Source of the DNA: Planctomycetota bacterium
Lineage (GTDB): Bacteria > Planctomycetota > Planctomycetia > Gemmatales > Gemmataceae
Assembly (NCBI GenBank): GCA_016873095.1
Contig: VGYC01000059.1
Location: forward strand, 1 to 36,821
Length of the DNA: 36,821 bases
Direction: 5' to 3'
Under the pieces are notes generated by a model that was not told the origin of the DNA, made no database searches, and saw nothing but the letters and a program-made list of their open reading frames with translations. Position numbers and translations under genes: made by a program. Below, one piece after another: positions 1 to 36,821 of the stretch. Numbering within the stretch: the first letter of the stretch is position 1; each line of letters starts with the position of its first letter.

Positions 1-194
1 CAGTCGCATTCAACAGCGCAATGCCGCCGAGAACTTTGCTTTGTTGCGAAAGATGGCCTTGAGCTTGCTCAAGCAGCATCCGCGCAAAGACAGCATCGCC
101 CGCAAGCGCAAAGCCGCCGCCCTAAATGCAGATTTTCTCGCAGAAACGCTGGCCGGCGCAGCCAAGCTGGAGAGAATTTGACGATTTCGCCCTG
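1..194 (+). mobile_element. Right end of an ISAs1-family-like insertion sequence (left part outside window)
   Basis: The window opens inside a transposase reading frame that ends at 181. Thirteen bases further on, the sequence CGATTTCGCCCTG (182-194) has the look of an ISAs1-type terminal repeat, whose outer end usually reads CAGGGC on the opposite strand. I place the element boundary at 194. Downstream DNA then resumes a different reading frame (the helicase-partner gene). The left end and target duplication are outside the window, so the boundary is an inference. Confidence 0.6.
2..181 (+). CDS. ISAs1-family-like transposase, C-terminal 59 residues (5' end off window)
   Basis: An open frame enters from the window edge in phase 2 and stops with TGA at 179-181. 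The visible residues include NAAENFALLRKMALSLLKQ followed by a basic KRKAAALN stretch. This matches the way ISAs1/H-repeat-type DDE transposases end (N-F-A-L-L-R-K, Leu/Lys-rich, then a short tail). The catalytic DDE residues would lie upstream, outside the window. An ATG at 126 inside this frame opens the next listed ORF in another frame, so the two overlap by 56 bases. The family call rests on recognition of this C-terminal signature only. Confidence 0.65.
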   Translation, partial: SRIQQRNAAENFALLRKMALSLLKQHPRKDSIARKRKAAALNADFLAETLAGAAKLERI

Positions 195-932
195 GAGTTT
201 ACCCCGAGTGCGGAATCCCCCTTGATTGATAAGGAGCTGGTACGACTGGAACAGTTGGTGGATGACGCCCGTCGATCGTTAGCGCAAGCGCGGCTGGAGG
301 CGAAAGTGATTTCGGCAGAAGGGGCCGACGTATTCCAGGTTCAGCTTTGCTTGCCGCACGACCGTAAGTTCTGCCTGCCGGATGGAGTCATTGCCTATTG
401 CTGGCCTATCACGCTTCCAGAAGGTTCCGCCGTGACCGTCAAACCGGGCTCAGGAATCGTGGCTGAGTTCTCCCGACTTTCCTTCGGAGGATTGACATCC
501 TTTTTCGCGTTCAATCTTGCTATTGCCGACGGCGAACGAAAAGTCAGCGCTCGTTTTGTCTTGAACCTGCCCTTGGATGGCGCCCCCGTCGATCGGCGCG
601 AGCGCATTCTGCAATCGCTGCTGAGCAATCGGGCCGAGGTACTGCGTTTCTTGCTTCTCTTGCTTGCCGAGGCAGGCACCGACGCGGCCGGCATCCTTCG
701 TATTCCGACTCCATTCCAACAAGGCGAGAGTGGCAACGGACCGGGCAGCATGGGCGTTCCGCTCTTTGAGACCATGGTGCGTGCCCTTGACCGGCAACCC
801 GAGAAGTTGGAACAAGTGGCACGGCTCGTGGATGATCTCCAGAAGACGCCGGGAAGCAAGGATTTGCTGCCTGAAGGATTTGAGTTGGTCTGGCAGCCGA
901 TCTGGAACGCCTACAAGAGGATGAAGTCATGA
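126..932 (+). CDS. C-terminal remnant of a helicase-partner protein (probably PLD-like), 5' end replaced by an IS
   Basis: The open frame gives 268 residues, but the first ~23 codons (126-194) lie in the IS and overlap the transposase tail in another frame. Genuine family sequence probably begins near 195. The rest contains a coiled, charged stretch (EQLVDDARRSLAQARLEAK), a beta-rich middle (CWPITLPEG, SFFAFNLAIADG, ARFVLNLPLDGAP) and a Leu-rich helix (VLRFLLLLLAEAG). I recall this arrangement as the C-terminal half of phospholipase-D-like proteins encoded directly before large SF2 helicases. No HKD motif is visible, which fits loss of the catalytic N-terminus through the IS insertion. The stop overlaps the helicase start by 4 bases (ATGA at 929), so translation of the two was coupled. 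The function of the remnant is uncertain and it is probably inactive. Confidence 0.5.
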   Translation: MQIFSQKRWPAQPSWREFDDFALEFTPSAESPLIDKELVRLEQLVDDARRSLAQARLEAKVISAEGADVFQVQLCLPHDRKFCLPDGVIAYCWPITLPEGSAVTVKPGSGIVAEFSRLSFGGLTSFFAFNLAIADGERKVSARFVLNLPLDGAPVDRRERILQSLLSNRAEVLRFLLLLLAEAGTDAAGILRIPTPFQQGESGNGPGSMGVPLFETMVRALDRQPEKLEQVARLVDDLQKTPGSKDLLPEGFELVWQPIWNAYKRMKS

Positions 933-3900
933 GCATCCTTGGCGAGCGCCCGAATACCTCCAAGGTCCTCGATACCCTGAAGGACTTCCAGCGTGACACA
1001 GTGGATTACGTGTTTGACCGTCTTTACGGCAGCACGGCGCCGACACGGAAGTTCCTGATCGCCGACGAGGTCGGCCTCGGCAAGACTCTCGTAGCGCGGG
1101 GCGTGATCGCCCGGGCTATCGACCACCTTTGGGAGAAAACCGATCGGATCGACGTCATCTACATCTGTTCCAATGCGGACATCGCGCGCCAGAACATCAA
1201 CAGGCTCAACGTCACTGGAACAAGCGACTGTTCGCTGCCCACGAGGATTACCCTTCTGCCAACCACGCTGCAGAACCTACGCGAGAATCCGATCAACTTC
1301 GTCTCCCTGACTCCCGGCACTTCCTTCGACTTGCGATCAAGCCTGGGCAAGGTAGAAGAGCGGGCTTTGCTCTATTGGCTCTTGCGCGACGCTTGGGGCA
1401 TGAAAGGCAAGGCGCCGCAAAACGTTCTGCAGGGGAACAAGTCGAAGGCCAGTTTTCGTCACTGGGTCAGGAATTTCAAAGACTGGTATGAGATCGACGC
1501 TGGGCTGGCGCAGAACTTTGTCCGTGCGCTAGACAAGCACATGGCCTCGGAAAAGGAGGAGGGACAGCCGACGCTCCGCGATCGCTTTGAGGCTCTTTGC
1601 GAGCGTTTCGCGCATTCCCGGAAGCATGTACCTTCCGACGACAGATACGATCGTGCGTGCCTCGTCGGTGAACTGCGGACGTTGCTCGCGGTCAGTTGTC
1701 TTGAAGCGCTGGAACCCGACCTCATCATCTTGGACGAGTTTCAAAGATTCAAGTATTTGCTTGAAGGCGAAGGCGAACTCAGTCGCCTGGCTCGTGACCT
1801 ATTCGAGTACGCGGGGGCGCGGGTGCTGTTGCTCTCGGCAACGCCGTACAAGATGTACACGCTGAGCCATGAGGCAGAACAAGACGACCACTATGCGGAT
1901 TTCTTGCGAACTCTCCGCTTCCTCCAATCTGACCAAGAGCAGACTCGGCAATTCGAGCAGCTTCTCACCGAATACCGCCGTGAGCTATTCCGGCTGGAAA
2001 AAGACGGCGAACGATTTCAAACGCTCAAGCAAGAGCTTGAGTCGCGACTGCGTGCCGTGATGGTGCGCACGGAGCGCCTAGCCGTTACGGCAGATCGAGA
2101 TGGCATGCTCAAGGAGGTGCGTAGCTCGGCTGTCCAACTCGACTCCCGCGATCTCGAATCCTATGCCGCGTTGCAGAAGCTGGGCCGCGTCCTTGAGCAT
2201 AGTGACGTCATGGAATACTGGAAGGCAGCTCCTTACCTGCTCAACTTCATGGAGGGTTACCAGCTCAAGGAAGCCTTTGAAAACATAGCTGACCTGCCTG
2301 AGTTGGAGGCCAAGGCTGCTGAGATTCTCGCCAAGAGTCAGACTATGCTGCTTCCCTGGTCGGACATCTCAGCCTATCGAGACATCGACCCCGGTAACGC
2401 ACGCTTGCGGGCGTTGCTCGCAGATACAGTCGCTGCCGGCGCCTGGCAATTGCTGTGGATGCCTCCTTCTCTCCCCTATTACCGCCTTGACGGCCCTTAT
2501 GCCAATCCATCTGTCGGTTCATTCACGAAGCGGTTGGTCTTTTCCTGCTGGCGCGTGGTCCCAAGGGTTGTCGCCTCGCTTGTCAGTTATGAGGCGGAAC
2601 GGCGAATGATCCGTTTGTTCGAGGCAGAGCCTGAAAACTCGCCGGAAGCGCGAAAGCGACGGCGACCGCTGCTGCGATTTGCGCGCACCGACGGCCGTCT
2701 CACCGGCATGCCGGTTCTGGGCCTCATTTATCCGAGCGTCACGCTGGCTCGTATCGGCGATCCGATGGCGCTGACCATGAAATTGAAACCGGAGAACGGT
2801 CTTCCGAAAGCACAAGTGTTGCTCGATAGCATCCAGGCGCAGTTGCAGGACCTTCTTCCTACGATCGGGGCAAATTCAGGAACAGGGCCAAAAGACGAAG
2901 CCTGGTATTGGGCGGCGCCGATACTGCTCGACCTGCAGGCTGATCCGGAGGCAACGCGGGCTTGGTGGGCAGAGCAAGACCGAGCAGATCGCTGGGCGGG
3001 GACAGCGTCATCGGAAGAGGACGACGACGAGTCACGCTGGGCGGATCACGTTGAACATGCCAGGCAACTGCTTGAACAAAAAGGCCTGTTCGATGAGCAA
3101 CTCAAACTTGGTCCGCCTCCCGATGACTTGCCCCTTGTGCTCGCTCAAATGGCCTTGGCCGCTCCTGCAATTTCAGCGTTGAGAGCAATCGGGCGAGTCG
3201 CAGGTGGTCGTGAAGCGTGGAGCATGCCCGAGTTGCGAGATAGCGCTGCTCACGTCGGCTGGTCATTTCTCCATCTATTCAATCTGCCGGAGGTAACGGC
3301 CCTAATACGTGGCATCAATCAAGAAGAGCCCTTTTGGCGGCGAGTTCTGGAGTATTGCGTGGCCGGCGGATTACAGGCAGTCCTTGATGAATACGCTCAC
3401 ATTCTGCGAGAGTCACTTGGTCTGATCGACAAGCCGGCGCCGGAAATAGCGCGCGAACTCGCGGAAGCGATGCGCAGCGCACTCACATTGCGCACTTCCC
3501 CCTTGCGTGTTGATGAGATTAGCGCTGGCCCTTCGGTCAAGAAAGTTGTCCTGGGCGACCGCGTCATGCGTGCCCGATTCGCATTGCGATTCGGCGAGGA
3601 AAAATCCGAGGATGGCCAACCTGCGGTTCGCAAGGATCAAGTTCGTGAGGCATTCAACTCGCCCTTCTGGCCCTTTGTTCTCGCTACGACTTCAGTAGGC
3701 CAGGAAGGGCTCGATTTTCATTCATACTGTCACGCAGTCGTCCACTGGAACTTGCCATCAAATCCAGTCGATCTGGAGCAACGGGAAGGGAGGATTCACC
3801 GTTACAAGGGCCACGCCGTCCGCAAGAATGTGGCAGCCCATTACGGCCTTTCCGTGCTTGATGACAGTTGCGATCCGTGGGAATCACTGTTTCTTGCCGC

Positions 3901-4171
3901 CCGGCGAGATCGTGCTGACAAGTTGTCAGATATTGTGCCGTTTTGGGTCCTTGAAGGGGACGCACGGATCGAACGCCATGTGCCAGCGTTGCCACTCAGC
4001 CGCGACTTGGATCGGCTGACCGCATTGCGGAGGTCGTTGGCTGTGTACCGAATGGTATTCGGCCAGAATCGGCAAGAGGATCTCATTGCGTATCTGCTTG
4101 GTCAAGTGTCTGAAGCAGACCTGCAAAAAGTCATCTGCGACCTGAGGATTGATCTCGGACCGCCACATTGA
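929..4171 (+). CDS. Large SF2 DEAD/DEAH-like helicase (putative phage-defence helicase)
   Basis: This 1080-residue protein carries helicase motifs in order: motif I ADEVGLGKT (residues 45-53), motif II as DEFQ (269-272) instead of the usual DEAH, motif III SATP (303-306), and a C-terminal lobe with TSVGQEGLDF and motif VI QREGRIHR (951-958). About 600 residues separate the two RecA-like lobes, rich in charged helices, so a large inserted domain is likely. DNA- or RNA-dependent ATPase/translocase activity is expected from the family. It overlaps the upstream partner gene by 4 bases and lies in an island next to mobile elements, which suggests anti-phage or anti-plasmid defence; that role is inferred. 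The partner is IS-truncated, so the two-gene system is probably crippled although the helicase frame is intact. Confidence 0.8.
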   Translation: MSILGERPNTSKVLDTLKDFQRDTVDYVFDRLYGSTAPTRKFLIADEVGLGKTLVARGVIARAIDHLWEKTDRIDVIYICSNADIARQNINRLNVTGTSDCSLPTRITLLPTTLQNLRENPINFVSLTPGTSFDLRSSLGKVEERALLYWLLRDAWGMKGKAPQNVLQGNKSKASFRHWVRNFKDWYEIDAGLAQNFVRALDKHMASEKEEGQPTLRDRFEALCERFAHSRKHVPSDDRYDRACLVGELRTLLAVSCLEALEPDLIILDEFQRFKYLLEGEGELSRLARDLFEYAGARVLLLSATPYKMYTLSHEAEQDDHYADFLRTLRFLQSDQEQTRQFEQLLTEYRRELFRLEKDGERFQTLKQELESRLRAVMVRTERLAVTADRDGMLKEVRSSAVQLDSRDLESYAALQKLGRVLEHSDVMEYWKAAPYLLNFMEGYQLKEAFENIADLPELEAKAAEILAKSQTMLLPWSDISAYRDIDPGNARLRALLADTVAAGAWQLLWMPPSLPYYRLDGPYANPSVGSFTKRLVFSCWRVVPRVVASLVSYEAERRMIRLFEAEPENSPEARKRRRPLLRFARTDGRLTGMPVLGLIYPSVTLARIGDPMALTMKLKPENGLPKAQVLLDSIQAQLQDLLPTIGANSGTGPKDEAWYWAAPILLDLQADPEATRAWWAEQDRADRWAGTASSEEDDDESRWADHVEHARQLLEQKGLFDEQLKLGPPPDDLPLVLAQMALAAPAISALRAIGRVAGGREAWSMPELRDSAAHVGWSFLHLFNLPEVTALIRGINQEEPFWRRVLEYCVAGGLQAVLDEYAHILRESLGLIDKPAPEIARELAEAMRSALTLRTSPLRVDEISAGPSVKKVVLGDRVMRARFALRFGEEKSEDGQPAVRKDQVREAFNSPFWPFVLATTSVGQEGLDFHSYCHAVVHWNLPSNPVDLEQREGRIHRYKGHAVRKNVAAHYGLSVLDDSCDPWESLFLAARRDRADKLSDIVPFWVLEGDARIERHVPALPLSRDLDRLTALRRSLAVYRMVFGQNRQEDLIAYLLGQVSEADLQKVICDLRIDLGPPH

Positions 4172-4204
4172 TGCGCGATCTGCACGGTCGAGTGGTCCCT
4201 TGGT

Positions 4205-5113
4205 TCAATCCGCAGTCTTCCCCTGCGCCACTTCGCCAAAGCTCCGCACTTCGAGCAGTTTCTGAAACTCGGCCAGAATCTCCGGGTGATGACCGGCCAG
4301 GTGCCGCACGACGCGCGGGTTGTCCAGGAGCTTACGCAAGTAGCCGACGACCAGGACCAGGTTGAGCGTGTTCTTGCCGTGGCTTTCCTCGATCAGCTTG
4401 AACTCGCGGCCCAGGGATTCCAGCTCGTGTTCCATCCGCGAAATGTCTTCGGGGGTCAGGCCGCGGATGTCCTTGCTGCGCTCGGCGTCGATGAGCGACT
4501 CGGCCGGCGTGGCGGCAACCAGGCACTTGGCGTAGCCGACGGAGAAGTTGTTGGCGGCGCACATTAGCTCGGAAATCTCGATCTGACGCATCGGCTTCAC
4601 TTTGCGAAACTCTCGCAAGGCAAGGGCGGTTGCCCGCTTTTCCTTGAGCAACTGAACGGCCTCTGGGCAAATCCCGTCCAGGAGGTCGCGCTTCTGGCGG
4701 ATGCTGTGGACATCGACGTTGAGGGCGCGGGCGATCTTGTCCTCGGTGACGCCGTTCTTGATGGCCCGCAGGATCATGAAATGTTCCTGGATCGCGGAGA
4801 GCCGGTTGACCTTGTGGTTGTAGGTGAAGCCCTCGTCGTCATCGGAGATCAGGCACTTGGCCGTGGCGATGCCCAGGAGTTTGAGGATCATCAGCCGCAC
4901 ATGGCCGTCGAGCAACATGAAACTGCCGTCGGAGTTCTCCTGGGGGAACACCACCAGCGGCTCGATCAGGCCGAGTTCGCGGATGGATGCCTCGATGCAC
5001 TGATACTTCGACGTCTTGCGAATGCTGTCGTCGAGGAGGCGCATGGGCAGGATTCGGGTCAGCTCGATCTCGACAATCTCCTCCTGGCAGGCCAGGTGGA
5101 CGGTGTCATTCAT
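4205..5113 (-). CDS. ParB/RepB-like protein with RepB-type C-terminal region
   Basis: This 302-residue protein starts with a ParB/Sulfiredoxin-like N-terminal domain (about residues 12-95, with the LLDGHVRL signature near 70 corresponding to the ParB box). An HTH-like region follows (GVTEDKIARALNVDVHSIRQK, about 120-140), then a helical C-terminus resembling plasmid partitioning RepB proteins. ParB-type proteins bind DNA and use CTP through the N-domain; whether this one does is unknown. Its ATG overlaps the stop of the next gene upstream by 4 bases (ATGA, 5110-5113), and that gene in turn overlaps the recombinase, so all three are probably one translationally coupled unit. There is no ParA ATPase nearby, which argues against ordinary plasmid segregation. 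It converges on the helicase gene with a 33-base gap. Confidence 0.75.
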   Translation of the reverse strand: MNDTVHLACQEEIVEIELTRILPMRLLDDSIRKTSKYQCIEASIRELGLIEPLVVFPQENSDGSFMLLDGHVRLMILKLLGIATAKCLISDDDEGFTYNHKVNRLSAIQEHFMILRAIKNGVTEDKIARALNVDVHSIRQKRDLLDGICPEAVQLLKEKRATALALREFRKVKPMRQIEISELMCAANNFSVGYAKCLVAATPAESLIDAERSKDIRGLTPEDISRMEHELESLGREFKLIEESHGKNTLNLVLVVGYLRKLLDNPRVVRHLAGHHPEILAEFQKLLEVRSFGEVAQGKTAD

Positions 5114-6006
5114 GGCGTGTCTCCGTGGTCATAGATTTGTGCGGCCAGGAACTGGGGCAGGGAATCCAGCCCTTCGGCGCGCAGGAGCGTGACGAAGTGG
5201 TCGTCCTTGAAGAGCTGCTTGAGCGCCGCCCCGGCAAACAGCAACCGCGTCTCGTTGATCTTGGCCTTCTGGACGATCATCTTCTGCCGCATGGTTTCCT
5301 GCTGGAACGTCTTCAAGAGGCTCTCGGTGGAAACGGGCTTGCCATTGGGCTTGCGCTGGTTGCCGCGTGGTTTTTTGCCGCGAGCGCGCCGGGTCTCGAT
5401 CAAGCGCCGGGCGCGGGTCAAGGCGCGGCCGCGCAGATCGTTTCGTTCGTAGGCATCCTGTAGCGCCCGCTGGACGGCCCTGTCGTCGGAGGTGGCGATG
5501 GTGATGGCAACGCTGAGCGGCAACTGGCCTTTTTCGACCGCTTGCAGGAGGCGATCCTCGCCGCGAGCGAGAAGCTGGAGGATGCCGCGAATGTAGGTCA
5601 CGTCGAGATCAGTTTTGCGAGCGATCTCGGCATGGCTGTAGCCCGCTTCCTTCATCCTCCGAATTTCGCGGATCAGCTCGACGGCTGAATGCTGGCGCCG
5701 GGCCAGGTTCTCGATCAAGCTCATCAGGTGCAACTCTTCCATCGTGCCCCATACCTGGATGGCGGGAATCTCCGTTTGCCCCAGGAAGAGGTAGGCTTCG
5801 AGCCGGCCCTGGCCGCACACAAGCCAGTACCGTACCTCGCCGTTCCTGCCCTCCATCAACGCCACCGTAACCGGCTTCTTGAGCCCCAGATGCGCAATGT
5901 TCAGGGCGATCTGCATGAACTTCTTGCGGCCGCGCTCGCGTGGGTTGAGCACTTCGATCTGAGTGACTGGAATGTAACGGATCGTGGGATCGTAGCGGAT
6001 GGTCAT
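5110..6006 (-). CDS. ParB-like nuclease-fold/DNA-binding protein
   Basis: This 298-residue protein has a ParB N-terminal domain (residues ~8-100) containing the CGQGRLEAY box and ENLARRQHSAVE, followed by an HTH of the KorB/ParB type (GYSHAEIARKTDLDVTYIRG, about 133-152). A strongly basic linker (RRARGKKPRGNQRKPNGKP) and a helical C-terminus complete it. It sits between the recombinase and the RepB-like gene with 4-base ATGA overlaps on both sides. That strict coupling implies fixed stoichiometry and a shared role, perhaps loading on or bridging recombination sites. That role is inference; the domain call itself is secure. Confidence 0.75.
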   Translation of the reverse strand: MTIRYDPTIRYIPVTQIEVLNPRERGRKKFMQIALNIAHLGLKKPVTVALMEGRNGEVRYWLVCGQGRLEAYLFLGQTEIPAIQVWGTMEELHLMSLIENLARRQHSAVELIREIRRMKEAGYSHAEIARKTDLDVTYIRGILQLLARGEDRLLQAVEKGQLPLSVAITIATSDDRAVQRALQDAYERNDLRGRALTRARRLIETRRARGKKPRGNQRKPNGKPVSTESLLKTFQQETMRQKMIVQKAKINETRLLFAGAALKQLFKDDHFVTLLRAEGLDSLPQFLAAQIYDHGDTP

Positions 6007-7562
6007 GCAGCCACCTCAATCTTTCGGCGCAGGGCCAGGGTCGCGAAATAGTCCAGGTTGTCGAACTGGTACGTATCCAGATGAGCCCCGTTGGTTTCGC
6101 ACAAGAGAAGCCGGGGCGTCTCGATGTCCATGATGGGCAAAAGATAGTAGTCGGCGGGCCTGGCGTTGGCCGGGTCCATGCGGACCAGGATCGTGATGTC
6201 TGGCGCCAGACGCTGGTCGAGCTGGATGAGCCAGCGAAGCGAGCCGGCCGGGGTTTGCCGGCAGCGTGACAGCACCATGGCGGCGCTGAACTCGCCGTTG
6301 ATGAGCAGGAGGTCAGTGGTTGCGTCCCTGGTCACCGTGGCGCCGGCGGCATCCAGGCGCTGGGTCACGTCGGCGACGAGCTGGGGATAGAGGGTACGCA
6401 GCTCGCGATTGATCTCCAGGTAGCGGTAGTCCCGGTCCGGCTCAAAGCCGGCCAGCCGGTACGCTCGCAGCAAGCTGCCAAAACGCGACCGATAGGCGCT
6501 GCTCGCGGGCATGCCGTCGGCGGCGTCGATGAGCTGGCTGGAGAGCGTGGACCGCTCCTGCGCCAGTTGCTTGAGCCGGGCCAGCATGTCCTCATCGGAA
6601 AGCCTGCGGGCACGCTCTTGAATGATGCCCCGCGCCATGAAGAAGTCTTCCGGCGCCACGATCGGCGTGAAGACGCCGTCGGACCGGACCCACATGTCCG
6701 GCGAATTGCGCACGTGCTTCTTCTTGAGTTTGAAAGACGTGCGGTTGTAGACGTTGTTGCCGATGTATTTCTCGTTGGTGAGCACTTGGTGGACGGTGCC
6801 GCTGGTCCATGGCCGGCCCAAGTCGGTGACCAGGCCCATCGTGTTGAGTTCCGCGGCGATCTGCGATTCCTGTTTGCCGTGCCGGATGAACTGCTCGTAA
6901 ATCCAGCGAACGATGCGGGTTTCCTCCTCGGGGCCGGGAACGAGGATCACGCGATCGGTTTGCAGGCTCTTCTGCTCGCCACGGGCCAGGAGGCCTTTTT
7001 GCTCGCCGGCCAGGTTGATGAGCATGCGCCGCAGGCCGTAACCTGGCGCCCCGCCCTGGCGATAGCCGAGTTCGATCAGCCGGCACTGGCCCTTGAAGAC
7101 CTTGGCTGATAGTTCGCGGCTATATTCGCCGGCCATGGCCCGCTTGACGCTCTTGATGATGGTCGAGGTCGGGCCGCCGTCGTTCTCAAACTGCTCTGCG
7201 CAATAATGCACTTCGATGCCGGCGCGCTTGCAAAGGTACTCGTAGTACGCGCTCTCGTCGGCGTCCTGGAACCGGCCCCAGCGGCTCACGTCATAGACCA
7301 GAATGGCGAAGAAATCGGCGCGTCCCGCCTGCACGTCGTCGATCATCCGCCGCAGGGATTCCCGGCCGGCGACATTGAGGCCGCTCTTGCCTTCGTCGGC
7401 GTAGGTGCGGACGATCTCAAAGCCGCGGCGCTGAGCATACTCGCGGATCACGTCCTCCTGGTTGGAAGTCGAATACTGCTGATGCTCCGTGGACATCCGG
7501 ACGTACTGGGCCGCCCGGGTGCGCGTGGCCGAACTCGGCGTGTTTTGATGAGTTTCCGCCAT
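6003..7562 (-). CDS. Large serine recombinase (resolvase/invertase family)
   Basis: The N-terminal resolvase domain carries YVRMSTEHQ with the nucleophile Ser24, then DEGKSGL and the conserved VYDVSRWGR. A Recombinase domain follows (PGYGLRRML, EEETRIVRWIYEQF, GRPWTSGTVHQVLTNEKYIGNNVYNRTSFKLK). The last ~200 residues have no obvious zinc-ribbon cysteines and end in a part I do not recognise. I place the start at 7562 (519 residues) because AAGGA stands 7 bases before this ATG; the frame stays open 36 codons further upstream without a comparable site. Large serine recombinases integrate or excise elements between att sites in a directional way. It heads a three-gene operon with two ParB-like genes. 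No att sites could be recognised. Confidence 0.85.
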   Translation of the reverse strand: MAETHQNTPSSATRTRAAQYVRMSTEHQQYSTSNQEDVIREYAQRRGFEIVRTYADEGKSGLNVAGRESLRRMIDDVQAGRADFFAILVYDVSRWGRFQDADESAYYEYLCKRAGIEVHYCAEQFENDGGPTSTIIKSVKRAMAGEYSRELSAKVFKGQCRLIELGYRQGGAPGYGLRRMLINLAGEQKGLLARGEQKSLQTDRVILVPGPEEETRIVRWIYEQFIRHGKQESQIAAELNTMGLVTDLGRPWTSGTVHQVLTNEKYIGNNVYNRTSFKLKKKHVRNSPDMWVRSDGVFTPIVAPEDFFMARGIIQERARRLSDEDMLARLKQLAQERSTLSSQLIDAADGMPASSAYRSRFGSLLRAYRLAGFEPDRDYRYLEINRELRTLYPQLVADVTQRLDAAGATVTRDATTDLLLINGEFSAAMVLSRCRQTPAGSLRWLIQLDQRLAPDITILVRMDPANARPADYYLLPIMDIETPRLLLCETNGAHLDTYQFDNLDYFATLALRRKIEVAA

Positions 7563-7673
7563 GATTGTTCCTTGGTGCTGGCGCAAGGATGCAAAACTCT
7601 GATTGCTATTCTGCGGGAGCCCTGTGGCAAATCGCGGTGGAAACCTGTGTGAAAGCTGTGTGATCTTCAACCA

Positions 7674-8147
7674 CTACAGAGCGAGCTTCAAGGCGTAGTG
7701 GCCGCGGACGGTGCCGTCGATGGCGTCAGCGACATCGCGAAGGCCGGCCTGACGCAGCCTGCTACGCAGCGTTTTCGCCACGCTGCGCACCGCCTCCTTT
7801 GAGCGGATGTCGCCCTCCCAGACTTCGGCGAGCAGGTCGTCGTAGGCGACGTAGGTGTTGCATCGCCGGGCGAGGAGCACGAGGAATTTGAACGGCAGCG
7901 TGTTGCCCAGGAAGCAAACCTTCCCGCGGCACGTGACAGTCAAGAGCGCCGGGTCAATCTTGAGCTTGCCCGTGCTGGCATCGCCAGTTGCCGGGACGGG
8001 CCGCGTCCGAAAGTACGTCACTGGGTCCAGTGCCAGCTCATCGCAGAGCAATGACAACGTTTCCTCCATCAGGTGCATGGTCGCTGAGTAGGATTCCGCC
8101 AGGCTGCGAAGGGATCGTTGAATCTGTTCGCGTCGGTGAATCTTCAA
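7674..8147 (-). CDS. Winged-helix transcriptional regulator (OmpR/PhoB-type DNA-binding domain)
   Basis: The predicted protein is 157 residues from a TTG start at 8147, chosen because GGAGG lies 5 bases upstream; the frame is open for 20 further codons without such a site. The N-terminal ~60 residues are helical. The C-terminal ~95 residues form a Trans_reg_C-like winged helix: LPFKFLVLLARR, YDDLLAEVWEGD, a recognition helix around VRSVAKTLRSRLRQAG, and the wing hairpin GTVRGHYALKL. There is no receiver domain, so it is not a standard response regulator. It lies 111 bases upstream of the recombinase start on the same strand and probably controls that operon or itself, which is an inference from position. 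Confidence 0.75.
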   Translation of the reverse strand: MKIHRREQIQRSLRSLAESYSATMHLMEETLSLLCDELALDPVTYFRTRPVPATGDASTGKLKIDPALLTVTCRGKVCFLGNTLPFKFLVLLARRCNTYVAYDDLLAEVWEGDIRSKEAVRSVAKTLRSRLRQAGLRDVADAIDGTVRGHYALKLAL

Positions 8148-8645
8148 GTGAGCCTCCTCGATGAATTGTGGATGTGCGCTGGGGCTCGAAACAATTCTGC
8201 AACGCACACCCTTGGTCCTGACGGAGATGAAATCACTGGATTCTGCGATCAGATCGTTGACGACGGCTACGGACGAAGCGTAGAATGCGAATTGAAGAAA
8301 CTTGATTGGGCAGGTTTCGGCCTGTCCACACGATCGACGGTGCTAGCCGACGATCCCACAAGACGCGCGAAGGCGCGGACAATTCTCCGAAAAGGGCACG
8401 AGCCCCACATCACTGACCGCTTGGGGCGGTCTTTCCGCCACGGCGATAACCAGCCGCCAAACAATCCTCACCTGACTGCCGCGATGTCTCTCGTTGAGGC
8501 ACACGGCATATCAACCGGTAGGAAACCGGCCGATTGGTGTGTCGAGCACGCGTTGCCAGCCGAACAATTTCGGTCCGCCTGGCCGGCCGCGGGAGCCACA
8601 CTACTAGGCAACTCGAAATACAGTCAATCAGAAAGGGCGGTTCGT
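8148..8645. other. Divergent intergenic region between the wHTH gene and the next hypothetical gene
   Basis: About 500 bases separate the start of the winged-helix gene (minus strand) and the start of the hypothetical gene at 8646 (plus strand). A plus-strand frame stays open through it, but the translation shows no recognisable domain and no SD-supported start. Divergent promoters and, by analogy with recombinase-encoding elements, an attachment site would be expected here. A loose -10-like TAGAAT occurs near 8281 on the plus strand. I see no clear inverted repeats. Confidence 0.4.
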
Positions 8646-9164
8646 ATGACGAAAAAACTCGAAGACGATGAACTCCTGACGCGCGAGAACTGGAAAGCCG
8701 CCGTCGTACAGGCGATTGAGGAATTGCCAACGGATATTCAGCAAAGCATCGGCTATGCATTCGACTCGGCTGAAGTAGTAAACATTAGCATCGCTGGCAC
8801 TCCTTTCGATGTGCGACAAGGCGAAACCTGTCTCTCGGACGTCGAGGTTCGCTGGTGGGAGTCGCGGCGGTTTCAATTGGAAACGACCATCAACGAGCAG
8901 CCTGACATCGGATTCGAGGGCTTTCTTGAAGACGAGTCTCGCTGCAGCCCCGTCATCGACAAGCCGACAATCTCGATTTTTCCTGGAGACTCCACTGGCG
9001 TTACCACGGGCGTCCCAGTCTGGGAACGTGGTCGTGTTGGCATGCTCATGGGATTAGTTCAGCAAGCCGTCCTGGACCAAATGTTCGTAGACGGTCTACT
9101 TACAAAAGACAAGAAGGGTCGGTTTATTCGCTTCGACCTGTCTCGCATTTGGCCACCACAATAA
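8646..9164 (+). CDS. Hypothetical protein, 172 residues
   Basis: The start at 8646 (MTKKLEDDELL) is preferred because AAAGGG precedes it by about 10 bases and because the acidic/basic, non-repetitive protein begins there. Upstream codons in the same frame look non-coding. The protein has a helical N-terminus (ENWKAAVVQAIEELPTDIQ), a beta-rich middle and an amphipathic helix near the end (RVGMLMGLVQQAVLDQMF). No signal peptide, membrane segment or family motif is evident. It stands alone on its strand and is followed 12 bases later by a strong hairpin, so it is probably a monocistronic accessory gene. Function unknown. Confidence 0.6.
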   Translation: MTKKLEDDELLTRENWKAAVVQAIEELPTDIQQSIGYAFDSAEVVNISIAGTPFDVRQGETCLSDVEVRWWESRRFQLETTINEQPDIGFEGFLEDESRCSPVIDKPTISIFPGDSTGVTTGVPVWERGRVGMLMGLVQQAVLDQMFVDGLLTKDKKGRFIRFDLSRIWPPQ

Positions 9165-9176
9165 TCCCGCTGCAAC

Positions 9177-9215
9177 AAACCGCTCCACCGCCACAGCGCT
9201 GGAGCGGTTTATCTT
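9177..9215 (+). terminator. Hairpin terminator after the 8646-9164 gene
   Basis: AAACCGCTCCA (9177-9187) pairs perfectly with TGGAGCGGTTT (9200-9210) around a 12-base loop and is followed by ATCTT. The position, 12 bases after the stop codon, fits a transcription terminator. The T tract is short, so termination may be partial. A second small hairpin, GGCGCC-tgcg-GGCGCC, lies at 9219-9234 and could act for the opposite strand. Confidence 0.65.
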
Positions 9216-9273
9216 AGTGGCGCCTGCGGGCGCCAATGTGTCCAGCAATCCGGAACGCTGATTGCCAAGTGCT

Positions 9274-9531
9274 TTACCACGGCGGCCCACATGTCTCCTC
9301 CAGCGCCGGGATTTCGTCTTCCGGGATTGCCACGCGAATTGAACGGGCGACACCAGCCTCCCTGGTCACAAGGCCGATTTCTTCGAGCTTCACGACCATG
9401 CTGTGAGCGGCCGGCGGCGTCACGCGAAAAAACTTCACCATGTCGGTCTCGGCAGGTCCCTGTCGATGAAGCCGGCGATAGAGATGAATGAAGGCCAGGA
9501 ACTGGCCCTGCCGGTGAGTGAAGGTTGTCAT
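9274..9531 (-). CDS. LexA-like DNA-binding domain protein without protease domain
   Basis: This 85-residue protein resembles only the N-terminal winged HTH of LexA/MarR-type regulators: THRQGQFLAFIHLYRRLHRQGPAETDMVKFFRVTPPAAHSMVVKLEEIGLVTREAGVARSIRVAI, here cited only to name its parts: helix 1 (HRQGQFLAFIHLY), recognition helix (PPAAHSMVVKLEEIG), wing (REAGVARSIRV). The autoproteolytic Ser-Lys domain of LexA is absent. I favour ATG 9531, which has GAGGA 7 bases upstream, over the GTG at 9549 that overlaps the dinB stop. It is directly downstream of, and nearly overlapping, DNA polymerase IV, so it may be a dedicated regulator of this translesion unit. MarR-like is the alternative family reading. 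Confidence 0.65.
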   Translation of the reverse strand: MTTFTHRQGQFLAFIHLYRRLHRQGPAETDMVKFFRVTPPAAHSMVVKLEEIGLVTREAGVARSIRVAIPEDEIPALEETCGPPW

Positions 9532-9545
9532 GCTTCCGTCCTCGC

Positions 9546-10745
9546 TCACTCCGACTGGTTGTCATCCGTGGCCGATGGCCGGTCCAACAGCACACCGCGC
9601 TGAATCGAGCCAGTGCCAAACTGGGCGCGGATCGTGTCGATGGTCTGGTCCAGGGCACCCTCGCGCTGACGGTTCTCCGGCTGGAATAGGTCACCCTGGA
9701 CCGCTGGCTCGCGCGTTAGCTTCGTCGCCCCCACGCCCAGCAAGCGGACTGGCAGCAGGTCGCTGGTCAGCGAGCGATCGAACACATCGGCGGCCGCCTT
9801 CCAGATGATGTTGGTCACGTTCGTGGGTTCGGCAAGCGTAGTTGATCGTGTGACGGTGCGGAAATCCGATGAGCGGATCTTCACGTCGATCGTGCGTGCC
9901 CAGATTCCTTCGTGGCGAAGACGGCTGGCCAGCTGATCGACTAGGTCGAGCAGCCAGACACGCAGGACGCCGCAGTCGCCGATGTCCTGGGCAAACGTCG
10001 TTTCGGTGCTGACGGATTTTGCTTCACGATCAGGCACAACGGTGCGACCGTCCTGGCCGTTGGCCAGTCGCCAGATATGCCGGCCCATCTCCCCGAACCG
10101 GTCGCTCAGGACTTTTTCGGGCATAGCAGCGATCTGGCCGATGGTACGAATGCCCATGTCATGCAGGCGCTTTTCGCCCTTGGCGCCCACGCCCCAGATG
10201 CGGCTCACCGGCAGCGGCGCCAGGAACTCGTTCACCTTGTTCGGCGGCAAAACCACGAAGCCATCCGGCTTGCCAACATCGCTGGCCAGCTTCGCAAGAT
10301 ACTTGTTGGGCGCCACGCCGACCGACGCGATCAGGCCGATTTCGGCGCGGATGCGCTCTTTGATCTGGCGGGCGATCTCGGGCGCCGGGCCGAACAGGCC
10401 TTCACAGCCGCGCACATCCAGGAACGCTTCGTCCAGGCTCAGCGGCTCGACAAGCGGCGTGAACGAAAAGAAGATCGAGCGAATCTGCCCGCTGATCGCG
10501 GCGTAATGCTGCATTCGCACGGGCAGGAAGATACCGTGCGGACAAAGTCGCCGCGCTGTGGAGATGGGCATGGCGCTATGCACGCCGAACGGCCGAGCTT
10601 CATAGGAGGCGGCGCAGACCACGCCGCGGCCCTGAGTGCCACCGACGATCACCGGCTTGCCGCGCAGCTCGGGACGATCGCGCTGCTCAACAGATGCGTA
10701 GAACGCATCCATGTCCACGTGCAGGATCGTGGGATCGGGATTCAT
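9546..10745 (-). CDS. dinB: DNA polymerase IV (Y-family translesion polymerase)
   Basis: DinB replicates past damaged bases at the cost of fidelity. The 399-residue protein from ATG 10745 has the metal-binding motif HVDMD (Asp11, Asp13) with AFYAS steric-gate region, SLDEAFLDV (Asp105, Glu106), SVGVAPNKYLAKLAS, and a helix-hairpin region (PVSRIWGVGAKGEKRL). The little-finger domain contains LLPVRLLGVG. A beta-clamp binding motif QGDLF stands near the C-terminus (about 350-354). The frame extends 19 codons upstream to a TTG, but the ATG puts the catalytic motif at the usual distance from the N-terminus. It is followed by a LexA-like mini-regulator. I could not find a convincing SOS box in the 167 bases upstream. 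Confidence 0.9.
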   Translation of the reverse strand: MNPDPTILHVDMDAFYASVEQRDRPELRGKPVIVGGTQGRGVVCAASYEARPFGVHSAMPISTARRLCPHGIFLPVRMQHYAAISGQIRSIFFSFTPLVEPLSLDEAFLDVRGCEGLFGPAPEIARQIKERIRAEIGLIASVGVAPNKYLAKLASDVGKPDGFVVLPPNKVNEFLAPLPVSRIWGVGAKGEKRLHDMGIRTIGQIAAMPEKVLSDRFGEMGRHIWRLANGQDGRTVVPDREAKSVSTETTFAQDIGDCGVLRVWLLDLVDQLASRLRHEGIWARTIDVKIRSSDFRTVTRSTTLAEPTNVTNIIWKAAADVFDRSLTSDLLPVRLLGVGATKLTREPAVQGDLFQPENRQREGALDQTIDTIRAQFGTGSIQRGVLLDRPSATDDNQSE

Positions 10746-10911
10746 GATGGCAAACCCATAGTGTGCCGATTGGGTCACGATCGCTTGTATCCGTGCAGCC
10801 AACGTGCCGTGGTCTTACCGATGTTCCGCGCTGAATGGACTCTGGCGCCACCGGCGACTCTTCGCTACCGCACGGAAATCTTCCGCCAGGCGTCGCCAGG
10901 CGTGAATGACT

Positions 10912-10943
10912 CTCACTTCGCTTGCAGACCTGCTGCCCGGAGC
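10912..10943 (-). repeat. 32-bp direct repeat, copy 1 (3' end of the trypsin-like gene)
   Basis: On the plus strand this reads CTCACTTCGCTTGCAG followed by aCCTGCTGCCCGGAGC. A near-identical copy (about 30 of 32 bases) lies at 11602-11633. This copy covers the last codons and stop of the protease gene (ending LRAAGLQAK). The two copies are 690 bases apart in the same orientation and bracket the protease gene. Confidence 0.8.
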
Positions 10944-11569
10944 CAACGCCACAATCCGGGGCACTTCCTTGGGCCAACCGCACCTTGTTCGTTTTCGGTC
11001 AACCAGCGCGGCAGCGCCCACCATGCCAGAGGAATCCCGCACTCGCCCGAGCCAGAACGGGAAAACACACCCATCAACTGCCCATCGCCGTCAACAACCG
11101 GGCTACCTGAATCGCCGAACTTTATCCGTCCGCTGTACTTCAAGCAAACACTGGAGACAATGCGCGGGCTGACCTGAATGACCTCTCCGGTGATCCATCG
11201 GTTGTCTTTGCCGAAAATGCACACGGGAACAGATTGCTTGTATTTCAGGGTGCTACTGTAGAGCGGGATGCCTTTCACCTCCTCGGCAAACACAAGAAAA
11301 GGGTCGTCGGCACATTCAAGAACGGCAATATCAGCGACGGGTTCGAGCGCACACACACTTACCCGGATTTTCCTTCTGTCATGGGTCTCCACGTGTATGT
11401 AGCCCTCGGATATCCGCTCAAGATCACTCGACCAATCAATGCAACCGGCGATGCAATGGGCTGCGGTCAGAATGTATCCGCCTTGCACGAGAACACCCCG
11501 GCCGCCCAGCTGTGTCAGCTTGACGGTTGCCGCCTCGACGCGGGCCTTGACGCTTGCTTTCATTTTCAT
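10913..11569 (-). CDS. Cytoplasmic trypsin-like serine protease
   Basis: This 218-residue protein has a complete chymotrypsin-fold triad: His38 in LTAAHC, Asp80 in VADIAVLE and Ser154 in FGDSGSPVV. It has no signal peptide or membrane segment, so it should act in the cytosol. Short cytosolic trypsins of this kind occur as effector or processing modules in bacterial conflict systems, usually next to a sensor. Its ATG overlaps the upstream decayed DUF4062/TIR-like frame by 4 bases (11566-11569), so the two once formed an operon. The last residues (LRAAGLQAK) come from a 32-bp sequence repeated upstream of the gene, so the native C-terminus may have been exchanged. Substrate unknown. Confidence 0.8.
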   Translation of the reverse strand: MKMKASVKARVEAATVKLTQLGGRGVLVQGGYILTAAHCIAGCIDWSSDLERISEGYIHVETHDRRKIRVSVCALEPVADIAVLECADDPFLVFAEEVKGIPLYSSTLKYKQSVPVCIFGKDNRWITGEVIQVSPRIVSSVCLKYSGRIKFGDSGSPVVDGDGQLMGVFSRSGSGECGIPLAWWALPRWLTENEQGAVGPRKCPGLWRWLRAAGLQAK

Positions 11570-11920
11570 GTCAAATCCTCCAAGCTGAGAAGTTCCATCA
11601 GCTCACTTCGCTTGCAGCCGTGCTGCCCGGAGCAAAACCAAACGGACCTGGACCAGGTTCCACGGCTTGCCGATAGACCGGCGCAAGCTCCCTTCTTCAG
11701 AACCCCACCGTAGCGTTGATCAATCGCACACACAACGACATCACAGCGCTCCACGTTTGCCAGGCAAGAGCCAATGGAATCGTCTGTTAGATCGACATAG
11801 AATGCCGAGTACGGATCTTCGGACAAACTCACGACGAACTCGTTGTCCTCAAGTCAGCGTCGAAGCTCCCCGCGCAGATCGGGCATGTCATAGCAGGTTG
11901 GGCGCGCTCCCCACGAACAC
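11566..11920 (-). pseudogene. Decayed DUF4062/TIR-like conflict-system gene
   Basis: Reading from a GTG at 11920 preceded by AAGGAA, the first codons give MFVGSA. A one-base shift then leads into PTCYDMPDLRGELRR, an in-frame TGA (11854-11856), and on in the same frame to LEDNEFVVSLSEDP, VDLTDDSIGSCLANVERCD and VVVCAIDQRYGGVL. This order (F-V-S-S-T-C-Y-D-x-x-D-L-R at the start, an acidic S-E-D, then N-V-E-x-C-D-V-V-V-x-I-x-x-R-Y-G) is what I recognise in DUF4062 and related TIR/deoxyribosyltransferase-like proteins. The remaining residues (after GLSASRG) do not continue the family and run through a 32-bp repeat. At least two lesions and a lost 3' half make this a remnant. It was probably the sensor or NAD-targeting partner of the downstream trypsin. 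Confidence 0.6.
11602..11633 (-). repeat. 32-bp direct repeat, copy 2 (upstream of the trypsin-like gene)
   Basis: The plus strand reads CTCACTTCGCTTGCAG followed by cCGTGCTGCCCGGAGC, about 30 of 32 bases identical to 10912-10943. It sits in the 3' part of the decayed DUF4062-like gene, 33 bases before the protease start. In one frame it encodes LRAARLQAK then stop, nearly the same tail as the protease, which suggests that both copies derive from the 3' end of one gene. Confidence 0.8.
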
Positions 11921-12010
11921 CTGTTTCCTTCATTATGATGATAGGCAGTCGGCTGGCTCAGAGTCACCGGACAGCACAGCGCCAGGCCGCTCGCTTCATT
12001 GGAGGCTCTT

Positions 12011-12673
12011 TTGCCATCGGCCCCGGAACTGCTGATCGACGGCACCGGCGACGCGCGGTGGACCGTCGTACTGGCGCACGGCGCCGGCGCCGCCATGGAC
12101 ACGCCGTTCATGAACTATTTCGCCGGCGGCCTGGCCGAGCGCGGCTATCGGGCTGTTCGGTTCGAGTTCCCCTACATGGCGAATTTCCGCAAGATCGGGC
12201 AGCGCAAGCCGCCCGATCGCGAGCCCGTCCTGCGGGAAACCTGGTTGAAAGTTGTGGCCGAGCTGGGCCAGGACCAGTTGGTGATCGGCGGCAAATCCAT
12301 GGGCGGCCGAATCGCCAGCCTGATCGCCGATGAAGCTGGCGTAGGTGGCTTGATCTGCCTCGGCTATCCCTTCCATCCGGTCGGAAAATCAGACCAGCTT
12401 CGCGTCGAGCACCTGCGGACGATCAAGACGCCGACGCTGATCGTGCAAGGCGAGCGCGATCCCTTCGGCAGCCGGGACGAGGTCGAGGGATACATGTTGT
12501 CGCCAGCAATCCAGGTGAAATGGTTGAAGGATGGCGACCACAGCTTCAAGCCAAGGAAAAGCTCGGGCACGACCGAGCAGGAGAATCTGGCAACGGCCCT
12601 TCAAACGATCGAGAAGTTCCTTGAAGGTCTCTCGGCGGGCAAGGCAAGCAAACGCCGAAAGCAGGCTCAATGA
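12011..12673 (+). CDS. Alpha/beta hydrolase of the KANL3/Tex30-like family
   Basis: The small cytosolic hydrolase has 220 residues from a TTG at 12011 preceded by GGAGG with 5-base spacing; an in-frame TTG at 11999 lacks an SD. Landmarks are the oxyanion region VVLAHGAGAAMDTPFM (residues 19-34), the nucleophile elbow GGKSMGGR (Ser96), the acid in QGERDPFG and the His in GDHSF. The tail is Lys/Arg-rich. Families of this type include dienelactone-hydrolase-like enzymes with undetermined substrates. Its stop overlaps the start of the following gene (ATGA at 12670), which makes a translationally coupled pair. Confidence 0.8.
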   Translation: MPSAPELLIDGTGDARWTVVLAHGAGAAMDTPFMNYFAGGLAERGYRAVRFEFPYMANFRKIGQRKPPDREPVLRETWLKVVAELGQDQLVIGGKSMGGRIASLIADEAGVGGLICLGYPFHPVGKSDQLRVEHLRTIKTPTLIVQGERDPFGSRDEVEGYMLSPAIQVKWLKDGDHSFKPRKSSGTTEQENLATALQTIEKFLEGLSAGKASKRRKQAQ

Positions 12674-12960
12674 CCAAGAAACGCGACGACATTCTGGAGA
12701 GCATTGAAGCGTTCAACGAATCCAAGGGCGGCGGCGTGATCGTCCAGAAGGCCGCCAAGGGATATTCGCTGTTCCGGGCCGACAATGGCAAGCCCATCGC
12801 CCGGCTGCGTCCGACTGGGAAGGACGACCAGGTCGAGGTCATGTGGTGGAGCCATCGCGACAAGTGGGACCAGATCGGCGACTTTGGCCCGATGGTCATG
12901 CCGCTCGATGAGGCACTGGATTACGTCGCCAGGGATCCGATGGGCTGCTTCTGGCATTGA
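12670..12960 (+). CDS. Conserved hypothetical protein, 96 residues
   Basis: The start overlaps the hydrolase stop by 4 bases. The protein is a compact alpha/beta sequence: a charged N-terminal helix (RDDILESIEAFNES), two strands (YSLFRADNGKPIARLRP), VEVMWWSHRDKWDQIGD and a C-terminal helix (LDEALDYVARDP). There are no cysteine pairs, signal or membrane segments. The Trp-rich centre suggests a ligand or protein-binding fold but I do not recognise the family. Coupling with the hydrolase suggests a shared pathway. Confidence 0.65.
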   Translation: MTKKRDDILESIEAFNESKGGGVIVQKAAKGYSLFRADNGKPIARLRPTGKDDQVEVMWWSHRDKWDQIGDFGPMVMPLDEALDYVARDPMGCFWH

Positions 12961-13022
12961 AGCATTCGTTGTTGGCAGCATCGTTCGGACACCGGCCTCC
13001 ATGGACACATGAGGAAGCTGCA

Positions 13023-14316
<1,294 letters not shown>

Positions 14317-14332
14317 CGGCTGGAGCGACGGG

Positions 14333-14835
14333 CTACAATTCCAAAAACGGAGGTGGGTACTCGACTCGACCAGTCACGTTCGCGAGCGCACCCAGCGTCA
14401 GCTCCAGGCCATCCACGATTCGCCGCCGCCGAATGGTGAAATAAGCGGCGACGACATCTTCGCCGGGAAGCCGAAGCGTGGATAGAACCTTGGATGCCCC
14501 AAGACAACGACGATCTTGTGTCCTGCATCTCGGCAAGCTCGCAGTCCCTCTTCCACGAGCTTCGTTCCGATGCCTTGTCGCTGATGTGACGGGATCACCG
14601 CCATCGGTGCCAGCGCCAGGGCCTCGACCACGCCGGACACAGTGATGATCGGCAACCGGCTGAACAGGATGTGGGCAACGATCTCGCCGCTGTCTTCGGC
14701 GACCAGCGAGAGCCGAATGTAGCCGCCATCACGCAAGGCATTCACGAGCTTCGCTTCGGCGTCCTGGCCGAAAGCGAGGCGGTTGACATTGCCGACGGCG
14801 ACGCGATCTGCGGAAGTTTCGGGGCGGATATTCAT
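14333..14835 (-). pseudogene. GNAT N-acetyltransferase (YhbS-like), frameshifted near the C-terminus
   Basis: From ATG 14835 the sequence reads as a YhbS-type GNAT enzyme: MNIRPETSADRVAVGNVN, then LVAEDSGEIVAHILFSR, the acetyl-CoA loop VIPSHQRQGIGTKLVEEGL and VVVLGHPRFYPRFGF. The frame stops at 14398 after ESWMAWS. The expected end of such proteins (M-x-L-E-L-x-x-G-A-L ... V-x-Y-P-P-x-F) is present in another frame, as LELTLGALANVTGRVEYPPPF, ending at 14333. A single missing base near 14405-14415 explains this. It is either a real pseudogene or a sequencing error. The start overlaps the upstream DNA-binding protein gene by 4 bases. Confidence 0.7.
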
Positions 14836-15806
14836 ACGACATCTTCGGATACAGGTCGCCGCGAGCGCCGCGCGACTCCCGCGGCAGCGAGAGTCCGATC
14901 CCAGGAGCCGAGATACTTTCTGGCCTGATGAATCAAGGCCTGGTACTCGGACGCCACGGCGCGGTAGTTCAGCCGGTGTCCCTCTGCTCCCCAGCGCCGG
15001 ATTTCTTCGAGCAGCTTTTTTCTTGTCCAGTCGCGCCGCTTCTTGACGCCAGGATACTGGATGCCAAGCGACTCTACAAAATCGGTCCAACCCTTCCCTA
15101 GACGCCGCTGAACGTATTCCGCCAGGTCACGCGGAGCATCCTTTCTTAGAAGGGCCTTGCCCTTCGCATGCCGCTTACGCACCCATTCTTCAGCATTTTC
15201 GCGGCTCCATCTGCCCCTCGGCATCTTGTGCTCGTCAGGGTTGAAACCCGCAGCTCGCAGCGCCTTGGCCCAACTCCTGGGAAAGCGTTTGACCGCAACG
15301 TTGAATAGCTTTGGTTCATGCGCGGCGACATAGGTTGCGGAGAGCGGCACGCCGCGCTGGGCAAGCCGCTGGATGGCTTGCACGACTCTGTCGCGAGTCC
15401 AGTGGAAAACGCCGGTGGCTTTCTCAAAATCCAATCCGGCCTTCTCGACCGCCTTTTGCCAACTTCCAAAATATCGCCGGCCCGCTTCGTATAGCCGAAC
15501 GGGGACTTGTTCTTTCTTCAGGCTCCGGCCTGCTCGATGGGTCCGTCGAATCTCGGCAATCAGCCTGGCAGGGGTCCAGTGCTGGCCGCGTCTGGCCCAG
15601 AAGATCTCTTTGGCTTCGCTGATCTTCTTTCTCACCTCACGGCACGATGCGGTCTGAAGCCGAAAGAGGCGCTTGTAGTCTTCGATGGGATGGTCACCAT
15701 CGTATTCATGGATTCTTCGGAGATGCCAGACGGTGATCGCCCGAAAGTCGCGCCGGCAGTGTTTGCAGGTTACGTAATCGGGATGTTGCTTTGGTTTGCG
15801 GGCCAT
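14832..15806 (-). CDS. Zinc-finger protein with four HNH-associated DNA-binding repeats
   Basis: The protein has 324 residues from ATG 15806 (GGGGA 8 bases upstream; a GTG at 15881 is an alternative start). The N-terminus has a Ros/MucR-like finger: CKHC, then WHLRRIH, then an EDYKRLF helix. After this come four repeats of ~55-60 residues, each beginning with W-T/S-R and ending with G/R-S/G-W-x-x-A/F-x-x-A/S-x-G: around HWTPARL-FGSWQKAVEKAG, HWTRDRV-PRSWAKALRAAG, RWSRENA-GKGWTDFVESLG and DWTRKKL-LGSWDRTLAAAG. These match homing-endonuclease-associated (HNH) repeats, which bind DNA. No HNH or other nuclease motif is present. The stop overlaps the acetyltransferase start (ATGA). Probably a sequence-specific DNA-binding protein of the island. 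Confidence 0.75.
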   Translation of the reverse strand: MARKPKQHPDYVTCKHCRRDFRAITVWHLRRIHEYDGDHPIEDYKRLFRLQTASCREVRKKISEAKEIFWARRGQHWTPARLIAEIRRTHRAGRSLKKEQVPVRLYEAGRRYFGSWQKAVEKAGLDFEKATGVFHWTRDRVVQAIQRLAQRGVPLSATYVAAHEPKLFNVAVKRFPRSWAKALRAAGFNPDEHKMPRGRWSRENAEEWVRKRHAKGKALLRKDAPRDLAEYVQRRLGKGWTDFVESLGIQYPGVKKRRDWTRKKLLEEIRRWGAEGHRLNYRAVASEYQALIHQARKYLGSWDRTLAAAGVARRSRRPVSEDVV

Positions 15807-15887
15807 GACCGAATCCCCGGGCAGAAGGGTGAAGACCTCGCGTCCGATCGTTGCCCATGCTCTATTGATGAACACGCCCACCGGCCG

Positions 15888-16493
15888 TCAAAGGTCATGT
15901 CGCCGGAGCAGACACGACCAGCCGAGGAACCGTTTGTCGTCGGCCACGGACTGATCGAAGCGAAACTCCCGCAGCCGAATGATGTCGAAGAGTGCTCCCA
16001 GTTCCGCCCGGAGCTGCTCCTCGGCGACAACGGGCGGTCCCGGTTCGTGCCGCTCACGGGCGTTGCCAGTCAAGACCAAGCCCAGCGTTCCAGGCCGAGT
16101 GAGCCGGCGTAGCGTTGCCAGATAAGCTGCGACGTCGTCGCGCCGGACAACGTGGTAGCAACCTCGATCGAAGAAAAAGTCGAAGGGGCCGACCAGGTCC
16201 GTCGGCGGCTTTAGCACGTCAGCGACGAGGAAGTTGACGCACACGCCGGCCTCGTCGGCCCTTTGGCGGGCGCGGTCGATGGCTGATGGACTCAGGTCAA
16301 GCGCGGTTACATCAAACCCTTGCTGGTCGAGCCAGACGGCGCTGGCGCCGGTGCCGCAGCCCAGCTCCAGGGCGCGGCAGGGCTGGATGGACGCTTTGGC
16401 GAGCACGCGCTGAAGTTCCGACGACGGCTGGCCGGTTTCCCAGGGCGTATCGCCTTTTGCGTAGCGTTCATCCCAGCGGGTTGGTTCAGGCAT
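15888..16493 (-). CDS. SAM-dependent methyltransferase (TehB/thiopurine-methyltransferase-like)
   Basis: This 201-residue class I methyltransferase starts WDERYAKGDTPWETG, a signature of the thiopurine/tellurite methyltransferase group. Motif I is ALELGCGTGASAVWL (about 41-55), the acidic strand is VTALDLSPSAID, and motif II/III lies around FDFFFDRGCYHVV. It probably methylates a small molecule (S-, Se- or Te-containing) and not DNA; this is inferred from the family. GAGGA lies just ahead of the ATG. It precedes the zinc-finger/HNH-repeat gene by 82 bases. Confidence 0.85.
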   Translation of the reverse strand: MPEPTRWDERYAKGDTPWETGQPSSELQRVLAKASIQPCRALELGCGTGASAVWLDQQGFDVTALDLSPSAIDRARQRADEAGVCVNFLVADVLKPPTDLVGPFDFFFDRGCYHVVRRDDVAAYLATLRRLTRPGTLGLVLTGNARERHEPGPPVVAEEQLRAELGALFDIIRLREFRFDQSVADDKRFLGWSCLLRRHDL

Positions 16494-16673
16494 GGTGTCC
16501 TCACCTACCGCTGGTGTAGCAAGTTAGCGGGTCATCTGACAGCGCCGTCGGCGTCGAGATACTGCGCAGCGCCGGGCGGGACAGCAATGGCCACATTCTT
16601 GAAACTATCCTGCGGGCATTGCTCGGACATTCTGACCAGGCAAGCATCATGCCGTGGTGCCGCAAGGCCTGAG

Positions 16674-17027
16674 TCAGGGCAAATCGAACGTGGGCAGGTC
16701 AAAGCGAATGTGGACCGCAGGGGTCCGGTCCATGTTGAACAAGGCCGTGACGACGGCAAACAAGCTCACATCGACCTGATCCACGACGGCAGCCACGCGA
16801 GCGGCGACGTCACGTGGCAGATAGCCGATCTGCTTGCCGTCCATGGCGCGCACCACGGCGACAGCGTTGGGATCGTATGGATTGCCCACGTCTCGGTCGA
16901 GGAGCAGTTGTTCCCCGATCTGCAACTGGCGGGAGACCGCGGCCCTGCCTTCGTAGGCCACGCCTGCGATGGAAGTTTCGATGTGGTTCGGGTTTCGCAC
17001 GATGTTGGTGAAGTCACTCCAGGCCAC
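16674..17027 (-). CDS. Stand-alone HIRAN-domain protein
   Basis: The protein is 117 residues from a GTG start at 17027 with AAGGAG six bases upstream; the frame continues 32 codons further but without an SD. It is essentially one HIRAN domain: ETSIAGVAYEGR, LQIGEQLLLDRD, NPYDPNAVAVV, GKQIGYLPRDVA, then a helix and strand to the end. HIRAN domains bind 3'-OH ends of single-stranded DNA and are usually found fused to SNF2 helicases or as small separate proteins near mobile or repair genes. Here it lies between the integrase (100 bases upstream) and a methyltransferase. Confidence 0.8.
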   Translation of the reverse strand: MAWSDFTNIVRNPNHIETSIAGVAYEGRAAVSRQLQIGEQLLLDRDVGNPYDPNAVAVVRAMDGKQIGYLPRDVAARVAAVVDQVDVSLFAVVTALFNMDRTPAVHIRFDLPTFDLP

Positions 17028-17126
17028 GGGTTTCTCCTTACCTTCGTCTCGATGAGCACAGCAGAACGCTCGCCTCGGCCAGTAGAACCGGCTTGTCAAG
17101 TTGAGCGAGGAAGAGCGCCACAATTA

Positions 17127-18401
17127 CTATCCAATCTTTGCCATGACATCCTGAGCTTGGGCACGATCAGCTTCAGCATAGATTTCAGTCGTAAATGCGG
17201 TAGCGTGGCCGAGGATAATGCGCGCCAATTCCACGCCATACTGCCGACGCAATTTGGTGCCAGCGTTGTGCCTGAGTCGGTGCGGGTTCCAGCGATGTTG
17301 CTTTCGCCAGGCGCGAACAGCAGCTCGCTCTTCTTCGGTCAGTCTCGCCAGCCATGCTTTCTTGGTTTCACCCAGGCGTGGACCAAGATTCTCTGGAAGA
17401 GGAAAGGCACGTTCACAAGCGTAAGCAATGGCGCGACGATAGCTGCTGTCGTCGTAGTGGTCCCTTGGCAGACGCTTCGGCTGGGCTTTTCGACGGTTCG
17501 CTTGCGACGGTTGCACCTTCGTTTTGCGGACGACACGCATGGCTTGGAACCGTTCTTCACGAGCCTCCCACGGCGAAAACAAGTAGGCCTGGGTATCAAG
17601 ACGGAGAAACTGCTTGATGATTGCCTGGGCCTGGGGACCGAAAAAGATTTCGCGCAGATGCCCGTGATGCTCGGTCTTGTGTGATTCGGGGCGGTAGACC
17701 CAGACCGGGTTGGTCATGTCGATGTCGCAAGCCCGCAAAGGGCAGACTTCCCCCGGTCGCATTCCGGTCAAGAGTTGCAAATCAATCATGGCACTGACCG
17801 CTTTGCTGACGTGCGGCTTCACGGCCTCAATCATTGGTTCTGGAACCGGCCGAACGGGAGTCGTCTCCCGGGCCTTGGTGCGCCCTCGGCGCAGGCCAGT
17901 CACTGCTTGGAGGCCGTGGTAAACTGAGGATGAAACGATCTCGTTTTCGACAGCCCACCGAAACATCTGTTTGACTCGGCCGACCATCTTGTTGATCACG
18001 TTTCGACACCACTTGCGTTCGATCATCCGTTCGCGGACCGCCTTCAGAGCCAGAGGGCCGAAGTCGCCGGCATCGGTGTCACCATATAGCTCCCTCACCG
18101 GCCGCAACGCCAACTTGACAAGATCCAGCTCGCTGGTGGGCGTGCCGTCTGCCTTGCGATAGTGCTCTTCGCAATGCCGCCAATAGGCCAGAATCAGCCT
18201 GCTGATGGTGAACCGCTCACTGAGTCCGGGTAGGCTTCTCCCGTGGGAAAGCCATTCCTGAATCAAGCGGTCGTACTTGTCGCGAGCCGCAGTGCTGCCG
18301 TATTTTCCGAGATAATGGTCCCTGCCGCTCAGGCGAACGACAGCTTGGCCGGTGGCGTGCTTGCCATAGCGGGGAATGCGGACGTGGCTTTCCGTTGGCA
18401 T
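17127..18401 (-). CDS. Tyrosine recombinase (site-specific integrase)
   Basis: This 424-residue phage-type integrase has a SAM-like core-binding region (about 65-165) and a catalytic domain with Arg215 in LTGMRPGEV, His374 and Arg377 in HRLRH, His399 in LGHAT and nucleophile Tyr408 in TEIYAE. The insert between the two halves (about 270-350, very basic) is typical of planctomycete integrases as I know them. TAGGAGG lies 7 bases before the ATG, a very strong SD. It begins 114 bases from the 3' end of tRNA-Val. This is the normal position for an integrase that inserted its element into the tRNA 3' end, with the element extending to lower coordinates. Confidence 0.9.
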   Translation of the reverse strand: MPTESHVRIPRYGKHATGQAVVRLSGRDHYLGKYGSTAARDKYDRLIQEWLSHGRSLPGLSERFTISRLILAYWRHCEEHYRKADGTPTSELDLVKLALRPVRELYGDTDAGDFGPLALKAVRERMIERKWCRNVINKMVGRVKQMFRWAVENEIVSSSVYHGLQAVTGLRRGRTKARETTPVRPVPEPMIEAVKPHVSKAVSAMIDLQLLTGMRPGEVCPLRACDIDMTNPVWVYRPESHKTEHHGHLREIFFGPQAQAIIKQFLRLDTQAYLFSPWEAREERFQAMRVVRKTKVQPSQANRRKAQPKRLPRDHYDDSSYRRAIAYACERAFPLPENLGPRLGETKKAWLARLTEEERAAVRAWRKQHRWNPHRLRHNAGTKLRRQYGVELARIILGHATAFTTEIYAEADRAQAQDVMAKIG

Positions 18402-18514
18402 GGTGCGACCTCCTAGTGCGATTCAGTAGGCTACTGAAAAGCCAGGATTTCAGGCCGCACTGCCCAACGTGGACAGGTACGCTCAAGTTGCGTTCGGCAA
18501 TGAGGTTATGTCAA

Positions 18515-18587
18515 TGGGCGCTGAGGGTTTCGAACCCCCGACCCCCTGGGTGTAAACCAGGTGCTCTAGCCGCTGAGCTAAGCGCCC
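18515..18587 (-). tRNA. tRNA-Val (anticodon TAC)
   Basis: On the minus strand the gene begins GGGCGCT at 18587 and the acceptor stem closes with AGCGCCC at 18516-18522; 18515 gives discriminator A. The D arm contains GCTC/GAGC. The anticodon arm is CCTGG-TTTACAC-CCAGG, with TAC at positions 34-36, which reads GUA valine codons. The T arm is GGGGG-TTCGAAA-CCCTC with one G-U pair. CCA is not encoded. The integrase downstream suggests that its 3' half is or was an attachment site. Confidence 0.93.
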
Positions 18588-18597
18588 GAGAGAGAGA

Positions 18598-18680
18598 ATT
18601 GCAGATTGCAGATTTGAGAATGCAGATTGACATGCCCGATGGCTCGTCAAATCTGCAATCGCAAATCTGCAATCTGCAAT
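18598..18680. repeat. Long imperfect inverted repeat (possible bidirectional terminator)
   Basis: A left arm of 34 bases (18598-18631) rich in TTGCAGATT is nearly the reverse complement of the right arm (18646-18680), rich in AATCTGCAAT, with a 14-base loop. Each arm itself contains the short unit GCAGATT two to three times. It lies between the tRNA-Val and iscA-like genes and is followed by 'cgaaatca'. Such a hairpin would stop transcription of the minus-strand iscA-like gene ahead of the tRNA. It may also belong to a dispersed repeat family. Confidence 0.75.
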
Positions 18681-18693
18681 CGAAATCACTTCC

Positions 18694-19047
18694 CTACATG
18701 GAAAATGAGCTGCCGCAGCCGCAGGTGCTCTTGGCGCTCGGGTTGGAGATGCTGAAACCGCGGCGGTTGAGGTCGTCGTGGAAATCGACAGTGACGTCGC
18801 CGAGATACATCAGGCTGCGCTTGTCGATGGCCACGGGGACGCCATGGATTTCCATGACCTCGTCGAGCTTCTCGTTGACGGCGGGGTCGAGGTCAAGCTT
18901 GTGCTGGAAACCGCTGCAGCCGCCGCCGACGACGCGCATGCGCAGGTAGATCTTTTCGGGCAGGCTGCCATTGCTGCCGCCGCTTTTCTGCTCGGCGATG
19001 ATGCGCTTGACCTCACCGGCGGCCTTCTCGGTCAACGTGATTGGCAT
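18694..19047 (-). CDS. A-type iron-sulfur carrier (IscA/HesB family)
   Basis: This 117-residue protein carries the three cluster-binding cysteines of A-type carriers: one in GGGCSGFQ and two in STCGCGSSF at the C-terminus. A-type carriers receive Fe-S clusters and pass them to apo-proteins. The start at 19047 (MPITLTEKAAGEVKR) is chosen because AAGGAG lies 9 bases before it; an ATG six codons upstream has no SD. It follows the cysteine desulfurase gene on the same strand after a 109-base gap that holds its own TATAAT, so the two form an Fe-S assembly pair. No scaffold gene (iscU/sufBCD) is visible. Confidence 0.88.
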   Translation of the reverse strand: MPITLTEKAAGEVKRIIAEQKSGGSNGSLPEKIYLRMRVVGGGCSGFQHKLDLDPAVNEKLDEVMEIHGVPVAIDKRSLMYLGDVTVDFHDDLNRRGFSISNPSAKSTCGCGSSFSM

Positions 19048-19137
19048 GTGTGCTTTCTCCTTCATCGAAAACGGTCAACTGTCGAAAACCACTGGAACCA
19101 CAGGAAACACAGGGCGTTTACCTTTACCTCCAAGTTC

Positions 19138-19143
19138 ATTATA
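19138..19143 (-). promoter_or_regulatory. Candidate -10 (TATAAT) for the IscA-like gene
   Basis: A perfect TATAAT on the minus strand, preceded by TTG, sits just downstream of the cysteine desulfurase stop codon. A transcript starting ~7 bases later would have an 80-base leader before 19047. No good -35 hexamer is seen at the expected spacing, so this is a candidate only. Confidence 0.4.
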
Positions 19144-19156
19144 CAACGGCCGGCAA

Positions 19157-20374
19157 TCATTGGGAAAGCGGGGAATGCTGCAAGCCAGACCTTGCCTGTC
19201 GAGCCAGCGCATGGTCGGGGCTGAGGGAGCGGAGGCGCTCGACGGTGCGGACCACCTCGCCGACGACGAAATCGACCTCGTCATCGGTGTTGAATCGACC
19301 GAGGCCGAAGCGGATGCTGGCGTGGGCGAGGTCGTCCGGCACGCCGCAGGCACGCAGCACGTAACTGGGCTCGACGCTTGCCGAAGTGCAGGCGGATCCG
19401 GAGCTGATGGCCACGTTGCGCATCGCCATCATCAGCGCCTCGCCCTGGACGTAAGCAAAGCTCATGTTGAGGTTGCCGGGCAAGCGCTCGGTTGGATGGC
19501 CGTTGAGGAAGACCGCGTCGAGACGGTCCTGCAATCCCAGGAGCAGCCTTTGCCGCATATCGGTGAGACGTGCGGATTCGTGGGCCAATTCCTTGTGGCA
19601 GAGCGTGCAAGCGGCGCCGAAGCCGACGATGCTCGGCACGGGCAGGGTGCCGCTGCGCATGCCGCGTTCGTGGCCGCCGCCGTCGATGAGCGGTTCCAGG
19701 CGAACGTGCGGCTGCCGGCGGCGGACGTACAGGGCGCCGACGCCCTTGGGACCGTACATCTTGTGGGCACTGATGCTGACCAGATCGGCTTTGATGTCCT
19801 GGACATCGAGCGGCAGCTTGCCGAAGGCCTGGGCGGCATCGGTATGAAAGAGCACGCCGCGCTCCTTGCAGAGCCGACCGATGGCGGCGACGGGCTGCAG
19901 CGTGCCGATCTCGTTGTTGGCCGCCATGACGGAGACAAGAATCGTTCTTGGCGTTAGAGCGTCGGCCACCTGCTGGGGCGTCACCTGACCGAAGCGGTCA
20001 ACCGGCAGGTATGTCACCGCGCAGCCCTCGCGCTCCAGGCGCTTGCATGGGTCGAGGACCGCCTTGTGTTCCGTCTGGACGGTGATGATGTGGTTGCCGC
20101 TGGCGCGGTACATGGCGGCCACGCCCTTGATGGCCAGGTTATTGCTTTCGGTGGCGCCGCTGGTGAAGACGATCTCACGAGGGTCGGCGGCCAGCAGCGA
20201 GGCCACCTGCTCGCGGGCCAGGTCAACCGCTTCTTCGGCCTTCCAGCCGAAGGCGTGCGTGCGGCTGGCGGCGTTGCCGTAATGCTCCGTGAAGAACGGC
20301 AACATGGCCTCCAGAACGCGCGGATCGACCCGCGTCGTCGAGTTGTTGTCCATGTAGATCGGCAATGTTGGCAT
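19157..20374 (-). CDS. Cysteine desulfurase (NifS/IscS family)
   Basis: This PLP enzyme takes sulfur from cysteine for Fe-S cluster assembly and other thio-cofactors. It has 405 residues from ATG 20374: [13 protein letters not shown] at the N-terminus, [15 protein letters not shown], the [10 protein letters not shown] histidine, [10 protein letters not shown], the PLP lysine in [12 protein letters not shown] and the active-site cysteine in SSGSACTS. The frame runs 45 codons further upstream, but these overlap a promoter-like palindrome and have no family resemblance. The desulfurase is followed by the IscA-like carrier. No SD precedes the ATG, which suggests a leaderless mRNA (see the palindrome entry). 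Confidence 0.9.
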
Positions 20375-20376
20375 GA

Positions 20377-20397
20377 CAATCTGGTTATACCAGATTG
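20377..20397 (-). promoter_or_regulatory. Perfect 21-bp palindrome overlapping the predicted iscS promoter
   Basis: CAATCTGGT (20377-20385) and ACCAGATTG (20389-20397) are perfect inverted repeats around TAT. On the minus strand the centre reads TGGTATAAC, an extended -10 element. Transcription would start about 7 bases downstream, at or next to the ATG at 20374, giving a leaderless mRNA, consistent with the missing SD. A dimeric repressor bound here would cover the -10. An IscR/Rrf2-type Fe-S sensor is an attractive but unproven candidate. Confidence 0.6.
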
Positions 20398-20523
20398 ACC
20401 GCGAGCGGAAAATGCGTGCACTTCCCGCATCGATAAAAGCGGCAAACCGCGTAAAATGATATGGGCGGCAAGCGACCGTGTCGTTTGCTCGCTTCCCGGC
20501 TCCCCGCAATCGGGAGGAATGTT

Positions 20524-20610
20524 ATGGACGCATTGATACCAGTGCTGGTGATCGCGGCTCTTGCCGTCGTGTGGATCCTGGCGTTGCCACGGATCAAGGG
20601 TGGCACCTGA
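20524..20610 (+). CDS. 28-residue single-pass membrane peptide
   Basis: A very short ORF (ATG 20524, TGA 20608-20610) has an excellent SD, GGGAGGA, ending 5 bases before the start. The peptide begins MDALIPVLVIAALAVVWILA and ends LPRIKGGT: one hydrophobic helix of about 18 residues with a positively charged C-terminal end, so probably N-out/C-in or a subunit of a membrane complex. It resembles no family I can name; size and style recall KdpF-like or leader peptides. It is divergent from iscS. A TAAAAT at 20452-20457 could be its -10. Confidence 0.5.
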   Translation: MDALIPVLVIAALAVVWILALPRIKGGT

Positions 20611-20771
20611 GGAACAGGCCAGTGCCAGTTGGGCACCCGTAAGCAAACGCACGAACCTGCGCAGCACGAACGCACTGCGCGAGAAGGAAATGAAGCGACA
20701 CCATCTTCATCATCGTAGTAGGCATCGATGACACATTCACGATGCCACGCGCAGATGAGCTTATTTGACCT

Positions 20772-20817
20772 CTCAATAAGTCTGGTCGTTCAAAATGCCG
20801 CACTCAGGGTTATTGAG
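20772..20817. repeat. MITE-like element, short copy (46 bp)
   Basis: The ends CTCAATAA (20772) and TTATTGAG (to 20817) are perfect 8-bp inverted repeats. The left part, CTCAATAAGTCTGG, and the right part, CAAAATGCC then GCACTCAGGG, recur with few changes in a longer 98-bp element at 34403-34500. Shared ends and a variable middle suggest a non-autonomous mobile repeat; the short copy looks like an internal deletion derivative. It lies 62 bases ahead of uvrC. Confidence 0.5.
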
Positions 20818-20878
20818 GCGCTTGTCGTCGTAGATATCGAATTGATGAAGCGAACGAGAACGAAACGGGAAGTACGAA

Positions 20879-22225
20879 ATGTCGCAGGAGCCGCATGAAG
20901 CCAGGACGCCGCCGGATGAGCAGGCAAGTCCCCTGGCCGGCAAGGTTCGGCAGTTTCCGGCGGCGCCGGGCGTCTATCTGATGAAGGACAGCCAGGGGCG
21001 GGTCCTCTATGTCGGCAAGGCGAAGAACCTGCGCAATCGCGCGGGACACTATTTCACGAAAGCGGCGCGCGACGATATTCGTACCGCGGACCTCGTCAAG
21101 CTCATCGCGGACGTTGATTTTCTGCCGGCCGATTCCGAAGTCGATGCCCTCCTTCTGGAGGCCAGACTCGTCAAGGATATCCAGCCGCGCTTCAACATCG
21201 AGCTCAAAGACAACAAGACCTTTCCCTATTTGCAAATCCGCATCCGCGAGGAGTTCCCGCGCGTCGAGTTCACGCGCAACCCGCGGCGGAAGGGCGTCAA
21301 GCTCTACGGTCCGTTCACCAGCGCCAAGGGCCTGCGCGGCGCCATTCAGGTTTTGCAGCGCATCTTTCAGTTCCGAACCTGCTCGCTGGACATCAGGGGA
21401 GACGACCCGCGCTGGCGCTGGTTTCGACCATGCCTGCTGCACAGCATTCGCCAGTGCACGGCGCCGTGCAATTTCCGCGTCACCCGCGAGGACTATCGCA
21501 AGCAGATCCGCGGTCTGTGCATGGTCCTGGAGGGCAAGAAGTCTCGACTCCTGCGCGAGATGAAAAGGGCCATGAACGAGGCCAGCGCGTCCAGGCTCTA
21601 CGAGAAAGCCGCCCGCATCCGCGACGAGATCGTGGCGCTCAAGAACCTCAACCTGCGCGGCGACGTGGACCGGGACGTGCAGCCGGAGGTTTTTCAGATC
21701 GAGCCAAAGAAAGGTCTCGCAGGCCTGCGCAAGATTCTCGGCCTACGCGAAACCCCACGGACCATCGAGGGCGTGGATATCGCCCATCTCGGCGGTAACG
21801 AGACGGTCGCCTCGCTGGTCAGCTTCATCGACGGCTTGCCATTCAAGCCGAACTATCGGCGCTACCGCATTCGCACCGTGGCGGGCGTGGACGATTTTGC
21901 CTCGATCCGCGAGGTCGTGTCGCGGCGCTTCACGCGACTGGACCGGAACGACGAGGTCTTTCCCGATATCCTGCTCATCGACGGCGGCAGGGGGCAACTG
22001 AACGCCGCCCTCGAGGCGTTCCGCATCCTGGGTCGGGAGCCACCGTGCCTGATCTCGCTCGCCAAGCGTGAGGAGGAGGTCTACCGGGCCGACGCCGATA
22101 CACCGTTGCTGCTCAGCCGTTACGCCGCGGCGCTGCGACTCTTGCAATATGTCCGCGACGAGGCCCACCGCTTCGCCCAGCACTATCATCACATTCTGCG
22201 GCGGAAGAAGCTTGAGGGGGAATAG
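20879..22225 (+). CDS. uvrC: Excinuclease UvrC-like protein lacking the C-terminal HhH domain
   Basis: UvrC makes both incisions in nucleotide excision repair. The 448-residue protein has the GIY-YIG nuclease domain (GVYLMKDSQGRVLYVGKAKN, residues 31-50), the LEARLVKDIQPRFN segment, a UVR motif near 230-255 (RLYEKAARIRDEI) and the RNase-H-like nuclease domain with GVDIAHLGGNETVAS, PDILLIDGGRGQ and DEAHRFAQHYH. It then ends at KKLEGE. Standard UvrC proteins are about 600 residues and finish with a tandem helix-hairpin-helix domain needed for one of the incisions; here there is no room for it. A GGGA-type weak SD precedes the ATG. Confidence 0.85.
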   Translation: MSQEPHEARTPPDEQASPLAGKVRQFPAAPGVYLMKDSQGRVLYVGKAKNLRNRAGHYFTKAARDDIRTADLVKLIADVDFLPADSEVDALLLEARLVKDIQPRFNIELKDNKTFPYLQIRIREEFPRVEFTRNPRRKGVKLYGPFTSAKGLRGAIQVLQRIFQFRTCSLDIRGDDPRWRWFRPCLLHSIRQCTAPCNFRVTREDYRKQIRGLCMVLEGKKSRLLREMKRAMNEASASRLYEKAARIRDEIVALKNLNLRGDVDRDVQPEVFQIEPKKGLAGLRKILGLRETPRTIEGVDIAHLGGNETVASLVSFIDGLPFKPNYRRYRIRTVAGVDDFASIREVVSRRFTRLDRNDEVFPDILLIDGGRGQLNAALEAFRILGREPPCLISLAKREEEVYRADADTPLLLSRYAAALRLLQYVRDEAHRFAQHYHHILRRKKLEGE

Positions 22226-22228
22226 TGA

Positions 22229-22271
22229 TTACGTTTCGCGCTCGCGCGGTGCCGCGCGAGCGCGAACGTAA
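22229..22271. terminator. GC-rich perfect hairpin after uvrC
   Basis: TTACGTTTCGCGCTCGCGCGG (one base of it bulged; 22229-22249, arms described in two parts: TTACGTT and CGCGCTCGCGCGG) pairs with CCGCGCGAGCGCG + AACGTAA (22252-22271) around a 2-base loop. It begins 4 bases after the uvrC stop and ends 27 bases before surE. A stem of 20 pairs would be very stable. There is no T tract, so it may act as an mRNA stabiliser, a Rho-independent-like attenuator or a dispersed palindromic repeat. Confidence 0.6.
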
Positions 22272-22297
22272 ACTCGCGAGATGGAATGGAGTTCTGC

Positions 22298-23062
22298 GTG
22301 CGAATCCTGCTGACCAACGATGACGGCGTCTACGCCCCTGGCCTGCGGGCCCTGCGGCTCGAACTCATGAAACTGGGCGAGGTGACAGTCGTCGCGCCTG
22401 CCGGCGAGCAGAGCGCCGTCGGACATTCAATCACGTTGCTCACGCCGCTGCTGGTTCAAGAAGTGCTCGACGAGACCAATCAGCCGCTGGGCTGGGCGGT
22501 GGAGGGCCGGCCGGCGGATTGCGTGAAGCTCGCGCTCCTGGAATTGCTCCGTGAACCGCCGGACCTGATCGTCAGCGGGCTGAATGCCGGCTCGAATGCC
22601 GGCATCAACGTGCTGTATTCGGGAACGGTGGCGGCGGCCATCGAGGGGGCGTTTTTCCAGCGCACCAGCATCGCCGTCTCGCTGGAGTACACCAAGCCGA
22701 AGCCGCTAAACTTCGGCCGCGCCGCTCAGCTGGCTCGAGCGGTGATCGAGCAGATCATGGCTCACAAGCCGTCGGGCGGATCGCTCTTCAACGTCAACAT
22801 ACCGAGCCTGGAGAAGGGGCCAATCCGCGGCGTGCGCGTCGTGCCGCAGAACGTGGCGCCGTATGCCGAGACTTATGATCGCCGCATCGATCCGCGTGGC
22901 CGGGTTTATTTCTGGAGCGGCCCCAGCATCCACTGCCCCGACCCGCATCCCGACACCGACGTGACAGCGCTGAGCGAGGGCTACATCACCGTGACGCCGC
23001 TGCAGTTCGACCTCACCCGCCGCGAACTGCTGCAAGAGATGCAAGGCTGGAACTTGAAGTAG
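22298..23062 (+). CDS. surE: 5'/3'-nucleotidase SurE
   Basis: SurE dephosphorylates nucleoside monophosphates under stress. The 254-residue protein from GTG 22298 begins VRILLTNDDGVYAPGL with the metal-binding Asp-Asp pair. It continues with VVAPAGEQSAVGHS, VEGRPADCVKLA, and LIVSGLNAGSNAGINVLYSGTVAAA, the classic SurE sequence. The GTG has GGAG 6 bases upstream; an in-frame ATG at 22286 would add four residues before the conserved N-terminus and lacks SD spacing. The substrate-binding C-terminal part is present (YITVTPLQFDLT). It converges on the radical SAM gene with a 6-base gap. Confidence 0.93.
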   Translation: MRILLTNDDGVYAPGLRALRLELMKLGEVTVVAPAGEQSAVGHSITLLTPLLVQEVLDETNQPLGWAVEGRPADCVKLALLELLREPPDLIVSGLNAGSNAGINVLYSGTVAAAIEGAFFQRTSIAVSLEYTKPKPLNFGRAAQLARAVIEQIMAHKPSGGSLFNVNIPSLEKGPIRGVRVVPQNVAPYAETYDRRIDPRGRVYFWSGPSIHCPDPHPDTDVTALSEGYITVTPLQFDLTRRELLQEMQGWNLK

Positions 23063-23068
23063 CACGCG

Positions 23069-24325
23069 CTATGAGTTTTTCGCAAGGAGCGCCGGCGCCG
23101 AGTCCTTTCCGTGATCGAAGCCGCGATAGGCGCCGAAGTCGTTGAACCAGTGCCGCTTGGCAAAGCGATAGAACCAGTTCTTCTCGGGGATCTCGCGGCC
23201 GGGATTGAACTGTGACGTGCGCACGTCCATGGCGTCCAGTTCCGCGACAGCGCTGCCGCGCACGGTCGAGTCCCTGGCCTGATGCTTGTCGACAAGGTTC
23301 TTGAGCAGGTCCGGCCGTTCGAGGACGATGCAGCCGCGCGTCGTGGATCGCGCCAGATCACGGAAGTCTTGCAAGAACTCCGAGTGCAAAAACTTGTCCT
23401 TCAAGCTGCGCGGGTCGCCCCGGTCGGGATGGATGGACTCGCGCGTGAACTGCACGATCGGGCAAGGCTCGATGTCGCCCCACGGGTTGATGTGGTGCGT
23501 GATGCCGGTGGCGGCCGGACACAGCGCCTGGCCCTCGCCGTCGTAGTAGGCGTCGATGATGACGATCGGTTTTTTGGCGCGCATCTCGACGACGAACTTG
23601 CGGGCCTGCAACTGCTGCTCCGGCGTCAGGCACAGGTCATGACAGGCATCCGGGCCCATCGGCCGATAGACATGGAACCAGGCGTACATCACGCCCATGT
23701 CGATGAGCCGGTCCAGCCAGCGCTCGTTGAGCAGATCATCGAAGTTGGTCTGGCACAGGCTGGTGCACACACCCGTGAAGACCTTGTTCTTGAGGCAGTT
23801 GTTGAGGCCCTCCATGGTCTTGCTCAGGACCCTGGTTCGACCACGGCGCTCGTCGCTGACGATCTCGGTCCCCTCGACGCTGATGAGCGGCGTGACGTTG
23901 CCGAGCTTGCGCAGCCGCTTCGCCTTCTCGTCTGTGATGAACTGGCCGTTGGTGAAGATCTGGAAGTAGCAATCCGGATGCGGCTCGAGCAGTTCGAACA
24001 GCCGCGGGTGCATGAACGGCTCGCCGCCGACGATGCCGAAGAAGACATTGCCCATGTCGCGGGCCTCGCCGACCATGCGCTGGAACGCCTCGGGCGTCAT
24101 GGCCTCCTGCTTGGCCGCAACATCGACCCAGCAGCCCTGGCAGCGCAGGTTGCAGCTATTGATGATCGAGACGTAAAGGAAGGGCGGAAACACCTGGCCG
24201 TGGCGCAGCCGGCGCTTGTGCTTCTCGACGGACAGCATCCCCATGAGACCCATGTTCCAGGCCAGCTTCCACAGAAGCCGCTTGTCGGTCTCGAGGAGCA
24301 GACGCTTGGCGAAGCGAAATAGCAT
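23069..24325 (-). CDS. Radical SAM protein with additional C-terminal cysteines
   Basis: The 418-residue protein has the radical SAM motif CNLRCQGC (Cys58, Cys62, Cys65), the GGEPFMHP loop, and a TIM-barrel with SVEGTEIVSDERRG. C-terminal cysteines (ALCPAATG, EPCPIVQF, RGCIVLE) could hold an auxiliary cluster, as in SPASM/twitch enzymes. The N-terminal ~45 residues are basic and amphipathic, suggesting membrane contact. It resembles the HpnH-like radical SAM group, but I do not claim a substrate. It is convergent with surE and appears to be monocistronic. Confidence 0.8.
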   Translation of the reverse strand: MLFRFAKRLLLETDKRLLWKLAWNMGLMGMLSVEKHKRRLRHGQVFPPFLYVSIINSCNLRCQGCWVDVAAKQEAMTPEAFQRMVGEARDMGNVFFGIVGGEPFMHPRLFELLEPHPDCYFQIFTNGQFITDEKAKRLRKLGNVTPLISVEGTEIVSDERRGRTRVLSKTMEGLNNCLKNKVFTGVCTSLCQTNFDDLLNERWLDRLIDMGVMYAWFHVYRPMGPDACHDLCLTPEQQLQARKFVVEMRAKKPIVIIDAYYDGEGQALCPAATGITHHINPWGDIEPCPIVQFTRESIHPDRGDPRSLKDKFLHSEFLQDFRDLARSTTRGCIVLERPDLLKNLVDKHQARDSTVRGSAVAELDAMDVRTSQFNPGREIPEKNWFYRFAKRHWFNDFGAYRGFDHGKDSAPALLAKNS

Positions 24326-24459
24326 GGAGTCTCCGAAAGGGGGCGCCCTACCAGCGCAGAGCTTTCAGTCATCTTACACTACGTGGCGCGTAAGTCAGGG
24401 GTCCCTGACAAGGTGGTTGCAGCTCGCCTGGCGGTCAATCGCGCGGGATCGCTGCCGAG

Positions 24460-25242
24460 TTAGCGCGATCGCGGTTGCACAAAACGCTCGATGAACTCTT
24501 CGACCACGGATCGCAACCGCTGATCCAGCGTCGTCAAGGTGCGTTTCCGGATTGCCTCGGGGACGCCGCCGTAATAGGCCTCGGCGATGCTGCCGGCGAT
24601 GCACGCCATCGTGTCAGCGTCTCCACCCAGGGAGATGGCGTTGCGAATCGCATCCTCAAAGTCGCTCGATTCCAGGAAGGCGATGATCGACTGCGGCACC
24701 GAACCCTGACACGACACGTCGAACTGATATGCTGGCCGCAACTGGTCGAGCGTTTCATCAAGAATGTAGTCAAAGGTATCTTCCGTAAACCGCCGAATGT
24801 CATCCTTGCTGTTTCCGGTGCGGGCGAGGAAGATCGCGGCCGCCGTGGCTTGAGCGCCGCGCACGCCGTGCTCGTGGTCGTGCGTTACTGCCGCGCTGCG
24901 CCTGGCCTCGGCCAGGACGTCCTCCAGCGTTGTGCACGCATAAGCAACCGGACTGACGCGCATGGCCGAGCCGTTGCCCCAGCTCTGGTACGGCCGCCGG
25001 TTGCGGGCCGCTGCCCACTGGATGAATGTGCCCCCATAGCCTGCGTGCGGGTATGCATGGAAGTAATCGTGCAAGGCGTCCACGTAATCGCGCTGGTGCA
25101 GCAAAGAGTCGGCAACGGCCACGGTGAGCACGGTGTCGTCCGTGAACCTGCTTTCAGCCGTGAAAAGCGGAAACACCTTGGTCTTGATGCCGCCCCTTTC
25201 ATGAACCGAGCCGACGATGTCCCCCGCGATGGCGCCCAGCAT
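24460..25242 (-). CDS. ADP-ribosylglycohydrolase (DraG-like)
   Basis: Enzymes of this fold remove ADP-ribose from proteins or small molecules, using a binuclear Mg site. The 260-residue protein from ATG 25242 (GGAGAG upstream; the frame is open 42 codons further) begins MLGAIAGDIVGSVHE. It has the metal motifs FTDDTVLTVAVAD and SLGGDADTMACIAGSIAEAYYGG, and the WGNGSAMRVSPVAY segment typical of the family. A TACAAT -10 candidate is located ~35 bases upstream. Its neighbours give no hint of the target. Confidence 0.9.
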   Translation of the reverse strand: MLGAIAGDIVGSVHERGGIKTKVFPLFTAESRFTDDTVLTVAVADSLLHQRDYVDALHDYFHAYPHAGYGGTFIQWAAARNRRPYQSWGNGSAMRVSPVAYACTTLEDVLAEARRSAAVTHDHEHGVRGAQATAAAIFLARTGNSKDDIRRFTEDTFDYILDETLDQLRPAYQFDVSCQGSVPQSIIAFLESSDFEDAIRNAISLGGDADTMACIAGSIAEAYYGGVPEAIRKRTLTTLDQRLRSVVEEFIERFVQPRSR

Positions 25243-25275
25243 GCATTCTCTCCATGATGGCAACAAACATTGGGC

Positions 25276-25281
25276 ATTGTA
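25276..25281 (-). promoter_or_regulatory. Candidate -10 (TACAAT) for the ADP-ribosylglycohydrolase gene
   Basis: The minus strand reads GCTACAATG here. The same GCTACAATG occurs on the plus strand at 25380-25388 ahead of the divergent esterase gene. A start ~7 bases downstream would give a leader of about 27 bases carrying the GGAGAG SD. No good -35 is seen. Confidence 0.45.
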
Positions 25282-25381
25282 GCAATCCGTGGCGACTTCA
25301 TCGAATCTCATGACATCCCACATCCCACGCAAAACCGCCTGGCGACCTGCAACCACGCTCGTCTGCAATGAAGCAGCACGC

Positions 25382-25387
25382 TACAAT
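25382..25387 (+). promoter_or_regulatory. Candidate -10 (TACAAT) for the secreted esterase gene
   Basis: GCTACAATG on the plus strand, the mirror of the element on the other strand at 25276-25281, lies 34 bases before the esterase ATG. The leader would hold the AAGGAGAG ribosome-binding site. The -35 region is not recognisable. Confidence 0.45.
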
Positions 25388-25421
25388 GAAGGCTTGCACG
25401 CAACGCTACCAAGGAGAGTCC

Positions 25422-26921
25422 ATGTCCTGCCGCGTTTCCCTTGTCCTTGTGTTCCTGCTGCCGGTGGTCGCCTCGGCACAGGAGAATGCCACGCCGCTCG
25501 AATTCCAGCTCGCATTCAGCGACAAGGTTGCCAAGGTCCCGTTCACCGGCCGGGTCTTCGTGATGCTGTCCGCCGCCGAGATCAAGGACCTGCCTCAGAA
25601 GCCGAAGTGGTTCAACAACGAGCCGCTCTTTGCCCGCGACGTGAAGGACTGGATACCAGGCCAGCCGCTAGTGATCGGCAATGCGTCGCTATCGTTTCCG
25701 ATGCCGTTGTCGAAAGTCAAGCCGGGCACCTACTCGATACAGGCCATCATGGACTTCGACCTGGGGTCCGCGAACTGCACCGCCGGGCCGGGCAACGCCT
25801 ACAGCAAGCCAGTGCGTTTGAAGATCGACCCCGCCAAGACTGGCCCCATCAAGCTCGTCATCGATCAGGTGATACCGCAGGCGACCGTCAAGGAAGCGGA
25901 GCAGGTCAAGTTCATGGAAATGCCGAGCAAGCTGCTGTCGGCGTTTCATCGCAAACCGATGTCCTTGAGGGCCGGCGTCGTGTTGCCGAAGTCATTCGCC
26001 GCCAGTCCAGAGAAGCGCTATCCGGTCGTGTACGAGATTCCCGGTTTTGGCGGCAATCACACGATGGCTCATAATGCAGCGGCGCGCCAGGCAAGCGATG
26101 TCGCTGGTATCGAGATGATTCATGTCGTGCTCGATCCGGGTTGCCGGCTGGGTCATCACGTGTTTGCCGATTCCGAGAACAACGGTCCGTGCGGGCAAGC
26201 GCTCATCGCCGAGTTCATCCCGCACATCGAAAAGACCTTTCGTGGTCTCGGCATCCCGTCGAGTCGCTTCGTGACCGGTCATTCGTCCGGCGGCTGGAGC
26301 AGCCTGTGGCTGCAGGTTGTGTACCCGGACGTGTTTGGCGGAGTCTGGTCGACGGCGCCGGATTCGGTGGATTTCCGCGACTTCCAGAAGGTGGACATCT
26401 ACGCCGCCAATGCCAACCTGTTCACGGACGAGAAGGGGGTCCAGCGGCCGCTGGCCCGCAAGAAGGACAAGGTCACGCTGCACTACAAGCCGTTCTCCGA
26501 CATGGAAGCTGTGTTCGGCCACGGTGGTCAGCTTGGCTCCTTCGAGGCCGTCTTCAGCCCGCGCGGCCCCGATGGCCGGCCCCGTCTCCTCTGGGACCGC
26601 GCCACCGGCAAGATCGATCCGCAAACCGCCAGGACCTGGCAGCGCTATGACATCCGCCTCATGCTCGAGCAGAACTGGAAGACGCTGGCCCCTAAGCTGG
26701 CCGGCAAGCTGCACGTCTACATGGGCGACGAGGACACGTTCTATCTCGACGGCGCCACCAGGCTTCTCAAGGAGTCGCTCGCCAAGCTCGGCAGCGACGC
26801 GAAGGTGGAAATCTTCCCCGGCCGCGACCACGGCAACCTGCTCACCAAGGAGTTGCGCCAGCGCATCGGCCGCGAGATGGCCGACCGGTATCGCAAGGTG
26901 GCACGGATCGGCACGCCGTGA
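25422..26921 (+). CDS. Secreted esterase / alpha-beta hydrolase, ~500 residues
   Basis: The start ATG at 25422 follows AAGGAGAGTCC. The signal peptide is MSCRVSLVLVFLLPVVASAQ. The first ~170 residues are beta-rich and resemble an N-terminal immunoglobulin-like domain (PFTGRVFVMLS, KPGTYSIQAIMD). The hydrolase part has VVYEIPGFGGNH, the nucleophile in TGHSSGGWSS, the acid near MGDEDTFYLDG and the His in GRDHGNL. This is the arrangement of the esterase D/enterochelin-esterase group. The enzyme should act outside the cytoplasmic membrane; its substrate is unknown. It is transcribed divergently from the ADP-ribosylglycohydrolase. Confidence 0.85.
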   Translation: MSCRVSLVLVFLLPVVASAQENATPLEFQLAFSDKVAKVPFTGRVFVMLSAAEIKDLPQKPKWFNNEPLFARDVKDWIPGQPLVIGNASLSFPMPLSKVKPGTYSIQAIMDFDLGSANCTAGPGNAYSKPVRLKIDPAKTGPIKLVIDQVIPQATVKEAEQVKFMEMPSKLLSAFHRKPMSLRAGVVLPKSFAASPEKRYPVVYEIPGFGGNHTMAHNAAARQASDVAGIEMIHVVLDPGCRLGHHVFADSENNGPCGQALIAEFIPHIEKTFRGLGIPSSRFVTGHSSGGWSSLWLQVVYPDVFGGVWSTAPDSVDFRDFQKVDIYAANANLFTDEKGVQRPLARKKDKVTLHYKPFSDMEAVFGHGGQLGSFEAVFSPRGPDGRPRLLWDRATGKIDPQTARTWQRYDIRLMLEQNWKTLAPKLAGKLHVYMGDEDTFYLDGATRLLKESLAKLGSDAKVEIFPGRDHGNLLTKELRQRIGREMADRYRKVARIGTP

Positions 26922-26977
26922 ACTGGACTGCGGTATCCTGGCAGCCTCCACAACGGCTTGTGCGTCGGGCTGCGAGA

Positions 26978-27583
26978 TCAACCCAGGTTCGACGCCGTGC
27001 CCCATTGTCCGGCGAACACGAATTCGGCGAGGCGTTTGCGCTGGCGCGGCGCCAGGTCGCGATCCTTCAAGGCATGCGGCAATGCGTTCGGGTCGCCGGC
27101 GTAGCCGAAGGCCAGACCTGTGACGGGTTGCACGCCTTCAGGGATCTGGTACAACTCGCGGGCCCGGTCCGGCAGGATGCCGATCATCTGATGCACGTCA
27201 ATGCCGCGGGCGAGAGCCTCGAAGGTCAAGGTCGCGGAGGCCAGGCCGAGATCGTGGACGGCCGCCGCATTTGGTTTGTCATTATTCTTGAAGCGCAAGC
27301 TCGTGCAGCCCAGCGCCAGTACGGGGGCCGCCTTCGCCCAGGCCTGGTTGGGTTCGACCAAACAGGACAGCAGCTTGCCGAACTCGGCAGGGTTGTCGCT
27401 GGTCGCAACGATGTAGCTCCACGGTTGCTCGTTGTAGGATGACGCCGCCCAGCGCGCCGCCTCGAACAGCGAGCGCAGATCCGCCGCCGACACCGGCTTG
27501 TCGGCAAAGGCATAAGGACTCCAGCGTCGCGCGAGTGCCTCCTGAATAGGATGATCGGACTTGGCCTGCTTGAGGTGGCTCAT
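26978..27583 (-). CDS. Nitroreductase-family flavoprotein
   Basis: This 201-residue protein has the nitroreductase signatures RRWSPYAFADKPVSAADLRSLF (FMN-binding Arg/Ser residues near the N-terminus), AARWAASSYNEQPW, and the C-terminal LAFGYAGD with the final Arg-rich helix. FMN-dependent NAD(P)H oxidoreductases of this group reduce nitro compounds or quinones; the small 'Yfko/MhqN'-type size fits. It has no signal peptide and stands alone between two plus-strand genes. Confidence 0.87.
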   Translation of the reverse strand: MSHLKQAKSDHPIQEALARRWSPYAFADKPVSAADLRSLFEAARWAASSYNEQPWSYIVATSDNPAEFGKLLSCLVEPNQAWAKAAPVLALGCTSLRFKNNDKPNAAAVHDLGLASATLTFEALARGIDVHQMIGILPDRARELYQIPEGVQPVTGLAFGYAGDPNALPHALKDRDLAPRQRKRLAEFVFAGQWGTASNLG

Positions 27584-27712
27584 GAGGAAAGTTGACTCCC
27601 CACGGTGATCTTATTGAGGCCCCGGGACGTCGTGGCGACCTTCTGAAATGCAACCATTGCGTGTGGCATTATCGGAGCCAACTTCGACCGTGGCCCGATA
27701 TGAGGACAATCC

Positions 27713-28204
27713 ATGCCTGAAAATGACGACGACAAGTTCCTGTATGCGGCCGAGAAACTGCAAGACGGTCGCACGGTGGCCGAGGTTCGCAAGCTGCTGA
27801 TTGCGAAAAAGGGCGTCCCGGCCGAAGAGGCACAATCGATCGTGCTCAACGTCTATGCAGCTCAGAAGCTGCAAGAGGGGCTCAAGGCATCCGAGGTTCG
27901 TGAGCTGCTGCTGGCGAAGAAGAATGTAACTCCAGAAGAAGCGCGAGCCATCGTGGCTGAAGTTCGCGAGTCGCTTGCGGAGCCCGATCCAGTCGCCCCC
28001 GCAGGGGGCAACGCCATGCGTGGCTGGGGAATAACCTTGCTGGTCCTGGGCGTTGGCTCCTTCATCTTGCCACTCATGGGACTGCAGTTTCGCCTTCTCA
28101 ATCTTTTCGGGCAGGCAACACCATTTCTCGGAGGCGGCCTCGCCGTGCTGGGCGCCGTGCTCGTGGTTGTCTCGCTTCGTCCCGGTGGAACCCCACGACG
28201 GTAA
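27713..28204 (+). CDS. Membrane protein with duplicated N-terminal helical repeat
   Basis: The N-terminal half holds two copies of a ~35-residue unit, AAEKLQDGRTVAEVRKLLIA and AAQKLQEGLKASEVRELLLA, each followed by K-K-x-V-x-x-E-E-A-x-x-I-V. The copies are about 60% identical by eye. The C-terminal half has two hydrophobic helices (GWGITLLVLGVGSFILPLMG and PFLGGGLAVLGAVLVVVSL) and ends Arg-rich. The cytosolic repeats may bind a partner, with the helices anchoring the protein. I do not recognise the family. Translation probably starts at ATG 27713. Confidence 0.7.
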   Translation: MPENDDDKFLYAAEKLQDGRTVAEVRKLLIAKKGVPAEEAQSIVLNVYAAQKLQEGLKASEVRELLLAKKNVTPEEARAIVAEVRESLAEPDPVAPAGGNAMRGWGITLLVLGVGSFILPLMGLQFRLLNLFGQATPFLGGGLAVLGAVLVVVSLRPGGTPRR

Positions 28205-28377
28205 GAGTAACAGCAATGCGGTCCGGGGCCGCCTCCCGGGTTGGCACTGGCGCTGGGGCACCACAGGTGCTGTGGCTCGACACCGAGACGCCAGCAGACA
28301 GCGCTTGCGACAATGCGCACCGCCGCATAGAATCGCCAGGAGTCGCCGGTGTCCATCCTGGTAGGGGGAGCTTCTCC

Positions 28378-29337
28378 ATGTTGCAAGTGCGGCAAGACAT
28401 GTTGGCAATCGGGGTTCTCGGCTTCATTCTGCTGGCGAGCGCGCCGGGCCAGGCGGCTCTGGCGGCGCCCGCTCCGGAGTCCCAGCGCAGCAAGGACGGC
28501 AAGGAAAAGCCCGGCGACGATGCCAAGAAGGATGACGTCAAAAATGATGGCGGCAAGCAGACCGACTCGAAAAAACCGGCGACGGGACAGATCCCGCCGT
28601 TTCCTCTGAACATCGACATGATGTTGAAGAATCTGCCGCCGGGAGCGATGGAGCCGGCCCAGATCGAGCGCATGAAGAAAGACTTTCAGAAGATCCGCGA
28701 ACAGTATCAGAAGATGATGGCGGAGATGAACAAGAAACTGCCCAACGGGTTCCCCGGCGGAATCCCTGGCGGAATCCCTGGCGGATTTCCAGGTGGGATT
28801 CCTGGGATTCCTCCGGGAGCGTTGCCGCCGGGAGGCATTCCCGGCATCCCCGGCATGGGTGGCTTCGGGCCGGCCATGATGATGCAGCAACTCGCCGTCG
28901 AAGGCCGCCTCGGCGCCCGCATCGAGAAGCCGAGCGACGTGCTGATCGATCAGCTCGACCTTCCGAGGAAGCAAGGCCTGGTGATCCGCGAGGTCAAGTC
29001 CAAGTCGGCTGCCGCCAAGGCCGGCCTGAAAGCCAACGATATCCTCCTCGAGATCAACGGCAAGAGCGTGCCGGACGACCTAAACGTGCTCTTGAAGCAG
29101 CTTGCCGAGGTCAAGGCCGACGCCACGGTGGACGCCGTCGTCCTGCGCAAGGGCAAGAGGGAAACGATCAAGGGAATCGTGCTGCCCGAATTCAAGTTCC
29201 CGGGAGTCGTGCCGCCGCGGCCGACCGGCGTCCCTGGCCTTGTGCCGCCGCCACCTCCGCGTGGACAGTTTCCCAGGCTCTTCAACGGGATGCCGTGGCG
29301 AGCATGGGATTCCGTCTGGCTCAAAAGAATGCTTTAG
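28378..29337 (+). CDS. Secreted PDZ-domain protein with Gly/Pro-rich linker
   Basis: The 319-residue protein starts at ATG 28378 (GGGGGAG 7 bases upstream) with a signal peptide ending near QAALAAP. A Lys/Asp-rich stretch, a helical segment (QIERMKKDFQKIREQYQKM) and a Gly-Pro-Ile-rich linker with units of GGIP/GGFP follow. The PDZ domain spans about 180-275 (GLVIREVKSKSAAAKAGLKANDILLEING). A Pro-rich tail ends the protein. No trypsin-like domain is attached, so it is not a DegP-type protease; it is probably an extracytoplasmic scaffold. The linker is repetitive at the DNA level. Confidence 0.8.
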   Translation: MLQVRQDMLAIGVLGFILLASAPGQAALAAPAPESQRSKDGKEKPGDDAKKDDVKNDGGKQTDSKKPATGQIPPFPLNIDMMLKNLPPGAMEPAQIERMKKDFQKIREQYQKMMAEMNKKLPNGFPGGIPGGIPGGFPGGIPGIPPGALPPGGIPGIPGMGGFGPAMMMQQLAVEGRLGARIEKPSDVLIDQLDLPRKQGLVIREVKSKSAAAKAGLKANDILLEINGKSVPDDLNVLLKQLAEVKADATVDAVVLRKGKRETIKGIVLPEFKFPGVVPPRPTGVPGLVPPPPPRGQFPRLFNGMPWRAWDSVWLKRML

Positions 29338-29436
29338 GCCGGCTTTCCCGAGCCGTCGGGCCGACCCGGCCCGCTGGCCTTTGCCGCGCCTCGCTGCTAT
29401 CCTTTCCGTGTAGCATCACGCGGGAGAGGACCAGTC

Positions 29437-29811
29437 ATGGCCAAAGGGACGGGGAAACCGCGCAAGAAGATTCCGCGAGCGCTGGCGGTCGTACGTGCCG
29501 ACAACTGCACCGGCTGCGAGGCATGCATCGAGGTCTGCCCGGTCGATTGCATCTACAAGGTCCCCGGCGAAGATCAGCCGCACCTGCAGAGCTTCGTGGA
29601 CATCGACCTGGAGCGCTGCATCGGCTGCGACCTGTGCGAGCGCTGGTGCCCGTGGGATGCCATCGACATGGTGCCGCCCACGCAGCTCGTGGCCGCGGTC
29701 GCTGACAAGGGCGGCCCGGAACCGTACCTCGAGAAGAACGGCGCGCAACTCATCGCTGTTGCCCAAACCATTCAGGACCTGGCCATCGAGGCACAGCAAG
29801 CGAAGAAGTGA
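29437..29811 (+). CDS. 2[4Fe-4S] ferredoxin
   Basis: This 124-residue protein carries two cluster-binding motifs, CTGCEACIEVCPVD (about residues 24-37) and CIGCDLCERWCPWD (about 61-74), each C-x2-C-x2-C-x3-C-P. It has a basic N-terminal extension and a 45-residue C-terminal helical tail (IAVAQTIQDLAIEAQQ). It carries electrons to an unidentified partner. GAGAGGA precedes the ATG. It is followed within 29 bases by the di-haem peroxidase gene on the same strand; a common operon is possible, although the two act in different compartments. Confidence 0.9.
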   Translation: MAKGTGKPRKKIPRALAVVRADNCTGCEACIEVCPVDCIYKVPGEDQPHLQSFVDIDLERCIGCDLCERWCPWDAIDMVPPTQLVAAVADKGGPEPYLEKNGAQLIAVAQTIQDLAIEAQQAKK

Positions 29812-29839
29812 AGCGGCGCGTCGGTACGATGGAGCAACC

Positions 29840-31303
29840 ATGCGCAGGCCCGTCGTCGTCTTGTGGTTGTCGGCATGGTGGTTGTCGGCATGGTGGTTGT
29901 CGGCATGGTGGTTGTCGGCATTACTGGCACTCGGTTGCGCTCGAGCCGAGCGCTATCCGCCGCGTCCGCCGGCAGCCGACAAGTCGAATGAGCCCAAGGC
30001 CGTCCCGTTGATCCCTGCCGACTGGGTTTGGCTCGAGCCGAAGCCGGGACCAGATCTGCGAATCGTATTCGTTCCGGCGACGGCCGCCGAATGGTCGCAG
30101 CTGCCAGGGTTCTGGAACGTTGCGCCCGCTGTGCCGCTGGGCCTGCCGACGATTCACCTGGGGCTGGAAGCGTTGCCCGCGGTCGCCGGCTGGGCGCTGG
30201 CGGAACAGGCGCGGTCGGTACGCATCAAGGTGCCGCGTGGTTTGCCCGACCCGACGCCGTGGCTGCCCCCCGGCAATCCCCCGACAATGGCAAAATGGCG
30301 GCTCGGCAAGAAGCTCTTCTTTGCCGAAGTCTTGCCGATCTCCAATGCCGAGCCCATCAGCCGAGCCGACCGGACCGCGTGCGTCCATTGCCATCGTCCC
30401 GAGCATGGCTTCGCCGAGAAGCTGGCCACGAACCGCCACGGCAACCGCAACACGCTCTCACTCATCAACGTCGTCTATCGCAAGCAGCTGTTCTGGGATG
30501 GGCGGGCCGATTCGCTCGAGCAGACCATCGTCCGCGAACCGCACGACGAAAAGCTGCCGGTGGCGGACCGGCCGGCACGACATGCCTGGGGCAGCATCGT
30601 TGCGGTCATTCGCGAGGACGAGGACTACCGCCGCGAATTCCAGGAGGCCTTCGGCGTTCGCCAGCCGACGCAGGACGCCATCGCTCAGGCGCTGGCCACC
30701 TATCTGCGCACGATACTGTCCGGCGACTCCGCCGTCGATCGGGCAGCCGGGCCCGGCGGCCTCAACGCCGACACGCTGGAGGCGTTCCTGGACGACGACC
30801 TGCTCAAGCGCGGCGGCCTGAAGCGCGACACGGCGGCCAGGCAGATCTTGCTGGGACACGCACTCTTTCACGGCAAGGCTCGCTGCCACCTGTGCCATCC
30901 GCCGCCGCTGTACTTCGACGGCGACTTTCACAACATCGGCCTGGAAGCAAGCGACTTGCGACAGCTGCTGGGCGAGGACCTCGGCCGCTTCGAATTCGTC
31001 CCGGTCGGCTTGAAGGAAGCCCGTCTGCGCGGCGCCTACCGGACGCCGTCGCTGCGCGCCTTGCCGCGCACCGGGCCGTACATGCACGAGGGCAAGATGG
31101 ACACGCTGTCGGCGGTTGTCGAGTTCTTCAACCGGGGCGTCTCCGCACGAAGCAATCTTTTCGTGGCGAAGCCGTTGCTGGTCAGCCCCGGCCGGGCGCG
31201 CACCCTTGAACTTGATTCCCAAGAAAAAGCCGCCCTGGAGCTTTTCTTGCGTGCACTGGACGGCGGGCCGGTGGACGCGATGATCGCTACGCCAAAGCCT
31301 TGA
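29840..31303 (+). CDS. Di-haem cytochrome c peroxidase / MauG-like lipoprotein
   Basis: The 487-residue protein starts at ATG 29840 with GGAG 5 bases upstream. The signal sequence has a Leu/Trp-rich core built of four WLSA(W) repeats and a lipobox-like LALGC (Cys33), so it is likely a lipoprotein. Haem motifs are CVHCH (about 181-185) and CHLCH (about 349-353), with the family sequences GHGNRNTLSLINVVYR, FWDGRADSLEQ and TPSLRALPRTGPYMHEG. Such enzymes reduce peroxide or oxidise protein substrates outside the membrane. An N-terminal domain of ~140 residues before the first haem resembles the Arg-rich lid seen in large planctomycete cytochromes but is not recognised. Confidence 0.87.
   Translation: MRRPVVVLWLSAWWLSAWWLSAWWLSALLALGCARAERYPPRPPAADKSNEPKAVPLIPADWVWLEPKPGPDLRIVFVPATAAEWSQLPGFWNVAPAVPLGLPTIHLGLEALPAVAGWALAEQARSVRIKVPRGLPDPTPWLPPGNPPTMAKWRLGKKLFFAEVLPISNAEPISRADRTACVHCHRPEHGFAEKLATNRHGNRNTLSLINVVYRKQLFWDGRADSLEQTIVREPHDEKLPVADRPARHAWGSIVAVIREDEDYRREFQEAFGVRQPTQDAIAQALATYLRTILSGDSAVDRAAGPGGLNADTLEAFLDDDLLKRGGLKRDTAARQILLGHALFHGKARCHLCHPPPLYFDGDFHNIGLEASDLRQLLGEDLGRFEFVPVGLKEARLRGAYRTPSLRALPRTGPYMHEGKMDTLSAVVEFFNRGVSARSNLFVAKPLLVSPGRARTLELDSQEKAALELFLRALDGGPVDAMIATPKP
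29863..29922 (+). repeat. Four tandem 15-bp repeats inside the peroxidase signal peptide
   Basis: The unit GTGGTTGTCGGCATG occurs four times head to tail (the last copy ends in T instead of G). Fifteen bases equal five codons, so gain or loss of a copy lengthens or shortens the hydrophobic core (LSAWW) without changing frame. Confidence 0.9.
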
Positions 31304-31329
31304 GCACGATAGCGCCAGGCCAGCTTCGA

Positions 31330-31788
31330 CTACGCAATTCTGGAGGCAGATTGTCTCAAGCGCTTGCGCGCCAGCTTGAGGATGTCGCGATGGTCGAAGG
31401 CCAGTCTTGGCAAGCGGGCCAGGTCGTGCCAGGCGGCTTCCTCGGCGTCGTCCGCGGCCCGCGGCTGAACCTGGTCGGCATCGACGCGGGTCAAGTAGAC
31501 CACGGAAATGGTGCGGCCGCGCGGGTCGCGGCCCGGGGCGCCGAATGTGCCCAGCTGCTCCAGACGCTTGCCAGCAACTCCGGTTTCCTCGCGCAACTCG
31601 CGGCGTGCAGCGTCCGCCAGCGATTCATCCATGTCCACGAAGCCGCCGGGGATCGCCCACATGCCGGCGAAGGGGGCATGTTTCCGGCGAATCAGCAGGA
31701 CGCGCGGCCGAACATCGCTCGTCAGCACGACGATGTCCACCGTCACCGCCGGACGTGGAAACTCGTAGCAATACTTCTTCGCTGGCAT
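31330..31788 (-). CDS. Nudix hydrolase
   Basis: The Nudix box is complete: GGFVDMDESLADAARREL followed by REETGV, fitting G-x5-E-x7-R-E-U-x-E-E-x-G-U. The N-terminus VTVDIVVLTSDVRPRVLLIRR and the following GMWAIPGG resemble the ADP-ribose pyrophosphatase/NADH-pyrophosphatase type regulators, but the protein (152 residues) has no extra HTH domain. It hydrolyses nucleoside diphosphate derivatives; the substrate cannot be read from sequence. It stands alone, convergent with the peroxidase gene. Confidence 0.9.
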   Translation of the reverse strand: MPAKKYCYEFPRPAVTVDIVVLTSDVRPRVLLIRRKHAPFAGMWAIPGGFVDMDESLADAARRELREETGVAGKRLEQLGTFGAPGRDPRGRTISVVYLTRVDADQVQPRAADDAEEAAWHDLARLPRLAFDHRDILKLARKRLRQSASRIA

Positions 31789-31883
31789 GGTCGCACTCCA
31801 CCAGAAGTCACCCGAAGTCGGTCGATCCGGGAAGGCTTACCTTGGCCGCTTGCAACTTGAAACGCGTTCGGTAATTTGAGTAT

Positions 31884-32891
31884 ATGCCTGTGGAGCTTGC
31901 CAGCCCTGAGAGACGTGAACCGGCCACACCGGCGCCGCCGGTGTCGCCAGTGACGCCGGTCAGCTTGACCTGGACGCGCCCTCATCTCCTCGGACTGGAA
32001 CATCTCGGTCCGGACGAGATTGTTGCCATCCTGGACAGCGCCGAGAATTTCGTCAATCTCAGTCAACGAACCCGGAAGAAGCGCAGCGTGCTCGCCGGCC
32101 GGGTCATGGTAAACCTGTTCTTCGAGCCCTCGACGCGGACGCGGACCAGCTTCAGCCTGGCCGCTCGCCGACTTGGGGCCGACACGCTCGATTTCACGCC
32201 GGGCGGCTCCAGTCTGAGCAAGGGAGAGACGTTCATTGACACGGCCAAGAATATCGAGGCCATGGGAGTGGACGTGATGGTGGTGCGCCATTCATCACCC
32301 GGCGCGCCATTGCTCCTGTCCGGGCATCTGCAGTGCAGCGTCATCAATGCGGGCGACGGCGCCCACGAGCATCCCACGCAGGGCCTGCTCGACATGTTCA
32401 CGATCCGCCGCCGCAAGGGACGCCTCGAAGGCTTGACGGTCGGGCTGGTGGGGGACATCGCGCACAGCCGGGTGGCACGCAGCAACATTCACGGACTGAC
32501 GAAGCTGGGGGCCCATGTGATCGTTTGCGGCCCTCCCACTCTCGTGCCGCGCAACATCACCGAACTGGGCGTCGAGGTCTCTGACAATCTGGACGCCATC
32601 CTGCCGCGCTGCGACGTCATCAACATGTTGCGCATCCAGTTCGAACGGCAGCGCACAGGCCTGTTTCCATCCATTCGGGAGTACGCCAGGCTGTTTGGCA
32701 TGGACAGCGAGCGATTGCGGAAGGCCAAGTCGGACCTGTTGCTGCTGGCGCCTGGGCCGATCAACCGGGGAGTCGAGATCACGCCCGAGGTCGCCGACGG
32801 TCCTCACTCCGCCATCCTGGAGCAAGTCACCAACGGCCTTGCCGTGCGCATGGCCGTGCTGCATCTACTCTGCGGACAGCCGACGGAATAG
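31884..32891 (+). CDS. pyrB: Aspartate carbamoyltransferase catalytic subunit
   Basis: PyrB makes carbamoyl-aspartate, the second step of pyrimidine synthesis. The 335-residue protein has the carbamoyl-phosphate motif [12 protein letters not shown], the SLSKGET loop, [28 protein letters not shown] and the [13 protein letters not shown] end motif. A Pro-rich N-terminal extension of ~28 residues precedes [14 protein letters not shown]. No SD precedes the ATG; the sequence ahead reads TTTGAGTATATG, so a leaderless start or a start further downstream is possible. pyrC, its usual partner, does not follow. Confidence 0.92.
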
Positions 32892-32935
32892 GCGACCCGA
32901 CGCGTCCGGACGCGTGTCCCTGGCGTCGGTTTCAC

Positions 32936-33367
32936 TCAGCTCAGATCGATCGCCGGTTGCAGCGCTCGTCCGAAGCTGTCGTAAAAGGCCTCGTGCAGCA
33001 AGAAGATCTGCGAGACGTTTAGCCCCAGCGTGACCAGTTGCCGGCGAAGCTGCGCAAAAGCATGCGGGCCCAGACGGCGGGCGATCAAGGCACGCAGGTG
33101 CTCGCCGCACAGGTCGATCTCGACCGGCTTGCTGGAATGCAGGGGGTGAGTGAGATAGCGGAGGGTCCCTTGCTGATGGCAGACGGCGCAGCGGCGGCCC
33201 TCGGTGCGGACAATGAGCGGCTCCGCCTCGCCCACCGCCAGCGACTCCATGCAATGCGGGCAATAGGTCTTGGTGGCGATCTTGTCCCAGGGCCGGTTCT
33301 GGGCGGAACACAGGCTGCACGCCGGCGTGGCCTCGGTTTCCGCCGTCACAAAGCGCACGTGATGCAT
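32936..33367 (-). CDS. Zinc-ribbon hypothetical protein
   Basis: This 143-residue protein from ATG 33367 contains CSLC, CPHC and CAVC pairs plus a later CGEH, so it could bind two zinc ions. The first part (ACSLCSAQNRPWDKIATKTYCPHC) looks like a treble-clef ribbon. The C-terminal half is helical (EHLRALIARRLGPHAFAQLRRQL) and ends AFYDSFGRALQP. The frame stays open 29 codons further upstream with no support. Function unknown; proteins of this style are common in planctomycetes. It is convergent with pyrB. Confidence 0.7.
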   Translation of the reverse strand: MHHVRFVTAETEATPACSLCSAQNRPWDKIATKTYCPHCMESLAVGEAEPLIVRTEGRRCAVCHQQGTLRYLTHPLHSSKPVEIDLCGEHLRALIARRLGPHAFAQLRRQLVTLGLNVSQIFLLHEAFYDSFGRALQPAIDLS

Positions 33368-33699
33368 GGTCCGTTTTCTCGCAAGGAAGGATTTTGGAAG
33401 GAACGAGTCATGACCAAAAAACGGCCAACCCTTACATCGGCTGACATGGGTCAATCTCCTGATGACAATTTCATCCCAGCGGGCAATTGCAGGCGTCCGG
33501 GGGCGACAATCTGAATAGAGTTGAGGGTTGGTCTCGATTCAAGATGTCCCCCAGCTTATCCGTCTTAACAGCGATTCCCCCAATGCCGTCGCCGGGTATA
33601 ATGTCCCCGTGAGGATCCGTATTCTCAGTGTCCCGTCGGCAGTGATCGATCTGCAAACGGAACACAGAAGACTGAAAGCTCTTGAGGAAGGAGATCATC
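33368..33699. other. Intergenic region before the DsbD-alpha-like gene
   Basis: About 330 bases with no supported gene. A plus-strand GGGTATAAT element lies at 33594-33602. The region 33400-33560 has no clear repeats or terminators that I can see. Confidence 0.4.
33597..33602 (+). promoter_or_regulatory. Candidate -10 (TATAAT) for the DsbD-alpha-like gene
   Basis: A perfect TATAAT preceded by GGG lies 98 bases before the ATG at 33700. The -35 hexamer is poor. A leader of about 90 bases would carry AAGGAG. Confidence 0.5.
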
Positions 33700-34233
33700 A
33701 TGCTTGCAGCTTCCCAGCGCATCCGCCTGTCCCGTGTGATCGCCGCCGTCGCCGTGGCGGCCGGCCTTGTGCTCGGCCTCGGGACGTTTGACCTCCAGGC
33801 GGGCGGCAAGAAATCTGATTCGCAGGTGAAGATCACGGCTGTCGGTTCCAAGATCGACGCCGACGGTAATCAGAATGTCCTGATCACGCTCGACATCAAC
33901 AAGGGCTGGCATGCCTACGCCAACCCCGTCGGCAATCCCGACCTGCGGCCCAGCCAGACCGTCGTCAAGGTGCTGTCCAAGACGCAGAAGGCCGAGATCG
34001 AGTATCCCAAGGGCAAGCTGCACGAGGACAAGACGCTGGGCGACTACAAGGTCTTCGAGGGCAAGGTCGCCATCAAGGCCGCCGTCAAGCGTACCGCCGG
34101 CGACACCAGCCCACTCGAACTGGCTGTCACATTGCAAGTCTGCAACGACAGCACCTGTCTTCTGCCGGCGACCGTGAAAATCGCGGTAAAGCAGATTCTC
34201 CGGCGAACCGGGAGCGTCAGCGACCGGCGATGA
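33700..34233 (+). CDS. Secreted DsbD-alpha-like domain protein
   Basis: The protein (177 residues from ATG 33700, with AAGGAG 6 bases upstream) starts with a signal peptide (RVIAAVAVAAGLVLGLGTFDLQA). It then has the features of the N-terminal DsbD domain: NKGWHAYANPVGNPDLRPS, KLHEDKTLGDYKVFEGKV and, near the C-terminus, the redox pair CNDSTCLLP. In DsbD this domain passes electrons to periplasmic proteins. Here the membrane and thioredoxin parts are missing, so it is a stand-alone alpha domain. A Rho-independent terminator follows, and a secreted thioredoxin-fold protein comes next. Confidence 0.75.
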   Translation: MLAASQRIRLSRVIAAVAVAAGLVLGLGTFDLQAGGKKSDSQVKITAVGSKIDADGNQNVLITLDINKGWHAYANPVGNPDLRPSQTVVKVLSKTQKAEIEYPKGKLHEDKTLGDYKVFEGKVAIKAAVKRTAGDTSPLELAVTLQVCNDSTCLLPATVKIAVKQILRRTGSVSDRR

Positions 34234-34302
34234 GCGCCGGACCATGCTGGAGAAGCTGACGGTGAAATAAAGTTGCTGCGGGAAAAGTCATTACAATAGG
34301 AG

Positions 34303-34330
34303 GGGACAAGCCGCCCGGCTTGTCCCTTTT
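34303..34330 (+). terminator. Rho-independent terminator after the DsbD-alpha-like gene
   Basis: GGGACAAGCC (34303-34312) pairs perfectly with GGCTTGTCCC (34317-34326) around a GCCC loop and is followed by TTTT. Confidence 0.85.
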
Positions 34331-34402
34331 CATTTAAGCGGCCCTAAAAGAAGCGTGACAGGACCTTTGGCTGTCGCTGGATCGTGTCGTTTTTTGTAAC
34401 TT

Positions 34403-34500
34403 CTCAGTAAGTCTGGGTTGAAGCGGCCATGAGACGCGCGCGGGTGTGCAAAACTCGTAAGCGCAATGCAATCCAAAATGCCACACCCAGGGGAATTGAG
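34403..34500. repeat. MITE-like element, long copy (98 bp)
   Basis: It begins CTCAGTAAGTCTGG and ends CAAAATGCCACACCCAGG + GGAATTGAG. These ends match those of the 46-bp element at 20772-20817. The 50-base middle is unrelated to the short copy. The ends form imperfect inverted repeats of about 20 bases (left TTCTCAGTAAGTCTGGG; reverse of the right TTCTCAATTCCCCTGGG). Confidence 0.5.
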
Positions 34501-34528
34501 AACCTACCGTTTTTGGGGTGTTTGTAGA

Positions 34529-34543
34529 GGTTCTGTCCCCTTT
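34529..34543 (+). repeat. GGTTCTGTCCCCTTT motif resembling REP-type boxes
   Basis: The sequence is the complement of AAAGGGGACAGAACC, a short motif I associate with dispersed REP/RAYT-type repeats in many bacterial genomes. It lies 29 bases after the MITE-like element and 72 bases before the next start codon. Only one copy is seen in this window. Confidence 0.35.
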
Positions 34544-34614
34544 CTTTTTGGGCATGACGATTGGTCCTCGCATGGCGCGACGCGAGCGCGAGACGAAAGC
34601 AACGGGAGCAAGCC

Positions 34615-36579
<1,965 letters not shown>

Positions 36580-36821
36580 CTCCCTGCCTGTGCAGTCCCA
36601 GTTCGCACGCGCCGGGCCTGGCGCGTCGGTCGGGCGCCGACACTCCGTCTCCCCGGAAACTGAAGACATCTCTAGGGGTGGACGACACCGGGTCTCCGCA
36701 GTCGAGCCAGTTGCGTTGCTGGGCCGGCGGGGGGGGGCAGGCGCGGGGCCGCGGGGTGACGGGATGACGCGACGCGGGCGCGGAGAGGCCGGGCACGCGA
36801 TGCGGACGGGGGACGGGACCA
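36580..36821. other. Terminal non-coding, extremely G-rich stretch
   Basis: After the YyaL stop no convincing gene is seen. From about 36720 the plus strand becomes strongly G-rich (a run of nine G at 36729-36737, then repeated GACG/GGGAC patterns) unlike the balanced GC of neighbouring genes. It may be a real spacer or an assembly/sequencing artefact at the contig end. Confidence 0.5.

Follow-up and report, generated by a model that had tools for sequence, protein, structure and literature searches.

A conserved trio of a large serine recombinase gene and two ParB-fold genes as the putative core of a compact site-specific mobile element

What a large serine recombinase (LSR) does in one operon with two ParB-fold proteins and no ParA is the question raised by a locus of a Planctomycetota bacterium (assembly GCA_016873095.1), which we analysed in a window of 36,821 nucleotides (contig VGYC01000059.1, positions 1 to 36,821, forward strand). 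On the minus strand, the LSR gene (7562-6003; 519 aa from its ATG, with the frame open to 7670) is followed by a first ParB-fold gene with ParB_N and RepB domains (P0002, 6006-5110) and by a second, RepB-like one (P0001, 5113-4205). A first-pass annotation made from the letters alone had described three genes joined by overlaps of exactly 4 nt, and the coordinates of the open reading frames bear this out: the LSR stop overlaps the ParB start at 6003-6006 and the ParB stop overlaps the RepB start at 5110-5113. The reported lack of an adjacent ParA was likewise confirmed, as no ParA family was matched among the nine window proteins scanned (four from the operon and five neighbours) and none adjoins the trio in eight annotated plasmid loci. 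The operon had also been credited with a winged-helix gene of its own. An OmpR-type winged-helix gene does lie upstream of the LSR on the same strand (8147-7674, with a presumed TTG start at 8147; Trans_reg_C 5e-5, below cut-off), but it does not overlap the LSR gene and ends 111 nt before the LSR ATG. A homologue occupies the equivalent position in 6 of 13 other Planctomycetota loci, and the gene is probably the regulator of the operon in the window. Besides the two of the window, the 8.36-Mb draft genome encodes no RepB-domain (PF07506) proteins.

Loci were gathered by RepB homology from 392 Planctomycetota genomes, GTDB genome contigs, plasmids and viral contigs, which gave 104 distinct loci once duplicates (L029, L030, L094, L097 and L107) had been left out. 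All three genes were found in 93 of these, including two trios with the LSR in two pieces (L092, L122) and one with the ParB gene in two pieces (L123); ten of the other 11 loci reach an edge, and L114 holds an LSR remnant alone. Since order and strand are identical in all 93 complete trios, the arrangement in the window is not due to chance. The exact overlaps, for which conservation had been a further question, are usual at the LSR/ParB junction (4-nt overlap in 70 trios, 1-nt overlap in 16, a distance of up to 30 nt in 5, other in 2) but account for under half of the ParB/RepB junctions (41, 9, 40 and 3, respectively).

A family of ParB genes that mostly lacks a recombinase, the outcome named at first pass as speaking against the proposal, is contradicted for this RepB family by the 93 complete trios and by the strong RepB homologues (E < 1e-18) in the 392 Planctomycetota genomes, all 13 of which outside the window stand in LSR-ParB-RepB order. 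The same genomes contained 12 weaker matches (E 6.5e-9 to 1e-5); none of the seven inspected for neighbours had an LSR of this clade, which means that distant ParB/RepB relatives without this LSR do exist. Of the remaining weaker matches, one (G302) belongs to a trio that a contig end interrupts and another (G121) to a trio remnant. In the reverse search with the LSR over the 392 genomes, with scoring limited to three candidates per genome, at least 20 matches were obtained in 18 genomes, the window included. They comprised 14 full trios, one trio cut by a contig end, four LSRs beside truncated ParB/RepB remnants and one chimeric LSR; within this scope, no intact LSR of the clade was found without ParB/RepB genes or their remnants. 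The chimeric LSR at L173:1005-3065 has its C-terminal half swapped for other sequence in a 686-aa frame, with no ParB gene adjoining. These results support the trio as a conserved unit without ParA. The first-pass reading, in which the ParB-fold proteins would be accessory factors of the LSR (for directionality, synapsis or target choice) or part of a maintenance system without ParA, is supported in part, for this unit and, in one lineage, for site-specific element ends.

The three proteins also appear to have diverged in step. Correlations between their distance matrices were 0.885 for LSR and ParB, 0.913 for LSR and RepB and 0.937 for ParB and RepB, and the largest value in 200 permutations was 0.26. 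The trio is widespread among many distantly related bacteria, well beyond the locality of the window. The scan of GTDB genome contigs confirmed 266 RepB relatives, and the best 80 of these came from Planctomycetota, Alphaproteobacteria, Nitrospinaceae, Myxococcales, Verrucomicrobiales and a Dehalococcoidia bin, several of the records being metagenome bins. Because the Verrucomicrobiales and Nitrospinaceae loci (L094, L095) are 99.5% identical across two lineages, at least one of them is probably misassigned taxonomically. RepB matched 117 plasmid records, 83 of them over at least 80% of the protein, and some trio copies lie on chromosome-size contigs (L033, L070).

The recombinase itself was identified as an LSR, with Resolvase (PF00239, 8e-23) and Recombinase (PF07508, 4e-21) domains above cut-off, an HNH_repeat match below it, and columns, including R22 and S24, that are invariant across 33 aligned sequences. 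The first two domains are shared with SPbeta YokA/SprA and the Bxb1 and phiC31 integrases. Foldseek aligned the structure model with the SPbeta, Bxb1 and phiC31 integrases over about 320 columns, the SPbeta integrase giving the best value (7e-15), and the profile match to YokA reached 1e-11. The closest curated NCBIfam model is CcrB of the SCCmec recombinases (4e-24), although at 85 of 900 bits the match is far under the cut-off. Both kinds of recombinase move islands; Ccr systems are not known to have a coupled ParB pair. In LSRs, a zinc ribbon and a coiled coil usually control synapsis and direction. We found no zinc-ribbon or coiled-coil Pfam family in the window LSR at E 0.01, no conserved cysteine pairs across the 33 aligned sequences and, in the AF2 model, whose confidence is modest (pLDDT 73), no pair of long helices within the C-terminal half. 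Judged by family search, conservation and predicted secondary structure, the trio LSR thus seems to lack these parts and, unlike the large serine integrases, continues past the recombinase domain with an HNH_repeat-like helical part and a beta-rich C-terminal part, for which Foldseek gave no clear match. It differs from them further in that two ParB genes stand in the place of one small direction factor.

Profile and Foldseek comparisons gave both ParB-fold proteins a ParB/sulfiredoxin N-domain followed by a helix-turn-helix (HTH). The first protein matched RepB (PF07506) at 3e-21 and a Thermus Spo0J profile at 6.6e-15, with ParB_N below cut-off; the second matched PF07506 at 2e-45, and its AF2 model (pLDDT 79, pTM 0.48) retrieved Noc, KorB and ParB in Foldseek at 4e-8. 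The two are paralogues of each other (hhalign probability 96.8, E 2e-10). Neither approaches the RepB equivalog TIGR03454, against which they scored 21.1 and 16.3 bits with a cut-off of 201.5. Residues in the GxGR and EN motifs take part in CTP handling by ParB-type proteins. In alignments with Spo0J and Noc, the first protein retains both motifs, and the second has DGHxR and has lost the Glu of EN. Owing to this loss, the pair may possibly combine one competent and one degenerate nucleotide switch.

Mobility was most apparent on the pAt plasmids of Agrobacterium. In pAtC58, the block L056:6056-9959, which runs from a divergent small gene to just beyond RepB, forms a sharp 3.9-kb insert of the trio plus one small gene, and the block recurs in pAt1D1460 at 97% identity between other neighbours. 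Among the matches listed (50 of 188), the AbiE-side flank without the block ends at L056 6055-6079 in at least six records, more diverged AbiE-side flanks ending somewhat earlier than 6055, and the Fic-side flank without the block begins at 9936-9953 in at least four. Four other records contain the left Fic module of pAt1D1460 but not the block, and the module ends at L149 8014-8022. Both ends of L056 carry an imperfect direct repeat, CCTTGAnnGGAnTnGAACC. The same repeat, exact or in close variants, was found at both ends of L149 and at the joints of neighbouring cassettes that contain no trio, namely, at the end of an AbiE cassette (L148) and at the starts of Fic cassettes (L150, L151). Because the insert is sharp and bounded by direct repeats, its anatomy gives good support for a compact site-specific mobile element on these plasmids, with the trio as its core; site-specific insertion in other lineages is what we infer from this case.

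A search for att sites, suggested at first pass, thus yielded repeats at the ends of the pAt elements, but no ends for the copy in the window. When repeat pairs at both trio ends were scored by local alignment at 91 loci with 30 shuffles each, six loci exceeded their best shuffle, and L056 was the only site-like one among them; the scores of L038 and L127 were equal to or above that of L056. The window did not pass this test with its 30 shuffles. No empty site was detected for the window element in 20 relatives or for L117 in 40 relatives, no clean junction was found in L062 and L147, and three decayed trio copies of S. meliloti gave no element ends. Several candidate sites were rejected. Transfer RNA genes are not a general target, as such genes or T-arm-like fragments adjoin only a few of the loci. 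The direct repeats of L032, L050 and L089 are fragments of genes (from the translations, a probable phage portal gene, a ParB-methylase and an HTH gene), that of L116 is promoter-like, and that of L117 is a second copy of a structured RNA described below. An apparent end of homology at +157 bp marks the end of the conserved core of this RNA, where divergence rises, rather than an element end. At L086, a 57-bp direct repeat around the trio is left as a candidate.

The surroundings of the trio change from locus to locus. In the window, two plus-strand genes resembling defense components, possible cargo outside the trio, lie beyond RepB: a ZacB-like gene that is cut N-terminally (126-932; PADLOC ZacB 8e-43, model positions 353-583 of 586) and a ZacC-like helicase gene (929-4171; PADLOC ZacC, E=0) ending 33 nt from the RepB stop. 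Positions 1-195, at which the ZacB-like gene is truncated, form a repeat that is present full-length at 99-100% identity at seven other places in the genome and partially at three more. To the right of the operon, a small gene without a known family is followed by DNA polymerase IV, and the region 9275-10756 around the latter recurs three times elsewhere in the genome, at about 81%. On annotated plasmids, the neighbours are AbiE with Fic, Dnd-type genes, type I restriction with Abi genes, AbiV, or ParDE toxin-antitoxin genes, the last of which we counted toward a mobile unit; in pPA272 they are metabolic genes and an integrase. Other copies adjoin phage genes, which from their translations are a probable portal gene and ParB-methylases. 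Eight of 20 long open reading frames sampled just downstream of trios matched PADLOC at 1e-10, a proportion that comes with no control set and from which we claim no enrichment; the 20 were drawn from 64 candidates at intervals of about three, with some substitutions, and so not strictly at random, and they may include a few frames that are not genes. Directly behind RepB, six loci (L031, L033, L054, L081, L083 and L088) carry a conserved P-loop-like gene, with an AAA_16 match below cut-off in L081. In L116, a 166-bp repeat (+201..+366 and +4084..+4249) precedes both a probable McrBC pair and a gene for a probable WYL regulator, as if two defense operons, named from their translations, shared one promoter type.

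One branch of the family, which excludes the window, has an additional component. Directly behind RepB and in the same direction lies a noncoding stretch, of which 46 sequences from 45 loci were aligned (alignment A4; examples at L117:10920-11025 and L113:5432-5536, plus 43 further loci). A structure with a pseudoknot had 98.0% of its cells paired, compared to 89.7% after shuffling and 32-46% with slid partners; as it was derived from the 46 rows on which it was scored, the comparison with slid partners is biased in its favor. Changes on both sides occurred at 14 of 26 pairs, and none of 500 shuffles reached any of the five measures. In a second set of 20 further loci, three of which repeat sequences already in the first set, 97.9% of cells paired (91.9% shuffled) and 12 pairs had changed on both sides (0/500). 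The model that aligned this set did not contain the pseudoknot helix, which showed 96.7% pairing and one double change, a weak result on its own. G-U pairs are frequent, so the stretch fits an RNA rather than a DNA cruciform. The 3' part contains further, variable hairpins, with a strong last one in most of nine loci folded. Rfam 15 gave no match at gathering in the seven RNA loci searched and otherwise a chance-level match only. By its description in passages of PMC2864571, the STAXI motif, a repeated pseudoknot near integrases, differs from the trio RNA. The covariation is strong, and by this measure the stretch is an undescribed structured RNA. Distant hosts have nearly the same core, which makes a programmable guide within it less likely.

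Most copies of the RNA lie right behind RepB. In 248 genomes of one family, there were 31 RNA copies (27 genomes) and 39 RepB copies (33 genomes); 25 of the RNAs lay within 100 bp behind a RepB match, and 14 of the RepB copies had no RNA found. The remaining six RNAs comprise three behind RepB remnants, a second copy close to a trio and two for which no remnant was detected, so that solo RNAs as independent genes were partly rejected. Two of the three remnants are LSR-RepB fusions from internal deletions (L225, L227), in which the N-terminal part of the LSR is joined in one frame to the C-terminal part of RepB, the RNA still being present downstream (118 and 81 bits). In L231, a separate deletion, a C-terminal LSR piece precedes most of RepB. 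In another genome, the RNA is kept with a cargo gene, with a trio remnant about 11 kb away. The RNA was found neither in the window nor in the planctomycete loci searched nor in the Rhizobium-type plasmid trios.

Taken together, a trio that forms a unit, divergence in step, repeat-bounded mobility in one lineage and the apparent loss of the control domain are supported. We give an even chance to the explanation that a family of compact elements with site-specific integration has the trio as its recombination core and that the ParB pair in it gates the LSR. Following the junction anatomy of the Agrobacterium lineage, the LSR would cut and rejoin the element ends at a short target. The two ParB-fold paralogues would be made in coupled amounts with it and would most likely be loaded close to these ends, as clamps or bridges that bind DNA; they would decide when the LSR pairs the ends and in which direction, and would thereby stand in for the zinc-ribbon/coiled-coil control apparently missing from the LSR. 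The winged-helix protein would regulate the operon in the window, a task that would fall to a divergent small gene, or to an RNA, in other branches. Gating of pairing and direction is the least certain of these steps and could go either way. An LSR usually gets by with one small direction factor or none, rather than two ParBs, which counts against gating, as do, for the explanation as a whole, the failure of the window in the repeat test, the unclean junctions of L062 and L147 and the derivation of the coiled-coil loss in part from a pLDDT-73 model. A stronger version, in which LSR, ParB and RepB form one machine with ParB clamps gating synapsis and direction and the RNA as a working part in one branch, appears doubtful.

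The ParB pair could instead act outside recombination, as KorB-like regulators or exclusion factors in transcription or copy control, with the overlaps setting stoichiometry only. KorB, a CTP-switch repressor, is indeed one of the solved structures that come closest in fold to the second protein, and the upstream small genes vary by branch (winged helix, or divergent genes that are HTH-like or of unknown kind) while the pair is kept, which suggests that regulation is exchanged. Simple repressors are usually exchangeable, yet the pair diverges in step with the LSR, and both ParB genes, or remnants of one, stand beside it in 19 of 20 Planctomycetota matches; we therefore consider regulators a possible but somewhat unlikely answer. 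Partition-like maintenance of the element or plasmid, with a ParA borrowed from the host and the LSR as a resolvase, would agree with the RepB/ParB family membership and the many plasmid records. It is hard to reconcile with the missing ParA, the copies on chromosome-size contigs and scores of 21 and 16 of the 201 bits of the canonical RepB model, and we regard it as improbable. That the trio itself is a defense system or a regulator of defense islands is suggested by the PADLOC matches of the sampled downstream frames, for which there is no control set, and by ZacBC beside the window trio. The trio proteins match no curated PADLOC family save one generic methyltransferase (MTase_II, 17.7 bits), and the changing neighbours include phage and, in pPA272, metabolic genes, which makes this reading very improbable.

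The trio differs from the systems that it resembles. It shares the ParB fold and the RepB domain with ParABS and repABC systems; unlike them, it has no adjacent ParA/RepA, misses the family cut-offs and has a recombinase as its coupled partner. RIT elements (recombinase in trio) are compact elements of three overlapping tyrosine recombinase genes. The compact three-gene overlap is alike in both, with one serine recombinase and two ParBs in the trio. Passages of PMC12839542 describe ParB domains in BREX effectors and do not mention a recombinase. No description of the trio was found in the full-text literature, covered through listings and the starts of abstracts, with most subscription papers and preprints outside this scope.

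How LSRs are made to integrate or excise is an open practical question, and direction control matters in practice because LSRs are genome-engineering tools. A widespread clade that seemingly lacks the usual control domain and is coupled to two ParB-fold proteins allows a new control principle to be tested directly. If the gating explanation is true, ParB-type clamps would gain a job beyond partition, occlusion and transcription; if the RNA is a working part as well, the large branch that carries it would harbor an RNA-assisted large serine recombinase.
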